Source of the DNA: Pseudomonas sp. Z8(2022)
Lineage (GTDB): Bacteria > Pseudomonadota > Gammaproteobacteria > Pseudomonadales > Pseudomonadaceae
NCBI RefSeq assembly: GCF_025837155.1
Contig: NZ_CP107549.1
Location: forward strand, 3,100,001 to 3,164,000
Direction of reading: 5' to 3'
DNA: 64,000 bases
The position numbers and the translations under genes are program-made. How positions within the stretch are numbered: position 1 is the first letter of the stretch; each line of letters opens with the position of its first letter. The notes under the pieces are model-generated. The model searched no databases and was not told where the DNA came from. It was given only the letters and a program-made list of their open reading frames with translations. Shown in pieces: positions 1-64,000 of this stretch.

Positions 1-168
1 ACGCCGCATCTGGTGGCCAGCGGCATCAGGATAAAAGCCTACGGCCAGCGGAAAGCAGCCCGAGCTCAGCGCATTGCGCGCCAGCAAGCGACGTAGACGC
101 GGCGGAGTGGTGAAGCGTTGCCCGCCAAGCGGCAGCGGCCAGTTGGAGGTTTCGACTCGTGCGCCCAT
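1..168 (-). CDS. mmsR: MmsR, AraC-family regulator (N-terminal 56 codons only)
   Basis: Reading the minus strand from an ATG at 168 gives an open frame that runs off the left edge. It includes the stretch LLARNALSSGCFPLAVGFYP, which resembles the N-terminus of MmsR, the AraC/XylS-type activator that responds to valine or 3-hydroxyisobutyrate. Divergence from mmsA matches the known mmsR-mmsAB arrangement in Pseudomonas. The ligand-binding core and the C-terminal helix-turn-helix lie outside the window. An in-frame GTG three codons upstream is an alternative start. No strong ribosome site precedes either codon. Confidence 0.75.
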   Translation of the reverse strand, partial: MGARVETSNWPLPLGGQRFTTPPRLRRLLARNALSSGCFPLAVGFYPDAAGHQMRR

Positions 169-293
169 GCCTGTCACACCCGATCATGATGAACTGAATG
201 ACAAGATCGTCCATCCCAAGACCAAGATCGTCAATCCACAAGCCCACATGGAGTGGCTATAAAGACGCCATACAAAAACAACAGGAGGCGCCC
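169..293. promoter_or_regulatory. mmsR-mmsA divergent control region with CA-rich mmsA leader
   Basis: This short divergent gap must hold both promoters and any MmsR site. I cannot place a convincing -35/-10 pair. The mmsA leader carries an A-rich stretch, ACAAAAACAACA (272-283), directly before the ribosome site AGGAGG. Such AAnAAnAA patterns next to a start are the recognised target type of Hfq/Crc carbon catabolite repression in Pseudomonas. That role here is inferred. Confidence 0.45.
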
Positions 294-1790
294 ATGCCCC
301 GCACGCTCCCGCAACTGATCAACGGCCAGTGGCAGCAAAGCCAGGCCACCGACCTGATCGAAGTCACCGATCCGGCTACCCAGGACGTGATCGCCCTCGC
401 CCCCAAGGCTACTGCCGATGAGATCGAGGCCGCGGTAGCCGGCGCGCAGCAGGCCTTCCTGACCTGGCGCGAGGTGCCGGTATCGGAGCGCGCCCGACTG
501 ATGCTGCGCTATCAACACATGCTCAAGGAACACCACGACGAGCTGGCCGAGATTCTCGCAGCGGAAACCGGCAAGACCTTCGCCGATGCCAAGGGTGACG
601 TCTGGCGTGGCATCGAGGTGGCCGAGCATGCGGCCAACATCGCCAGCCTGATGATGGGCGAGACGGTCGAGAACGTCGCCCGCGAGATCGACACTGCCAG
701 CTGGATCCAGCCGCTGGGCGTTTGCGTCGGCATTACCCCGTTCAACTTCCCGGCGATGATTCCGCTGTGGATGTTTCCGCTGGCGATCGCCTGTGGCAAT
801 ACCTTCATCCTCAAACCGTCCGAACAGGACCCGATGACGCCCAATCGTCTGGCCGAGCTGTTCCTCGAAGCCGGCGCGCCGGCCGGGGTGCTGCAGGTGC
901 TGCATGGCGGACGCGAGCAGGTCGATGCGCTACTGGTGCATCCGCTGGTACGCGCGGTGTCCTTCGTCGGCTCGGTCACGGTGGGTCAGCATGTCTACCG
1001 CACCGGCACTCAGCATCTGAAGCGCGTACAGGCCTTCGCCGGGGCCAAGAACCATATGGTGATCATGCCGGACGCGCCCAGGGAGCAGGTCATCAGCAAT
1101 CTGCTCGGTGCCAGTTGTGGCGCGGCAGGCCAACGCTGCATGGCCATCAGCGTGGCGGTGTTCGTCGGCGAGTCGAAACAGTGGATCGACGAACTGGCCG
1201 AGCAGATGGCCGCGCTGCGCCCCGGCCACTGGCAGGACAGCGGCGCCGCTTATGGGCCCTTGATCAGCCCGCAGGCGCGCCAGCGCGTGCTGCGCCTGAT
1301 CGATGAGGGCAAGGCTGAAGGCGCAGAGTGCCTGCTCGACGGCTCGCAGTGCTCGGTCGAGGATTACCCGAATGGCAACTGGGTCGGCCCGACCCTGTTC
1401 CGCGGCGTGACAACGAAGATGAGCCTGTACCGTGAGGAGATCTTCGGCCCGGTGCTGGTGTGCATGGAGGTGGACAGCCTCGAAGAGGCCATCGAACTGG
1501 TCAATGCCAGCCCCTACGGCAACGGCACCAGCCTGTTCACCCGTTCCGGCGGCGCTGCGCGGCACTTCCAGCATGCGGTTGAAGTCGGCCAGGTGGGCAT
1601 CAACGTGCCGATTCCGGTACCGCTGCCGTTCTTCTCCTTCACCGGCTGGAAGGGCTCGTTCTATGGCGATCTGCACGCCTACGGCAAGCAGGCCGTACGC
1701 TTTTATACCGAGACCAAGACCGTGACCAGCCGCTGGTTCGACGACGCTCCGCTGGGCGATGGGCCGAACATGACGATTCAATTGAAATGA
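294..1790 (+). CDS. mmsA: Methylmalonate-semialdehyde dehydrogenase (CoA-acylating)
   Basis: MmsA oxidises methylmalonate semialdehyde with NAD and CoA to propionyl-CoA, the last step of valine breakdown. It also acts on malonate semialdehyde. The 498-residue product has the family length. The catalytic cysteine is Cys282 in GQRCMAIS. The place where ordinary aldehyde dehydrogenases carry a general-base glutamate reads [10 protein letters not shown], as in CoA-dependent MMSDHs. The start was set at the ATG behind CAGGAGG. The open frame extends upstream to 198, but without a ribosome site. It is first in a run of same-strand genes ending with mmsB, opposite mmsR. Confidence 0.95.
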
Positions 1791-1860
1791 AGACGAAGTT
1801 CTCATTAGACGAAAAGACGATCACAGGAACTGGACAAGCGGCGTAAAAGACTCTCTGCAG

Positions 1861-1875
1861 AACAACAATAAGGAG
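1861..1875 (+). promoter_or_regulatory. A-rich motif next to ribosome site of binding-protein gene
   Basis: AACAACAATAAGGAG combines a good Shine-Dalgarno with an AAnAAnAA pattern directly upstream. It has the same layout as the mmsA leader, which suggests shared Hfq/Crc post-transcriptional control. This is inference from the motif only. Confidence 0.35.
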
Positions 1876-1881
1876 AAACTC

Positions 1882-3129
1882 ATGCGTCAAATGTCTGTCA
1901 TCCTGGCCCTGTGGGCCGGGTTAACCGCCTGTGCGCAGGCAGCCGAGCCCATCACCCTCGGACTCAACTACCCGCGCACCGGACCATACAAGGAGGAGGG
2001 ACTGGCGCAGATGCGCGGAGCCTTGCTGGCCATCGACGAGATCAACGCCCAGGGTGGGGTCCTGGGACGGCCTCTGCGCCTGTCCAGCAAGGACACCGCT
2101 TCGCGTCCGGGCAAGGCCGAGAAGAACGTCGACAAGCTGGCTTCCGAAGGGGCGGCAATGCTGTTCGGGGGATCGTCAAGCGCAGTCGCGATTGCCGCCG
2201 GCAAGCGCGCCAAGGCCCACGGCCTGCTGTACTTCGGCACTCTTACCTACTCCAACGACACCACCGGCAAAGATGGCCACCGCTACATGTTCCGCGAGTG
2301 CAACAACGCCTGGATGAGCGCCAAGGTGCTCGGTCAGTACCTGAGCAAGTCGCTGCCGAACAAGCGCTACTTCTATGTCACTGCCGACTACACCTGGGGC
2401 CACACCACCGAAGCTTCGCTGCGCCAGGCCACAGGCAGCGAAAATGCCGGCCAGCATGCCGGCGTACGCATCCCCTTCCCCGGGGCACGTCTGGCCGACT
2501 ACACCGACGCCCTGACCCAGGCGGCATCCAGCAGTGCCGACATTCTTGCGCTGGTGCTGTTCGGTGAGGATCTGGTACGCGCCATGCGCATCGCCCACGA
2601 CCTGGGCCTGACCTCGCGCATGCAGATCGTCGCACCGAACCTGACCCAGAGCATGGTCGAGCAGGCCGGCCCCGGACTGATGCAGGGCGTGATCGGCACC
2701 GAACCCTGGACCTGGCGCGTACCGGCACTGGAAAAATCCGCACGCGGCCAGGCCTTCGTCGAAGCCTTCAAGACCCGCTACGAAATGTACCCCTCCAGCT
2801 CCGCCGCGTCGGCCTACAGCATCGTCCAGCAGTGGGCCGATGCAGCCAAACGTGCCAACAGCCTCGACAGCGAAGCCCTGATCAAGGCACTCGAAGGGCA
2901 TCGCTACACGCTGCTCAAGGACGAACAGCAATGGCGTGCCTTCGACCACCAGAACCTGCAGACCGTTTATGCAGTAAAGGTAAAAACCCGCGAGGAGGTG
3001 CTCAAGGACCCGCTCAAGCAGGACTACTTCGAAATTGTCGACCGTCTCGACGCCAGCGCCGCGCTGCCCAGCCTCAACGAGTGGCAGGCCGAGCGACGGG
3101 CCGGCGGCCAACCCCTGACCTTGCAATGA
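1882..3129 (+). CDS. Periplasmic ABC binding protein, branched-chain amino acid type (orphan)
   Basis: The 415-residue protein begins with an export signal and continues as a type I periplasmic binding fold. Its mature start EPITLGLNYPRTGPYKEEG and the segment GAMLAIDEINAQGGVLG are typical of the LivK/Peripla_BP_6 family. The signal holds LTAC, which fits a lipobox at Cys17, but AQA|AE also suits signal peptidase I. AAGGAGA supports the start. It lies between mmsA and the acyl-CoA dehydrogenase without permease or ATPase genes. It could feed a Liv-type importer encoded elsewhere, or sense a branched-chain ligand. The ligand is unknown. Confidence 0.8.
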   Translation: MRQMSVILALWAGLTACAQAAEPITLGLNYPRTGPYKEEGLAQMRGALLAIDEINAQGGVLGRPLRLSSKDTASRPGKAEKNVDKLASEGAAMLFGGSSSAVAIAAGKRAKAHGLLYFGTLTYSNDTTGKDGHRYMFRECNNAWMSAKVLGQYLSKSLPNKRYFYVTADYTWGHTTEASLRQATGSENAGQHAGVRIPFPGARLADYTDALTQAASSSADILALVLFGEDLVRAMRIAHDLGLTSRMQIVAPNLTQSMVEQAGPGLMQGVIGTEPWTWRVPALEKSARGQAFVEAFKTRYEMYPSSSAASAYSIVQQWADAAKRANSLDSEALIKALEGHRYTLLKDEQQWRAFDHQNLQTVYAVKVKTREEVLKDPLKQDYFEIVDRLDASAALPSLNEWQAERRAGGQPLTLQ

Positions 3130-3135
3130 GATGCC

Positions 3136-4299
3136 ATGGACTTCGAACTCAGTGATGAACAACGCCTGCTCACCGACAGCGCCCGCGCCTTCGCCGCGCG
3201 GGAACTGGCGCCCCATGCCGCGGACTGGGACCGTGAACACCACTTCCCGCTGGAGGTGATTCGCCGCGCCGCAGAACAGGGCTATCTGGCCCTGTATCTG
3301 CGCGAGGAAGATGGCGGCCTGGGGCTCTCGCGTCTGTCCGCCTCACTGATATTCGAACAACTGGCGGCCGGCTGCGTGGCCACCACCGCCTATCTGACCA
3401 TCCACAACATGGCCACCTGGATGCTCGCCAGCTTCGCCGACCAGGCGCTCAAGGACGCCTGGCTGCCGGGGCTGATCAGCGGCCGGTCACTGGCGTCCTA
3501 CTGCCTGACCGAGCCGGATGCCGGCTCCGACGCCGCCAACCTGCGCACCCGCGCGCGACGCGACGGTGACGACTACGTCATCGACGGCAGCAAGTGCTTC
3601 ATCTCCGGTGCCGGCAGTACCGACGTGCTGATCGTCATGGCCCGCACCGGCGAAGACGGCGCCAAGGGCATATCCTGCCTGCTGGTGCCCGCCGATGCGC
3701 CGGGTGTGCGCTACGGACGCAACGAGGACAAGATGGGCTGGAAGGCGCAGCCGACCCGCACCATCACCTTCGAGGGTGTGCGCATTCCTGCCAGCAACCG
3801 TATCGGCCCCGAGGGCGAAGGCTTCGTCTACGCCATGAAGGGCCTGGACGGTGGCCGTCTGAATATTGCCAGTTGTTCGCTCGGCGCCGCCCAGGCGGCG
3901 CTGGAGCAAAGCCTGCGCTATGTGGAAGAACGCAAACAGTTCGGCAAGGCCCTCAGCGAATTTCAGGCCCTGCAATTCAAACTGGCCGACATGCTCACCA
4001 GCCTGACCGCCAGCCGGCAGATGGTGCGCCTGGCGGCGCACAAGCTCGACCATGGCCACGGCGAAGCAAGCCTCTACTGCGCCATGGCCAAACGCTTTGC
4101 CACCGACCATTGCTTCGCTGTCTGCAACGAGGCGTTGCAGCTCCATGGCGGATACGGCTATCTGAATGACTACCCACTGGAACGCTGGGTACGCGATGCA
4201 CGCGTACACCAGATACTGGAAGGCACCAACGAGATCATGCGGGTGATCATCGCCCGCCGCCTGCTCCTGCAGGGCGGCATGCTCGATCGCCTGTTGTAA
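3136..4299 (+). CDS. Acyl-CoA dehydrogenase, probably isobutyryl-CoA dehydrogenase
   Basis: This FAD flavoenzyme should oxidise isobutyryl-CoA to methacrylyl-CoA, passing electrons to ETF. The 387-residue frame has the standard N-terminal helical domain, the FAD/substrate segment CLTEPDAGSDAANLRTRA, and the C-terminal ILEGTNEIMR whose glutamate (about residue 362) is the expected catalytic base. It starts six bases after the binding-protein stop, so the genes are probably co-transcribed. Isobutyryl-CoA as substrate is inferred from the enoyl-CoA hydratase, hydrolase and mmsB that follow. A 2-methylbutyryl- or short-chain acyl-CoA dehydrogenase cannot be excluded. Confidence 0.88.
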   Translation: MDFELSDEQRLLTDSARAFAARELAPHAADWDREHHFPLEVIRRAAEQGYLALYLREEDGGLGLSRLSASLIFEQLAAGCVATTAYLTIHNMATWMLASFADQALKDAWLPGLISGRSLASYCLTEPDAGSDAANLRTRARRDGDDYVIDGSKCFISGAGSTDVLIVMARTGEDGAKGISCLLVPADAPGVRYGRNEDKMGWKAQPTRTITFEGVRIPASNRIGPEGEGFVYAMKGLDGGRLNIASCSLGAAQAALEQSLRYVEERKQFGKALSEFQALQFKLADMLTSLTASRQMVRLAAHKLDHGHGEASLYCAMAKRFATDHCFAVCNEALQLHGGYGYLNDYPLERWVRDARVHQILEGTNEIMRVIIARRLLLQGGMLDRLL

Positions 4300-4369
4300 C
4301 GACTGTATTCCCCTCCCTCCTCCACCTCTGCCATGAGTGGAAGCAGGGAGATACTCGACGAGGTCTGTC

Positions 4370-5188
4370 ATGAGCACTGCAATCGAAACCTACAAGTCCG
4401 GCATCTTCGACCTGACCCACAAGCTCACCGTGGAAAAGCACGGGCACACCGCGCTGATTACCATCAACCACCCACCGGCCAACACCTGGGACCGCGACTC
4501 GCTGATCGGCCTCAAGCAGGTGGTCGAACATCTCAACCGCGACGACGAGGTCTACGCCTTGGTGGTGACCGGTCAGGGAGCGAAATTCTTCTCTGCCGGC
4601 GCCGACCTGAACATGTTCGCCGACGGCGACAAGGCCCGCGCCCGCGAGATGGCGCGGCGCTTCGGTGAAGCCTTCGAGACACTGCGCGACTTCCGTGGCG
4701 TATCCATCGCCGCGATCAACGGTTACGCCATGGGTGGCGGCCTGGAATGCGCCCTGGCCTGCGACATCCGCATTGCCGAACGCCAGGCGCTGATGGCCCT
4801 GCCGGAAGCAGCCGTGGGCCTGCTGCCCTGCGCTGGCGGCACCCAGGCGCTGCCCTGGCTGGTCGGCGAAGGCTGGGCCAAGCGCATGATCCTCTGCGGC
4901 GAGCGCGTCGACGCCGAAACCGCCCTGCGCATCGGCCTGGTCGAACAGGTGGTGGATACCGGCGAAGCACGCGGCACCGCCCTGCTGCTGGCCGCCAAGG
5001 TGGCGCGGCAGAGCCCGGTGGCGGTACGCACCATCAAGCCGCTGATCCAGGGCGCCCGCGAACGCGGCCCGAACACCTGGCTGCCGGAAGAACGCGAGCG
5101 TTTCGTCGACCTGTTCGATGCCGACGACACCCGTGAAGGCGTCAATGCCTTCCTGGAAAAACGCGACCCGCAGTGGCGTAACAAATAA
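4370..5188 (+). CDS. Enoyl-CoA hydratase/isomerase, probable methacrylyl-CoA hydratase
   Basis: A crotonase-fold protein of 272 residues. It should hydrate methacrylyl-CoA to 3-hydroxyisobutyryl-CoA in the valine pathway. The oxyanion-hole segments FFSAGADLNMFADG and INGYAMGGGLECALACDIR are present, and so is the region with the active-site glutamates (LPEAAVGLLPCAGGTQ). The chosen ATG follows GACGAGG. An in-frame GTG at 4337 would add eleven unconvincing residues. Position between the acyl-CoA dehydrogenase and the hydroxyisobutyryl-CoA hydrolase supports the role. The exact substrate is inferred from that order. Confidence 0.87.
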   Translation: MSTAIETYKSGIFDLTHKLTVEKHGHTALITINHPPANTWDRDSLIGLKQVVEHLNRDDEVYALVVTGQGAKFFSAGADLNMFADGDKARAREMARRFGEAFETLRDFRGVSIAAINGYAMGGGLECALACDIRIAERQALMALPEAAVGLLPCAGGTQALPWLVGEGWAKRMILCGERVDAETALRIGLVEQVVDTGEARGTALLLAAKVARQSPVAVRTIKPLIQGARERGPNTWLPEERERFVDLFDADDTREGVNAFLEKRDPQWRNK

Positions 5189-5237
5189 CCCAAGGGGCGT
5201 GGCGCCACCCGGGCCACGCCTGGCAGGAAACCGAACG

Positions 5238-6341
5238 ATGAATGTCACCTTCGAAGAACGTCCGAGTCTGCACGGCTACCGCATCGGCATCGCCAGCCTG
5301 GACGCCGAGAAGAGCCTCAATGCCCTCTCCCTGCCGATGATCGAGGCGCTCGCTGCGCGTTTAAAGGCCTGGGCCGAAGACCCGGGCATCGTCTGCGTGA
5401 TGCTGCGCGGTAACGGCCCGAAAGCCTTTTGCGCCGGCGGCGACGTGGTGCAGCTGGTGCAGCAATGCCGTGAACACCCCGGTGAAGTGCCGCCTCTGGC
5501 ACGAAACTTCTTCGCTGACGAATACCGTCTCGATCACCGCATTCACACCTACCCCAAACCGTTCATCTGCTGGGCGCACGGCCATGCGCTGGGCGGCGGC
5601 ATGGGCCTGATGCAGGGTGCCGGCATCCGCATCGTCACACCGAGCAGCCGCCTGGGCATGCCGGAAATCAATATCGGCCTGTATCCGGATGTCGGCGGCA
5701 GCTGGTTCCTCGCCCGTCTGCCCGGACGCCTGGGTCTGTTCCTCGGCCTCACCGCAGCCGGCATCAATGCCCGCGATGCGCTCGACCTGAATCTGGCCGA
5801 TCGTTTTCTGCGCGACGACCAGCAGGAGGCCCTGCTCACCGGTCTTGTGCAGTTGAACTGGCGCGAGCAGGCCGACCTGCAGCTGCACAGTCTGCTGCGC
5901 GCGCTGGAGAACGAAGCCAAGTCCGATCTGCCCGCTGCACAGTGGCTGCCGCGTCGCGAGCGCATCGACGCGCTGCTCGATGTCGCAGACCTGCCGGCTG
6001 CCGTGCAGGCGCTCAGCGCCCTGCAACAGGACGACGACGCCCTGCTCGCCCGCGCCGCCAAGACCCTCGCCACCGGCTGCCCGCTGACCGCGCATCTGGT
6101 CTGGCAGCAGATCCGTCGCGCGCGCCACCTGTCGCTGGCCGAGGTTTTTCGCATGGAGTACGCCATGAGCCTGAACTGCTGTCGCCACCCGGAATTCCTC
6201 GAAGGCGTACGCGCCCGCCTGATCGACAAGGATCAGACGCCGCACTGGCACTGGCCGGATGTGGCGACGATTCCGGCCGCAGTGATCGAAGCGCACTTCG
6301 CCCCTGTGTGGGAGGGCGAACATCCGCTGGCGGATCTGTAG
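5238..6341 (+). CDS. 3-Hydroxyisobutyryl-CoA hydrolase
   Basis: A longer crotonase-fold protein (367 residues) of the HIBYL-CoA hydrolase group, which releases CoA to give free 3-hydroxyisobutyrate for MmsB. Diagnostic pieces are RGNGPKAFCAGGDVVQL, WAHGHALGGGMGLMQGAGIR and MPEINIGLYPDVGGSWFLARLPG. The C-terminal extension SLAEVFRMEYAMSLNCCRHPEFLEGVRA is normal for hydrolases and absent from simple hydratases. The start is the ATG behind GGCAGGAAACCGAACG. The open frame reads through to 5118 but overlaps the hydratase gene without a ribosome site. Confidence 0.92.
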   Translation: MNVTFEERPSLHGYRIGIASLDAEKSLNALSLPMIEALAARLKAWAEDPGIVCVMLRGNGPKAFCAGGDVVQLVQQCREHPGEVPPLARNFFADEYRLDHRIHTYPKPFICWAHGHALGGGMGLMQGAGIRIVTPSSRLGMPEINIGLYPDVGGSWFLARLPGRLGLFLGLTAAGINARDALDLNLADRFLRDDQQEALLTGLVQLNWREQADLQLHSLLRALENEAKSDLPAAQWLPRRERIDALLDVADLPAAVQALSALQQDDDALLARAAKTLATGCPLTAHLVWQQIRRARHLSLAEVFRMEYAMSLNCCRHPEFLEGVRARLIDKDQTPHWHWPDVATIPAAVIEAHFAPVWEGEHPLADL

Positions 6342-6360
6342 AACGCCCGCGACTCAGCCC

Positions 6361-6417
6361 GTAGCCCGGATGCAATCCGCGGAAACCCGGAACCAGTCCC
6401 CCGGATTGCATCCGGGC
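6361..6417. repeat. REP-like extragenic palindrome
   Basis: A 16-bp perfect inverted repeat: GCCCGGATGCAATCCG (6364-6379) pairs with CGGATTGCATCCGGGC (6402-6417) around a 22-base loop. Half copies of the same element occur near 33.4, 33.6 and 63.05 kb. Placement between the hydrolase and mmsB could stabilise or punctuate the operon transcript. Confidence 0.8.
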
Positions 6418-6475
6418 CACCAACAATCGGTGCGCCCAGGCGCCCCCGCGACACTCGACAGGAAGGAGAGCAGCA

Positions 6476-7357
6476 ATGACCCAGATCGCCTTTATCGGCC
6501 TAGGCCACATGGGCCTGCCCATGGCCCGCAACCTGCTCAAGGCGGGCTACCCGCTGAAAGTCTTCGACCTGGTGCGTAGCGCCGTCGATACCCTGGCCGG
6601 AGAAGGCGCGGTGGCGGCGGCAAGCGCTGCAGATGCCATCGAACAGGCCCAGGTGGTAATCAGTATGCTGCCGGCCAGCCGTCATGTGGAAAACCTGTAT
6701 CTGGGTGATGAAGGGCTGCTCGCGCGACTGCCGGCCGGCACGCTGGTGATCGAGTGTTCGACCATCGCCCCGGAGTCCGCACGCAAGGTACACGCCGCAG
6801 CCCGCGAGCGCGGCATCGCCCTGCTCGATGCACCGGTATCCGGTGGTACGGGCGGCGCGGCAGCCGGCACCCTGACCTTCATGGTCGGCGGCGATCAACA
6901 GGCACTGGAGAAAGCCCGGCCGCTGCTCGCTGCCATGGGCAAGAACATCTTCCACGCCGGCCCGGACGGCGCAGGCCAGGTGGCCAAGGTGTGCAACAAC
7001 CAGGTACTCGCTGTACAGATGATCGCCACCGCCGAAGCCATGGCCATGGGCGTGGCCAACGGCCTGGATCCGGCCGTGCTAGCGGAGATCATGCGACAGA
7101 GCTCCGGGGGCAACTGGACGCTGGAGAAATACAACCCCTGGCCCGGCGTTATGGAGAACGCGCCGGCATCCAAGGGTTACAGCGGTGGATTCATGGCCGA
7201 GCTGATGGCCAAGGACCTCGGCCTGGCTCAGGAAACTGCCAGCCACAACGGCAACAGCGCACCGATGGGCGCCCTGGCCCTGCAGCTCTATCGTCTGTTG
7301 CTGAAACAGGGCAAGGGCAAGCAGGATTTCTCGGTGGTGCAGCAGCTGTTCATCTAA
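6476..7357 (+). CDS. mmsB: 3-Hydroxyisobutyrate dehydrogenase
   Basis: MmsB oxidises 3-hydroxyisobutyrate to methylmalonate semialdehyde with NAD, producing the substrate of MmsA. The 293-residue protein opens with the Rossmann motif IAFIGLGHMGLPMARNLLKA, then shows the substrate loop DAPVSGGTGGAAAGTLTFMVGG. The catalytic lysine lies in GAGQVAKVCNN (Lys171). GAAGGAGAG is a good ribosome site. Here mmsB is the last gene of a longer cluster, separated from mmsA by five genes. In the classical P. aeruginosa operon it directly follows mmsA. Confidence 0.95.
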   Translation: MTQIAFIGLGHMGLPMARNLLKAGYPLKVFDLVRSAVDTLAGEGAVAAASAADAIEQAQVVISMLPASRHVENLYLGDEGLLARLPAGTLVIECSTIAPESARKVHAAARERGIALLDAPVSGGTGGAAAGTLTFMVGGDQQALEKARPLLAAMGKNIFHAGPDGAGQVAKVCNNQVLAVQMIATAEAMAMGVANGLDPAVLAEIMRQSSGGNWTLEKYNPWPGVMENAPASKGYSGGFMAELMAKDLGLAQETASHNGNSAPMGALALQLYRLLLKQGKGKQDFSVVQQLFI

Positions 7358-7454
7358 GCGAAGTGGCGGGCACTAAGCCCGCCACCTGGCTGCACCACCA
7401 GCACTTGCTCAACTGGGGTACGCACAGCTCAGCGGTGGGCAGGCCGCGTGCAAG

Positions 7455-7886
7455 TCATCGTGGATTTTTCCCGCTACGACGCTGGTCGTTGTGCTGGCGA
7501 CCATTGGAAAAGCGTAGCTGGGTACTGCGGCCTGTATCCCAGCCACGTTGTTGAACCTTCCCGCCACGATGCTCCTGACGCTGCGGGTCACGGCGATAGT
7601 CATGCCGGGGTTGTTGATGACGCTTGTCGACGTTGCGATGGTGCTGCTGCCCGTAATGGTGGCTGGGCGGCGGCGGCGCCGGCACATGGCGCGGCGGCGC
7701 CGGGTGGTAATAACGCGGACGACGATCATCGTAATAGTAGCGGGGCGTCGGGTAGTAATCGCGCCGGTAAGCGTCGTGGTAACGATAGCCATGGCCATTG
7801 TGATAGCCACGGTCGTAACCACCGCCATAGACGGCACAACCGGAAAGAAGCAGGAACAGAGCAGAAAGAAGCATCTTGTGGGGCAT
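7455..7886 (-). CDS. His/Tyr/Arg-rich lipoprotein of unknown function
   Basis: A 143-residue product with a lipoprotein signal ending LLLSGC (Cys17), then a mature part of low complexity dominated by Tyr, His, Arg and Pro, such as GYDRGYHNGHGYRYHDAYRR and PRYYHPAPPRHVP. About one residue in nine is histidine, so metal binding or cell-wall association is conceivable, though not shown. CAGGAGG precedes the ATG. The C-terminal third is rich in Gln, Arg and Lys. It is transcribed opposite to its neighbours and has no clear partner. Confidence 0.75.
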   Translation of the reverse strand: MPHKMLLSALFLLLSGCAVYGGGYDRGYHNGHGYRYHDAYRRDYYPTPRYYYDDRRPRYYHPAPPRHVPAPPPPSHHYGQQHHRNVDKRHQQPRHDYRRDPQRQEHRGGKVQQRGWDTGRSTQLRFSNGRQHNDQRRSGKNPR

Positions 7887-8048
7887 GGCGGCCTCCTGTG
7901 ACCGCTGGGACGACGCCGACCGATGTCGGCCTCCGGGATGTTGATCCCTGCGCCATCAGACAACGCCAACCGCCACAGGTGCCATTCACTTCGTCGGCTG
8001 TGACCGACGGCGCAAAACCACTACAGCACAGGGCCATTGCCGCCCCTC

Positions 8049-8063
8049 TGGCATGGCCTTCGC
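8049..8063 (+). promoter_or_regulatory. Candidate sigma-54 promoter of the urea-type binding protein
   Basis: TGGCATGGCCTTCGC has GG and GC separated by exactly ten bases and differs from TGGCACGnnnnTTGC at two positions. Nitrogen-regulated (NtrC) urea operons often use sigma-54, which fits the gene downstream. The predicted start of transcription leaves a leader of about 100 bases. No NtrC site was identified. Confidence 0.3.
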
Positions 8064-8172
8064 TAGCCCAGGCTCGCCGAAAGCCGCGGACTTTCACGGT
8101 GGGAGCAAAGCCCCGGGAACCCGTGCAGCCGGCTGCCAGCTTTCGCGCCTTCGTCCAAAACCCGAGGTATTC

Positions 8173-9234
8173 ATGACCATTCGCTCCCTGCTTATCGCCC
8201 TGCTCTGCGTCTGCCTGCTCGGCACCCCGTCTGCCCTGGCCGCGCCGAAATCCTTCAAGCTTTGCTGGTCGATCTTCGCCGGCTGGATGCCCTGGGGCTA
8301 CGCCGCCGAACAAGGCATCGTGAAGAAGTGGGCGGACAAGTACGGTATCGACATTCAGGTGCAGGAAGTGCCGGATTACGTCGCTTCCATCGAGCGCTAC
8401 ACCGCCGGCCAGTTCGACGCCTGCACCATGACCAACATGGACGCGTTGACCATTCCCGCTGCCGCCGGCAAAGACAGCACTGCGCTGATCATCGGCGACT
8501 TCTCCAACGGAGCCGACGGTGTGCTTCTGCGCGGCAGCGGCAGGAAGATCCAGGATCTGAAGGGCAAGACCGTGCTGCTGGTGGAAAACTCGGTGTCCCA
8601 TTACCTGCTCAGCCGGGCGCTGGAACGGGAGCTGCTGAAAGAAGACGACGTGACCATCCAGCACATCTCCGATACCGAAATCGCCGAGGCCTTCCTCGCC
8701 GGCAAGGGCGATGCGGTGATTACCTGGAACCCGATTCTCTCGGAAATTCGCCGCACAGCCGATGTCAGCCAGGTGTTCAGCTCCAACCTGATTCCCGCCG
8801 AGATCCTCGACCTGACCGTAGTCGACAGCCAGACCCTGGCCAAGCATCCGGAGTTCGGCCGCGCGCTGACCGGTGCCTGGTTCGAGACCCAGCGCCTGCT
8901 GGGCCTGCCTACCGCTGCCGGGCGTGAGGCCAGGGCGAAGATGGCCGCCGCTGCCGAAACCACTCCGGAAGACTTCGAGGCGCAACTCAGTACCCTGCGC
9001 TCGTTCTACTCGCCGCGCTCGGCGCTCAACTTCACCCGCACCGGCAAGCTGCCGGACCTGATGCGACGCGTCGCCCGCTTCGCCGACACGCACGGCCTGC
9101 TGGGCAAAAGCGGCATGGGCCTGACCAATCTGGGTATCTCCTTCACCGGTGAACAAGCCGTCGGCAGCCCGCAGCGCATCCTCCTGCGTTTCAATCACGA
9201 CTATATGAGGCTGGCCGCCGACGGCGCACTCTGA
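8173..9234 (+). CDS. Urea-carboxylase-associated ABC transporter substrate-binding protein
   Basis: This 353-residue exported protein (signal peptide ending ALAAPK) belongs to the NMT1/TauA-like binding proteins linked to urea carboxylase operons. Recognisable pieces are KLCWSIFAGWMPWGYAAEQG near the mature start, QEVPDYVASIERYTAGQFDA, and the C-terminus RFNHDYMRLAADGAL. It would bind urea or a related amide in the periplasm. The expected permease, ATPase and carboxylase genes are missing. Sixteen bases after the stop the sequence becomes the end of urea carboxylase. The gene looks intact but is probably functionally stranded. Confidence 0.78.
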   Translation: MTIRSLLIALLCVCLLGTPSALAAPKSFKLCWSIFAGWMPWGYAAEQGIVKKWADKYGIDIQVQEVPDYVASIERYTAGQFDACTMTNMDALTIPAAAGKDSTALIIGDFSNGADGVLLRGSGRKIQDLKGKTVLLVENSVSHYLLSRALERELLKEDDVTIQHISDTEIAEAFLAGKGDAVITWNPILSEIRRTADVSQVFSSNLIPAEILDLTVVDSQTLAKHPEFGRALTGAWFETQRLLGLPTAAGREARAKMAAAAETTPEDFEAQLSTLRSFYSPRSALNFTRTGKLPDLMRRVARFADTHGLLGKSGMGLTNLGISFTGEQAVGSPQRILLRFNHDYMRLAADGAL

Positions 9235-9666
9235 CGCCCCAGCAGGCGCATCGAGGAGAGCGAACTGGCCCTGGCCGACTACCAGCAGTTCCTCGCTGAC
9301 GAAGCCGAGGGCATCGCCGCCTTCCTCGATCAGCAGCGCACCGCGTTCGCCGCCGAGCGCCAGCGCTGGATCGACTCCGGTCAGGCGCATTTCGAAAGTG
9401 ACGAAGGCGTGACCGAGGTCAGCGAGGACGCGCCGCTCCAGGCCGGCCGGCACAGCGTCGATAGCCATATCGCCGGCAACCTCTGGCAGGTGCAGGTCGA
9501 GGAAGGTGCCAGCGTCGAAGCCGGTGACGTACTGGTGATTCTGGAATCCATGAAAATGGAAATCCCGCTGACTGCGCCGGTCGCCGGTACCGTGCGCGAG
9601 GTTCGCGTACAGCCAGGTTCGCCCGTACGTGCCGGGCAGCGCGTGGTGGTGCTGGAGCAAGCATGA
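9235..9666 (+). pseudogene. C-terminal remnant of urea carboxylase with biotinyl domain
   Basis: The frame directly after the binding-protein stop encodes RIEESELALADYQQFLADEA, then a linker, then a complete biotin-attachment domain with the lysine motif ESMKMEI, ending EQA-stop. This matches the last 140 or so residues of the roughly 1200-residue urea carboxylase. No start codon or ribosome site opens the fragment. A GTG at 9409 could initiate a free 85-residue biotinyl domain. The best reading is a deletion that removed the transporter genes, the carboxylase-associated genes and most of the carboxylase. Confidence 0.85.
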
Positions 9667-9670
9667 AAAA

Positions 9671-9711
9671 GTGCCTCCCATGAGGGCCCGCAGGTCCCCT
9701 GTGGGAGGCAC
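9671..9711. terminator. Hairpin after the urea carboxylase remnant
   Basis: GTGCCTCCCA (9671-9680) and TGGGAGGCAC (9702-9711) form a ten-pair stem with a 21-base loop. On the minus strand it is followed by TTTTT, a good intrinsic terminator. On the plus strand only a weak T-rich tail follows. Confidence 0.6.
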
Positions 9712-9846
9712 TCTGTCCTCATACACCCAGGTCGGGACAACCGGCCATCCGGTCTGAGTTGCATCAAACCTCATTACAGCGCGAACTGGCGCTGTCCCCG
9801 CACAAGCGGATAGCATCACGCCATCAGCCCACCCCCGGATTCATCC

Positions 9847-11313
9847 ATGTCCCTGCGCCCCAAATGGCAAACGCAAACGTCGCTGGTGTTAGTGCTTCTG
9901 TTTCTCCTGGGCAGCGGTTTCCTCACCACTTCACTGCTGAGTTATTACGCCTCACGCGATTCGATTCGCAACAGCATCATCAACACCGAGCTGCCGCTGA
10001 CCTCCGATACCGTCTACTCGGAAATCCAGAAAGACCTGGTACGCCCGACCCTCATCTCCTCGATGATGGCCCGCGATACCTTCCTGCGTGACTGGGTGCT
10101 GGCCGGCGAGCAGGACACCGGGCAGGTGACCCGCTACCTGCGCGAGGTGCAGGAGCACTACGGCGCCTTCACCAGCTTCTTCGTCTCCGACAGGAGCAGC
10201 ACCTACTACCAGGCCAAGGGTGTGCTCAAGCAGGTCAGGCCAGACGCGACGCGTGACATCTGGTATTACCGGGTGCGCGACATGGCCGAGCCTTACGAGA
10301 TCAACGTCGACGTCGACCTGGCCAACGCCGATATCCTGACCATCTTCATCAACTACAAGGTGCTCGACTACGACGGCAACTTCATCGGAGCGACCGGCGT
10401 CGGCCTTGCCGTCGATACGGTGGTCAAGCTGATCGACGACTACCAGCAGCGCTATGAACGCAGCGTCTACTTCGTCGACACCACGGGGCGCATCACCCTC
10501 ACCGGCACCCACGGCGGGCCGCAGGGCGCGCGGGTCGGCGACAGGCTGGCCGACATTCCCGGCCTGGACAACCTGATGGAGAAACTGCCAACCCCGCAGA
10601 GTGGCCAGTTCGAATATCAGCAACAGGGCCGCGAACACTTCCTCAACGTGCGCTATATCCCCGAGCTGGAGTGGTACCTGTTCGTCGACAAGCAGGACAA
10701 GGCGCTGGCCGGCATCCGTCAGGGGCTCTACATCAACCTGCTGCTCTGCCTGCTGGTCACCCTCATCGTTCTCGTGCTGGTAAGCCTGGTATTTCGTCGC
10801 TATCGACAGCGCATCGCCGCACTGGCCACCATCGACAGCCTTACCGAGCTGCCCAACCGCCGCGGTTTCGACATCCTCGCCGAGCAGGCCATGCAGGAGG
10901 CGCAACGCGACAGCAGCCCGCTGTGCGCTGTCATGCTGGACCTGGACCACTTCAAGCAGGTCAATGACCGTCATGGCCACCTGACCGGCGACGATGTGCT
11001 GCGCCGCTTCGCCGATCGCTTGCGCGCTAAGCTGCGTCAGTCCGACATTCTCTGCCGCTGGGGTGGCGAAGAATTCATCCTGCTGCTGAAGAACACCGCC
11101 CTTCACACCGCCCACGAGCTCGCCGAAAAGCTGCGGCAGCATTGCGCCGACCAGCGCTACCCGGTGGGCGGTGAGACATTGCAGGTCACCGTCAGCCTGG
11201 GGCTCAGCCAGTACCAGGCCGGCGAAAGCCTGCACACCCTGCTCGGCCGAACCGACCGCGCCCTGTACCGTGCCAAGCAGGCCGGGCGTAACCGCGTCTG
11301 TGAAGAACACTGA
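9847..11313 (+). CDS. Membrane diguanylate cyclase with periplasmic Cache-type sensor
   Basis: The 488-residue protein has a membrane segment near residues 12-32, a periplasmic sensor of Cache type to about 295 (TIFINYKVLDYDGNFIGATG is characteristic), a second membrane segment (about 300-318) and a C-terminal GGDEF domain. The active-site loop is GGEEF (406-410). An inhibitory RxxD site (RQSD, 397-400) lies five residues before it, so it should make cyclic di-GMP with product inhibition. No EAL domain is present. The ligand is unknown. The stop overlaps the start of the CWC gene by one base. Confidence 0.9.
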   Translation: MSLRPKWQTQTSLVLVLLFLLGSGFLTTSLLSYYASRDSIRNSIINTELPLTSDTVYSEIQKDLVRPTLISSMMARDTFLRDWVLAGEQDTGQVTRYLREVQEHYGAFTSFFVSDRSSTYYQAKGVLKQVRPDATRDIWYYRVRDMAEPYEINVDVDLANADILTIFINYKVLDYDGNFIGATGVGLAVDTVVKLIDDYQQRYERSVYFVDTTGRITLTGTHGGPQGARVGDRLADIPGLDNLMEKLPTPQSGQFEYQQQGREHFLNVRYIPELEWYLFVDKQDKALAGIRQGLYINLLLCLLVTLIVLVLVSLVFRRYRQRIAALATIDSLTELPNRRGFDILAEQAMQEAQRDSSPLCAVMLDLDHFKQVNDRHGHLTGDDVLRRFADRLRAKLRQSDILCRWGGEEFILLLKNTALHTAHELAEKLRQHCADQRYPVGGETLQVTVSLGLSQYQAGESLHTLLGRTDRALYRAKQAGRNRVCEEH

Positions 11314-11519
11314 TGGACACCGACCGCTGCCCGCTATGCGGCAAGGCCAACCAGTGCAGCATCGCAGCCGGACGCAGCGATGAACCCTGCTGGTGCTTCG
11401 GCGCGCAGATCGACCCCGCCGCGTTGCAGCGCCTGACGCCCGAGCAGCGTAACCAGGCCTGCCTGTGCCCGGCCTGCGCCGTTGCCGTACAAACTGCCGA
11501 ACGCCGCGGGCCCGACTGA
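11313..11519 (+). CDS. Small cysteine-rich CWC-family protein
   Basis: A 68-residue protein with eight cysteines, including CPLCGKANQC, the signature CWC and a final CPAC, probably forming a small metal-binding knuckle. The family is common in Proteobacteria and has no established function. Its start overlaps the diguanylate cyclase stop and its end lies three bases before rsuA, so the three genes look translationally linked. Confidence 0.8.
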   Translation: MDTDRCPLCGKANQCSIAAGRSDEPCWCFGAQIDPAALQRLTPEQRNQACLCPACAVAVQTAERRGPD

Positions 11520-11522
11520 GTC

Positions 11523-12215
11523 ATGCGCCTGGATCGCTTTCTCAGTAACTTCCCGCGCTTCAGCCGTCAGGACAGCCGCCTGCTGATCAGCGCCGGCCGT
11601 CTGCGTGTGGATGGAGAGGTCATCGTTGATCCACGCTTCGACATCCGCGACTTCCAGCGCGTGGAGCTGGACGACGAACTGCTGCAGGCCGGGCACAGCG
11701 CGCGCTACTGGATGCTGCACAAGCCGGTCGGTGTGGTCAGCGCCACCGAACACGATGAACACCGCACCGTGCTCGACCTGCTGGATGAGCCGGACAAGCA
11801 CGACCTGCACCTGGCCGGACGCCTCGACCTGAACACCAGCGGCCTGCTGCTGATCACCAACGACGGGCGCTGGTCGCGGCGCATCACCCAGCCGCAGCAG
11901 CGCAAACCCAAGGTCTACCACGTCACCACCGAGCAGCCGATCACCGGGGAATACGCCGAGGTCTTCGCCCGTGGCCTGTACTTCGCCTACGAGAATCTCA
12001 CCACCCTGCCCGCCCATCTCGAACTGCTCAGCAGCCACGAAGCGCGCCTGACCCTGTTCGAGGGCCGTTACCATCAGGTCAAGCGCATGTTCGGCCACTT
12101 CCGCAATCGTGTGATCGCCTTGCACCGCGAAAGCATGGGCGAAATCGTCCTCGACCCGCGGCTCGCCCCTGGCCAGTACCGCGCCTTGACCGCAGCGGAA
12201 GTTGCCAGCGTCTGA
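11523..12215 (+). CDS. rsuA: 16S rRNA pseudouridine(516) synthase
   Basis: RsuA isomerises uridine 516 of 16S rRNA. The 230-residue product has an N-terminal S4 RNA-binding domain (MRLDRFLSNFPRFSRQDSRL) and a catalytic domain with GRLDLNTSGLLLITNDG. The catalytic aspartate there is Asp102. The downstream motif FEGRYHQVKRMFGHFRN is also typical. RsuA is favoured over RluB/E/F because of length and the opening sequence. Assignment to position 516 is by family only. Confidence 0.88.
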   Translation: MRLDRFLSNFPRFSRQDSRLLISAGRLRVDGEVIVDPRFDIRDFQRVELDDELLQAGHSARYWMLHKPVGVVSATEHDEHRTVLDLLDEPDKHDLHLAGRLDLNTSGLLLITNDGRWSRRITQPQQRKPKVYHVTTEQPITGEYAEVFARGLYFAYENLTTLPAHLELLSSHEARLTLFEGRYHQVKRMFGHFRNRVIALHRESMGEIVLDPRLAPGQYRALTAAEVASV

Positions 12216-12601
12216 ACGCCCGAGTACAACGCCAGAACCCGACCAACGGTCGGCCCAAACCGCGATAAAGATGTGACTCGCGCTTGCGTGGCTGCAAGGC
12301 AGCTGCTTGAATCGAACCATAAGCCGCGAAATGACCGAATGGTCACTACGAGGTAACTAAGCCTTCTTCAGTTGCTGGCGCCCTGCGCCGACTGGATTCC
12401 TGCCTGGTAACACCGTCCTCTCCAATGCCCTGAAAAGCCCTGGAGCGCTCGTCTGTTTCGATCCTGACTGTTTGAAATTCAATACGTATAAAAACCTCCA
12501 GTCTGACATCAAGCTGTCACGCTCAGGCGCTTTTCTGACTGCTCAAACCAACGCGAACGGCCACCCGCTCGCCTTGCTCATTTGCGCCAGGAGGAAACGA
12601 C
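12216..12601. other. Intergenic region upstream of phaG with TetR-like palindrome
   Basis: A 386-base non-coding stretch. It contains TGACCGAATGGTCA (12332-12345), a perfect 5-4-5 inverted repeat of the shape bound by many TetR repressors. There is also an AT-rich patch near 12480-12500 that could be promoter DNA. No gene or RNA was recognised. Confidence 0.4.
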
Positions 12602-13489
12602 ATGAGGCCAGAAACCGCAGTCGTCGAGATCAACAGGAAGCACAAGGTCCATACGGAGTTCTACGGCAACCCGGCAGCAAGCAAGACCATCATCCTGGTC
12701 AATGGCTCCCTGGCGACCACCACCTCGTTCGCGCAAACGGTCAAGTACCTGCAACCGCAGTTCAACGTCGTGGCCTTCGACCAGCCCTATGCCGGCCAGT
12801 CGAAGTCGCACAACAGCGACTTCACCCCCATCAGCAAGGAAGACGAAGCGGCCATTCTGCTCAAGCTGATCGACCACTACGGCGCCAACTACCTGATGTC
12901 CTTCTCCTGGGGCGGCGTCGCCTCCATGCTCGCCCTGGCCCAGCGCCCGGCGACGCTGGAAAAGGCGGCGATCTGCTCCTTCTCGCCGATCCTCAACGTG
13001 CCGATGCTAGACTATCTGCACAAGGGCCTGCGCTTCCTGGGCGCGGTGGATCGCGACAACATTGCCCTGCTGGTCAACAGCACCATCGGCAAACACCTGC
13101 CATCGCTGTTCAAGCGCTTCAACCACAAGCACATCAGCACCCTGGACGAGCACGAGTACCGGCAGATGTACGCGCACATCAAGCAGGTACTGAACATGGA
13201 GGCGCACTGCCGCATGGAGTGCCTGCAGGCCATCGACATCCAGCTGCTGTTCGTCAACGGCGAGCGCGACGAATACACCTCGGTGGAAGACGCCTGCCTG
13301 TTCGCCCAGCACATCGACAGCGCCCAGTTCGCCGTGATCGACGATGCCGGGCACTTCCTCGACATGGAACACAAGGCCGCCTGGCTGCAGACCCAGAGCG
13401 TGCTGCTGGACTTCTTCAACGCGCCTAGCAAACGCCTGCAACTGCCGGTCAAAGGCGACCTGCGCGAGCTACAGGCGATGGCGGTATGA
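12602..13489 (+). CDS. phaG: PhaG, 3-hydroxyacyl-ACP to PHA-precursor enzyme (RhlA/PhaG family)
   Basis: PhaG diverts 3-hydroxyacyl-ACP from fatty acid synthesis to medium-chain PHA precursors. It was described as a transacylase and later as a thioesterase. The 295-residue alpha/beta hydrolase shows the triad Ser102 (FSWGG), Asp223 (GERDEY) and His251 (DAGHFLD). It also shows the family HX4D motif HISTLD (177-182). The opening MRPETAVVEI and SLATTTSFAQTVKYLQPQFN resemble P. putida PhaG more than RhlA, and no rhlB follows. AGGAGGAAACG precedes the start. It is monocistronic, with its own terminator. Confidence 0.88.
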   Translation: MRPETAVVEINRKHKVHTEFYGNPAASKTIILVNGSLATTTSFAQTVKYLQPQFNVVAFDQPYAGQSKSHNSDFTPISKEDEAAILLKLIDHYGANYLMSFSWGGVASMLALAQRPATLEKAAICSFSPILNVPMLDYLHKGLRFLGAVDRDNIALLVNSTIGKHLPSLFKRFNHKHISTLDEHEYRQMYAHIKQVLNMEAHCRMECLQAIDIQLLFVNGERDEYTSVEDACLFAQHIDSAQFAVIDDAGHFLDMEHKAAWLQTQSVLLDFFNAPSKRLQLPVKGDLRELQAMAV

Positions 13490-13500
13490 GCCTGCCCAAA

Positions 13501-13544
13501 GGCGAACCGGCTGAACGACCAGCTCCGGTTCGCCCTTCATTTTC
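13501..13544 (+). terminator. Intrinsic terminator of phaG
   Basis: GGCGAACCGG (13501-13510) pairs with CCGGTTCGCC (13525-13534), followed by the T-rich CTTCATTTT. Confidence 0.75.
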
Positions 13545-13564
13545 GCCGCAGCTTCCGGTATAAA
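13536..13564 (+). promoter_or_regulatory. Possible promoter of tRNA-Gly
   Basis: TTCATT and TATAAA are separated by 17 bases just before the tRNA. The -10 is good and the -35 weak. Transcription would begin within a few bases of the mature 5' end, and the -35 overlaps the phaG terminator tail. Confidence 0.35.
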
Positions 13565-13574
13565 GGCACCCGCT

Positions 13575-13648
13575 GCGGGTGTCGTATAATGGTAATACCC
13601 TAGCTTCCCAAGCTAGAGCCGTGGGTTCGATTCCCATCACCCGCTCCA
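13575..13648 (+). tRNA. tRNA-Gly (anticodon CCC)
   Basis: A full cloverleaf can be drawn: acceptor GCGGGTG/CACCCGC, anticodon stem CTAGC/GCTAG around the loop TTCCCAA, T-loop TTCGATT, and an encoded CCA. The anticodon CCC reads GGG glycine codons. Confidence 0.95.
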
Positions 13649-13663
13649 GACAGCCAAGCAAAA

Positions 13664-13690
13664 GCCCCGTCATCACTGACGGGGCTTTTT
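13664..13690 (+). terminator. Intrinsic terminator after tRNA-Gly
   Basis: GCCCCGTCA (13664-13672) and TGACGGGGC (13677-13685) form a nine-pair stem followed by TTTTT. Confidence 0.92.
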
Positions 13691-13814
13691 CGTTTCTGCT
13701 GGGTGAACCTCTGCACATCTCCGGATTGAGGTGGCGTACTGAAGTTGTGACATCACGCTGAGGTGCGTACTCTGCGGCGCGGCCAGGGTGGCCTCAGTTG
13801 GAAAAGGATGTCTC

Positions 13815-14120
13815 ATGCTCAAACCTATCTATCGAATCTTCGCGCTGTCCGTTCTCGTGAGCGCGGTCGCCGGTTGCGGCACGCTGTTCGGGCGAAATGG
13901 CAGTTACTACGGTCCCGATTACTACTCTGGCACTGCATACGACTTCGGCGTTCTGTTCGGGTCTGACGAAGTCAATCGCGGGTACTTTCCGGCCACGGCC
14001 TGGTGCTGGCTATCAGTCGTTTGCCCGGTACTGACGGTTTTCTCACTGCCTGTGGACGCCGCTGTCGATACCGTCATGCTCCCGCATGACATCCATCAGG
14101 CGAACAAACCAATCCAGTAA
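13815..14120 (+). CDS. YceK/YidQ-type lipoprotein
   Basis: A 101-residue lipoprotein: the signal ends VSAVAGC, and the mature part contains the pattern PATAWCWLSVVCPVLTVFSLPVDAAVDTVMLPHD. This matches the YceK/YidQ (DUF1375) group, whose end usually reads DLP.SF..DTLLLP. Function is unknown. The start ATG was chosen because it places the signal peptide correctly. An in-frame upstream start at 13788 would add nine residues before the signal. Confidence 0.75.
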   Translation: MLKPIYRIFALSVLVSAVAGCGTLFGRNGSYYGPDYYSGTAYDFGVLFGSDEVNRGYFPATAWCWLSVVCPVLTVFSLPVDAAVDTVMLPHDIHQANKPIQ

Positions 14121-14319
14121 TCCCAGGTCCGAAGAAGCCCATGCCGTCTTGTGCTGTCAGCACGCAAATCCAGGCAGCTCTTCGCCTTGCATAAAAGGCC
14201 ACCCACGCAAGGCCGACATTCTCAGCGGGCCAAAGCCAGGACCACTCGCCCTTTCCCCGGAACTTCTCCACCTCAACACCGCCAGAAACCTATATGCATC
14301 TTTCTGGAGGCCCATAGCG

Positions 14320-15456
14320 ATGGAACAGTGGAACATCTGGCTTGACCGCAATCTCTGGCTCAACGTGGCAATCGTGGTGGTGGCCACGGCGCTGATTTAC
14401 AGCGTGTTGCGGGCTGTGGTCGGTGCTGTGCATAGGCGGCTGATGGCCTGGTCGAAGGATCAGGACGGCAGTTGGCCGCACTTCGTCGCCGTGGTGATCG
14501 GTCGTACCAGCCGGCTGTTGCTGCTGGCGTTTTCCCTGTTGCTGGCGCTGCGCCTGCCAGAGCTGCCCGGCAGCTGGCAAAGCGCGTTGAGCCATACCTG
14601 GTTCGTTGCCCTCGCCCTGCAGGTCGCGCTATGGGTCGACAGTGGTGTGCGCCTATGGTCGCGCAGCCTGGTGATGGGCAAGAGCGGCGGCGGTCACTAC
14701 AACCCGGTAATGACCACCATCATCAGCATCATGATCCTGATCGTGGTGTGGTCAGTGATGCTGCTGTCGATCCTGGCCAACCTGGGCGTGGATATCACCG
14801 CGCTGGTGGCCAGCCTGGGGGTCGGCGGTATCGCCGTGGCGCTGGCGGTGCAGACGGTGCTCAGCGATGTGTTCGCCTCGCTGTCGATCGGCGTCGACAA
14901 GCCCTTCGAGATCGGCGATTTCGTGGTATTCGGCGAGGTGGCCGGGACCATCGAGCATATCGGCCTGAAGACCACGCGCATTCGCAGCCTCAGCGGCGAG
15001 CAGGTGGTGTGCGCCAACGCCGATCTGCTGCGGCAGATCGTGCACAACTACAAGCGCATGAATACCCGCCGCATCGTCTTCAAGTTCGGCATCAACTACG
15101 ACACGCCAAGCGACAAGGTTCGCCAGGTTGCCGAACGAGTCGGCGACATCATACGTGCCACGCCGAAGACGATTTTCGACCGTGCGCACTTCCTCGGTTT
15201 TGACGAGAGTCAACTGACCTTCGAGGTCGTGTATATCGTGCAGAGCTCGGACTACAACCAGTACATGGACATTCAACAGGAGATCAACCTGCAGTTGCTC
15301 GACGCCCTGCGCGAACTGGATGTGCGCTTCGCCCTGCCCCGCCGCGACCTGCGCCTGGTAGGCGAGAGGATGCCTACCATCAAGGTTGCCGGCCTGCCGT
15401 CGCAGACCGAGCCCGAGCACAATGAGCAGGATCAACGCTTGCCGAAGTTCAGCTAG
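14320..15456 (+). CDS. MscS-family small-conductance mechanosensitive channel
   Basis: A 378-residue inner-membrane protein with about five membrane helices. The pore helix pattern is LVASLGVGGIAVALAVQTVL, followed by DVFASLSIGVDKPFEIGDFV, the standard MscS beta-domain entry. The cytoplasmic cage ends about residue 350. It should release solutes under hypo-osmotic stress. The start at ATG follows CTGGAGG. The open frame extends upstream to 14086 without support. It stands alone between the lipoprotein and the DsbA-like gene. Confidence 0.9.
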   Translation: MEQWNIWLDRNLWLNVAIVVVATALIYSVLRAVVGAVHRRLMAWSKDQDGSWPHFVAVVIGRTSRLLLLAFSLLLALRLPELPGSWQSALSHTWFVALALQVALWVDSGVRLWSRSLVMGKSGGGHYNPVMTTIISIMILIVVWSVMLLSILANLGVDITALVASLGVGGIAVALAVQTVLSDVFASLSIGVDKPFEIGDFVVFGEVAGTIEHIGLKTTRIRSLSGEQVVCANADLLRQIVHNYKRMNTRRIVFKFGINYDTPSDKVRQVAERVGDIIRATPKTIFDRAHFLGFDESQLTFEVVYIVQSSDYNQYMDIQQEINLQLLDALRELDVRFALPRRDLRLVGERMPTIKVAGLPSQTEPEHNEQDQRLPKFS

Positions 15457-15572
15457 CGGCCGGTCCGGCCTTGCGCAGCCGATTCGCTCGGTTTTCGCAA
15501 CAAAGCCGTGACCGTTACGCCGTATATCCGCGCATAACGCAACGATAGAGTGGGCGTAAAGGAGACTCGCCC

Positions 15573-16235
15573 ATGTCTACGACAACTCTCGAACTGCAAT
15601 ACTTCTTCGATCCGCTCTGCGGCTGGTGCTACGCAAGCGCCCCCGCGCTGGCAGGCCTGGCCAAACAGCATGGCGCTGCACTGCGGATGATGCCGACAGG
15701 CCTGTTCATGCAGCCTCGCCCTACGGCGCTGATTGCCGAATATGCCTGGCAGAACGATCAGCTCATCACCACGCTCACCGGCCAACGCTTCAGCGAGGCC
15801 TATCGGCTACAGGTTCTGGAAGCAGCCAATGGCGTATTCGATTCGACGCCGCTTACTCGGGCACTGACCGCACTGGGCGAGCAGAATGCCGTGTTGCAAG
15901 CGCAGGTGTTGCACGTCGCACAGCACACCCGTTACGTCGATGGTGTGGATACCAGCCAGGCGGAGGCAGTCGCGCAGATTGTCGCGGACGCGGCCCACAG
16001 CGCCGGGCGAGACCTGAACCCTGACGAGTTCGCCGCACGTCTGCGCGAGGATGAATTCCTGGCCGAAGCTACCGCGCGCCGCGTTGACCTGGCCCAACAG
16101 GCGATGCGCGCTCTGCCGCCCGGCGGCGTGCCGCAATTGCTGGCCCGGGTCGATGGCGAACCTCATGTCTTCGCCGGGCAGCAGCTGTATGGCGGCCCGC
16201 AACGGCTGCTGGAACGGATCCAGTCATTGCTCTGA
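15573..16235 (+). CDS. DsbA-family thioredoxin-fold protein (cytoplasmic)
   Basis: A 220-residue protein with the redox motif CGWC (Cys16-Cys19) in FFDPLCGWCYASAPAL and a helical insert, as in the DsbA-like/FrnE group. The cis-proline segment GGVPQLLARVDGEPHVFAGQQLYGG is near the C-terminus. There is no signal peptide, so it probably acts in the cytoplasm as a thiol-disulfide or conjugate-handling enzyme. AAAGGAGA is a strong ribosome site. The substrate is unknown. Confidence 0.82.
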   Translation: MSTTTLELQYFFDPLCGWCYASAPALAGLAKQHGAALRMMPTGLFMQPRPTALIAEYAWQNDQLITTLTGQRFSEAYRLQVLEAANGVFDSTPLTRALTALGEQNAVLQAQVLHVAQHTRYVDGVDTSQAEAVAQIVADAAHSAGRDLNPDEFAARLREDEFLAEATARRVDLAQQAMRALPPGGVPQLLARVDGEPHVFAGQQLYGGPQRLLERIQSLL

Positions 16236-16654
16236 CGACTCATGGGCCCCTCCACAGGCTGGCCACCAAAGCAGTCATGCAGCCGAAAACTATCCAACAC
16301 GCTCAACATCCACGCGCTTGCCAGAGGGGCTATTCGCCGTTTTATACGTCCCCCTCTGCATCGCTTGTCGCCTGCCAGGCGATTGCGCTGTCTATTTGAC
16401 AGGTTTTACGTCCTTGACAGGCTGCTCGCCCTTTGCGGCAGGTGACCGTGAATCCGGCATCGCCCACGCCGGACGATGGGCGAGCCTGCGAACGTGGCCA
16501 TAGTGCGCAGACCATCACCGCCTCGTCTTCCGGCAACGCTTGAGAGTCGGCGCCCTGGCTCTCTGCCAAGGGCGCTTTGCCACCATATAAGCCGTTGAAA
16601 AACATGAATTTTCCATCTTCACACAGGGAGCGGTGACAGCTACCCTGCCGCCCC
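16236..16654. other. Intergenic region between DsbA-like gene and endonuclease I
   Basis: A 419-base stretch with no convincing open frame. A small imperfect hairpin, TCGCCCA (16460-16466) with TGGGCGA (16477-16483), is visible. The last 60 bases are AT-richer and presumably hold the endonuclease promoter. Confidence 0.4.
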
Positions 16655-17353
16655 ATGATTCGACGCCTCCTGCCCCTGCTCTGCTGTTTCACAGCCCTTT
16701 CCCTGCACGCCGCACCCTCCACCTTCGCCGAGGCCAAGCGCCTGGCCTGGCCGCTGTACGCGCAGCAATCCACCGAGTTCTATTGCGGCTGCAAGTACAG
16801 CGGCAATCGGGTCGACCTGCGTTCCTGTGGCTATACGCCGCGCAAGAATGCCAATCGCGCCCAGCGCATCGAGTGGGAACATATCGTCCCGGCCTGGGTG
16901 ATCGGCCATCAGCGCCAGTGCTGGCAGAAAGGCGGACGCAAGAACTGCACAGCCAACGATGCGCAGTTCCGCAAGGCCGAGGCCGATATGCACAATCTGG
17001 TGCCGAGCATCGGCGAGGTGAATGGCGACCGCAGCAACTACAGCTTCGCCTGGCTGCCGCAGAAACCGCATCAGTACGGACGCTGCGAGACGGTGGTGGA
17101 CTTCAAGGCGCGCAAGGTGATGCCGCGCCCGGCCATCCGCGGGATGATCGCGCGCACCTATTTCTACATGGCCGACCGCTACAAGCTGCGCCTGTCGAAA
17201 CAGGACCGCAAACTCTATGAAGCCTGGAGCAAGGCCTATCCACCCAAGGCCTGGGAGCAGCAGCGCAACCAGCAGGTGGCCTGCGTGATGGGCTGGGGCA
17301 ACCCCTATGTGGGCAAGGTGGACATGAGCCGCTGTACCCGCAAGCGCGCGTAG
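16655..17353 (+). CDS. Endonuclease I (EndA/Dns family), secreted DNase
   Basis: The 232-residue protein has a signal peptide (LSLHAAPS) and the endonuclease I fold. The beta-beta-alpha metal core is ENRAQRIEWEHIVPAW-like, reading RAQRIEWEHIVPAW here, with the catalytic histidine after the glutamate. Further pieces are KAEADMHNLVPSIGEVNGDRSN and the C-terminal NPYVG. Several paired cysteines fit a periplasmic or extracellular enzyme that degrades double-stranded DNA. The start has only a weak ribosome site (GGAGCGG). Confidence 0.9.
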   Translation: MIRRLLPLLCCFTALSLHAAPSTFAEAKRLAWPLYAQQSTEFYCGCKYSGNRVDLRSCGYTPRKNANRAQRIEWEHIVPAWVIGHQRQCWQKGGRKNCTANDAQFRKAEADMHNLVPSIGEVNGDRSNYSFAWLPQKPHQYGRCETVVDFKARKVMPRPAIRGMIARTYFYMADRYKLRLSKQDRKLYEAWSKAYPPKAWEQQRNQQVACVMGWGNPYVGKVDMSRCTRKRA

Positions 17354-17376
17354 GCAGCCCGGCAATCCGGGAATGG

Positions 17377-17574
17377 CTAGGAAAGACGCTGCAGCTCGCG
17401 CCGCACCATATTGACGAACTCCGGCGGGCTGAGCTGGTACAGCTCCTGCGCCACCCAGGGTAGCCAGCGCCCCTGCAGCTCGGCCTTGCGCGCCAACAGG
17501 CGCCGGGCCTCGGCTTCGGCGCGGGGCTGGTGCTCGCGGTGGTAGTCCGCGCGGCTCGGTTTTACTGTGCTCAC
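17377..17574 (-). CDS. Small conserved-looking protein of unknown function, GTG start
   Basis: Sixty-five residues, highly charged and helical (RADYHREHQPRAEAEARRLL, then WLPWVAQELYQLSPPEFV). No domain was recognised. GTG was chosen because GAGGAAAAGGG lies at the right distance and the longer upstream frame reads through the gcsR start region. It converges with endonuclease I and diverges from gcsR. The ending reads like a small adaptor or DNA-binding peptide, but nothing supports a function. Confidence 0.55.
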   Translation of the reverse strand: MSTVKPSRADYHREHQPRAEAEARRLLARKAELQGRWLPWVAQELYQLSPPEFVNMVRRELQRLS

Positions 17575-17647
17575 GGTGTTGCCCTTTTCCTCATGTGCGG
17601 CAGAGCAGGCATAATCGCCGCCTGTTCGCTCATTTCGACCATCATCA

Positions 17648-19168
<1,521 letters not shown>

Positions 19169-19188
19169 CACTCGCCCGGCTGCAGGCC

Positions 19189-19740
19189 TCAGATCGGCGT
19201 GGTGCTGGTCGGCACCTTGATCACTCCACAGGCCACGCGGGCACCACCGCCGCCCAACGGCTGTGGATGATCGGCATGGTTGTCACCGCCGGCATGAATC
19301 ATCAACACACGGTTGTGCAGGTCCTGCAGACGCTTGAGTCGCGGCGCCAGCACGGGCTGGCTGGCCTTGCCGTCCCCGCTTACCAGCAGTGCGGGCAGAT
19401 CCCCCAGATGGGCATCGTCTTCCCAGGGAAAACCGTGGCGCCCGGTTTTTTCCGGGTCCCAGTGACCACCCGCCGCGCCGGCCGGAGTCAGCTTGCCGTC
19501 CACTTCTGCCGCGGCGCAATTGGCTTCGGTGTGCACGTGAAAACCATGGATACCGGGTTCCAGCCCCTGCAGGTCAGGAGTGAACACCAGTCCGTAGGGC
19601 GACTGACTGATGGTTACGGTGCCGACCGATGCGCCAGTACCTTTCTCGGAAGCCTGCTCGAGCGTAACGGTAAGCGTCTCGCTGGCCTGCAGACTGGTGG
19701 CACCAAGCAGCGCGAACGCCAGGGGAATCAGGGGTTTCAT
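19189..19740 (-). CDS. sodC: Periplasmic Cu/Zn superoxide dismutase
   Basis: The 183-residue protein has a signal peptide ([10 protein letters not shown]) and the Cu/Zn SOD signatures: [13 protein letters not shown] with copper histidines, the zinc loop [24 protein letters not shown], and [17 protein letters not shown]. It dismutates superoxide in the periplasm. AAGGAGATGG precedes the ATG. It converges on gcsR (20-base gap) and sits between the regulator and its target operon, reading the opposite way. The product is a little longer than most bacterial SodC because of the C-terminal tail KVPTSTTPI. Confidence 0.93.
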
Positions 19741-19773
19741 GATTGTTCCATCTCCTTGTCGATAAAGCCTTCC

Positions 19774-19808
19774 TGTTACCGACCGCCATAATGTCTGAGC
19801 GGTTCCCA
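19774..19808 (+). promoter_or_regulatory. Candidate GcsR enhancer half-sites
   Basis: TGTTACCGAC at 19774 and TGTCTGAGCGGTTCCC at 19792 begin exactly 18 bases apart. Each partly matches the TGTAAC-N4-GTTCCG-type repeat that I recall for GcsR. Neither is a full match, and they also lie upstream of sodC. About 200 bases separate them from the sigma-54 promoter, an acceptable enhancer distance. Confidence 0.25.
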
Positions 19809-19997
19809 ATGCCGACTGTATCGTTTTCATTCCACCGTAACGATATGACAACAAAGACTCCCAAGCCGCGTCCCGCCTCGCACGACCTCGACTTTTCCAT
19901 TTGCGACGCATTGTTTCGTATCGATATCGTTCCAGGTAATTGCATACAAGCGTCATAATTATATTTAACTTATTGATTTAATTAGTTTTTTTACCAT

Positions 19998-20013
19998 TGG
20001 CACTCGCATTGCA
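19998..20013 (+). promoter_or_regulatory. Sigma-54 promoter of gcvH-gcvP-glyA-gcvT
   Basis: TGGCACTCGCATTGCA matches the -24/-12 consensus almost perfectly, with GG and GC ten bases apart. An AT-rich tract precedes it, as expected for IHF-assisted bending. It starts 75 bases upstream of gcvH and pairs with the adjacent GAFTGA-containing regulator. This is the best regulatory site in the window. Confidence 0.9.
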
Positions 20014-20072
20014 AACGCCTCCAGACCTGCCCGCCACCCAGAAGCGGACACCTTTACCCCTGAGGAGTTGAC

Positions 20073-20456
20073 ATGAGCGAGTTGCGTTTCACTGCCGATC
20101 ACGAATGGCTGCGTCTGGACAACGATGGTCTGGTCACCGTCGGCATCACCCACTACGCCCAGGATGCTCTCGGCGACGTGGTTTATGTGCAACTGCCGGA
20201 AGCCAAGTCCTACGCCCAGGGCGAGGAAGTGGCCGTACTGGAATCGGTCAAGGCTGCCAGCAACATCGTCATGCCGCTGGACGGCGAGATCGTCGAGGTC
20301 AACTCCGAGCTGGAAGGCAGCCCGGAGCTGGTCAACGAATCGCCGCTGGACAAGGCCTGGTTCTTCCGCATGCGCCTGGCCGACAACGCCGTGCTCGCCG
20401 ACCTGCTCGACCAGAGCGGCTATGATCGTCTGTTGAACGCCAACGCCGACGCCTGA
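20073..20456 (+). CDS. gcvH: Glycine cleavage H protein
   Basis: The lipoyl carrier of the glycine cleavage complex, shuttling the aminomethyl group from GcvP to GcvT. The 127-residue protein has the lipoylation motif AVLESVKAASNI (Lys60) and the conserved opening RFTADHEWLR. TGAGGAG precedes the start. It is the first gene of the operon and nine bases separate it from gcvP. Confidence 0.97.
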   Translation: MSELRFTADHEWLRLDNDGLVTVGITHYAQDALGDVVYVQLPEAKSYAQGEEVAVLESVKAASNIVMPLDGEIVEVNSELEGSPELVNESPLDKAWFFRMRLADNAVLADLLDQSGYDRLLNANADA

Positions 20457-20465
20457 GTGATCGCC

Positions 20466-23318
<2,853 letters not shown>

Positions 23319-23325
23319 TGAGCCT

Positions 23326-23420
23326 CCCCTCTCCCGCTTGCGGGAGAGGGGCCGGGGGAGAGGGTAAAGCGGTTGTCTACGCCGCCCCCTCTCCCTAGCC
23401 CTCTCCCCAAGGGGAGAGGG
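23326..23420. repeat. CCTCTCCC/GGGAGAGG extragenic palindromes (two hairpins)
   Basis: Two strong hairpins follow the gcvP stop: CCCCTCTCCCGC with GCGGGAGAGGGG (23326-23351), and CCCTCTCCCC with GGGGAGAGGG (23399-23420). The same family recurs after gcvT and upstream of the phosphodiesterase-like gene. Inside the operon it may tune mRNA stability between gcvP and glyA. Confidence 0.8.
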
Positions 23421-23515
23421 AACCGTTCTTTCGCTTCACCCAGTTTTCTCGGCTCACCCCTTTCACCGGGGCGGGCCGAATGCATCCCGAGAAAAACGAT
23501 AAAGAGGGCCTCACC

Positions 23516-24769
<1,254 letters not shown>

Positions 24770-24838
24770 CACCCGACGATCAACGGGCCGCACGTCGGCC
24801 CCAACCGGTGCACGCGACGCACCCAACAGGAAATCGAC

Positions 24839-25963
24839 ATGACCACTGAAAATCTCGCCAAGACTCCACTGCATGCCCTGCACATCGAACTCGGTGCGCG
24901 CATGGTGCCCTTCGCCGGCTACGACATGCCCGTGCAGTACCCGCTGGGCGTGATGAAGGAACACCTGCACACCCGCGAGGCTGCCGGCCTGTTCGACGTC
25001 TCGCACATGGGCCAGATCCTGCTGCGTGGCGAGAACGCCGCGCGCGCCCTGGAAACCCTGGTGCCGGTGGATATCATCGACCTGCCGGTTGGCATGCAGC
25101 GCTACGCCATGTTCACCGATGCCCAGGGCGGCATCCTCGACGACCTGATGGTCGCCAACCTGGGTGACGACACCCTGTATCTGGTGGTCAACGCCGCCTG
25201 CAAGGATCAGGATCTGGCCCACCTGAAGAAGCACATTGGCGAGCAGTGCCAGATCGAGAGCCTGTTCGAGGAGCGCGCCCTGCTCGCCCTGCAGGGCCCG
25301 AAGGCCGCCGAGGTGCTGGCCCGCCTGGCGCCGGAAGTGAGCAAAATGACCTTCATGCAGGTCGCCCGTGTACGCCTGCTGGGCAACGAATGCATCGTCA
25401 GTCGCAGCGGTTACACCGGCGAAGACGGCTTCGAGATTTCCGTCGCCGTCGACCAGGCCGAAGCCCAGGCTCGCAGCCTGCTGGCCGAAGCGGAAGTCGA
25501 GGCCATCGGTCTGGGTGCGCGCGACTCGCTGCGCCTGGAAGCCGGCCTGTGCCTGTACGGCCACGACATGAGCAGCGCCACCACGCCGATCGAAGCCGGC
25601 CTGCTGTGGGCCATCTCCAAGGTGCGCCGCGCCGATGGCGAGCGTGCCGGCAACTTCCCGGGCGCCGAGCGCGTGTTCGAGCAACAGCAGAAGGGCGTGG
25701 CGCGCAAGCGCGTCGGCCTGCTGCCGCAGGAGCGCGTACCGGTACGTGAAGGTGCGGAAATCGTCGATGCCGACGGCACCGTGATCGGCCAGGTGAGCAG
25801 CGGTGGCTTCGGCCCGACCCTCGGCGCACCGGTTGCCATGGGCTACGTCAATGCCAGCCATACCGCCATCGACAGCGACGTCTGGGCCGTGGTGCGCGGC
25901 AAGCACGTGGCCATGAAAGTGGCCAAGACGCCGTTCGTACCGCAGCGTTACTACCGCGGCTGA
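24839..25963 (+). CDS. gcvT: Glycine cleavage T protein (aminomethyltransferase)
   Basis: GcvT transfers the methylene group from lipoyl-GcvH to tetrahydrofolate and releases ammonia. The 374-residue protein shows GARMVPFAGYDMPVQYP and GLFDVSHMGQ at the N-terminus, where the catalytic aspartate lies. RSGYTGEDGFEIS and GLGARDSLRLEAGLCLYGHDM follow. ACAGGAAATCGAC precedes the start. It is the last gene of the operon. Serine deaminase sdaA, found between glyA2 and gcvT2 in P. aeruginosa, is absent here: only 69 bases separate the genes. Confidence 0.95.
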   Translation: MTTENLAKTPLHALHIELGARMVPFAGYDMPVQYPLGVMKEHLHTREAAGLFDVSHMGQILLRGENAARALETLVPVDIIDLPVGMQRYAMFTDAQGGILDDLMVANLGDDTLYLVVNAACKDQDLAHLKKHIGEQCQIESLFEERALLALQGPKAAEVLARLAPEVSKMTFMQVARVRLLGNECIVSRSGYTGEDGFEISVAVDQAEAQARSLLAEAEVEAIGLGARDSLRLEAGLCLYGHDMSSATTPIEAGLLWAISKVRRADGERAGNFPGAERVFEQQQKGVARKRVGLLPQERVPVREGAEIVDADGTVIGQVSSGGFGPTLGAPVAMGYVNASHTAIDSDVWAVVRGKHVAMKVAKTPFVPQRYYRG

Positions 25964-25994
25964 TCTCCCTGCTCAGCCGGTCTTGCGCGCAGCT

Positions 25995-26020
25995 CCCCTC
26001 TCCCTTTCAAGGGAGAGGGG
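25995..26020. repeat. CCTCTCCC/GGGAGAGG palindrome after gcvT
   Basis: CCCCTCTCCCTT pairs perfectly with AAGGGAGAGGGG across a two-base centre. It is the same family as the copies near 23.3 and 33.5 kb and lies at the 3' end of the glycine operon, convergent with the flavin reductase gene. Confidence 0.75.
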
Positions 26021-26055
26021 CCGGGAGAGAGGGCAGGAGACTCAGCAGATCTCAG

Positions 26056-26634
26056 CTATCCCCTGATCCGCTCGTAGGGCACCCGCTCGCGACCGGCGCG
26101 CAACGTCTGCGCCCACCAGTTCAACTGCACCAGCGTGTGCGCCAGCGCCGAGTTGGCCCGGCGCGGCTCGCTCAGTTGCCCCCGCTCATCGAACTGTTCC
26201 CAGGCATTGGTGAAGCTCACCGAGCCGCGTACCGTCATGGCATGCAGTTCGGCCAGCACCTGTCGCAGTTGCTCCACCGCGCGTAACCCGCCGGATACTC
26301 CGCCATAACTGACGAATCCCACTGGACGTGCCTCCCAGGCGGCCGGGACCTCGTCGATGAACTGCTTGAGCGCCGCCGGATAGCCGTGGTTGTACTCCGG
26401 AGTGACGATCAGGAAAGCGTCTGCACGCAACAACTGTTGCTGCCCACGATGGCGTTGCTCGGCCACCTCGCGTACCTCGTCTGGCTGACGGAACATCACG
26501 GCCGGATCGACCAGGCTCAGCTCGAACTCGCTGCGCTGCTCGATCTGCTCACGCGCCCAGGCCACCACCCGGTCGCAGAAGCGCTCTTCACGCACGCTGC
26601 CGTAAATCAGTACCAGTCGAATGCGATCCTGCAT
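26056..26634 (-). CDS. NADPH-dependent FMN reductase-like protein, SoxR-controlled
   Basis: A 192-residue flavodoxin-fold protein. The FMN phosphate loop reads [14 protein letters not shown], and the isoalloxazine-side segment reads [20 protein letters not shown] with GGVSGGLRA. It should reduce FMN or quinones with NAD(P)H. The start is the ATG after GAGGGCATTTCC. Divergence from soxR and a SoxR-type promoter with a 19-base spacer reading into this gene point to induction by redox-cycling agents. The physiological substrate is unknown. Confidence 0.85.
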
Positions 26635-26669
26635 GGAAATGCCCTCGGTGTTGTCGATCAAGGCCAGCG

Positions 26670-26700
26670 AGGGTAAAACCTCAACTTAACTTGAGGTCAA
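26670..26700 (-). promoter_or_regulatory. SoxR box within a 19-base-spacer promoter
   Basis: The 18-base near-palindrome CCTCAACTTAACTTGAGG (26679-26696) differs by one base from the E. coli soxS operator. Read on the minus strand it sits between TTGACC (-35) and TACCCT (-10) with a 19-base spacer, the stretched spacing required by MerR-family activators. The promoter points into the flavin reductase gene. The site also covers the region just upstream of soxR, so autoregulation is likely. Confidence 0.9.
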
Positions 26701-26711
26701 CAGGATTTTTC

Positions 26712-27170
26712 ATGGACACGCATCGCGCCCTTCAAGAGCGCCCGCTGAGCGTCGGCCAGGTCGCCGAGCGCAGTGGCCTAGCAGTTTCCACGCTGCACTT
26801 CTACGAATCCAGGGGCCTGATCCAGAGCCAGCGCAATGCCGGCAATCAGCGGCGGTATCGACGTGATGTGCTGCGCCGCGTGGCGATCATCAAGGTGGCG
26901 CAGCGCCTGGGCATTCCGCTGGCCGATATCGGTGCCGCGCTGGCCACCCTGCCCTGCGATCACACCCCCACCGCCGCTGACTGGCAGAAACTGTCGGAGC
27001 AATGGCAACGCGATCTGGACGCCCGCATCGAGCAGATGACCCGGCTGCGTGACCAGCTCACCGGCTGCATCGGCTGCGGTTGTCTGTCGATGCAGGACTG
27101 CCCGCTGCGCAACCCCAGCGACGAACTTGGCGAACAGGGCAGCGGAGCACGCCTGCTGGGTAGGGATTAA
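26712..27170 (+). CDS. soxR: SoxR, redox-sensing MerR-family regulator
   Basis: A 152-residue regulator with an N-terminal MerR helix-turn-helix ([24 protein letters not shown]), a dimerisation helix and the [2Fe-2S] cysteine set Cys119, Cys122, Cys124 and Cys130 ([12 protein letters not shown]). Oxidation of the cluster activates target promoters. The ATG after ACAGGATTTTTC was chosen. The in-frame codon at 26691 lies inside the SoxR box and is not credible. The stop overlaps the end of the convergent tautomerase gene. Confidence 0.95.
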
Positions 27171-27520
27171 CCGTCCAGGCAGTTGCGCCTGTTGCTGAAC
27201 ACCTCACGACGAATATCGCGCACGTCCAGGGAAATCGCCGACACCTGAGGCAGGCGCTGAACCAGCGCTCGTACGATACGCCGTGACAGCGCTCGCTTGT
27301 CGTCATCGCTGCGGCCGGCCAGTACGTAGAAGATCAGATGGACGAACAGGCCCGGTTCGCCACCGACGCAATGATGCTCGTACAGGCTCAGGCGCACCTT
27401 GACCTCGCCGGGCTGGAACAGACCGCTGCCGGCAGCCTGGTCATGCACCAGCTGCAGCAACTCCCGCGGCGCGATCAGCTCACACACTTCACGGGCGGCT
27501 TCGATCAGGCAATGCGGCAT
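27167..27520 (-). CDS. 5-Carboxymethyl-2-hydroxymuconate isomerase-like tautomerase
   Basis: A 117-residue protein of the CHMI family (HpaF type). It starts Met-Pro-His, and Pro2 becomes the N-terminal catalytic proline after methionine removal. [20 protein letters not shown] and [21 protein letters not shown] follow. CHMI acts in homoprotocatechuate breakdown, but no other gene of that pathway is present, so the real substrate is uncertain. It ends on soxR with a three-base convergent overlap. Confidence 0.78.
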
Positions 27521-27998
27521 GGTTAAGCCCTTGATGTCGGTGGATTTGTCATACGTTATCACACAACAACTCATATTCCAGAAGCCTGGTTCACCGACTG
27601 CAACCCTCGCCAGAGCAAAGGCCCTCCGCCCCATACACCCCACACCACGCAGAATATCGCTCAGACTTTCGTCTAGCCATGCATTGACAAGCTATAAAAA
27701 TGCTGTCGATAATCCAACAAGTTGTATGACGACATATGACAAAGATAACAACAAGAATCAGGGCCAGAACATGACTATCCTCGCCTCTTCCCCAGCGCAG
27801 CAGCCCCTCGCCTGCTCGACACCCATCGCCGCCACACGCCATCGACCCGGATTCGCCGGAGGCTGAAACCAGCCACCGGCAATGACCGGTCAGGTTCGGC
27901 CGGACAGCCCCGCGGGGCAACCAACACCTTCTCCACTATGCCGGCTGCCAACAGGCCGGCAGGGGATGGTTCGTTCAAAAAATGGGAGCACAACAACA
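27521..27998. promoter_or_regulatory. Region upstream of the OprD-family porin
   Basis: A 478-base non-coding stretch, partly AT-rich. TTTGTCATA occurs near 27547 and its inverse TATGACAAA near 27735. The latter sits beside the short palindrome TATGACGACATA, so a regulator site is plausible but unnamed. The end holds the A-rich CACAACAACAATG (27989-28001) over the porin start, again of Hfq/Crc type. No gene was recognised. Confidence 0.35.
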
Positions 27999-29243
27999 AT
28001 GACCGCACGCAACATCGTTCCACTGGCTCTGCTCGGCAGCACCGCCCTGGCATTGGTTATGCCGACCGCCACGCACGCTGCCGGCTTCGTCGAAGACGCC
28101 AAGGTCACCCTCGGCCTGCGCAACTACTATTTCAACCGCAACTTCCTCAACCAGACCCAGGGCGGTCAGGGCCAGGCAGCCGAATGGACCCAGAGCTTCA
28201 TTCTCGATGCTCGCTCCGGTTACACCCAGGGCACCGTTGGTTTCGGTCTCGATGTACTGGGCCTGTACGCGGTCAAGCTCGACGGCGGACGTGGCACCAC
28301 CGGTAGCGGCCTGCTGCCGACTCATGACGATGGGCGTGCCGCCGACGATTACGGCCGTGCTGCCGTCGCCGCCAAGGCCAAGTTCTCCAAAACCGAGTTG
28401 AAGGTCGGCGAATGGTTCGCCGTGCTGCCGATCCTGCGTGCCGATGACGGTCGTGCGCTGCCGCAAACCTTCCAGGGCGCACAGCTGACTTCCAACGAGA
28501 TCGACGATCTGACCCTGTATGGCGGTCAGTTCTGGAAGAACAGCCAGCGTAACGACGCCAGCCGCGAAGAGATGTCGTTCAACGGCATCGATGGCGATGA
28601 TTTCAACTTCGCCGGTGGCGAATACCGCTTCAACGGCAACAACACCATGGTCGGCGTCTGGCACGCGCGCCTGGAAGACGTCTACAAGCAGAGCTTCGTG
28701 CAGCTGACTCACAGCCAGCCGGTGGGCGACTGGGTACTGGGTGCCAACCTCGGCTACTTCAATGGCAAGGAAGAAGGCGCGGCCAAGGCCGGTGAGCTGG
28801 AGAACAAGGTCTATCAGGCAGCGCTCAGCGCCAAAACCGGCAACAACACCTTCATGGTCGCCTACCAGAAGCTCAGCGGTGATACCAAGTTCCTGCGCAT
28901 CGACGGCGCCAGCGGCGGCACCCTGGTCAACGACGGCTTCACCTCCAGCTTCGACAACCCGGAAGAGCGTTCCTGGCAGATCCGTCATGACTACAACTTC
29001 GCCGGCCTCGGCATTCCGGGCCTGACCCTGATGAACCGCTACACCAGCGGCTCCAACATCCACACCGGCGGTCGCACCGATGCCGAGGAATGGACCCGTG
29101 AGTCGGAGCTGGCCTACACCTTCCAGGAAGGCACGCTGAAGAACCTCAGCGTTCGCTGGCGCAACTCCGACGTGCGCCGCGATGTCGGCACCGACGCCCA
29201 CGAGAACCGTCTGATCATCAACTACCCGCTGTCGATCCTGTAA
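27999..29243 (+). CDS. OprD-family outer-membrane porin
   Basis: The 414-residue protein has a signal peptide (TATHAAGFVEDAK) and the OprD fold: VTLGLRNYYFNRNF, then TQSFILDARSGYTQGTVGFGLDVLGLYAVKLDGGRGTTG, FSKTELKVGEWF and the end NRLIINYPLSIL. It forms a substrate-specific 18-strand channel for a small carboxylate or amino acid. The specificity subgroup cannot be told from sequence alone. The start was set at the ATG giving a normal signal peptide. The frame stays open upstream to 27882. It is monocistronic. Confidence 0.92.
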   Translation: MTARNIVPLALLGSTALALVMPTATHAAGFVEDAKVTLGLRNYYFNRNFLNQTQGGQGQAAEWTQSFILDARSGYTQGTVGFGLDVLGLYAVKLDGGRGTTGSGLLPTHDDGRAADDYGRAAVAAKAKFSKTELKVGEWFAVLPILRADDGRALPQTFQGAQLTSNEIDDLTLYGGQFWKNSQRNDASREEMSFNGIDGDDFNFAGGEYRFNGNNTMVGVWHARLEDVYKQSFVQLTHSQPVGDWVLGANLGYFNGKEEGAAKAGELENKVYQAALSAKTGNNTFMVAYQKLSGDTKFLRIDGASGGTLVNDGFTSSFDNPEERSWQIRHDYNFAGLGIPGLTLMNRYTSGSNIHTGGRTDAEEWTRESELAYTFQEGTLKNLSVRWRNSDVRRDVGTDAHENRLIINYPLSIL

Positions 29244-29295
29244 TACCGGACGCTTCACTACGTCCTATTGACTCCTGTGTGTTAACGGCACTTAT

Positions 29296-29321
29296 GCCCG
29301 TCCTCGCGACGGGCTTTTTTT
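29296..29321 (+). terminator. Intrinsic terminator of the porin gene
   Basis: GCCCGTC (29296-29302) and GACGGGC (29308-29314) form a stem followed by seven T residues. Confidence 0.93.
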
Positions 29322-29374
29322 GTCTACTCCTTGTGCCTTTTGCAGCACCACCGCGGATCGAATATGGCTGCGAC

Positions 29375-30502
29375 TCAGCGCAGCCGCCCGACCATCTGCG
29401 CCAGCACCGTCAGCACGTCCTGCCCCAGCTTCTGCGAACGCGCGCCGTTCCAGCCGGTGCGTGGCTGCGGGTTGTCGTCGTGATCCTTGAACGGCATCTC
29501 GATGGTGAACGCCAGACAATCGAAGGCCTGGCCAACGGCGTTGCACGCCAGAGTCAGGTTGGCCTTGCCCGGTTCATCGCGCGGATAACCGAAGCGGGTC
29601 TGAAATTCCGCACCGATCCCCACCAGACGGTTGCGGAAGTCCTCCTCCAGCTCGGCCAAACGCGGTGTATAACCCGGGTTGCCCTCACAGCCGGCAGTGA
29701 ACACATGAGGAATTTCCTCATCGCCATGGATATCGAGAAACAGGTCGACACCGATGCGCTGCATATGTTGCAGCACGAACAGCACTTCCGGGCTGCGCTC
29801 TGAGCTGGCCGACTGCCAGGCGCGATTGAGGTCCTGCCCGGCGTAATTGGTGCGCAGATGCCCCCGACAGGCACCGTCCGGGTTCATGTTCGGCACCAGA
29901 TAGAACTCGGCCTCACGCAGCAGGGCAGCGACCTCGGCATCCTGCGGATTCTGCAGGCGCTCGATCAGCCCCTCCATGAACCATTCGGCCATGTGCTCAC
30001 CGGGATGCTGCTGGGCGATGATCCACAGCTTGCGCGCCGCGCCAGCCTGACCAGCGATACGCAGCAGCTGAATATCGCGCCCCTCCAGGCTACGCCCACA
30101 GGCCACCAGCTCGGCGCCACGTTCCAGCGCCCTGGCGATCAGGCGCTCATGCCGCGCCCGCGGGTAAGGCTCGAAATAGGCGAAGCGCACGCTCTGCTGC
30201 TCGGCCTGCAGGCGGAAATGCAGTTGACCGTCCTGATAACGGGTGGGCACGCGAAACCAGTCCTGCTGATCGTAACTGGCCACGGCCTGGTAACCGTCCC
30301 AGGCATGGCTGTAGGCCGACTGCCCGGCATTGGTCAGGCAGAAGCCGTATTCTTGGCCGGGCTGCAGGCCATCGACCTGAAAGTGGAACCACTGAAAGTG
30401 ATGACTGTTGAGGTCCGGGCGCATGGCCAGCAACACCTGTTGCGGGTCACTGGCGTCGATGACCTGGATATTGCCGCTGTCGAAATCCGCACTGATCTTC
30501 AT
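29375..30502 (-). CDS. M14-family zinc carboxypeptidase (cytosolic carboxypeptidase-like)
   Basis: A 375-residue metallopeptidase with the N-terminal beta domain of cytosolic M14 enzymes (about 1-115), followed by the catalytic domain. The zinc ligands are His166 and Glu169 in QQHPGEHMAEWF and the later histidine of FLDIHGDEE. NPDGACRGHLRTNYAGQDLNR supplies substrate-binding residues, and the general-base glutamate is in FTIEMPFKD. No signal peptide was seen, so it is cytoplasmic. The substrate is unknown. The eukaryotic relatives remove C-terminal glutamates. Confidence 0.88.
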   Translation of the reverse strand: MKISADFDSGNIQVIDASDPQQVLLAMRPDLNSHHFQWFHFQVDGLQPGQEYGFCLTNAGQSAYSHAWDGYQAVASYDQQDWFRVPTRYQDGQLHFRLQAEQQSVRFAYFEPYPRARHERLIARALERGAELVACGRSLEGRDIQLLRIAGQAGAARKLWIIAQQHPGEHMAEWFMEGLIERLQNPQDAEVAALLREAEFYLVPNMNPDGACRGHLRTNYAGQDLNRAWQSASSERSPEVLFVLQHMQRIGVDLFLDIHGDEEIPHVFTAGCEGNPGYTPRLAELEEDFRNRLVGIGAEFQTRFGYPRDEPGKANLTLACNAVGQAFDCLAFTIEMPFKDHDDNPQPRTGWNGARSQKLGQDVLTVLAQMVGRLR

Positions 30503-30654
30503 GGCTGCCTCTTGAGCGAAATCAGTGCTCAGGATTGCAGCTCATGACGCCAGTGTGAAGTCGGCACTGCACGGAAGAAGCAGAGCGAACTAAGGTGAGC
30601 GTGGCAGGCCTAACAGCAACTTGCCTCGTTTTCTCGCTCAGGGAGCCCACCGCC

Positions 30655-31185
30655 ATGCCCAATCCACGGAACCTGCTTCACGCTACCACCGCCCTGCTTG
30701 CGCTCGTCCTGCTGGCAGGCTGCGCCGGACGTGAGCCTGCCACCGACGAGTCCGGCCAGCAGGCCGAATACCCCGTCACCCAGACCGAACAGGATCAGCT
30801 GCGCGAACAGGCCCAGCGTGGCGATCTGGACAGTCAGTTTCAGCTCGGCAGCAGCTACTTCGTCGGCCAACCCGAGAAGAACCTCAGGCAGGCCGAGTAC
30901 TGGTGGAAGCAGGCCGCCGACAAGGGCCACGCCATGGCCGCGGTAAGCCTGGCCTACCTCTATACGGGGCGTGACGCGCCGGAGTTCGCCAACCAGCGCG
31001 ACATGCTCAAGTACCTCAACCAGTCAGCCGCTGCGGGCAACCCCATGGCCCAGCATGTACTGGGCAATCTCTACCGTCGCGGTGAGGGCGGCGTCCCGCG
31101 TGATCCCGACCAGGCCCAGCGTCTGTACCAGAGTGCCTGCCAGCAGAATTACGAGCCGTCCTGCACGGCGCTGGGCCGCCAGTAG
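30655..31185 (+). CDS. Sel1-repeat lipoprotein
   Basis: A 176-residue lipoprotein: the signal ends LVLLAGC, then Sel1/TPR-like repeats (QAEYWWKQAADKGHAMAAVSLAYLYTG, then LNQSAAAGNPMAQHVLGNLYRRGEGG). Such solenoids mediate protein contacts at the envelope. The ATG after CAGGGAGCC places the signal correctly. The product is short, with about three repeats. No partner gene is adjacent. Confidence 0.83.
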   Translation: MPNPRNLLHATTALLALVLLAGCAGREPATDESGQQAEYPVTQTEQDQLREQAQRGDLDSQFQLGSSYFVGQPEKNLRQAEYWWKQAADKGHAMAAVSLAYLYTGRDAPEFANQRDMLKYLNQSAAAGNPMAQHVLGNLYRRGEGGVPRDPDQAQRLYQSACQQNYEPSCTALGRQ

Positions 31186-31248
31186 GTCGGAGTTCCAGTC
31201 TCAGAGCCGGAGCCTTTCCGCCATGCATGGGCACGGTGGCGACGCCCT

Positions 31249-31965
31249 CTACTCGGGGACTTCGACACTGACGTGAATGGCGTCGTGGCGCCAGAACTCC
31301 AGGTCGCAATCGATGATGCGCCCGTGCTGGTCACGGTTGACCCGGGTGATGCGCAGCGCCGGGCTGCCGGGCGCCACGCGGAGGCTGGCGGCTGCTTCGG
31401 CATGCAGGGCGGTGGGCACCATGTCGAAACGCACACGGCCATAGCGAATGCCATATTCGTCGGCATAGAGGTCGGTCAGCGAGCGTGTCAGGTCGAATTC
31501 GAGAATGCCGGGAAAGTAGGCGGGGTTGAGGTAGTGCTCGACATACAGCACCAGGCGCCCGTCGATGCGCCGCGCCCGGCACACCTGATAGACGCTGGAC
31601 AGCGCCGGCAACGCCAGCACCTGACAGATCTGCGCACTGGCCGGTATCAGCCGTGCGCTGAGAACCTCGGTTGCCGGCACCCGCCCCTGCCCGGCGACCA
31701 TGGCGTGGAAGTGGGTACGAACCAGAGGGTTGTAGGCCACCCGCGCGGGTGAAACGAACCAGCCACGGCGCTCCTCGCGGTAGACCAGCCCTTGCGCCTC
31801 CAACTGCCCCAGGGCCTCACGCAGGGTGATGCGCGTGGTGTCGAACAATTCGCTGAGCTTGCGCTCGGCCGGCAGCTTGCTGCCGGAGGGCAGCAATCCA
31901 CGGTCGATCTGCTCCTGCAGGGCGCGGCAGATCACGGTGACGGCCCGAGGCGCTTCTTCGCGCAT
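31249..31965 (-). CDS. GntR-family regulator with UTRA domain (HutC/PhnF type)
   Basis: A 238-residue repressor with an N-terminal winged helix-turn-helix (LPSGSKLPAERKLSELFDTTRITLREAL) and a C-terminal UTRA ligand domain (LYVEHYLNPAYFPGILEFDLTRSLTDLYADEYG). The ATG after GGGGAGAAATTG was chosen; the codon just before it is TTG. UTRA regulators often govern sugar, histidine or phosphonate genes. It diverges from the ABC importer gene, and CTAG-centred palindromes sit in the gap. It is the likely local repressor, with an imported or processed compound as the probable inducer. Confidence 0.88.
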   Translation of the reverse strand: MREEAPRAVTVICRALQEQIDRGLLPSGSKLPAERKLSELFDTTRITLREALGQLEAQGLVYREERRGWFVSPARVAYNPLVRTHFHAMVAGQGRVPATEVLSARLIPASAQICQVLALPALSSVYQVCRARRIDGRLVLYVEHYLNPAYFPGILEFDLTRSLTDLYADEYGIRYGRVRFDMVPTALHAEAAASLRVAPGSPALRITRVNRDQHGRIIDCDLEFWRHDAIHVSVEVPE

Positions 31966-31980
31966 CAATTTCTCCCCTTT

Positions 31981-31992
31981 TGGACTAGTCCA
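31981..31992. promoter_or_regulatory. Perfect palindrome upstream of the GntR gene
   Basis: TGGACTAGTCCA is a perfect 12-base palindrome with a central CTAG, 16 bases from the GntR start. It resembles HutC-subfamily operators (GT-n-TA-n-AC cores with the same symmetry), so autoregulation is plausible. Confidence 0.45.
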
Positions 31993-32042
31993 GCCCCATG
32001 ACAGGGCAAAAATCGCTCGCCCGGACGGGTTACAAGACTAGG

Positions 32043-32057
32043 CAGTCTAGATGACTG
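32043..32057. promoter_or_regulatory. Second CTAG-containing inverted repeat
   Basis: CAGTCTAGATGACTG has five-base arms (CAGTC/GACTG) and the core GTCTAGAT, one base off GTnTAnAC. It lies in the middle of the regulator-importer gap. Confidence 0.4.
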
Positions 32058-32244
32058 ATCGATGACAGCTATGCTGCAAGCACGGCGCATGCCACCGTTC
32101 ACCGCTCTCGCCGCCCCCGCAAATCAACTACTTATCCATGGTCTACGCTTGTGAAGCGCACCGACCGGTTACGCCCAGACATCTGCCAGCTGGGGCCGGA
32201 CATGAAACTGTCATCGAAGGTGCCTAGATTGGCTCGGGTATTGC

Positions 32245-32256
32245 TGATCTAGACCA
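32245..32256. promoter_or_regulatory. Operator-like site before the importer gene
   Basis: TGATCTAGACCA differs by one base from TGGTCTAGACCA, the symmetric operator form of several UTRA repressors. It ends 28 bases before the binding-protein start, where a repressor would block transcription. Confidence 0.5.
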
Positions 32257-32284
32257 ACACTCTCTCACTGCAAAGGAGTTTCCG

Positions 32285-33343
32285 ATGAAACAACTGCTGC
32301 TGGCTTCACTGATGGGCTCTGCCATTGCCCTGGCGACCTCCGCCATGGCCGAAGGTACCGACCTGGAGGCACTGGAAAAGGCTGCACGCGCCGAAGGTGC
32401 GGTCAATAGCGTGGGGATGCCCGACAGTTGGGCCAACTGGAAAGACACCTGGGCCGACCTGGCCAGGCTCTACGGCCTCAAGCATCAGGACACCGACATG
32501 AGCTCGGCGCAGGAAATCGCCAAGTTCGCCGCCGAGAAGGATAACGCCACCGCCGATATCGGCGATGTCGGCGCCGCCTTCGGCCCCATCGCCGTGCAGC
32601 AGGGCGTGACTCAGCCGTACAAGCCGAGCACCTGGGATCAGATTCCGGACTGGGCCAAGGATCAGGACGGCCACTGGTTGCTCGCCTACACCGGCTCGAT
32701 CGCCTTCATCGTCAACAAGCAACTGGTCAAGGACGTGCCACGCTCCTGGGCCGACCTCAAGACCGGCACCTACAAGGTCGCCGCCGGTGACGTCAGCACC
32801 GCCGCACAGGCCACCAACGGTGTACTGGCTGCGGCCATTGCTCTGGGCGGTAACGAAAGCAACATCCAGCCTGCTCTGGACCTGTACGCGGACCTGGCCA
32901 AACAGCGCCGCCTGTCGCTGGCCAACCCGACCATCCAGACCCTGGAGAAAGGCGAGGTGGAAGTCGGCGTGGTGTGGGACTTCAACGGTCTGTCCTACCG
33001 CGACCAGATCGACCCCGAGCGCTTCGAGGTGCTGATCCCGTCCGATGGCTCGGTGATCTCCGGCTACAGCACCATCATCAACAAATGGGCGAAGAACCCC
33101 AATGCGGCCAAACTGGCCCGCGAGTACATCCTCAGCGACGCCGGCCAGATCAACCTGGCCAAGGGTCACGCCCGTCCGATCCGCGCCGAGCATATCGACA
33201 TGCCGGCCGAGGTACAGGCCAAGCTGCTGCCGCAGGAGCAGTACGCCAAGGTTCAGCCGGTCAAGGACGCCGCTGCCTGGGAAGCCACCTCCAAAGCCCT
33301 GCCGCGCCTTTGGCAGGAGCACGTGATCATCAACATGAACTGA
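32285..33343 (+). CDS. ABC importer periplasmic binding protein of the phosphoester locus
   Basis: A 352-residue exported protein with signal MKQLLLASLMGSAIALATSAMA followed by a type II binding fold of the iron/thiamine/2-aminoethylphosphonate superfamily: VNSVGMPDSWANWKDTWADL near the mature start, DIGDVGAAFGPIAVQQGV, and VEVGVVWDFNGLSYRDQI. CAAAGGAG precedes the ATG. The ligand is unknown. The architecture (UTRA regulator, binding protein, two permeases, ATPase) parallels phnRSTUV of Salmonella, which imports 2-aminoethylphosphonate. The companion hydrolases argue for a phosphonate or phosphate ester. Confidence 0.82.
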   Translation: MKQLLLASLMGSAIALATSAMAEGTDLEALEKAARAEGAVNSVGMPDSWANWKDTWADLARLYGLKHQDTDMSSAQEIAKFAAEKDNATADIGDVGAAFGPIAVQQGVTQPYKPSTWDQIPDWAKDQDGHWLLAYTGSIAFIVNKQLVKDVPRSWADLKTGTYKVAAGDVSTAAQATNGVLAAAIALGGNESNIQPALDLYADLAKQRRLSLANPTIQTLEKGEVEVGVVWDFNGLSYRDQIDPERFEVLIPSDGSVISGYSTIINKWAKNPNAAKLAREYILSDAGQINLAKGHARPIRAEHIDMPAEVQAKLLPQEQYAKVQPVKDAAAWEATSKALPRLWQEHVIINMN

Positions 33344-33367
33344 TGCGCGCCTCCCCGTCATTGATTT

Positions 33368-33601
33368 GTAGTCCGGATGAAATCCGAGGGTATGTTCACA
33401 TAAGAGTGACTGAACACGATCAGTCCCCTCGCCCCTCAGGGGAGAGGGTTAGGGAGAGGGGAAAACGGGCGACCTCGCTATGTTCTGCCCTCTCCCCCAG
33501 CCCCTCTCCCATAAATGGGAGAGGGGAGCTGATCGCGCACAGGTTAAGTGAGTAGCGTCAGGGGCAATTGCAGAAAATGCCCCGGATTGCATCCGGGCTA
33601 C
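33368..33601. repeat. Composite extragenic repeat: two half-REPs flanking CCTCTCCC hairpins
   Basis: GTAGTCCGGATGAAATCCG (33368-33386) and CGGATTGCATCCGGGCTAC (33583-33601) are opposed halves of the element seen at 6.4 kb. Between them lies a CCTCTCCC-type unit whose clearest hairpin is CCCCTCTCCCAT with ATGGGAGAGGGG (33501-33526). It separates the binding-protein gene from the rest of the operon and may reduce downstream expression. Confidence 0.8.
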
Positions 33602-33620
33602 GACCGAACGAGAGAAATCC

Positions 33621-34427
33621 ATGAAGCACAACGTCATCCTGGTGGTACTGGATGGCCTGAGCTATCAGGTGGCCCAGCACGCGCTGGGCCACCTGTTGGC
33701 TTACTGCCAGGCCGGACGCGCCGTGCTGTACAAGCTCGACTGCGCACTGCCGGCACTGTCCCGCCCGCTCTATGAATGCATCCTCACCGGCGTGCCGCCC
33801 ATCGAAAGCAGCATCGTGCACAACGATGTGGTGCGCCTGTCGAATCAGCGCAGCGTCTTCCATTACGCCCGTGATGCCGGTCTGACGACAGCCGCCGCGG
33901 CCTATCACTGGGTCAGCGAACTGTACAACCGAGCGCCCTTCCAGGCCGCACGCGACCGCCACACCAGTGACGAGTCGCTGCCAATCCAGCACGGCCACTT
34001 CTATTACGCCGACCACTATCCGGATTCGCACCTGTTCGCCGATGCCGACAGCCTGCGCCAGCGCTACCAGCCGAACCTCTTGCTGGTGCACCCGATGAAC
34101 ATCGACGACGCCGGCCACAAGCATGGCCTCGACAGTCCGCAGTACCGCAACTCGGCGCGCATGGCCGACGTATTGCTGGCCGAATACATCCAGACCTGGC
34201 TCGACGCCGGCTACCAGATCCTGGTGACGGCCGACCATGGCATGAATGCCGACCGCAGCCACAACGGCCTGCTGCCGGAAGAGCGCGAAGTGCCGCTGAT
34301 CGTCATCGGCGATGCCTTCAGCCTCGATCCGGCAGCCCGCCCGCAGCAGACCGAGCTATGCGGCACAGTCTGCCAGCTGCTCGGCGTGGCCCATGACAAA
34401 CCCTGGTGCAGAGAGTTGCTCGCATGA
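33621..34427 (+). CDS. Alkaline-phosphatase-superfamily hydrolase (phosphodiesterase / PhnA-like)
   Basis: A 268-residue protein of the type I phosphodiesterase/nucleotide pyrophosphatase group. The metal ligands can be followed: Asp11 (VVLDGLS), Asp162-Asp163 and His166 (NIDDAGHKHG), Asp205-His206 (TADHGMN) and His214. The nucleophile appears to be Ser47 (ALPALSRPLY) where relatives often have Thr. There is no signal peptide, so it should act on an imported substrate in the cytoplasm. Phosphonoacetate hydrolase and NPP enzymes share this core but are longer. The stop overlaps the permease start by four bases, tying it to import. Confidence 0.8.
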   Translation: MKHNVILVVLDGLSYQVAQHALGHLLAYCQAGRAVLYKLDCALPALSRPLYECILTGVPPIESSIVHNDVVRLSNQRSVFHYARDAGLTTAAAAYHWVSELYNRAPFQAARDRHTSDESLPIQHGHFYYADHYPDSHLFADADSLRQRYQPNLLLVHPMNIDDAGHKHGLDSPQYRNSARMADVLLAEYIQTWLDAGYQILVTADHGMNADRSHNGLLPEEREVPLIVIGDAFSLDPAARPQQTELCGTVCQLLGVAHDKPWCRELLA

Positions 34428-35266
34428 AGTCGTCCATCTCCAGCAAGGGCTGGGCACTGCTGTGCCTGGTGCCCTTCGCCGTGTTCTTCTTCGCCTTCCA
34501 GATCGCGCCGCTGGCTTGGGTGGCGAGCAACAGCCTGAACACCAGCGCCGGCTGGGGCCTGGGCAACTTCCAGCAGGCCTTTTCCTCGCCCTTCTACCGC
34601 CAGGCCATGCGCCACAGCCTGGAAGTTGCCTTCTGGTCGAGCCTGTTCGGCATCGTCATCGCCATCATCGGCAGCTATTCGTTGCGCCAGGTCAGCAGCC
34701 GCCTGCGCGATTTCGTCATGGCCTTCTCCAACATGACCAGCAACTTCTCCGGCGTGCCGCTGGCCTTCGCCTTCATCATCCTGCTCGGCTTCAATGGCGC
34801 GCTGACCATCCTGCTCAAGCAGATGGGCGTGATCGAGGACTTCAACCTCTATTCCAAGACCGGTCTGATCGTTCTCTACACCTACTTCCAGATTCCGCTG
34901 GGCGTGCTGCTGCTCTACCCGGCCTTCGACGCCCTGCGTGAAGACTGGCGCGAGTCGGCCGAGCTGCTCGGCGCCAGCAACTGGCAGTTCTGGCGCCACA
35001 TCGGCCTGCCGGTGCTGACCCCGGCGCTGCTCGGCACCTTCGTCATCCTGCTGGCCAATGCACTCGGCGCCTACGCCACGGTGTATGCGCTGACTACCGG
35101 CAACTTCAACATCCTGCCGATCCGTATCGCTGCGATGGTCTCCGGCGACATCTTCCTCGACCCGAACATGGCCAGCGCACTGGCGATGGTGCTGGTCGGC
35201 CTGATGACCCTGATCACCATCGTCCACCAATGGCTGCTGCGCCGGAGCTACCATGTCGCCCGCTGA
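34424..35266 (+). CDS. ABC importer permease, first subunit
   Basis: A 280-residue inner-membrane protein with about six helices and the cytoplasmic EAA-type loop ESAELLGASNWQFWRHIGLP that docks the ATPase. The ATG overlaps the hydrolase stop (ATGA), so translation is coupled. It matches the PhnU/CysT-like permeases that pair with iron/thiamine-type binding proteins. The in-frame codon at 34406 adds six residues and lacks a ribosome site. Confidence 0.88.
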   Translation: MKSSISSKGWALLCLVPFAVFFFAFQIAPLAWVASNSLNTSAGWGLGNFQQAFSSPFYRQAMRHSLEVAFWSSLFGIVIAIIGSYSLRQVSSRLRDFVMAFSNMTSNFSGVPLAFAFIILLGFNGALTILLKQMGVIEDFNLYSKTGLIVLYTYFQIPLGVLLLYPAFDALREDWRESAELLGASNWQFWRHIGLPVLTPALLGTFVILLANALGAYATVYALTTGNFNILPIRIAAMVSGDIFLDPNMASALAMVLVGLMTLITIVHQWLLRRSYHVAR

Positions 35267-36047
35267 AAAACGCTCGCCGCTGTTCCACCAGCTGGTGGTC
35301 TACCTGCTGTTTCTGATCCTGCTGCTGCCGCTGCTCGGCACCCTGGTGTATTCGCTGTCCACCAGCTGGTCGGCAACCATCCTGCCCAGCGGATTCACCT
35401 TCAAGTGGTACGTGGCGCTGTGGAGCGATGCGCGCTTTCTCGCCGCCTTCGGCCGCTCGCTGCTGGTGTGCTTCGGCGCCCTGGCCCTGGCGCTACTGCT
35501 GATCCTGCCGCTGCTGTTCGTGGTCAACTACCACTTCCCCAAGCTCGATGGCGTGATGAACGTGCTGATCCTGCTGCCGTTCGCCATTCCGCCGGTGGTG
35601 TCCTCGGTGGGCCTGATGCAGCTGTTCGCCGCCGGCCCGCTGCCGATCCTGGGTACACCGTGGATCCTCATCGGCTGCTACTTCACCATCGCACTGCCCT
35701 TCATGTACCGGGCGATCACCAACAACCTGCAGGCGATCAACCTGCGCGATCTGATGGATGCCGCCCACCTGCTCGGTGCCAGCACCTGGCGCGCGGCGTT
35801 CATGGTGGTGCTGCCGAATCTGCGCAAGGGCCTCATGGTTTCGGTGTTCCTGTCCTTCAGCTTCCTGTTCGGCGAGTTCGTCTTCGCCAACCTGCTGGTG
35901 GGTAGCCGCTACGAGACACTGCAGGTGTACCTGTACAACATGCGCAACGACAGCGGCCATTTCACCAGCGCCCTGGTGATCTCCTATTTCATGTTCGTGC
36001 TGCTGATGACCTGGGCAGCCAACCGCCTGAACAAGGACAAGTCATGA
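35253..36047 (+). CDS. ABC importer permease, second subunit
   Basis: A 264-residue membrane protein with about six helices and the ATPase-contact loop DAAHLLGASTWRAAFMVVLP. It overlaps the first permease by 14 bases and the ATPase gene by four, as expected for stoichiometric subunits. The N-terminal LVVYLLFLILLLPLLGTLVYSLSTSW is the first helix. Confidence 0.88.
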   Translation: MSPAEKRSPLFHQLVVYLLFLILLLPLLGTLVYSLSTSWSATILPSGFTFKWYVALWSDARFLAAFGRSLLVCFGALALALLLILPLLFVVNYHFPKLDGVMNVLILLPFAIPPVVSSVGLMQLFAAGPLPILGTPWILIGCYFTIALPFMYRAITNNLQAINLRDLMDAAHLLGASTWRAAFMVVLPNLRKGLMVSVFLSFSFLFGEFVFANLLVGSRYETLQVYLYNMRNDSGHFTSALVISYFMFVLLMTWAANRLNKDKS

Positions 36048-37030
36048 GTTTTCTGCATATCCGTAACCTGCACAAAAGCTACGGTCCGACGACGATTTTC
36101 ACCGACATCAACATCGAGATCGGCCAGGGCCAGTTCATCACCCTGCTCGGCCCTTCCGGCTGCGGCAAGTCCACCCTGCTGCGCTGCATCGCCGGTCTGA
36201 CGGCGGTAGACAGCGGACAGATCCTTCTCGACGGCCAGGATCTGGTACCGATGCCGCCGCAGAAACGCGGCATCGGCATGGTGTTCCAGAGCTATGCGCT
36301 GTTCCCCAACATGACCGTGACACAGAACGTCGCCTTCGGCCTGCGCATGCAGAAGGTGCCTGGCGCCGAAGCCAGCAAGCGGGTCGCCGAAGCACTGGAA
36401 CTGGTGGAGCTGAACGACTATGCCGCGCGCTATCCGCACCAGCTTTCCGGCGGTCAGTGCCAGCGCGTGGCCCTCGCCCGCTCCCTGGTTACCCGCCCGC
36501 GCCTGCTGCTGCTCGACGAGCCGCTATCGGCGCTGGATGCGCGCATCCGCAAGCACCTGCGTGAACAGATTCGCGCGATCCAGCGCGAGCTGGGCCTGAC
36601 CACCATTTTCGTCACCCACGACCAGGAAGAAGCCCTGGTGCTGTCCGACCGCATCGTGCTGATGAACGGCGGCCAGATCGTCCAGAGCGGCGACGCCGAA
36701 ACCCTCTACACCGCGCCGGCCGATGCATTTGCTGCCGGCTTCATCGGCAACTACAACCTGCTCGACGCCGAGGCTGCCAGCCGTCTGCTGCAGCGCCCGG
36801 TGAACAGCCGCGTGGCAATTCGCCCGGAGGCCATCCAGATCGGCGGCCTCGGCATCGAAGGCACCATCCTCAGCCATAGCCTGCTGGGCAACGTCGTGCG
36901 TTACCGGGTCGAGGCGCGCGGCGTCGAACTGCTGGTAGACGTGCTCAACCGCTGCGCCGCCGACCTGCACCGCGACGGACAGAGCGTCAGCCTGGCCATC
37001 GGCGCCGATGCGATCCGGGAGGTGGCGTAA
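36044..37030 (+). CDS. ABC importer ATPase
   Basis: A 328-residue nucleotide-binding subunit: Walker A GPSGCGKST (36-44), signature LSGGQCQRVALARSL, Walker B LLLLDEP, and the H-loop FVTHDQEEAL. The C-terminal 90 residues form a TOBE-type regulatory domain (VAIRPEAIQIGGLGIEGTIL). It overlaps the permease gene upstream and shares one base with the HAD gene downstream, so all are one operon. Family resemblance is to PotA/PhnT-like ATPases. Confidence 0.93.
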   Translation: MSFLHIRNLHKSYGPTTIFTDINIEIGQGQFITLLGPSGCGKSTLLRCIAGLTAVDSGQILLDGQDLVPMPPQKRGIGMVFQSYALFPNMTVTQNVAFGLRMQKVPGAEASKRVAEALELVELNDYAARYPHQLSGGQCQRVALARSLVTRPRLLLLDEPLSALDARIRKHLREQIRAIQRELGLTTIFVTHDQEEALVLSDRIVLMNGGQIVQSGDAETLYTAPADAFAAGFIGNYNLLDAEAASRLLQRPVNSRVAIRPEAIQIGGLGIEGTILSHSLLGNVVRYRVEARGVELLVDVLNRCAADLHRDGQSVSLAIGADAIREVA

Positions 37031-37683
37031 TGGCCCTGGCGATTTTCGACCTCGACGAGACGCTGATCCACGGCGACTGCGCGAGTCTGTGGACACTGGA
37101 AATGGTGAAGATCGGCTGGGCCGATGGTGAATCCTTCATCGCCCACGAGCAGGAGCTGATGCGCCAGTACTCCGCCGGCACCCTGGCCATGGAGGATTAT
37201 ATGGCCTTCACCCTGTCGCCGCTGGTCGGTCGAACGCCCGAGGAAGTCGCCCATGTGGTCGAACCCTTCGTCGAGGACGTGATCGAGCCGATCTTCTACA
37301 GCGACGCCAGCCGCACTCTCGCCGCGCATCGCGCCGCCGGCGACCGCCTGCTGGTGATCTCTGCCTCGGCGCATTTCCTGGTCAGCGCCATCGCCGAACG
37401 CTTCGGCATCGACGAGGTGCTGGCCATCGACCTTGAGCAGCAGCACGGCTTCTATACCGGGCGCACCCAGGGCGTACTGACCTACCGCGAGGGCAAGGTA
37501 ATCCGCCTGCAAAACTGGCTGGCCGAGCAAGGGGAGAGTCTGGACGGCGCCAGCTTCTATTCCGATTCACGCAATGACCTGCCCTTGCTGCAGCTGGTGG
37601 ACAAGCCCTTCACCGTCAATCCCGATTCAACCCTGCGCGCCCATGCCGAACAGGCCGGCTGGCCGATACTCAGCTGGAGCTGA
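37030..37683 (+). CDS. HAD-superfamily IB phosphatase
   Basis: A 217-residue phosphatase with the nucleophile motif DLDET (Asp7, Asp9) in AIFDLDETLIHGD. It also has motif II in LLVISASAHFL, motif III KVIRLQNWL with the lysine, and motif IV YSDSRNDLPLL. The helical cap between residues 15 and 90 is of SerB/phosphocholine-phosphatase type. The start overlaps the ATPase stop. It probably removes phosphate from the product of the alkaline-phosphatase-like enzyme or from the imported compound itself. Substrate identity is inference. Confidence 0.88.
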   Translation: MALAIFDLDETLIHGDCASLWTLEMVKIGWADGESFIAHEQELMRQYSAGTLAMEDYMAFTLSPLVGRTPEEVAHVVEPFVEDVIEPIFYSDASRTLAAHRAAGDRLLVISASAHFLVSAIAERFGIDEVLAIDLEQQHGFYTGRTQGVLTYREGKVIRLQNWLAEQGESLDGASFYSDSRNDLPLLQLVDKPFTVNPDSTLRAHAEQAGWPILSWS

Positions 37684-37724
37684 AGGGCGTGCCGAGCACA
37701 TCTCCAGCGCAGCTCGGCGCTGCC

Positions 37725-38579
37725 TCATCCGCCCATGATTCCTTCGCAGGCCTCGATCAACGCCGCAGCCAGTTCCCGCGCATAGCCGGGCAACTGGTTG
37801 CGTGCGTGCAGCGCCACTTCCACCGGGGCTACCGGGGCGAAGCCTTCGGCCTCGCCCAATTCACGATGCGCGGCGGTGATCAGCCGGCGCGGCAACAGAG
37901 TCAGTCCCAGACCGCCCTCGGCCGCGGCGCTGACACCGGGCAAACTGCTGCTGACATAGGCGATGCGCCAGGGCTTGCCCATGGCATCCAGCGCGTGCGT
38001 CATTTCCAGGCGATACAGCCCGTTGGGCGGAAACACCGCCAGCGGCACCGGGTTGCGCACCAGCACCGGACGCGCACGGCTGTCCAGCCAGGCCACCGGC
38101 TCCGCCCAGCTGGCCAGCCCCTTGGCGCTACCGGCGCGCTGTTTGATCAACGCCAGGTCCAGTTCGCCCGCATTGAACGCGCGCCATACGTCATGGCTGA
38201 GGCCACTGGTGATCTCCAGACGAATGCCCGGATGCGCATCGGCGAAATCGGCCAGGTAGGGGGTCAGGCTGTTGGCGGCGAAATCATCCGGCACGCCGAG
38301 ACGCACCTCCCCCTCCACCGCGCTCTGCCCAAGTGCCAGCATCGCTTCGTCCATCAGCGCGACGATGCGGTTGGCATAACCCAGCAGGCGCTCGCCTTCG
38401 GTAGTGGTCACCACATAGCGGCCACTGCGGTCGAGCAACTCGGCGCCAAGTTGCTCTTCCAGACGCCGTACCTGCTGACTGACCGTCGACTGCGTCAGGT
38501 GCAGGCTGGCCGCTGCACGGGTGAAACCACCAGTCTGCACCACGGTGAGAAAACTGCGTAACAGCACAGGATCAAGCAT
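37725..38579 (-). CDS. LysR-family transcriptional regulator
   Basis: A 284-residue LysR protein: the N-terminal helix-turn-helix reads LLRSFLTVVQTGGFTRAAASLHLTQSTVSQQVRRLEEQLG and the rest is a two-lobed effector domain. The ATG following GGTGGCGAC was preferred. In-frame ATGs at 38591-38594 would add a few residues. It diverges from the ureidoglycine aminohydrolase gene, so it may control it, though the effector is unknown. It converges on the HAD phosphatase gene. Confidence 0.85.
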   Translation of the reverse strand: MLDPVLLRSFLTVVQTGGFTRAAASLHLTQSTVSQQVRRLEEQLGAELLDRSGRYVVTTTEGERLLGYANRIVALMDEAMLALGQSAVEGEVRLGVPDDFAANSLTPYLADFADAHPGIRLEITSGLSHDVWRAFNAGELDLALIKQRAGSAKGLASWAEPVAWLDSRARPVLVRNPVPLAVFPPNGLYRLEMTHALDAMGKPWRIAYVSSSLPGVSAAAEGGLGLTLLPRRLITAAHRELGEAEGFAPVAPVEVALHARNQLPGYARELAAALIEACEGIMGG

Positions 38580-38722
38580 GTCGCCACCCATCATGAAATC
38601 CACTGATAGGCATTCTACTATTTAATTTCCGAATCCATGCACAAGTTCCTATAGTGCATGGGAGTCAATTTTCCGCGCCGGGACCGATCCCTGCGCCATT
38701 CACCCGCCGAGGCAATCTCTCG

Positions 38723-39565
38723 ATGAGCAAATCGCCCTACTATTACGCCCCGCATGGCGGTCACCCGGGTCAGGAACAGCTGCTGACCGACCGCGCCATG
38801 TTCACCGAAGCCTACGCCGTGATCCCCAAAGGCGTGATGCGTGACATCGTCACCAGCCACCTGCCGTTCTGGGACAACATGCGCATGTGGGTCATCGCCC
38901 GCCCGCTGACCGGCTTCGCCGAAACCTTTTCGCAGTACATCGTCGAAGTCGGCCCGAACGGCGGCAGCGAAAAGCCCGAGCTGGACCCGACCGCCGAAGG
39001 CGTGATCTTCGTCGTCGAAGGCACCTGCGACCTGACCCTCAACGGCACCCAGCACGCCCTGCGTCCGGGCAGCTACGCCTTCATCCCGCCGCAAAGCGAC
39101 TGGTCACTGCGCAACAACGGCAGCGAAGCCGTACGTTTCCACTGGCTGCGCAAGGCCTACCAGCCGGTAGAAGGCGTGCCCTACCCGGAAGCCTTCGTCA
39201 CCCACGAGCAGGACATCGAACCGATCGTCATGCCAGGCACCGAAGGCCGCTGGAGCACCACACGCTTCGTCGAAATCAGCGACATGCGCCATGACATGCA
39301 CGTCAACATCGTCAACTTCGAGCCGGGCGGCGTGATCCCCTTCGCCGAGACCCACGTCATGGAGCACGGCCTGTACGTACTGGAAGGCAAGGCGGTGTAT
39401 CGCCTGAACCAGGACTGGGTCGAAGTGGAAGCCGGCGACTTCATGTGGCTACGCGCCTTCTGCCCGCAAGCCTGCTATGCCGGCGGTCCGGGTCGCTTCC
39501 GCTACCTGCTGTACAAGGATGTGAACCGTCAGATGCCGCTGACCCTGGGCGGCCTGAAACGCTGA
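38723..39565 (+). CDS. (S)-Ureidoglycine aminohydrolase (bicupin)
   Basis: A 280-residue tandem-cupin enzyme of the YlbA/AllE/UGlyAH group, releasing ammonia from ureidoglycine in allantoin breakdown. The N-terminal YYYAPHGGHPGQEQLLTDRAMFTEAYAVIPKG and the second cupin metal site (FAETHVMEHGLYVLEGKAVY) are characteristic. The ATG after GCCGAGGCAATCTCTCG was chosen. Allantoinase and allantoate amidohydrolase genes are not in the window, so it may serve a pathway encoded elsewhere. Confidence 0.88.
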   Translation: MSKSPYYYAPHGGHPGQEQLLTDRAMFTEAYAVIPKGVMRDIVTSHLPFWDNMRMWVIARPLTGFAETFSQYIVEVGPNGGSEKPELDPTAEGVIFVVEGTCDLTLNGTQHALRPGSYAFIPPQSDWSLRNNGSEAVRFHWLRKAYQPVEGVPYPEAFVTHEQDIEPIVMPGTEGRWSTTRFVEISDMRHDMHVNIVNFEPGGVIPFAETHVMEHGLYVLEGKAVYRLNQDWVEVEAGDFMWLRAFCPQACYAGGPGRFRYLLYKDVNRQMPLTLGGLKR

Positions 39566-39581
39566 AGCCGCACATGAAAAA

Positions 39582-39606
39582 GGCCATCCCTCGGGATGGC
39601 CTTTTT
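39582..39606. terminator. Bidirectional intrinsic terminator
   Basis: GGCCATCC and GGATGGCC form an eight-pair stem with a CTCG loop, flanked by A5 on the left and T5 on the right. It serves the aminohydrolase and the converging ahpF. Confidence 0.93.
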
Positions 39607-39622
39607 CGTTGCAGCGAGTCGA

Positions 39623-41179
39623 TCAGCTGTTGCGGATCAGGTGATCGAAGGCAGAGAGCGATGCCTTGGCACCTTCGCCTACGGCGATCACGATCTGCTT
39701 GTATGGCACAGTGGTCACGTCACCGGCCGCGAACACGCCGGGGATGTTGGTCTGGCCCTTGGCGTCTACCACGATCTCGCCGAAGCGGTTCAGCTCCACG
39801 GTGCCCTTCAGCCAGTCGCTGTTGGGCAGCAGGCCGATCTGCACGAAGATGCCCTCCAGCTCGACGGTGTGCAGCTCCTCGGTGGTGCGGTCCTTGTAGA
39901 CCAGGCCGGTGACCTTCTGGCCATCACCCTTGACCTCGGTGGTCTGCGCGCTCTTGATCACGGTGACGTTCGGCAGGCTGTTCAGCTTGTTCTGCAGCAC
40001 CTGGTCGGCGCGCAGGGTGTCGGCGAACTCCAGCAGGGTCACGTGTGCCACGATACCGGCCAGGTCGATGGCCGCTTCGACGCCGGAGTTGCCGCCGCCG
40101 ATCACCGCCACGCGCTTGCCCTTGAACAGCGGGCCGTCGCAGTGCGGGCAGAAGCACACGCCCTTGGCCTTGTATTCCTGCTCGCCCGGTACGCCCATTT
40201 CACGCCAGCGGGCACCGGTGGAGAGGATCACGGTCTTGGCCTTGAGGCTGGCACCGTTGTCGAACTTCACTTCGTGCAGGCCACCTTCGCTGCTGGCCGG
40301 AACCAGGGCCGAAGCGCGCTGCAGATTCATGATGTCCACTTCGTATTCGCGGACATGCTCTTCCAGGGCGCGAGCCAATTTCGGACCCTCGGTTTCCTTC
40401 ACCGAGATGAAGTTCTCGATGGCCATGGTGTCGAGCACCTGACCGCCGAAACGCTCGGCCGCCACGCCGGTACGGATACCTTTACGCGCTGCGTAGATCG
40501 CAGCTGCGGCACCAGCCGGGCCACCGCCGACCACCAGCACGTCGAAGGCGTCCTTGGCGGACATTTTCTCGGCATCGCGGTTGGCGGCACCGGTGTCGAT
40601 TTTGGCGAGGATTTCCTTCACTTCCATACGGCCGGAAGCGAACACCTCACCGTTCAGGTAGACGCTCGGCACGGCCATGATCTGGCGACGCTCGACTTCT
40701 TCCTGGAACAGCGCACCGTCGATGGAAACGTTGCGGATATTGGGGTTGAGCACCGCCATCAGATTCAGCGCCTGGACCACGTCCGGGCAGTTCTGGCAGG
40801 AGAGCGAGAAATAGGTCTCGAACTCGAACTTGCCTTCGATGCTCTTGATCTGCTCGATGGTTTCGGCATCGAGCTTGGACGGGTGACCGCCCACTTGCAG
40901 CAGGGCCAGTACCAGCGAGGTGAACTCGTGGCCCATGGGGATACCGGCAAAGGTAACGCCGATGTTCTCACCCGGGCGGTTCAACGAGAACGAAGGACGA
41001 CGCGCGTCGTTGCCATCGGTCTTCAGGGTGATCTTGTCGGTCAGACTCACGATGTCCTGGAGCAGACCCAGCAATTCCTGGGATTTTTCGCCGTCATCGA
41101 GGGAGGCAACGATCTCGAACGGCAGGCTCACCCTTTCGAGGTAGGCCTTCAATTGGTCTTTAAGATTGGCGTCCAACAT
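39623..41179 (-). CDS. ahpF: Alkyl hydroperoxide reductase subunit F
   Basis: AhpF transfers electrons from NADH through FAD to AhpC. The 518-residue product has the N-terminal double-thioredoxin domain with the redox pair CQNC ([14 protein letters not shown]). The thioredoxin-reductase-like core follows: FAD motif [23 protein letters not shown] in [16 protein letters not shown], and NAD motif [12 protein letters not shown]. It follows ahpC with a hairpin in the gap, typical of partial termination that lowers AhpF relative to AhpC. Confidence 0.96.
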
Positions 41180-41213
41180 GACGGTGATATTCCTCTAGCG
41201 AATTTCGGACAAA

Positions 41214-41246
41214 CGAACGCCCGGACGGATTGCGCCCGGGCGTTCG
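41214..41246 (-). terminator. Hairpin between ahpC and ahpF
   Basis: CGAACGCCCGG pairs with CCGGGCGTTCG around an 11-base loop. On the minus strand it is followed only by TTTGTCC, so it probably attenuates or protects the ahpC message and does not fully terminate it. Confidence 0.6.
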
Positions 41247-41316
41247 GGCACTTGCGGCTAAGATTCAGCCGTCGAAGCGCAAGGCGGTAGGGGCTCTTCG
41301 GCCCCTGGGCAGATCC

Positions 41317-41880
41317 TTAGATCTTGCCAACCAGGTCCAGCGAGGGAGCCAGGGTCTTGGCGCCTTCTTTCCACTTGGCCGGGCAGACTTCACCCGGGTG
41401 AGCGGCGGTGTACTGGGCAGCTTTCAGCTTGCGCAGGGTCTCGGAGACGTCACGGGCGATCTCGTTGGAATGGATTTCCAGAGTCTTGATCACGCCTTCC
41501 GGGTTGATGATGAAGGTACCGCGCAGAGCCAGACCTTCTTCAGCGATGTGCACGCCGAAAGCGTTGGTCAGTTGGTGAGTCGGGTCACCGATCAGCGGGA
41601 ACTGAGCCTTGCCAACGGCCGGCGAAGTTTCGTGCCATACCTTGTGCGAGAAATGGGTGTCGGTGGTAACGATGTAAACCTCGGTACCAGCGGCCTGGAA
41701 CTCGGCGTAGCTGTTGGCGGCGTCTTCGATTTCGGTCGGGCAGTTGAAGGTGAAGGCAGCCGGCATGAAGATCAGAACGGACCAATGGCCTTTCAGGGAT
41801 TCTTCGGTGACTTCAATGAACTTGCCGTTGTGGAAAGCGTTGACCTTGAACGGCTGAACTTGAGTATTGATGAGGGACAT
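41317..41880 (-). CDS. ahpC: Alkyl hydroperoxide reductase subunit C (2-Cys peroxiredoxin)
   Basis: AhpC reduces peroxides in the cytoplasm. The 187-residue protein has the peroxidatic Cys47 in AAFTFNCPTE and the resolving cysteine in HPGEVCPAKW. The GGRGT-equivalent and the C-terminal LAPSLDLVGKI are intact. AGGAGTCAGAG precedes the start. A symmetric sequence about 100 bases upstream may be its operator. Confidence 0.97.
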   Translation of the reverse strand: MSLINTQVQPFKVNAFHNGKFIEVTEESLKGHWSVLIFMPAAFTFNCPTEIEDAANSYAEFQAAGTEVYIVTTDTHFSHKVWHETSPAVGKAQFPLIGDPTHQLTNAFGVHIAEEGLALRGTFIINPEGVIKTLEIHSNEIARDVSETLRKLKAAQYTAAHPGEVCPAKWKEGAKTLAPSLDLVGKI

Positions 41881-41974
41881 CTCTGACTCCTTCTGAGGTT
41901 TCTGTGAGGGTTGAAATCTACGGTTGCTATATTAGCCACCTAACAAAAAAAAGCTTATTGATTAGTGACATGAT

Positions 41975-41997
41975 ATCGATTGAATGCACCAATCGAT
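41975..41997. promoter_or_regulatory. Palindrome upstream of ahpC, possible OxyR site
   Basis: ATCGATTG (41975-41982) and CAATCGAT (41990-41997) form a perfect inverted repeat with a seven-base centre, near an A8 tract. LysR-type regulators such as OxyR, the usual controller of ahpC in Pseudomonas, bind sites of this symmetry. The canonical ATAG-N7-CTAT spacing is not clearly met. Confidence 0.4.
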
Positions 41998-42033
41998 GAT
42001 TCAGCCCGCACCACATGCGGGCTGCAGCCTGCC

Positions 42034-42996
42034 TCAGAGCAGACTGGGGTCGATCAGCAATGCCAGTTTACCCGCGACCTGGTTACCCGCGAGTGCCTCG
42101 AACGCCGATTCATGATCTTGGATAGCATAACTACGCTCCAGTTGCGGCTTTAATCGCCCCTCGGCAAAAAGCGGCCACACCTGCTGCTGCAGATCGCGCA
42201 GCAGATCGGCCTTGAACTGATCATCACGATTGCGCAGGGTCGAGCCGATCAGCTGGATACGCTTGCCGAGCACCTGAGCCAGGTCCAGCGTGGCCTCGCG
42301 TCCGCCCATCAAACCAATATTGACCCAACGCCCGTCACGCGCCAGCAGCTCGAGATTGAGCGCCGCGTATTTGCCCCCGACCGGATCGAGAATCACATCG
42401 AACGGGCCGAAATCACGCAATGCCTGCAGATCTTCACCACGCAACGCGCCACCCTGCGCCCCCAGCGTCTCGCAATAGGCCAACCGCTGCGGCGAACCGA
42501 CGCTAACCCAGCAAGGGCTGCCGAATGCCTTGCACAGCTGGATGGCGGCCGAACCGACACCGCTGGCGCCGGCATGCAGCAGGACCTTTTCACCGGGACG
42601 CAGCGCTCCGAGCTGGAACAGATTGAGCCAGGCAGTGGCATATACCTCGGGCACCACCGCCGCCTCGAGCAGACTCAAGCCCTCCGGCACCGGCATGGCA
42701 TGACGGGCATCGAGCACCACTTCCTCGGCCATACCGCCAGCGGCGAGCAGGCAGCAAACGCGATCCCCCACCTGCCAGGCGCTGCCTGCTCCCACCTCGA
42801 CGACCACCCCGGAGCATTCCAGGCCCAGCGCCTGGCTGGCACCTGGTGGCGGCGGATAGAGCCCGGCCCGCTGCAGCAGATCCGCCCGGTTGAGCCCGGC
42901 AGCCGCTACCTTCACGCGAATCTGCCCTGCATCACAGGACTGGGCCGGTTGCTCCAGCCACTCTGCGCGCCCTTCGACGCCTTGCAATGCCTTCAT
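42034..42996 (-). CDS. NAD(P)H quinone oxidoreductase, PIG3/zeta-crystallin type
   Basis: A 320-residue zinc-free medium-chain reductase. VAAAGLNRADLLQRAGLYPPPPGASQALGLECSGVVVEVG is the family N-terminal signature, and the nucleotide-binding motif is LLHAGASGVGSAAIQLC. Zinc-ligand cysteines are absent. It probably reduces quinones or enones with NADPH. The ATG behind TGGAGGCAGC was chosen over one six codons upstream. It diverges from the tail-specific protease gene. Confidence 0.87.
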   Translation of the reverse strand: MKALQGVEGRAEWLEQPAQSCDAGQIRVKVAAAGLNRADLLQRAGLYPPPPGASQALGLECSGVVVEVGAGSAWQVGDRVCCLLAAGGMAEEVVLDARHAMPVPEGLSLLEAAVVPEVYATAWLNLFQLGALRPGEKVLLHAGASGVGSAAIQLCKAFGSPCWVSVGSPQRLAYCETLGAQGGALRGEDLQALRDFGPFDVILDPVGGKYAALNLELLARDGRWVNIGLMGGREATLDLAQVLGKRIQLIGSTLRNRDDQFKADLLRDLQQQVWPLFAEGRLKPQLERSYAIQDHESAFEALAGNQVAGKLALLIDPSLL

Positions 42997-43124
42997 GCTG
43001 CCTCCATAGTGCAAGTGAACCGAGCCCGGCGCTGACCGTCGGGCTTTTGCATAGCGCCAACGGAACCTGGCGCCCTCAGATACGGCCTAATATGCGTTAT
43101 CACCTGCCACTACGTCGAATCAGC

Positions 43125-45209
43125 ATGAAGCGCTCTCTTGCAAGTACTGCCCTCGCCCTCGTTCTCGGCCTCAGTGCCCTGCCGCTGGCGGCCAAGACCA
43201 CCACCGTGACCAGTTGGGACTATTTGCAACCGGACCGGGACCAGGTGATCGCCAGCCTCAACGTAGTGGAGCTGCTGCGCCGCCATCACTACAACAAGCC
43301 GCCGCTCAACGATGAACGCTCGATCCAGATCTACGACAACTACCTGAAGTTGCTCGATCCGTCTCGCAGCTATTTCACCGCGGCCGATATCAGCGAATTC
43401 AACCAGTGGCGCACCAGGTTCGACGATCTGCTGAAAAGCGGCGACCTCGAGCCGGGCTTCACCATCTATCGCCGCCATCTGACCCGCCTGGAAGAGCGCC
43501 TGAACTTTGCACTGGCTGAGCTGGGCAAAGGCGTCGACAAGATCGACTTCAGCATCGACGAAGACCTCCAGGTAGACCGCGAGAAAGCCCCATGGGCCAA
43601 GGATCGCGCCGAGCTCGACGACCTCTGGCGCAAGCGCGTCAAGGACGAAGTGCTGCGCCTGAAGATCGCCGGCAAGGAAACCAAGGACATCCAGGAGCTG
43701 CTGACCAAGCGCTACAAGAACCAGCTGACGCGCCTCAAGCAGACCCGTGGTGAGGACGTGTTCCAGGCCTATATCAATGCCTTCGCCACCACCTACGATC
43801 CGCACACCACCTATCTGTCGCCGGACAACGCGGAAAACTTCGACATCAACATGAGTCTGTCGCTCGAAGGCATCGGTGCCGTTCTGCAAAGCGACAACGA
43901 GCACGTCAAGGTGGTACGTTTGGTACCGGCCGGCCCGGCCGAGAAGAGCAAGCAGATCGCACCAGCCGACAAGATCGTCGGCGTCGCCCAGGGCAACGAT
44001 GAAATGGTCGATGTGATCGGCTGGCGCCTGGACGAAGTGGTCAAGCTGATCCGTGGTCCGAAAGGCTCCACTGTACGCCTGGAAGTGATCCCGGCCAGCA
44101 ACCCGCCCAGCGACCAGACCAGCAAAGTGGTCACCATCACCCGCGAAGCGGTCAAGCTGGAAGAGCAGGCCGCCAAGAAGAAGGTGCTGGAGCTCCAGCA
44201 CGAAGGTCGTGACTACAAGCTCGGCGTGATCGAACTGCCGGCCTTCTACCTCGACTTCAAGGCCTTCCGCGCTGGTGACCCGAACTACAAGAGCACCACC
44301 CGTGACGTCAAACGTCTGCTCGACGAACTGCAGAAGGAGAAGGTCGACGGCGTGGTCATCGACCTGCGCAACAACGGCGGTGGCTCCCTGCAGGAAGCCA
44401 CCGAGCTGACCAGCCTGTTCATCGAACAAGGGCCCACCGTGCTGGTACGCAACGCCGATGGCCGTGTCGACGTGCTGGCCGACGAGAACAAGGGCGTCTA
44501 CTACTCGGGCCCGCTGGCCGTGCTGGTCAACCGCCTGTCCGCCTCGGCCTCGGAGATCTTCGCCGGGGCCATGCAGGACTACCACCGCGCGCTGATCCTC
44601 GGCGGCCAGACCTTCGGCAAGGGCACGGTGCAGACCATTCAGCCGCTCAACCATGGCGAACTGAAACTGACCCTGGCCAAGTTCTACCGGGTTTCCGGGC
44701 AGAGCACCCAGCATCAGGGCGTGATCCCCGACATCCTCTACCCGGACGTCATGGACACCAAGGACATCGGCGAAAGCGCCTTGCCCGCCGCTCTGCCGTG
44801 GGACAGCATTCGCCCGGCGATCCAGCCCGAACTGGACCCGATCAAGCCTTTCCTGAGCGAGCTGAAAGCGCGCCATGATCAACGCACGGCCAAGGACCCG
44901 GACTTCGTCTTCACCCGCGACCGCCTGACCCTGGCCAAGAAGCTGATGGAGGAAAAAACCGTCAGTCTCAACGAGCAGACCCGCCGCGCTCGTCAGGCCG
45001 AGGTCGAAGCCAAGCAGTTGGCCCTGGAAAACAACCGCCGCGTGGCCAAGGGCGAAGAACCGCTCAAGGAACTGGAAAAGGAAGACGAGGATGCACTGCC
45101 GGTGGCCGACGAGAAGAGCACGCCGGAAGACGATGCCTACCTCGCAGAAAGCGGACGCATCCTGCTCGACTACCTGGGGCTGAATCCGTCGCTCGCGCTG
45201 CACTATTGA
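43125..45209 (+). CDS. prc: Tail-specific (carboxy-terminal processing) protease, S41 family
   Basis: Prc degrades periplasmic and membrane proteins from their C-termini. The homologue AlgO affects alginate regulation in P. aeruginosa. The 694-residue protein has a signal peptide (LALVLGLSALPLAAKT), a helical N-domain, a PDZ domain (about 215-330) and the S41 catalytic core with Ser in NRLSASASEIFAGAMQ and Lys in LGGQTFGKGTVQT. Then comes a long helical C-domain. No strong ribosome site distinguishes this ATG from one 11 codons upstream. It was chosen for the signal peptide. Confidence 0.93.
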   Translation: MKRSLASTALALVLGLSALPLAAKTTTVTSWDYLQPDRDQVIASLNVVELLRRHHYNKPPLNDERSIQIYDNYLKLLDPSRSYFTAADISEFNQWRTRFDDLLKSGDLEPGFTIYRRHLTRLEERLNFALAELGKGVDKIDFSIDEDLQVDREKAPWAKDRAELDDLWRKRVKDEVLRLKIAGKETKDIQELLTKRYKNQLTRLKQTRGEDVFQAYINAFATTYDPHTTYLSPDNAENFDINMSLSLEGIGAVLQSDNEHVKVVRLVPAGPAEKSKQIAPADKIVGVAQGNDEMVDVIGWRLDEVVKLIRGPKGSTVRLEVIPASNPPSDQTSKVVTITREAVKLEEQAAKKKVLELQHEGRDYKLGVIELPAFYLDFKAFRAGDPNYKSTTRDVKRLLDELQKEKVDGVVIDLRNNGGGSLQEATELTSLFIEQGPTVLVRNADGRVDVLADENKGVYYSGPLAVLVNRLSASASEIFAGAMQDYHRALILGGQTFGKGTVQTIQPLNHGELKLTLAKFYRVSGQSTQHQGVIPDILYPDVMDTKDIGESALPAALPWDSIRPAIQPELDPIKPFLSELKARHDQRTAKDPDFVFTRDRLTLAKKLMEEKTVSLNEQTRRARQAEVEAKQLALENNRRVAKGEEPLKELEKEDEDALPVADEKSTPEDDAYLAESGRILLDYLGLNPSLALHY

Positions 45210-45256
45210 GGCGACTTCCAGCCAGCCAATCCTCATCGAACTGTCGTGAAATGAAA

Positions 45257-45280
45257 GGGCCGGTCAAAACCGGCCCTTTT
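45257..45280 (+). terminator. Intrinsic terminator of prc
   Basis: GGGCCGGT and ACCGGCCC pair around CAAA, preceded by AAA and followed by TTTT. Confidence 0.92.
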
Positions 45281-45437
45281 CGTTTTCCTGCAAGTCGAGA
45301 AGGCCATGATAGCCACCTGACAGTTGATCACTGCGACCTCAGGGCCCGTCGTCTCACTCCCGGCCAAGCTGGCTTGAGCAGCCAAACGCCCGACCAGGGC
45401 GACACCTCTGCTTACAGCCTCGGTCTGCACGTTCGGC

Positions 45438-45923
45438 TCAGCGTTCTGAGCGGCGGGCACCCTCTGCCAGCGCGGCGTAACGCTCGGCGGCCAGCGGATC
45501 TGCTTGCAAGCCGGGAGCACCCTCGCCATAGAGCTGACTCAGGCGACCAGCCGCCAGTGGGTGCCCGGCAGCCAACGCCATCTCCCACCAGTGCACTGCC
45601 TGCACGGCGTCCGGCGCCTGCCGGGTGTCGCCCTGCAGCGCCTGCACGCCCAGCTGGTACGCGGCCTTGCCGTCGCCACCCTGGGCCGCCAGACGCAACA
45701 GCCTCAATCCCTCCTCACGCGCGCCAAGACCCTGGCCGCGAAACAGCAGGATATGACCGTAGAAACTCTGCGCCGAGGTGTCGCCCAGGTTGGCCATGCG
45801 TCCGTACTGGCCCTGCATCCATTGCCACAATCGTGGCTGGCGCAACGCCGCAGGCCAGTGGAACAGCCGCCGGGCCAACCAGTATCCCAGGCGCGCACGG
45901 ATCTGCCAGAGCCACCTAGACAT
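45438..45923 (-). CDS. Sel1-repeat protein, last gene of a coupled trio
   Basis: A 161-residue protein with an N-terminal amphipathic or membrane-proximal segment (WQIRARLGYWLARRLFHWPAAL) and Sel1-type repeats (GLRLLRLAAQGGDGKAAYQLGVQAL, AVHWWEMALAAGHPLAAGRLSQLYGEG). No lipobox was seen. The ATG overlaps the end of the preceding gene by eight bases. Function is unknown; the repeats suggest a protein-binding scaffold. Confidence 0.78.
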   Translation of the reverse strand: MSRWLWQIRARLGYWLARRLFHWPAALRQPRLWQWMQGQYGRMANLGDTSAQSFYGHILLFRGQGLGAREEGLRLLRLAAQGGDGKAAYQLGVQALQGDTRQAPDAVQAVHWWEMALAAGHPLAAGRLSQLYGEGAPGLQADPLAAERYAALAEGARRSER

Positions 45924-46281
45924 CGGCGGGATACTCGAATTCGAACACCCTGGCGACCTCGGCTGCATGCCATGAGGCGGCGGCCACGCCATCGGAAGCG
46001 CCACTGAAACGCCCCAGACGCGTCACGCAGTCGAAGAAGCCGGTACGCGGCAGACGACTGGCGCCCTGGCTGATGACCAGGGCGCTGCGCAACGGACGTT
46101 CCGCGCGAGCATCCAGCGCGGCCAGATGCTCCAGGGCGGCGGTCAGGGTCTGCATGGCCGGTGTCGGCAGGTCGAGTCGCTCGATCAGCGCACGATAGGT
46201 GAGCAGATGACGCTGGCGGCGAGCATCGTCCAACTCGCCCAACAATGCCTGCCAGTGCTGGCGACTGATACGCACGCTCAA
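45916..46281 (-). CDS. Unknown protein, middle gene of the XRE/Sel1 trio, TTG start
   Basis: A 121-residue helical protein (WQALLGELDDARRQRHLLTYRALIERLDLPTPAMQTLTAALEHLAA) ending in RFSGASDGVAAASWHAAEVARVFEFEYPADV. No domain was recognised. A TTG codon overlapping the regulator stop (TTGA) sits seven bases after GGAGG and is the likeliest start. A GTG two codons later is possible. Tight overlap on both sides implies translational coupling and a shared task. Confidence 0.65.
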   Translation of the reverse strand: MSVRISRQHWQALLGELDDARRQRHLLTYRALIERLDLPTPAMQTLTAALEHLAALDARAERPLRSALVISQGASRLPRTGFFDCVTRLGRFSGASDGVAAASWHAAEVARVFEFEYPADV

Positions 46282-46601
46282 GACCAGCCCTCCAGCCCCA
46301 GCTCCCAGGCCAGCGAGCGCAGGATGGCAGCATCAGGTTGACGCTCGCCGCTCTCGATCATGGCCAGATAATGAGGGCTAATGCCGACACTGCGTGCCAG
46401 TGTTTCCGGGCTCAGGCCCTTGGCTTCGCGTAGCGCCTGCAACTGCGAAAGAGGCGCGCGACTGGCTGCGGGAGCCGGCGCAGATAACATGGCCGCCGCA
46501 GCGTCCTGACGGCCCGCCGCCTGCAACAGGGCCTGATAATCGGCCCAGGGCAGCACTGCATATTCCGGTTCGCCGTCACGGGCAATGATTTGCACACTCA
46601 T
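46278..46601 (-). CDS. XRE-family helix-turn-helix regulator with antitoxin-like N-terminus
   Basis: A 107-residue protein whose first 30 residues (VQIIARDGEPEYAVLPWADYQALL) resemble the beta-strand and helix of Phd/YefM-like antitoxins. A Cro/CI-type helix-turn-helix follows (LREAKGLSPETLARSVGISPHYLAMIESGERQPDAA). GGAGAG precedes the ATG. It leads a three-gene overlapping unit and may repress it. The antitoxin resemblance is my reading of the sequence, not a proven relation. Confidence 0.75.
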   Translation of the reverse strand: MSVQIIARDGEPEYAVLPWADYQALLQAAGRQDAAAAMLSAPAPAASRAPLSQLQALREAKGLSPETLARSVGISPHYLAMIESGERQPDAAILRSLAWELGLEGWS

Positions 46602-46800
46602 GAGTCTCTCCGTTGGAAAGCAGGGACGACGGCCTCGCCCCCTTCCTTGCATGCGGCCATCTTAACAGGCGTCTGCCGCCGGGGCGTCATCCATGCTGCC
46701 AGGGTAGCAAGATGTGCTATCGCTTCCCCAGGCATATGACCCCACACGATACTCTCTGGCGGAGATGGCGCAGGATGGCCCGAAATGGCCGAACAAGGCG

Positions 46801-47244
46801 TCAGGAATGCAGCGGATCGGCCCGCTCCGCAGGCGGTAGCCGTTCGATCAGCTCCATACGCGCCGGGTTCTGCCTGTCACGCCAGGCCCTGAAGGCCTCC
46901 AGTTCGCCATGCCAGGTACGCATTACCCAGGCCAGTACGGCCAGATCATCGACAAAGCCAACACCCACCAGCCAGTCGGGAATTGCATCAAGCGGAGCGA
47001 TGAAGTACAGCAGCGCCGCCACCACCATCAGCAGCGCCTGATTACTGATCTGCCGGTATTCACCCTTGAACCAGGCAATACTGAGCGCACGCAATAGCAG
47101 CAGATCCTCCTTGAATTCGGCGAAACGCTGCCCCTGCGGCGTACGCTTGTCAGCCAGCGCGCGCAACAGCTCGGGCAACCTGCCTTCACGAAGAAAACGG
47201 GCAGCCAGTGGCAGGTAACGCGCCAATTTCCACGGAGTTTTCAT
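46801..47244 (-). CDS. YkvA-family membrane protein (DUF1232)
   Basis: A 147-residue protein with the YkvA/DUF1232 core: NQALLMVVAALLYFIAPLDAIPDWLVGVGFVDDLAVLAWVM, a hydrophobic segment flanking the IxPxDxIPD motif. Function of the family is unknown. GAGGAGGCCGC is an excellent ribosome site and fixes the start, so the longer upstream frame is not used. Confidence 0.87.
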   Translation of the reverse strand: MKTPWKLARYLPLAARFLREGRLPELLRALADKRTPQGQRFAEFKEDLLLLRALSIAWFKGEYRQISNQALLMVVAALLYFIAPLDAIPDWLVGVGFVDDLAVLAWVMRTWHGELEAFRAWRDRQNPARMELIERLPPAERADPLHS

Positions 47245-47579
47245 GCGGCCTCCTCGGCAAGCCAGGCACTCTCCGGGCTTGCCTCGCTTATCCACCGAAG
47301 CTGTGGATAAATCTGTGCAAATTCTTTCGACAAGCTTATCAAAGCCCCGTGCCATGGGGCCTTGGCTTAGATCGGATATTTTTTATACAGCAAATAAAAT
47401 CCATGAAAATCAATAAGTTGCTGATTGACATGGAAGCTGCTCAGCTGTAACGCGAGGGTGTCGGGAGTGTTTCTCGAAATGTGCATAAGCGTAACACCGC
47501 GCTCCCCGTGCAAGATCTTTCCCCCTTCAGAAACGACAACGCCCCGTCAAGACGGGGCGTTGCACGTACGTACCAAGTG
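47245..47579. other. AT-rich intergenic region with promoter-like motif and 15-codon ORF
   Basis: This gap has the lowest GC content in the neighbourhood (47340-47440). TTGGCT (47362-47367) and TATACA (47384-47389), 16 bases apart, look like a plus-strand sigma-70 promoter. They are followed by an ATG-TAA frame of 15 codons (47403-47450, MKINKLLIDMEAAQL) without a ribosome site. A small RNA or leader peptide is possible. Nothing else was recognised. Confidence 0.3.
47538..47561 (-). terminator. Hairpin at the 3' end of the FKBP gene
   Basis: AACGCCCCGTC and GACGGGGCGTT form an 11-pair stem with a two-base centre. On the minus strand GTCGTTTC follows, a modest T-rich tail. Confidence 0.75.
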
Positions 47580-48296
47580 TTACTCTTCGATCGGTTCGTC
47601 CGACTGCCCCTTGATACCGATCAGCTCCAGATCGAATACCAGTACCGAGTTGGCCGGAATCGCCGGCGACGGGCTCTGCTCGCCATAAGCCAGCTCGCTG
47701 GGGATGTACAGCTTGTATTTCTCGCCCACGTGCATCAGTTGCAGACCTTCGACCCAACCCGGGATCACGCCACCAACCGGCAGATCGATGGGGCTGCCGC
47801 GCGCGACGGAGCTGTCGAACACGCTGCCATCGGTCAGCTTGCCTTCGTAATGAACGGTAACGACGTCGCTTTCCTTCGGCTGCTCGCCGTCGGTCTTCTT
47901 GATCACTTCGTACTGCAGACCGGAATCGGTGGTAACGACACCTTCACGCTTGCCGTTCTCTTCGAGAAATTTCTTGCCGGCTTCTGCTGCTTCCTTGTTC
48001 AGTGCGGTCATGCGCTCTTCGGCACGGTTCTGCAGGAAGGAAAAGGCCTCGATCATGTCTTCATCCTTGATGCGCGGCTCCTTTTTCGCCAGCGCGTCTT
48101 CGATGCCCTGAGCGACGGCCTTGGAATCCAGATCGTCCATGCCCTCTTCGGACAGGCTGCGCCCCATGTTCAGGCCGATGCCGTAGGAGGCTTTCTGCGC
48201 CGGGCTCTTGAGTTCGACTTCGCTGGTTTGCGAATCGCAACCGGCAAGCACCAGGCCCACCAGGGCAACCGCCGCCGCCAAACGATGCTGTTTCAT
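47580..48296 (-). CDS. FKBP-type peptidyl-prolyl isomerase lipoprotein (FkpA/Mip-like)
   Basis: A 238-residue envelope chaperone: the lipobox is VLAGC, then a helical dimerisation domain (KASYGIGLNMGRSLSEEGMDDLD, with the long helix AEERMTALNKEAAEAGKKFLEENG). A C-terminal FKBP domain follows (VTVHYEGKLTDGSVFDSSVARG, VIPGWVEGLQLMHVGEKYKLYIPSELAYGE). It should catalyse proline isomerisation in the periplasm. The acidic tail SDEPIEE is unremarkable. Confidence 0.93.
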   Translation of the reverse strand: MKQHRLAAAVALVGLVLAGCDSQTSEVELKSPAQKASYGIGLNMGRSLSEEGMDDLDSKAVAQGIEDALAKKEPRIKDEDMIEAFSFLQNRAEERMTALNKEAAEAGKKFLEENGKREGVVTTDSGLQYEVIKKTDGEQPKESDVVTVHYEGKLTDGSVFDSSVARGSPIDLPVGGVIPGWVEGLQLMHVGEKYKLYIPSELAYGEQSPSPAIPANSVLVFDLELIGIKGQSDEPIEE

Positions 48297-48484
48297 GCTT
48301 GTTCCTTGTAGATGCGCCCGAAGGCCGTCGTGTGAAAGCGCGAGCTTAGCAGTACGCTGCGATCACTGGCTACGGCATAGGAGCCACGCAGTGTGCATAA
48401 GTTCAAGCAGGCAAAGGATTTTTCGAAGATTTCGGCGAATGCCGAAGCATTGTCACAGGAGAGGGGATGAAGCGAGGAGAAGAA

Positions 48485-48561
48485 TGGCGCAGCGGACGGG
48501 ACTCGAACCCGCGACCCCCGGCGTGACAGGCCGGTATTCTAACCGACTGAACTACCGCTGC
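48485..48561 (-). tRNA. tRNA-Asp (anticodon GTC)
   Basis: The minus strand folds as a 77-base cloverleaf: acceptor GCAGCGG/CCGCTGC, D-loop AGTTCAGTCGGTTAGAA, anticodon loop CTGTCAC with GTC, T-loop TTCGAGT, encoded CCA. It lies 15 bases downstream of tRNA-Val. Confidence 0.95.
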
Positions 48562-48576
48562 GCGTAACTGCGAGAT

Positions 48577-48652
48577 TGGTGGGTGGTGACGGGATCGAAC
48601 CGCCGACCCTCTGCTTGTAAGGCAGATGCTCTCCCGGCTGAGCTAACCACCC
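48577..48652 (-). tRNA. tRNA-Val (anticodon TAC)
   Basis: A 76-base minus-strand cloverleaf: acceptor GGGTGGT/ACCACCC, D-arm TAGCTCAGCCGGGAGAGC, anticodon loop CTTACAA with TAC, T-loop TTCGATC, encoded CCA. It is first in a Val-Asp tRNA operon. Confidence 0.95.
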
Positions 48653-48675
48653 CATTCACTCTCGAAGTGGGGCGC

Positions 48676-48704
48676 ATTCTAGAGAGCGATTCAGACCTTG
48701 GCAA
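48676..48704 (-). promoter_or_regulatory. Sigma-70 promoter of the tRNA-Val/tRNA-Asp operon
   Basis: On the minus strand TTGCCA and TAGAAT are separated by 17 bases, followed by the GC-rich discriminator GCGCCCC typical of stringently controlled stable-RNA promoters. Confidence 0.8.
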
Positions 48705-48961
48705 GCCCTCTTCAGAAAAAAATTCATCGCCGCAGCAAGAACTTAGGCGACACCAGCGAATTTCCTCAACGGTTCGTTGTCAGGGTTGGCGCTGAGCACG
48801 CCAGCAGAGAATAATGCGCGCTCTGTGCCGGCGGATCGATCAGCCTGCTGCCGATCGCCCGCCACGTTCACCCGTCGCAGCGCGCCGGCTTTCCACATGC
48901 AGGAAGGCCATCGATGGCGCCACCCAGCGACCCTACATCATCAATGGAGAATCACCCGCTC

Positions 48962-49882
48962 ATGTGGTTTCGTAACCTGCTGGTCTACCGCCTCACCCAG
49001 GACATCCCTTTCGACGCCGAGGCACTGGAAACCGCACTGGCCAGCAAACCGGCCCGCTCCTGCGCCAGCCAGGAACTGACCACCTATGGTTTCACCGCCC
49101 CCTTCGGCAAGGGCGCCGATGCACCACTGGTACATGTCAGTGGCGACTTCCTGCTGATCGGCACGCGCAAGGAAGAACGCATCCTGCCGGGGTCGGTGGT
49201 GCGCGATGCGCTGAAGGAAAAGGTCGACGAGATCGAAAACACCCAGATGCGCAAGGTGTACAAGAAAGAACGCGACCAGATCAAAGACGAGATCGTCCAG
49301 GCTTTCCTGCCACGCGCCTTCATCCGCAAATCCGGCACCTTCGCCGCCATCGCACCGAAGCAGGGCCTGATCCTCGTCGACAGCGCCAGCGCGAAGAAGG
49401 CCGAGGACCTGCTTTCCACCCTGCGCGAGGCCATCGGCTCGCTGCCGGTACGCCCGCTGTCGGTGAAGATCGCGCCGACCGCCACCCTCACCGACTGGCT
49501 GAAGAACCAGAGGGCTGCCGAAGGCTTTTTCGTGCTCGATGAATGCGAACTGCGTGATACCCACGAGGACGGCGGTGTGGTGCGTTGCAAGCGCCAGGAC
49601 CTGACCAGCGAGGAAATCCAGCTGCATCTGTCCACCGGCAAGCAGGTCACCCAGCTGTCACTGGCCTGGCAGGACAAGCTGTCGTTCGTACTCGACGACA
49701 AGCTGACCATCAAGCGCCTGCGCTTTGAAGACGTGCTGCAGGAGCAGGCCGAACAGGACGGTGGTGACGATGCCCTGGCTCAGCAGGACGCCAGCTTCGT
49801 CCTGATGATGATGACCCTGGTGGAATTCCTGCCGGAGCTGTTCACCGCACTGGGCGGCGAAGAGATTCCGCAAGGTATCTGA
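48962..49882 (+). CDS. rdgC: Recombination-associated protein RdgC
   Basis: RdgC is a ring-shaped DNA-binding protein that restrains RecA. The 306-residue product starts [22 protein letters not shown] and contains [24 protein letters not shown], the family signature. The usual length and the sequence [25 protein letters not shown] confirm it. The ATG was chosen to match this conserved start. The upstream in-frame ATGs lack support. It converges on edd. Confidence 0.95.
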
Positions 49883-49891
49883 TCACCCTTA

Positions 49892-49948
49892 CGGGCTACG
49901 CACCGATACGGCAGCGTAGCCCGGAGCAGCCCGGACCATCGTTCCGGG
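49892..49948. repeat. Inverted repeats between rdgC and edd
   Basis: CGGGCTACGC (49892-49901) pairs with GCGTAGCCCG (49913-49922), then CCCGGA (49930-49935) pairs with TCCGGG (49943-49948). The bases are REP-like and lie between two converging genes, so they may act as a bidirectional transcription or decay barrier. Confidence 0.6.
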
Positions 49949-49959
49949 CCGCCAAAGCC

Positions 49960-51783
49960 TCAGACCAGCGATTCGAGGCTCTCGGTAAAGGCACTGGCGC
50001 CCTGCTCCGCCGTGCTGAAGTTGTGGCGCATGAAGGCGAACAGCTCGCGTCCGCAGCCCATGGCCGGAGCCGGCCTGGACGCAGGCTCACGCTTGGCGAA
50101 TTCGGCCTCGTCGACCTGCAGCACCAGCTGTCCGCTTTTACCATCGACACGAATAAGGTCGCCATCGCGCACCCGCGCCAGCGGCCCGCCATCGAAAGCC
50201 TCCGGACAGACATGAATGGCCGCCGGGATCTTGCCCGAAGCACCGGACATGCGCCCATCAGTGACCAGCGCCACCTTGAAACCGCGATCCTGCAGCACGC
50301 CCAGATAGGGCGTCATCTTGTGCAGCTCGGGCATGCCGTTGCTACGCGGGCCCTGGAAGCGCACCACGGCAACGAAATCACGCTCCAGCTTGCCGGCCTT
50401 GAACGCCTCGACCAGCTCCAGCTGGTCCTCGAATACCAGCGCCGGCGCCTCAACAACCTGGTGCTCGGGCGCCACCGCCGACACCTTCATCACCCCACGG
50501 CCGAGGTTGCCCTGCATCAGACGCAAGCCGCCCTCGGCCGAGAACGGCCGCACCACCGGGCGCAGCACGCTTTGCTCGAGGCTCTCGGTCGGCCCGTCGC
50601 GCCAGACCAGCTTGCCATCCTCGAGGAATGGCTCACGGGTATAACGCGACAAGCCGCGTCCTGCCACGGTATTGACGTCCTCATGCAATAGCCCGGCTTC
50701 CAGCAGTTGGCGGATCAGGAAGGCCATGCCACCAGCGGCCTGGAAGTGGTTGATGTCCGCCTTGCCGTTGGGATAGACGTGGGCCAGGGTCGGCACCACT
50801 TCGGACAGATCGGCCATGTCCTGCCAGGTCAGCAGGATGCCGGCGGCGCGGGCAATGGCGGGCATGTGCAGGGTGTGATTGGTGGAGCCACCGGTGGCGT
50901 GCAAAGCAACGATGGAGTTGACCAGGCAGCGCTCGTCGACGATCTCGCCGACAGGCATGAAATTTCCGCTCTGCTTGGTCAGGCGGGTGACCTGTTGCGC
51001 TGCCTCGCGGGTCAGGGCCTCACGCAGCGGCGTGCCCGGATTGATGAAGGAAGCGCCCGGCAGATGCAGGCCCATCACCTCCATCAGCAACTGGTTGGTG
51101 TTGGCGGTGCCGTAGAAGGTGCAGGTGCCCGGCCCATGGTAAGCGGCCATCTCGGCAGCCAGCAGTTCGTCGCGGGTTGCCTTGCCTTCGGCGTAGCGCT
51201 GACGCACATCGGCTTTTTCCTTGTTGGACAGGCCCGAGGTCATAGGCCCCGCGGGCACGAACAGCGCCGGCAGATGACCGAAACGCAGTGCCCCCATCAC
51301 CAGGCCCGGCACGATCTTGTCGCACACACCCAGGTACAGCGCTGCGTCGAACATGTTGTGCGACAGCGCCACAGCCGTGGACATGGCGATCACCTCGCGA
51401 CTGGCGATACCCAGTTCCATACCCGGCTCGCCCTGGGTAACGCCATCGCACATGGCCGGCACACCACCGGCGAACTGCCCGACCGAACCGAGTTCGCGCA
51501 GGGCCTGCTTGATCTGCTCGGGAAATGCCTCGTAGGGTTGATGCGCCGACAACATGTCGTTGTAAGCAGAAACGATGGCCACATTGGCCGCATCCATCAG
51601 GCGCAGAGCCTGCTTGTCATGACCGCTGCATCCGGCCACGCCGTGCGCGAAATTCGCGCATTGCAGCTTGCCCCGCTGCGGGCCTTCACTGGCCGCCGCA
51701 CGGATCATCTCAAGGTAGCGCTGGCGCGTGGCGCGGCTGCGTTCGACAAGACGTTCGGTCACTTCGACAACGCGGGGATGCAT
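49960..51783 (-). CDS. edd: 6-Phosphogluconate dehydratase
   Basis: Edd makes 2-keto-3-deoxy-6-phosphogluconate in the Entner-Doudoroff pathway. The 607-residue iron-sulfur dehydratase shows cluster cysteines in [37 protein letters not shown] and [15 protein letters not shown]. The C-terminal [21 protein letters not shown] is also present. It diverges from gap with HexR-like sites between, the arrangement familiar from Pseudomonas central metabolism. Other pathway genes (glk, zwf, pgl, eda) are outside the window. Confidence 0.96.
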
Positions 51784-51814
51784 GAGATATCTCCAGGCTA
51801 GCTGTTAGCTTATG

Positions 51815-51897
51815 TTCGTATTTACAACAAAAAATATTGCCACCTCAGACGCTTGATTTCCATAGCAATGGGAATAATCTTGTAATTACAACAACAA
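51815..51897. promoter_or_regulatory. edd-gap control region with HexR-type sites
   Basis: TTGTAATTACAACAA (51880-51894) fits TTGT-N7-ACAA, the recognised HexR operator form, 22 bases before gap. A looser relative, TTCGTATTTACAACAA (51815-51830), lies 32 bases before edd. HexR releases DNA on binding the Entner-Doudoroff intermediate, so both directions should be induced by glucose-type carbon sources. The gap-side site also contains an ACAACAACAAA run of Crc type. Confidence 0.75.
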
Positions 51898-51915
51898 ATT
51901 TACGAGAGCCTCACC

Positions 51916-52917
51916 ATGACACTACGAATCGCCATCAACGGTTTCGGCCGCATCGGCCGCAACGTGCTACGCGCACTCTATACCCAGAATTATCGCCAGC
52001 ACCTGCAGGTTGTGGCGATCAACGACCTGGGCGACAGCGCGATCAATGCCCACCTTCTGCAATATGACAGCGTCCACGGCCATTTCCCCGAAGAAGTGAT
52101 AGTCGATGGCGAGAACCTGTGGATCAAGGGTGACCGCATTGCCGTCAGCGCCATTCGCAACCCGGCGGAACTGCCGTGGAAAACCCATCAGGTGGATGTG
52201 GTGCTGGAATGTACCGGGCTGTTCACCGACCGCGAAAAGGCTGCCGCGCATCTCGCCGCAGGTGCGCGCAAGGTGCTGATCTCCGCCCCGGCCAAGAGGG
52301 CTGACGCCACGGTGGTGTATGGCGTCAACGAGCAGGTGCTGACTGCAGACATGCAAATCATCTCCAACGCCTCCTGCACCACCAACTGCCTGGCGCCGGT
52401 CGCGCAGGTGCTGCAGCGCGAGCTGGGCATCGAGCAGGGGCTGATGACCACCATCCATGCCTATACCAACGACCAGAACCTGTCCGACGTCTACCACAGC
52501 GACCTGTACCGCGCCCGCTCGGCAACCCAGTCGATGATCCCGACCAAAACCGGCGCCGCCGAGGCCGTCGGCCTGGTGCTGCCGGAACTGGCCGGCAAGC
52601 TCACCGGCATGGCCGTGCGGGTACCGGTGATCAATGTGTCACTGGTCGACCTTACCGTGCAGGTCAGGCGCGAAACCGATGCAGAGGAAGTCAACGCACT
52701 GCTCAAAACAGCCAGCGAGCAATCCCCGGTTCTCGGTTACAACGCGCTGCCGCTGGTGTCCTGCGACTTCAACCACAACCCGCTGTCGTCGATCTTCGAC
52801 GCCAACCACACCAAGGTCAGCGGCAGGCTGCTCAAGGTCATGGCCTGGTATGACAACGAATGGGGCTTCTCCAACCGCATGCTGGACAACTGCCTGGTGC
52901 TGGCCCGCTTGAACTGA
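51916..52917 (+). CDS. gap: Glyceraldehyde-3-phosphate dehydrogenase
   Basis: A 333-residue NAD-dependent enzyme: nucleotide-binding [15 protein letters not shown] at the N-terminus, catalytic Cys154 in [12 protein letters not shown], and [14 protein letters not shown] at the C-terminus. It is expressed divergently from edd, as the lower-pathway partner of the Entner-Doudoroff route. The ribosome site GAGAG is moderate. Methylglyoxal synthase follows within 12 bases. Confidence 0.96.
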
Positions 52918-52929
52918 ACAGGAGGCTCG

Positions 52930-53394
52930 ATGAGCCGTATCGCCTTTACCCGCGCCCAACTGCCGGCGCGCAAGCGCATCGCCCTGGTGGCGCACGATCA
53001 CTGCAAGGGCTTTCTGCTGGACTGGTGCGAACGTCAGCGCGAGCGGCTGGCCAACCATCAACTGCTGGCCACAGGCACTACCGGCCTGCTTCTGAGCAAA
53101 CGCCTGGATCTGCCAGTGGAGAGCATGATCAGCGGCCCGCTGGGCGGCGACCAGCAGATCGGCGCACGCATCGCCGAGCAGCGCGTGGACATGCTGGTGT
53201 TCTTCTGGGACCCGTTCGAGCCGCAGCCACACGACCCGGACATCAAGGCCCTGCTGCGCGTAGCTGCGGTATGGAACATCCCGGTGGCCTGCAACGAAAG
53301 CAGCGCCGACTACCTGCTCAGCAGCAGCCTGCTGGAGCAACAGCACGAGTACCGCATCCCCGACTACCCCGCCTATCTGGCGGCGCGCGGCTAG
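52930..53394 (+). CDS. mgsA: Methylglyoxal synthase
   Basis: MgsA converts dihydroxyacetone phosphate to methylglyoxal and phosphate, a relief valve when sugar phosphates pile up. The 154-residue protein has ALVAHDHCKGFLLDWC, TGTTG in LLATGTTGLLL, SGPLGGDQQIGARI and FFWDPFEPQPHDPDIKALLR with the catalytic aspartate region. AGGAGGCTCG precedes the ATG. Joined to gap, it will respond to the same HexR control. The end overlaps the convergent arfB gene by four bases. Confidence 0.93.
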   Translation: MSRIAFTRAQLPARKRIALVAHDHCKGFLLDWCERQRERLANHQLLATGTTGLLLSKRLDLPVESMISGPLGGDQQIGARIAEQRVDMLVFFWDPFEPQPHDPDIKALLRVAAVWNIPVACNESSADYLLSSSLLEQQHEYRIPDYPAYLAARG

Positions 53395-53804
53395 AAATCC
53401 ACCTTGCCCCGCCCCGCCTTGATCGCCCCGCGCTTGCTCTTGCCGTCCAGGCGACGCTTTTTCGAGCCCAGGGTCGGCTTGGTCGGGCGGCGCTTCTTTT
53501 CCACCTTGCCAGCCGCGCGGATCAGTTCGGCCAGACGCTCGAGGGCGTCGGCGCGGTTCTGCTCCTGGGTGCGGTACTGCTGCGCCTTGATCACCACCAC
53601 ACCGTCAGCAGTGATGCGACTGTCGGCAAACGCCAGCAAACGCTCCTTGTAGAACGGCGGCAAGGACGAGGCCTGACTGTCGAAACGCAGATGCACGGCG
53701 CTGGAGACCTTGTTGACGTTCTGCCCGCCAGCGCCCTGGGCGCGGATGGCGGTCAGTTCGATTTCATCATCCGGAAGGTGGACGCTGTTGGAGACGATCA
53801 GCAT
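53391..53804 (-). CDS. arfB: ArfB/YaeJ, peptidyl-tRNA hydrolase for stalled ribosomes
   Basis: A 137-residue release-factor-like protein with the GGQ motif in QGAGGQNVNKVSSAVHLRF and the opening VHLPDDEIELTAIRA. A lysine/arginine-rich tail (EKKRRPTKPTLGSKKRRLDGKSKRG) enters the empty mRNA channel. It rescues ribosomes stalled without a stop codon. It converges on mgsA. Confidence 0.92.
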   Translation of the reverse strand: MLIVSNSVHLPDDEIELTAIRAQGAGGQNVNKVSSAVHLRFDSQASSLPPFYKERLLAFADSRITADGVVVIKAQQYRTQEQNRADALERLAELIRAAGKVEKKRRPTKPTLGSKKRRLDGKSKRGAIKAGRGKVDF

Positions 53805-53935
53805 GGAGATTGTTTCTTGGCAGTGTTGAACATCAGGATACCCGTCACAGTTGTAATCTTTGCTTGAAATTTCCCCGCCGCATTCGCCGGACGCCTCGGC
53901 TAACGTAGCGACCTGTTTTTATCCGGAAGCATGCG

Positions 53936-55000
53936 ATGGACTCGATAACCCAGGCGGTACTCGGCGCCAGCATCCAAGGCGCCTTGCTCGGCCGCTGGCA
54001 GGGACGCAAGGCTCTGCTCTACGGCGCCATGCTTGCCACCGTGCCCGATCTGGACGTGGTCATGGACTACGGCGACGCCGTGGCCAACATGACCTACCAT
54101 CGCGGCTTCAGCCATTCACTGTTCGTCCTCAGCGGCCTGGCCCTGCTGCTGACCTGGCTGGCCAGGCGCTTTCGCCCTCACCCCGGCTACTCGGCCAACC
54201 GTCTGCTGCTGACGTTATGGCTGGTGCTGATCACCCATCCCCTGCTGGACGCCTTCACCAGCTACGGCACCCAGCTGTTCTGGCCGCTGATGCCGACACC
54301 CGCCGCCTGGTCCAGCCTGTTCATCATCGACCCGCTATACACCGTGCCACTGATCGCCGCCGTTGTGATCAGCCTGTTCAACGGGCTGCGCGAGCAGAGC
54401 TGGCGCATACCGGCCGTGGCACTGACGGTATCGACGCTGTATATCGGCTTCAGCCTGGCCGGCAAGTTCATGGCCGAGCAGCGCGTGGAGCGCGAGCTGG
54501 CGCGCCAGGGCATCCAGGCCGAGCAACTGTTCGTCACCCCGACGCCCTTCAATACGCTGCTGTGGCGGGTCATAGTGCTGGACGGCGAGGACTATCACGA
54601 AGCCCTGACCGGCTGGCTGGACGACGAACCGCCGCAACTGCAGCGCCTGTCACGCGGTACGCATCTGCGCGGATTGCTGGCGGACTCGCCCATGCACCAG
54701 CGCCTCGAGTGGTTCACTGACGGCGTGCTGCGCTACGACCAGGTCGATGATCGCCTGATCGTCACCGACCTGCGTCTGGGCATGACCGGTTTTCATCCCT
54801 TCCGCTTCGACTTCGCCCAGTTGCAGAACGGCCAATGGCAGGTGCACCAGCGCATCGATCGTCTGCCTTTCGAGCGCGGTGAAGTCGAGCACCTGGCGCT
54901 ACTGTTCAAGCGTATCGGGCAGCCCGGGCTGGAGGTTCCGTTGCTGGCCTGGGCCAGCGAGTTGCAGAAACCGCTTCTGACGGAGTCCCGCTCGCAATGA
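53936..55000 (+). CDS. Membrane-bound metal-dependent hydrolase, YdjM/DUF457 family
   Basis: A 354-residue protein. The opening MDSITQAVLGASIQGALLGRWQGRKALLYGAM, then VPDLDVVMDYGDAV and HRGFSHSL, with ITHPLLDAFTSYGTQLFWP, are the family metal motifs (Asp and His) set among about five membrane helices. The last 170 residues form a soluble domain. Substrate and function are unknown. It starts behind a GGAAGC element and stands alone. Confidence 0.87.
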   Translation: MDSITQAVLGASIQGALLGRWQGRKALLYGAMLATVPDLDVVMDYGDAVANMTYHRGFSHSLFVLSGLALLLTWLARRFRPHPGYSANRLLLTLWLVLITHPLLDAFTSYGTQLFWPLMPTPAAWSSLFIIDPLYTVPLIAAVVISLFNGLREQSWRIPAVALTVSTLYIGFSLAGKFMAEQRVERELARQGIQAEQLFVTPTPFNTLLWRVIVLDGEDYHEALTGWLDDEPPQLQRLSRGTHLRGLLADSPMHQRLEWFTDGVLRYDQVDDRLIVTDLRLGMTGFHPFRFDFAQLQNGQWQVHQRIDRLPFERGEVEHLALLFKRIGQPGLEVPLLAWASELQKPLLTESRSQ

Positions 55001-55070
55001 AAGATTGCTGCAGCCCGTATGCAGGCCTGTGGCGGCAAAAGACCGGGGTCGTTGCCGGAGTGGAGTGAAC

Positions 55071-55118
55071 CTGCAGGAGGGCTTCAGCCGCGAATCGCCG
55101 CCAAAGCGCCTCCTGCAG
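55071..55118. repeat. CTGCAGGAGG palindrome (GGCTTCAGCCGCGA-type repeat)
   Basis: CTGCAGGAGG (55071-55080) pairs with CCTCCTGCAG (55109-55118). The interior GGCTTCAGCCGCGAATC resembles the abundant Pseudomonas GGAGCGGCTTCAGCCGCGA element. It lies between two converging genes and may serve as terminator for both. Confidence 0.7.
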
Positions 55119-55133
55119 TACTACGGTTGTCTG

Positions 55134-56456
<1,323 letters not shown>

Positions 56457-56644
56457 GGGGGCACTACCTCGAAAGATCGACAAAACGGTGCATAGCCTAA
56501 CGGTTTCCGGCGTCGGGGCCGAGTTTCTTTATTTCCTGGCGCCGACAGACGGCCGCCAGTTGACGCCTTCCGGTAGAGGCGACCAGGAACCGGAACGGCT
56601 CGTATGATATCCAACAGACATTACCGACCGAGGAGTACCGAGCC

Positions 56645-57052
56645 ATGCTCAGCAAATCCCAGACTACCCTCAGCATTGGCCTGTGCGTCCTGCTGGCCGC
56701 CTCACCGGCGCTGGCCAATCCACCGCCCGGCAAAGGCCAACCGGGCCACCACGATGGCGGCGTGCAGATCGACCTGCGCGGCCCGACCGTGGATATCGGC
56801 AAGGTACGCGTCATCCTCGGCGAGAATCGGCAACTGATCGGTCCCGCCTCCGCCCTGCCGCCGGGCATCGCCAAGAACCTGGCTCGCGGCAAACCGCTGC
56901 CTCCCGGCATCGCCAAGAACTTCGACAGCCGCCTGATATCTCGCCTGCCCTATTACGAGGGATACGAATGGAAGCAGATCGGCCGTGACGTCGTTCTGGT
57001 CGCCATCGCGACCGGAATCGTCCATGAAATTCTGCGCAACGTTCTGGACTGA
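56645..57052 (+). CDS. Exported CigR/RcnB-like protein
   Basis: A 135-residue protein with a signal peptide (LCVLLAASPALANPPPG), a Gly/Pro/His-rich linker (GKGQPGHHDGG) and the CigR-like core PPGIAKNLARGKPLPPGIAKNF, SRLPYYEGYEWKQIGRDVVLVA and a hydrophobic end. The PPGIAKN phrase is repeated twice. Relatives include the Salmonella anti-virulence protein CigR. The function in Pseudomonas is unknown. GGAGTACCGAGCC precedes the ATG. Confidence 0.8.
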   Translation: MLSKSQTTLSIGLCVLLAASPALANPPPGKGQPGHHDGGVQIDLRGPTVDIGKVRVILGENRQLIGPASALPPGIAKNLARGKPLPPGIAKNFDSRLISRLPYYEGYEWKQIGRDVVLVAIATGIVHEILRNVLD

Positions 57053-57134
57053 GCGCCGACGAGTGGTACGAGGCACAACGAACTTGTTTCGCCCGAACCA
57101 CTCCATATCTCAGGTGGACCGTCCGAGGTGCATG

Positions 57135-57713
57135 ATGAATCCGTCCCTGATCTACCACGTCACCTCCAGTCTCGATGGCTACATCGCTCGCCCCGATGGT
57201 CGTCTCGACTGGTTCGATTCGCTGCGCCAGGCCGACGAGGAGTACAACTTCCAGTACTTCTACTCCGGCATCGACGCACTGCTGATGGGCCGTGTCACCT
57301 ACGAAGCGTTGCTCCAGCGTGGTGGTCCCTGGCCCTATCCCGGCAAGCCCTGCGTAGTGCTGACTCGCCTGGCTCTGCCTCGCGCCAGCGATGAGGTTCA
57401 GCTCACTCACTGCACGCCTGCCCAGGCCGTCGCGGCCTTGAACGAAGCCGGTTTCCAGCGTATCTGGCTGGTCGGCGGCAGCCTGCTCGCCGGCAACTGC
57501 TACACCGCCGGACTGATCGACGAAGTGGTGATTAATCTGGTGCCACACCTGCTCGGCGCCGGAATTCCACTATTGGCCACCGGCATGGAGCGCAGCCTGA
57601 CGCTGAGCCAGCAGCGCCGTTTCGACAGCGGCACGATGCAGTTGCATTACCAGGTTCAGAAGCAGAGCAATGCTGTAATGCAGATCCCCAGCCCGCGCAT
57701 CAGCGCGGCCTGA
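57135..57713 (+). CDS. Dihydrofolate-reductase-like protein (RibD C-terminal family)
   Basis: A 192-residue protein with the fold of RibD C-terminal/dihydrofolate reductase: IYHVTSSLDGYIARPDGRLDWFDS, LLMGRVTYEALLQRGGPWPYPGKPCVVLTR, and WLVGGSLLAGNCYTAGLIDEVVINLVPHLLGAGIPL. It likely reduces a pteridine- or pyrimidine-like substrate with NADPH, unknown here. ATG at 57132 or 57135 both fit; the second has better spacing from GAGG. Its end overlaps the RarD-like gene tail by 14 bases. Confidence 0.82.
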   Translation: MNPSLIYHVTSSLDGYIARPDGRLDWFDSLRQADEEYNFQYFYSGIDALLMGRVTYEALLQRGGPWPYPGKPCVVLTRLALPRASDEVQLTHCTPAQAVAALNEAGFQRIWLVGGSLLAGNCYTAGLIDEVVINLVPHLLGAGIPLLATGMERSLTLSQQRRFDSGTMQLHYQVQKQSNAVMQIPSPRISAA

Positions 57714-58602
57714 GGTTCTCACGCTGCTTGCGCAGCAGCCGTGCGCTATCCCAACCGACCAGCAACACTGCCGCCCAGATCGGCAGGTAGGTTAGCCATT
57801 GCCCGGCATCGAAACGTTCGCCCAGCACCAGCAATGCCACGCCGAACAGCAGCACCGGCTCGACATAGCTGAGTATGCCGAACAGCCCCAGCGGCAGCAG
57901 CCGGCTCGACGCCATGTAAGCGGCAAACGCCAGGGTACCTATCAGGGCCATTACCGGCACCAGCAGCCACAGTTGCGGGCGATCGGCAAATGCACCATCG
58001 GGGCCAAACGTGACTATCAGCCAGATCGCCAAGGGCGCCAGCATCAGCATTTCCACAACGAAGCCGGACAATGCATCCAGGCGCATCCAGCGACGCAGCA
58101 TGAAATAGGGCGGATAGCCCAGCGCGGTGACCACCGTCAGCCAGGAAAACGCCTGTGTGCGCCAGAGTTCATGCAGCACGCCAAGCATGGCGCACGCCAC
58201 CGCCAGTTGCTGCAAAGGGCGCAGGCGCTCGCCATAGAACAGGCGTCCGGTCAGCACCATGGCCAGTGGCAGCAGAAAGTACCCCATCGACACTTCCAGC
58301 ATGTGCCCGGCCAGCGGTGCCCAGAGAAACAGCCCCCACTGCACGCCGATCAGCGCCGCTGCCAAGGGACAGGCGGCCAGCAAAAGCGGCTCGCGACGCA
58401 GGCGCGCGAAGGTTTCGCGCAGCGAGGCGGTCTGCCGCGCCAAGACGACCAGCAGCAGGACCAGCGGAATCGACCAGAGCACGCGCTGCGCGAACACCTG
58501 CACGCCGTCGAGCGGGGTCAGCCACTGCACATAGCCGGGCAACACGGCAAACAGCATCGAGGCGCCAACAGATAGCGCCACACCACGTCCGGACAGATGC
58601 AT
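57700..58602 (-). CDS. RarD-type EamA transporter
   Basis: A 300-residue membrane protein with about ten helices: GVALSVGASMLFAVLPGYVQWLTPLDGVQVFAQRVLWSIPLVLLLV begins the first EamA unit, and SSRLLPLGLFGILSYVEPVLLFGVALLVLGERF closes the second. This is the RarD group, with drug/metabolite transporter fold and unknown substrate (chloramphenicol-sensitive protein in older naming). Its ATG overlaps the stop of the upstream EamA gene, so the two are co-translated. Confidence 0.87.
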   Translation of the reverse strand: MHLSGRGVALSVGASMLFAVLPGYVQWLTPLDGVQVFAQRVLWSIPLVLLLVVLARQTASLRETFARLRREPLLLAACPLAAALIGVQWGLFLWAPLAGHMLEVSMGYFLLPLAMVLTGRLFYGERLRPLQQLAVACAMLGVLHELWRTQAFSWLTVVTALGYPPYFMLRRWMRLDALSGFVVEMLMLAPLAIWLIVTFGPDGAFADRPQLWLLVPVMALIGTLAFAAYMASSRLLPLGLFGILSYVEPVLLFGVALLVLGERFDAGQWLTYLPIWAAVLLVGWDSARLLRKQRENLRPR

Positions 58603-59468
58603 CAGCGCACCTCGACAGGCGTGTGGCGCACCAGTCTGAGCAATGGCAGCGAAGCGGCTATCACCGCCCCGCCCAGAGCCAGCCGCAGCAGATCGGCATC
58701 GTGATTCCAGATCAGCAGATTGACCAGCAAACCGGCAGGCACCAGCGCGTTGTTCATCACCGCCAGCGTACCGCCCTCGACCATGCTGGCGCCCTTGTTC
58801 CACCAGTACAGCCCCAGACCAGACGCCACCACGCCGAGCCAGACCAGCACGCCCCATTGCAGCGCGGAGCTCGGCAGGCGCTCACCATTGCCCAACAGCA
58901 GAAAGGCCGGCAGCGCGATCAGCAGCGCGCCCACGTAGAAGAAACCGAAACGCCTGTACTGCGGCTCACTCGAGGGATGCTTGAGCAGCAGGTGCTTGTA
59001 AAGCACCTGGCCGGCAGCGAAAGTGAAGTTGGCCACCTGCAACAGCAAGAAGCCCAGCATGAAGCCACTGCTGATGCCGTCATAACGGATGATTCCGGCG
59101 CCCAGCACCGCCACCAGCGCAGCCGCCAGGGCCCAGGGGTTGAATCTGCGGTTCAGCGCGTCCTCGATCAGCGTCACATGCAGCGGCGTGAGGATGGTGA
59201 ACAGCAATACCTCCGGCACCGTCAGCACCGAGAAGCTCAGGTACAGACAGACGTAGGTGACGCCGAACTGCAGCGCGCCGATCAGCAGCATGCCGCGCAC
59301 GAAAGCCGGAGCGTGACCACGCCAGCGGGTCAGCGGCACGAACAGCAGACCGGCGATGACGATACGCGTCAGCACCGCAAAATAGCTGTCGACCCGACCA
59401 GCCAGGTATTCACCGATCAGGCTGAAGGAAAAGGCCCACAGCAGCGTCACTATCAGCAGATATCGCAC
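58602..59468 (-). CDS. EamA-family transporter, paired with RarD-like gene
   Basis: A 288-residue protein with ten predicted helices; the EamA patterns are TLLWAFSFSLIGEYLAGRVDSYFAVLTRIVIAGLLFVPL and the C-terminal WNKGASMVEGGTLAVMNNALVPAGLLVNLLIW. Five bases separate GGAGG from a GTG at 59468, preferred over one two codons upstream. The translational overlap with RarD suggests either a heteromeric exporter or simple co-expression. The substrate is unknown. Confidence 0.83.
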   Translation of the reverse strand: MRYLLIVTLLWAFSFSLIGEYLAGRVDSYFAVLTRIVIAGLLFVPLTRWRGHAPAFVRGMLLIGALQFGVTYVCLYLSFSVLTVPEVLLFTILTPLHVTLIEDALNRRFNPWALAAALVAVLGAGIIRYDGISSGFMLGFLLLQVANFTFAAGQVLYKHLLLKHPSSEPQYRRFGFFYVGALLIALPAFLLLGNGERLPSSALQWGVLVWLGVVASGLGLYWWNKGASMVEGGTLAVMNNALVPAGLLVNLLIWNHDADLLRLALGGAVIAASLPLLRLVRHTPVEVR

Positions 59469-59553
59469 AGCCACCTCCGAAGGAAGGCGGCGACCTTAGC
59501 GCGTTCCCCCGCGGCGGACAATCCGTGCTGCAGAGACAGCCGTTCGAGCCAAT

Positions 59554-59587
59554 AAAAAAGCCGACCACCTCAAGCGAAGCGACCGGC
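59554..59587 (-). terminator. Intrinsic terminator of azoR
   Basis: On the minus strand GCCGGTC pairs with GGTCGGC (two G-U wobbles), followed by six T residues. Confidence 0.7.
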
Positions 59588-59624
59588 ATAGTGCGCCCGC
59601 TAGCGGGCACCCAGGAGAGTCGGA

Positions 59625-60224
59625 TCAGGCCACTTCAGCGAGCCTGGCCTTGGCCTGGGCCAGACCTTTTTCGCTGAATTCGGCGCCCATGTTCAGGCCT
59701 TCGGCGTGGATGAACTGGACGTCATGGATACCGATGAAGGCCAGCGCCTGGCGCAGGTAGGGTTCCTGATGGTCCAGGCCGCTACCGGCATAGATACCGC
59801 CACGAGCAGTCAGTACGAACGCGCGCTTGCCAGTCAGCAGGCCCTGCGGGCCGGTTTCGGTGTACTTGAACGTCACCCCGGCACGCAGCACGTGGTCCAG
59901 CCAGGCTTTCAGGGTGCTGGGGATGGCGAAGTTGTACATCGGCGCGGCCAGCACCAGCACATCGGCAGCCAACAGCTCGTCGGTCAGTTGATTGGAACGC
60001 GCCAGCGCGGCTTTCTCCGCCTCGCTCTGCTGCTCGCTCGGGGTCATCCAGCCACCCAGCAGCGTGGCATCGAGGTGCGGCACAGGTTCTGCCGCCAGGT
60101 CGCGGACCTGAATCTGGTCGCCGGAGTGCGCAGCCTGCCAGTTGGCGATGAACTGCTGAGTCAGTTCGCGGGAAACAGAACCTTGCTGGCGGGCGCTGCT
60201 TTCGATAACGAGAACACGGGACAT
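59625..60224 (-). CDS. azoR: FMN-dependent NADH-azoreductase
   Basis: A 199-residue flavodoxin-fold quinone/azo reductase: VLVIESSARQQGSVSRELTQQF with the phosphate-binding SS, then VLAAPMYNFAIPSTLKAWLDHVLRAGVTF, and LTARGGIYAG. It reduces quinones and azo dyes by two electrons and protects from thiol stress. It is flanked by a LysR gene about 500 bases upstream that is not divergent to it. No operator was recognised. Confidence 0.93.
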   Translation of the reverse strand: MSRVLVIESSARQQGSVSRELTQQFIANWQAAHSGDQIQVRDLAAEPVPHLDATLLGGWMTPSEQQSEAEKAALARSNQLTDELLAADVLVLAAPMYNFAIPSTLKAWLDHVLRAGVTFKYTETGPQGLLTGKRAFVLTARGGIYAGSGLDHQEPYLRQALAFIGIHDVQFIHAEGLNMGAEFSEKGLAQAKARLAEVA

Positions 60225-60359
60225 GTCTGAGGCTCCATCGAGGTGGTTGAGAGTCGATGGAGCACAGAATAGAGATGCAAGATTCGATTAAAAAGCGTAA
60301 ATATCCGCTTACATATATCGACTAAATTGATTTATCAGGGAGCCGCGTCTAGGCTTTCG

Positions 60360-60674
60360 TTACCTCAGGCCGCAGGTCAGGCTGATGCGCAGGCGAATCA
60401 CGCTGCGGGTGAACTTGACCGTCATGTTGTTGCTCGCCCCCGGCGCCAGCACGGTGCGCCGGGTTCGCGGTGCCTCGGGGCCGTTGCGAAACACGGCACT
60501 GCATTCGGCCTCGCTCTGGCCATAGTTGTAGAGGCGCAGCGCAGCCATGTTGTGGTCGATTTCCTGGGTGGAGGCCGAAACCTCGGCGCCATTGAGCTGT
60601 TTTTCCACTTCGATGGGATAGGCATGGGCAGCCAGCGGCAGGAAGGCGAACAGCAGGCAGATTATTTTTTTCAT
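60360..60674 (-). CDS. Small exported protein of unknown function
   Basis: A 104-residue protein with signal MKKIICLLFAFLPLAAHA and a mature part that includes VEKQLNGAEVSASTQEIDHN and LRLYNYGQSEAECSAVFRNGPEAPRTRRTVLAPGAS. It ends LTCGLR. Two cysteines could form a disulfide. The beta-rich look suggests a small immunoglobulin-like fold, unproven. It diverges from the LysR gene, which may regulate it. Confidence 0.7.
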   Translation of the reverse strand: MKKIICLLFAFLPLAAHAYPIEVEKQLNGAEVSASTQEIDHNMAALRLYNYGQSEAECSAVFRNGPEAPRTRRTVLAPGASNNMTVKFTRSVIRLRISLTCGLR

Positions 60675-60732
60675 AGATGCTCTCCAACATGAGAGTGCCA
60701 GTGTAACAGGCCGAATCAGGCAGGATGATGTG

Positions 60733-61659
60733 ATGAAAGCTCCTCGCGTAACCCTGGATCAATGGCGCACGCTGCAAGCCGTGGTGGATCAGGGCGGTTT
60801 CGCCCAGGCAGCCGAAGTGTTGCACCGCTCGCAGTCCTCGGTCAGCTATACCGTGGCGCGCATGCAGGAACAGCTCGGTGTGCCGCTGCTGCGCATAGAC
60901 GGGCGCAAGGCGGTGCTTACCGAAGCCGGCGATGTGCTGCTGCGCCGCTCGCGGCAACTGGTCAAGCAGGCCAGCCAGTTGGAGGACCTGGCCCACCACA
61001 TGGAGCAGGGCTGGGAAGCCGAAGTGCGCCTGGTGGTGGACGCCGCCTACCCCACGGCCAATCTCGTCCGCTCCCTGACCGCCTTCATGCCGCAAAGCCG
61101 CGGCTGCCGCGTACGCCTGCGCGAGGAAGTGCTGTCCGGGGTCGAGGAGGTGCTGCTCGAAGGTACCGCCGATCTGGCCATCAGTGCGCTGAACATCACC
61201 GGTCACCTGGGCATCGAACTGAACGAAGTGGAGTTCGTCGCCGTCGCCAACCCGGAGCACCCGTTACACCGCCTGCAACGTGAGCTGAGCTTTCAGGATC
61301 TGGAAGGCCAGATGCAGGTGGTAACCCGCGACAGCGGTCGCCTGCAGCCACGTGATGCCGGCTGGCTGGGCGCCGAACAACGCTGGACGGTTGGCAGCCT
61401 GCCCACCGCGCGCACCTTCGTCAGCAGCGGCCTGGGCTTCGCCTGGCTACCGCGCCACCTGATCGCCAGGGAGCTGGAGGAAGGCCTGCTCAAACCATTG
61501 CCCCTGGCTCAGGGCGGTGTGCGCAAACCGCGGTTCTTCCTCTACAGCAACAAGGAGCGCGTCCTCGGCCCGGCGACGCAAATTCTCATCGAGCTGATCA
61601 AGAACTTCGACGCGGCCCCACTGGACGCTCCCTTCGCCGCGCCGCAGTCGGCCAACTGA
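60733..61659 (+). CDS. LysR-family transcriptional regulator
   Basis: A 308-residue regulator: helix-turn-helix LDQWRTLQAVVDQGGFAQAAEVLHRSQSSVSYTVARMQEQLG and effector domain to the end. The ATG is directly preceded by an in-frame GTG. AGG seven bases upstream is a weak ribosome site. It starts a plus-strand run with the alpha/beta hydrolase and ppiA (gaps of 10 and 5 bases), so it could control or merely accompany them. Confidence 0.88.
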   Translation: MKAPRVTLDQWRTLQAVVDQGGFAQAAEVLHRSQSSVSYTVARMQEQLGVPLLRIDGRKAVLTEAGDVLLRRSRQLVKQASQLEDLAHHMEQGWEAEVRLVVDAAYPTANLVRSLTAFMPQSRGCRVRLREEVLSGVEEVLLEGTADLAISALNITGHLGIELNEVEFVAVANPEHPLHRLQRELSFQDLEGQMQVVTRDSGRLQPRDAGWLGAEQRWTVGSLPTARTFVSSGLGFAWLPRHLIARELEEGLLKPLPLAQGGVRKPRFFLYSNKERVLGPATQILIELIKNFDAAPLDAPFAAPQSAN

Positions 61660-61669
61660 GAATCCCGCC

Positions 61670-62467
61670 ATGGCCTATTTCGACAATGATGGCTGTCAGC
61701 TGCACTACGAGGACTATGGCCACGGCGAGCCGCTGCTGCTGGTGCATGGTCTGGGCTCGAGCACGCGCGAATGGGAATACCAGATTCCGGTACTGGCGCA
61801 GCACTATCGGGTGATAGCCCTTGACGTACGCGGTCACGGTCGCTCGGACAAGCCGCGCGGCGCCTATCGCATCGCCGACTTCGCCGCGGACGTGGCCGCG
61901 CTGATCGAATACCTGCAACTGCCACCGGTGCACCTGGTGGGCATTTCCATGGGCGGCATGATCGGCTTTCAACTCGGCGTCGACCGCCCAGAGCTGCTAC
62001 GCAGCCTGACCATCGTCAACAGCGGTCCGGAGGTCAGGGCCCGGAGCGCGCGCGACTGGCTGGAGATCGGCAAGCGCTGGACGCTGTCGCGCCTGCTCAG
62101 CCTGGAAACCATCGCCAAGACGCTGGCCAAGCTGCTGTTTCCGAGACCGGAGCAGGCCGAGCTGCGCCGCAAGGTCGAAGAGCGTTGGCCGCAGAACGAC
62201 AAGCGCGCCTACCTGGCCAGCCTTGACGCCATCATCGGCTGGGGCGTGCGGGAACGCCTCGAACGCATCACCTGTCCTACTCTGGTGATCAGTGCCGACC
62301 GCGACTACACGCCAGTTGAACGCAAACGTGAATACGTGGCAGAAATGCCGGATGCGCGCCTGCTGGTAATCGAAAATTCGCGCCACGCCACACCACTGGA
62401 TCAACCCGAACGCTTTAATAGCGCCCTGCTCGCCTTTCTCGGCGAAACTGCCAACAAGGAAAACTGA
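61670..62467 (+). CDS. Alpha/beta-fold hydrolase
   Basis: A 265-residue hydrolase: the oxyanion turn [17 protein letters not shown], nucleophile elbow [10 protein letters not shown] (Ser), acid residue in [14 protein letters not shown], and His in [12 protein letters not shown]. It resembles the family of 3-oxoadipate enol-lactonase and haloperoxidase-like esterases. No pathway gene adjoins, so the substrate is unknown. It lies between the LysR gene and ppiA. Confidence 0.85.
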
Positions 62468-62472
62468 CCATC

Positions 62473-63027
62473 ATGCTCAAGCAACTCGTTCTCGCCACCG
62501 GCGCCCTGCTGCTTTCGTCCAGCCTGCTGGCCGCAGAAAATCCCAAGGTGCTGCTGACCACCAGCCAGGGGGAAATCGAAGTGGAGCTGGCTGCCGACAA
62601 GGCGCCAATCAGCACACAGAACTTTCTCAAGTACGTCGACAGCGGCTTCTACAACGGCACCCAGTTCCATCGGGTGATTCCGGGCTTCATGATCCAGGGC
62701 GGCGGTTTCGATGCCGACATGCGCCAGAAGGACACCGACGCGCCAATCAAGAACGAAGCCGACAACGGCCTGCACAACGTGCGCGGCACCCTGGCCATGG
62801 CGCGTACCCAGGTACGCGATTCGGCCACCAGCCAGTTCTTCATCAACCACAAGGACAATTCCTTCCTCGACCACGGCTCGCGCGACTTCGGCTATGCCGT
62901 ATTCGGCAAGGTGACCCGCGGCATGGACGTGGTGGACAAGATCGCCCAGGTACCTACCAGCAACCGTGGCATGCACCAGAATGTTCCCCGCGAGCCGGTG
63001 CTGATCATCGACGCCAAGCGCCTGTAA
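62473..63027 (+). CDS. ppiA: Periplasmic peptidyl-prolyl cis-trans isomerase A (cyclophilin)
   Basis: A 184-residue cyclophilin with a signal peptide ([13 protein letters not shown]) and the core [53 protein letters not shown] and [22 protein letters not shown]. It isomerises prolines in periplasmic clients. The ATG lies five bases after the hydrolase stop with a weak ribosome site, suggesting translational coupling. Confidence 0.94.
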
Positions 63028-63050
63028 AACGCGGAGGAAATTCGGGGATA

Positions 63051-63073
63051 CCCCGGATTGCTTCCGGTTACGA
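63051..63073. repeat. Half-copy of the GTAGCCCGGATGCAATCCG element
   Basis: CCCCGGATTGCTTCCGGTTACG is a diverged single arm of the element seen at 6.4 and 33.5 kb, without an opposing partner. Confidence 0.5.
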
Positions 63074-63090
63074 TGCGTGAATCGCCTGAA

Positions 63091-63123
63091 ACGACAAAGC
63101 CGCCCGTTGGGCGGCTTTGTCGT
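63091..63123. terminator. Long bidirectional hairpin between ppiA and fpr
   Basis: ACGACAAAGCCGCCC pairs perfectly with GGGCGGCTTTGTCGT over 15 bases with a three-base loop. Converging genes make a shared terminator likely. T-rich tails are interrupted by the stem itself. Confidence 0.85.
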
Positions 63124-63134
63124 TGAACACAGGC

Positions 63135-63914
63135 TTATTTTTCCACGAAGGCACGCTCGATCAGATAGTCCCCCGGCTCACGCATGCGCGGGGAAATCTT
63201 CAGGCCAAAGCTGTCGAGCACCTGGCTGGTCTCGTCGAGCATGCTCGGACTGCCGCAGATCATGGCGCGGTCATCCTGCGGATTGATCGGCGGCAGGCCG
63301 ATATCGGCGAACAGCTTGCCACTGCGCATCAGGTCGGTCAGGCGGCCCTGATTCTCGAACGGCTCGCGGGTGACCGTCGGGTAGTAGATCAGCTTGCTCT
63401 TCAACGCGTCGCCGAAGAATTCGTTCTGCGGCAGGTGCTCGGTGATGAACTCGCGATAGGCGACTTCGTTCACGTAGCGCACGCCGTGCACCAGAATCAC
63501 CTTCTCGAAGCGCTCGTAGGTTTCCGGATCCTGAATCACGCTCATGAAGGGCGCCAGGCCAGTACCGGTGGACAGCAGGTACAGATGCTTGCCGGGGTTG
63601 AGGTCATCGAGCACCAGGGTGCCGGTGGGCTTCTTGCTGATGATGATCTCGTCGCCTTCCTTCAGATGCTGCAGCTGCGAAGTCAGCGGACCGTCCGGCA
63701 CCTTGATGCTGAAGAACTCCAGATGCTCTTCCCAGTTCGGGCTGGCGATGGAATAGGCGCGCATCAGCGGGCGGCCGTTGTCCTGCTGCAGGCCGATCAT
63801 CACGAACTGACCATTCTCGAAGCGCAGCCCCGGGTCGCGGGTGCACTTGAAGCTGAACAGCGTATCGTTCCAGTGGTGGACGCTGAGCACGCGCTCGACG
63901 TTCATATTGCTCAT
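63135..63914 (-). CDS. fpr: Ferredoxin/flavodoxin-NADP reductase
   Basis: Fpr moves electrons between NADPH and ferredoxin or flavodoxin and is part of the oxidative-stress response in Pseudomonas. The 259-residue protein shows the FAD motif RAYSIAS, the NADP segment LSTGTGLAPFMSVI, VHGVRYVNEVAYR and the C-terminal GDYLIERAFVEK. The ATG was chosen to match the conserved start SNxNVERVLSVHHWNDTLFSF. The upstream open frame is not used. Any regulatory site and partner gene lie beyond the right edge. Confidence 0.95.
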   Translation of the reverse strand: MSNMNVERVLSVHHWNDTLFSFKCTRDPGLRFENGQFVMIGLQQDNGRPLMRAYSIASPNWEEHLEFFSIKVPDGPLTSQLQHLKEGDEIIISKKPTGTLVLDDLNPGKHLYLLSTGTGLAPFMSVIQDPETYERFEKVILVHGVRYVNEVAYREFITEHLPQNEFFGDALKSKLIYYPTVTREPFENQGRLTDLMRSGKLFADIGLPPINPQDDRAMICGSPSMLDETSQVLDSFGLKISPRMREPGDYLIERAFVEK

Positions 63915-64000
63915 GATGACTTCCTCGAAAAACTTCGGCGCCGAGGGCGCGATTGCGCGGCATTCTATTCGCGGCAACAATATCTGTTAAGCGGATTATC

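Follow-up and report, generated by a model that had tools for sequence, protein, structure and literature searches.

Probable remains of a recently deleted guanidine-assimilation operon in Pseudomonas sp. Z8(2022)

Introduction

In the chromosome of Pseudomonas sp. Z8(2022), a complete gene for the binding protein of an ABC importer is followed within a few bases by the C-terminal end of a carboxylase, which raises the question of what lay between the two and how it came to be lost. The window analyzed here is a stretch of 64,000 nucleotides (bases 3,100,001-3,164,000 of the 4.45-Mb chromosome), from a genome of 4.47 Mb in 2 contigs that is 99.97% complete. Going by the scar locus, the nearest relatives belong to the P. 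alcaliphila / guguanensis / chengduensis group. P. alcaliphila JCM 10630 (genome G177, guanidine loci L059 and L060) provided, in L059, the main reference for the missing stretch, and the loci of P. guguanensis (L078) and P818 (L080) were compared at the main join. A literature search found no published description of this scar.

Results

The window was aligned with intact operons of relatives, and both endpoints of the deletion could be placed (Table 1). Homology to P. guguanensis and P818 extends to 9247 of the window, and homology on the carboxylase side sets in at 9246, leaving an overlap of 2 bp (GC) at the join. Both flanks are colinear with those of relatives, with valine-type catabolic genes upstream and a diguanylate cyclase downstream in P. 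alcaliphila. In the six relatives read, 10.7-13.3 kb lie between the two retained pieces, the distance from binding protein 1 to the tail being 10,977 bp in G177, 10,722 in G303, 10,978 in G326, 11,040 in G368, 11,262 in G063 and 13,255 in G078. The earlier note, made from the letters of the window, had described a deletion scar leaving a binding protein and a carboxylase C-terminus, and colinear flanks with a missing middle bear this out. It was also right that the binding protein ends normally (TGA at 9232-9234) and that carboxylase sequence follows after a short gap in the same frame, but its figure of 16 bases has to be replaced by 11-13, as placed by homology with relatives. The short direct repeats that it suggested looking for at the junction amount to the 2-bp overlap, and no long direct repeat was found there; repeats do exist within the window, with no bearing on the main join. 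Among the matches listed for 398 genomes (own included), that of the Z8(2022) genome spans the join and none from the 397 other genomes of the genus does; any match across the join would be expected among the highest-ranked of those listed.

Table 1. Features of the Z8(2022) window and of the two P. alcaliphila loci that correspond to the lost stretches
Feature	Locus	Position	Strand	Evidence or remark
Putative sigma-54-like promoter TGGCATGGCCTTCGCT	Window	8049..8064	+	Pattern match; kept upstream of the lost aptamer
3' remnant of guanidine-I riboswitch	Window	8081..8120	+	BLAST pieces; alignment with 12 relatives; score of 17.9 bits (cut-off 63)
Substrate-binding protein 1, guanidine-type ABC importer	Window	8173..9234	+	Full-length TIGR03427, E 2e-128
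Residual intergenic bases and deletion join	Window	9235..9247	+	GC overlap at 9246-9247
Last 139 codons of guanidine carboxylase (linker end and biotinyl domain)	Window	9247..9666	+	TIGR02712 positions 1066-1201 of 1201 (profile search, E 1.3e-36); Pfam Biotin_lipoyl E 3.5e-17; stop codon 9664-9666
Putative 85-aa free biotinyl domain	Window	9409..9666	+	ORF from GTG 9409; Biotin_lipoyl E 9.3e-18, domain complete
Guanidine-I riboswitches	L059	8932-9032 and 13457-13556		Lost in Z8(2022)
Permease	L059	9217-10032		Lost in Z8(2022)
ATPase	L059	10029-10898		Lost in Z8(2022)
356-aa protein without Pfam match, and 2OG/Fe(II) dioxygenase	L059	11169-13123	-	Lost in Z8(2022)
Binding protein 2 (second TIGR03427)	L059	13625-14692		Lost in Z8(2022)
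TIGR03425 and TIGR03424 proteins	L059			Both DUF1989 (PF09347); lost in Z8(2022)
Guanidine-II riboswitch	L059	16462-16509		Right before the carboxylase start (16533); lost in Z8(2022)
Allophanate hydrolase	L171	8141-9964		
Urea carboxylase	L171	9979-13608		
GntR-like gene	L171	13610-14332		Named by eye

The missing stretch of L059 holds the transporter subunits and the carboxylase-associated genes, in agreement with the earlier reading that these are gone. When the Z8(2022) genome was searched at the DNA level with L059 8700-16700, paralogous or repeat matches came up but no second copy of them, and no cognate permease or ATPase was found in the window past 9234. Also within the missing stretch are carboxylase codons 1-1071 of 1210; relative to P. 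alcaliphila, 88% of the codons are gone, close to the nine tenths first estimated. An intact carboxylase elsewhere, which would have made the fragment a partial duplication, was likewise not found: the genome has 0 full-length TIGR02712 matches over cut-off, the remaining hits being partial matches to other carboxylases. The operon of the relatives carries repeats of ~70-140 bp that are common to many places in the Z8(2022) genome.

The retained binding protein (353 aa) is 88% identical to its P. guguanensis homologue and is the only TIGR03427 protein over cut-off in the genome. If made, it would presumably bind guanidine but be unable to feed a transporter of its own. On the carboxylase side, the biotin carboxylase and carboxyltransferase domains are absent from the gene, and what is left is not a working carboxylase. 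A close match to the tail (E 1.7e-47 or better) is present in 109 of the 199 genomes of the genus, where it lies in an open frame of at least 1195 codons in 107, 471 in G176 and 143 in Z8(2022). The short frame here exceeds chance, since Z8(2022) alone of these genomes has only 143 codons. The 471-codon frame (G176:C1:1473075-1473488) may represent another truncated or frameshifted guanidine carboxylase, and locus L085, although it has the tail, shows no uninterrupted carboxylase frame of 1100-1500 codons.

The earlier note had further proposed that a free biotinyl domain could be expressed from GTG 9409, which is a valine codon of the former gene. The frame contains ESMKMEI, which we take to be the biotinylation motif. 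GAAGG stands one base upstream of the GTG, a spacing that appears too short for ordinary ribosome binding, and no sigma-70-like promoters or terminators were found in window 7900-9900. As judged from these features, expression of the domain is possible but unsupported. Directly past the carboxylase stop is an imperfect inverted repeat (window 9665-9717; 25-nt arms, 76% complementary), terminator or REP-like.

We next consider the substrate of the lost operon, which had been taken for a urea-carboxylase operon. Counting the aptamer before binding protein 1, the intact operon of P. alcaliphila has three guanidine-I riboswitches and one guanidine-II riboswitch. It also encodes two DUF1989 proteins, which we take to be of the carboxyguanidine deiminase type (CgdA/B). 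As stated in the accessible part of PMC12186494, Asp instead of Asn in the carboxyltransferase active site marks a guanidine carboxylase; the accessible part of PMC5770610 gives no residue number for this site. In our alignment only one column, which the tail in the window does not reach, is occupied by Asp in all 12 carboxylases of this type and by Asn in the P. alcaliphila urea carboxylase (residue 705), the one urea carboxylase compared. This column fits the published rule and is a candidate for the published site. The true urea carboxylase of P. alcaliphila adjoins allophanate hydrolase at a separate locus and is 42% identical over the tail, versus 73-89% for the listed guanidine-type tails fetched as loci. 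Because of the riboswitches, the DUF1989 proteins and the Asp/Asn position of the relatives, we assign the operon to guanidine and reject the urea reading.

A second deletion precedes the retained binding protein. Relative to P. alcaliphila, ~111 bp are missing (L059 7496-7606), and with them the first ~78 nt of the 118-nt guanidine-I aptamer; the join falls in 8081-8086, a 6-base overlap that both flanking alignments cover. The same aptamer is kept in all 14 close relatives at 84.2-92.1 bits, ending ~50 bases before binding protein 1. No intact guanidine-I or guanidine-II riboswitch was found in the window at gathering score. Across the Z8(2022) genome, scoring all 106 guanidine-I candidates turned up no riboswitch of that class, and no guanidine-II riboswitch was found among 150 scored of 568 first-look candidates. 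This loss of most of the binding-protein riboswitch goes beyond those named in the earlier note.

Upstream of the lost aptamer a putative sigma-54-like site persists, the consensus behind which is presumably that of a sigma-54 promoter. The pattern occurs in 19 of 100 shuffles of the window and is not beyond chance in the window alone, and a looser version has 59 matches across the 575,326 bases of 30 loci. The site draws its weight from positional conservation, since a similar pattern, TGGCA[CT][GA]N4TCGCT, recurs in each of the 14 close relatives between -225 and -241 relative to the start codon. The 115-nt leader of the window folds no better than shuffles (z 1.29), and the leaders of three relatives are also unremarkable (z -0.72, -1.58 and -0.48), so that we make no claim on an expression platform. 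In L071 9600-11600 two terminator-like sites were found; they lie on the minus strand and are no more than chance would give.

A third loss lies ~626 kb from the main scar. Each of the six relatives tested has a protein that passes the cut-off for allophanate hydrolase (TIGR02713); in the Z8(2022) genome none does, and the best match (5.0e-59) falls short of it. Relative to P. alcaliphila, a stretch of 6,359 bp (L171 7862-14220) with the genes for the hydrolase and the urea carboxylase has been replaced by 286 bp at 3,735,698-3,735,983, between flanks that are 92% identical. The alpha subunit of urease is kept. This too is a loss beyond those in the earlier note. The 286-bp replacement (G000:C1:3735698-3735983; L211 1199-1484) adjoins urea transport and urease genes.

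Of 198 other genomes of the genus, 107 have both the tail and allophanate hydrolase and 87 have neither; the tail without the hydrolase is seen in one (G122), and the hydrolase without the tail in three (G003, G012 and G144) (Fisher P 1.9e-51, a statistic that ignores shared descent). From this joint pattern the two appear to be kept or lost together, which fits a pathway with an indispensable last step. At G122:C5:183288-183701, a guanidine-type carboxylase stands without an allophanate hydrolase over cut-off, the sole such case of 108. The nearest relatives of the tail are G147, G248, G393 and G357 (87-88% at the DNA level), in which no copy of binding protein 1 was found in the stretches read, and the nearest relative of binding protein 1 is P. 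guguanensis. Since the two remnants have different nearest relatives, the earlier history of the operon may possibly include some recombination.

Discussion

Three losses are seen in this genome, with an inventory of what is missing, and we consider it very probable that the locus is the scar left by recent deletion of an operon for guanidine assimilation, whose pathway parts were shed by separate losses. The ancestor would have carried binding protein 1, a permease, an ATPase, two genes on the opposite strand, binding protein 2, two DUF1989 proteins and a guanidine carboxylase. A deletion of ~11 kb would then have run from just past binding protein 1 to carboxylase codon 1071, the ends being joined through 2 bp, which is consistent with illegitimate recombination. 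A separate deletion of ~111 bp would have removed most of the aptamer before binding protein 1 and spared the sigma-54-like site, and the third event would have taken the allophanate hydrolase, the likely supplier of the last step in this group, together with the true urea carboxylase. The pathway may have lost its value and its parts may have been shed in any order, with the biotinyl tail as a passive relic.

The scar could also be real and its pieces functional, with the binding protein working for a different permease or for a sensor, controlled by nitrogen but no longer by guanidine, and with the tail acting as a free biotinyl protein; we regard this as unlikely. Both frames are still open, and the tip-branch dN/dS, estimated from pairwise distances for three sequences at a time with a bootstrap interval, was 0.194 (0.126-0.294) for the binding protein, compared to 0.099-0.179 in five other species. 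The tail gave 0.083-0.096, compared to 0.066-0.268 in five intact carboxylases. In the 89 columns that 97% or more of 80 homologues share, the binding protein has one substitution (G209A); L079 likewise has one, and the other 13 of the 14 close relatives have none. These values, and a sigma-54-like site kept where the aptamer is gone, speak for function, but a low dN/dS is equally expected after a recent loss, the binding-protein value is the highest of six branches (with overlapping intervals), 11 residues of this protein are unique among 14 close sequences (L069 likewise has 11 among 13), and the tail is without a promoter or good ribosome site. Relaxed selection on the remnants is, from these comparisons, at most a hint. 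Because both remnants are open without clear relaxation of selection, the operon was probably lost recently. We find it far-fetched that the aptamer deletion was adaptive, replacing gating by nitrogen and guanidine with gating by nitrogen alone, with an orphan binding protein that would serve another permease, a chemoreceptor or a periplasmic guanidine buffer and a biotinyl tail that would be a decoy substrate for biotin ligase.

Loss of a urea-carboxylase operon, as first proposed, takes its appeal from the TIGR02712 and TIGR03427 models, which bear urea names; set against the riboswitches, the DUF1989 genes, the Asp position and a true P. alcaliphila urea carboxylase at another locus with only 42% identity over the tail, it is very unlikely. 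We give hardly any credence to an artefact in which the middle of the operon was dropped in assembly. The repeats in the relatives' operon that are common in this genome can mislead assemblers, but neither they nor the pair of related binding-protein copies were used at the join, where just 2 bp are shared. Two more losses in the same pathway agree, one of them at a different locus, and the assembly is nearly complete in two contigs.

Scars of gene loss in bacteria are familiar as microhomology deletions that leave fused remnants with truncated genes. Unlike such scars in general, the present case combines three separate losses in one pathway with remnants that are still open; it is an ordinary pathway loss, unusually legible. 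A single genome displays the dismantling of a riboswitch-controlled nitrogen pathway, in which sensor, transporter, carboxylase and shared allophanate hydrolase are gone and urease stays. The value of the case lies in these coincident losses and in the correction from urea to guanidine, given that the urea names of the two protein models hide guanidine genes and that a binding protein annotated as 'urea' stands here without a transporter. Z8(2022) also offers a natural negative for guanidine growth tests.

A published E. guguanensis genome is described as carrying this operon in intact form, together with guanidine-I riboswitches (PMC13296017). Z8(2022) has the chromosomal neighborhood, binding protein 1 and carboxylase C-terminus in common with Ectopseudomonas guguanensis G3 (PMC13296017) and P. 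alcaliphila JCM 10630 (L059/L060), whereas the operon of those two is intact and riboswitch-controlled and Z8(2022) has two remnants only. The guanidine carboxylase pathway of Vreelandella boliviensis, as far as the accessible text describes it, has guanidine-I at its start, guanidine-II before the carboxylase, an ABC importer and two deiminase genes (PMC12508155). The P. alcaliphila locus resembles it in riboswitch layout, importer, two deiminase genes, 2OG/Fe(II) dioxygenase and hypothetical protein, but allophanate hydrolase is within the V. boliviensis operon and in the P. alcaliphila group is with urea carboxylase at another locus. Going by its riboswitches, including guanidine-I before binding protein 1, the P. 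alcaliphila operon is of the kind described in the available parts of PMC12186494 and PMC12508155.

Two smaller observations concern the same loci. The dioxygenase and the 356-aa protein of L059, between the ATPase and binding protein 2, are candidate MgdH/MgdL-like proteins for the demethylation of methylguanidine, beyond the halophiles of PMC12508155, and are likened to these by description. Finally, repeats of ~41-44 bp at window 23324-23364 and 33485-33528 are common to a P. alcaliphila intergenic stretch and many places in the genome, and are REP-like by eye.
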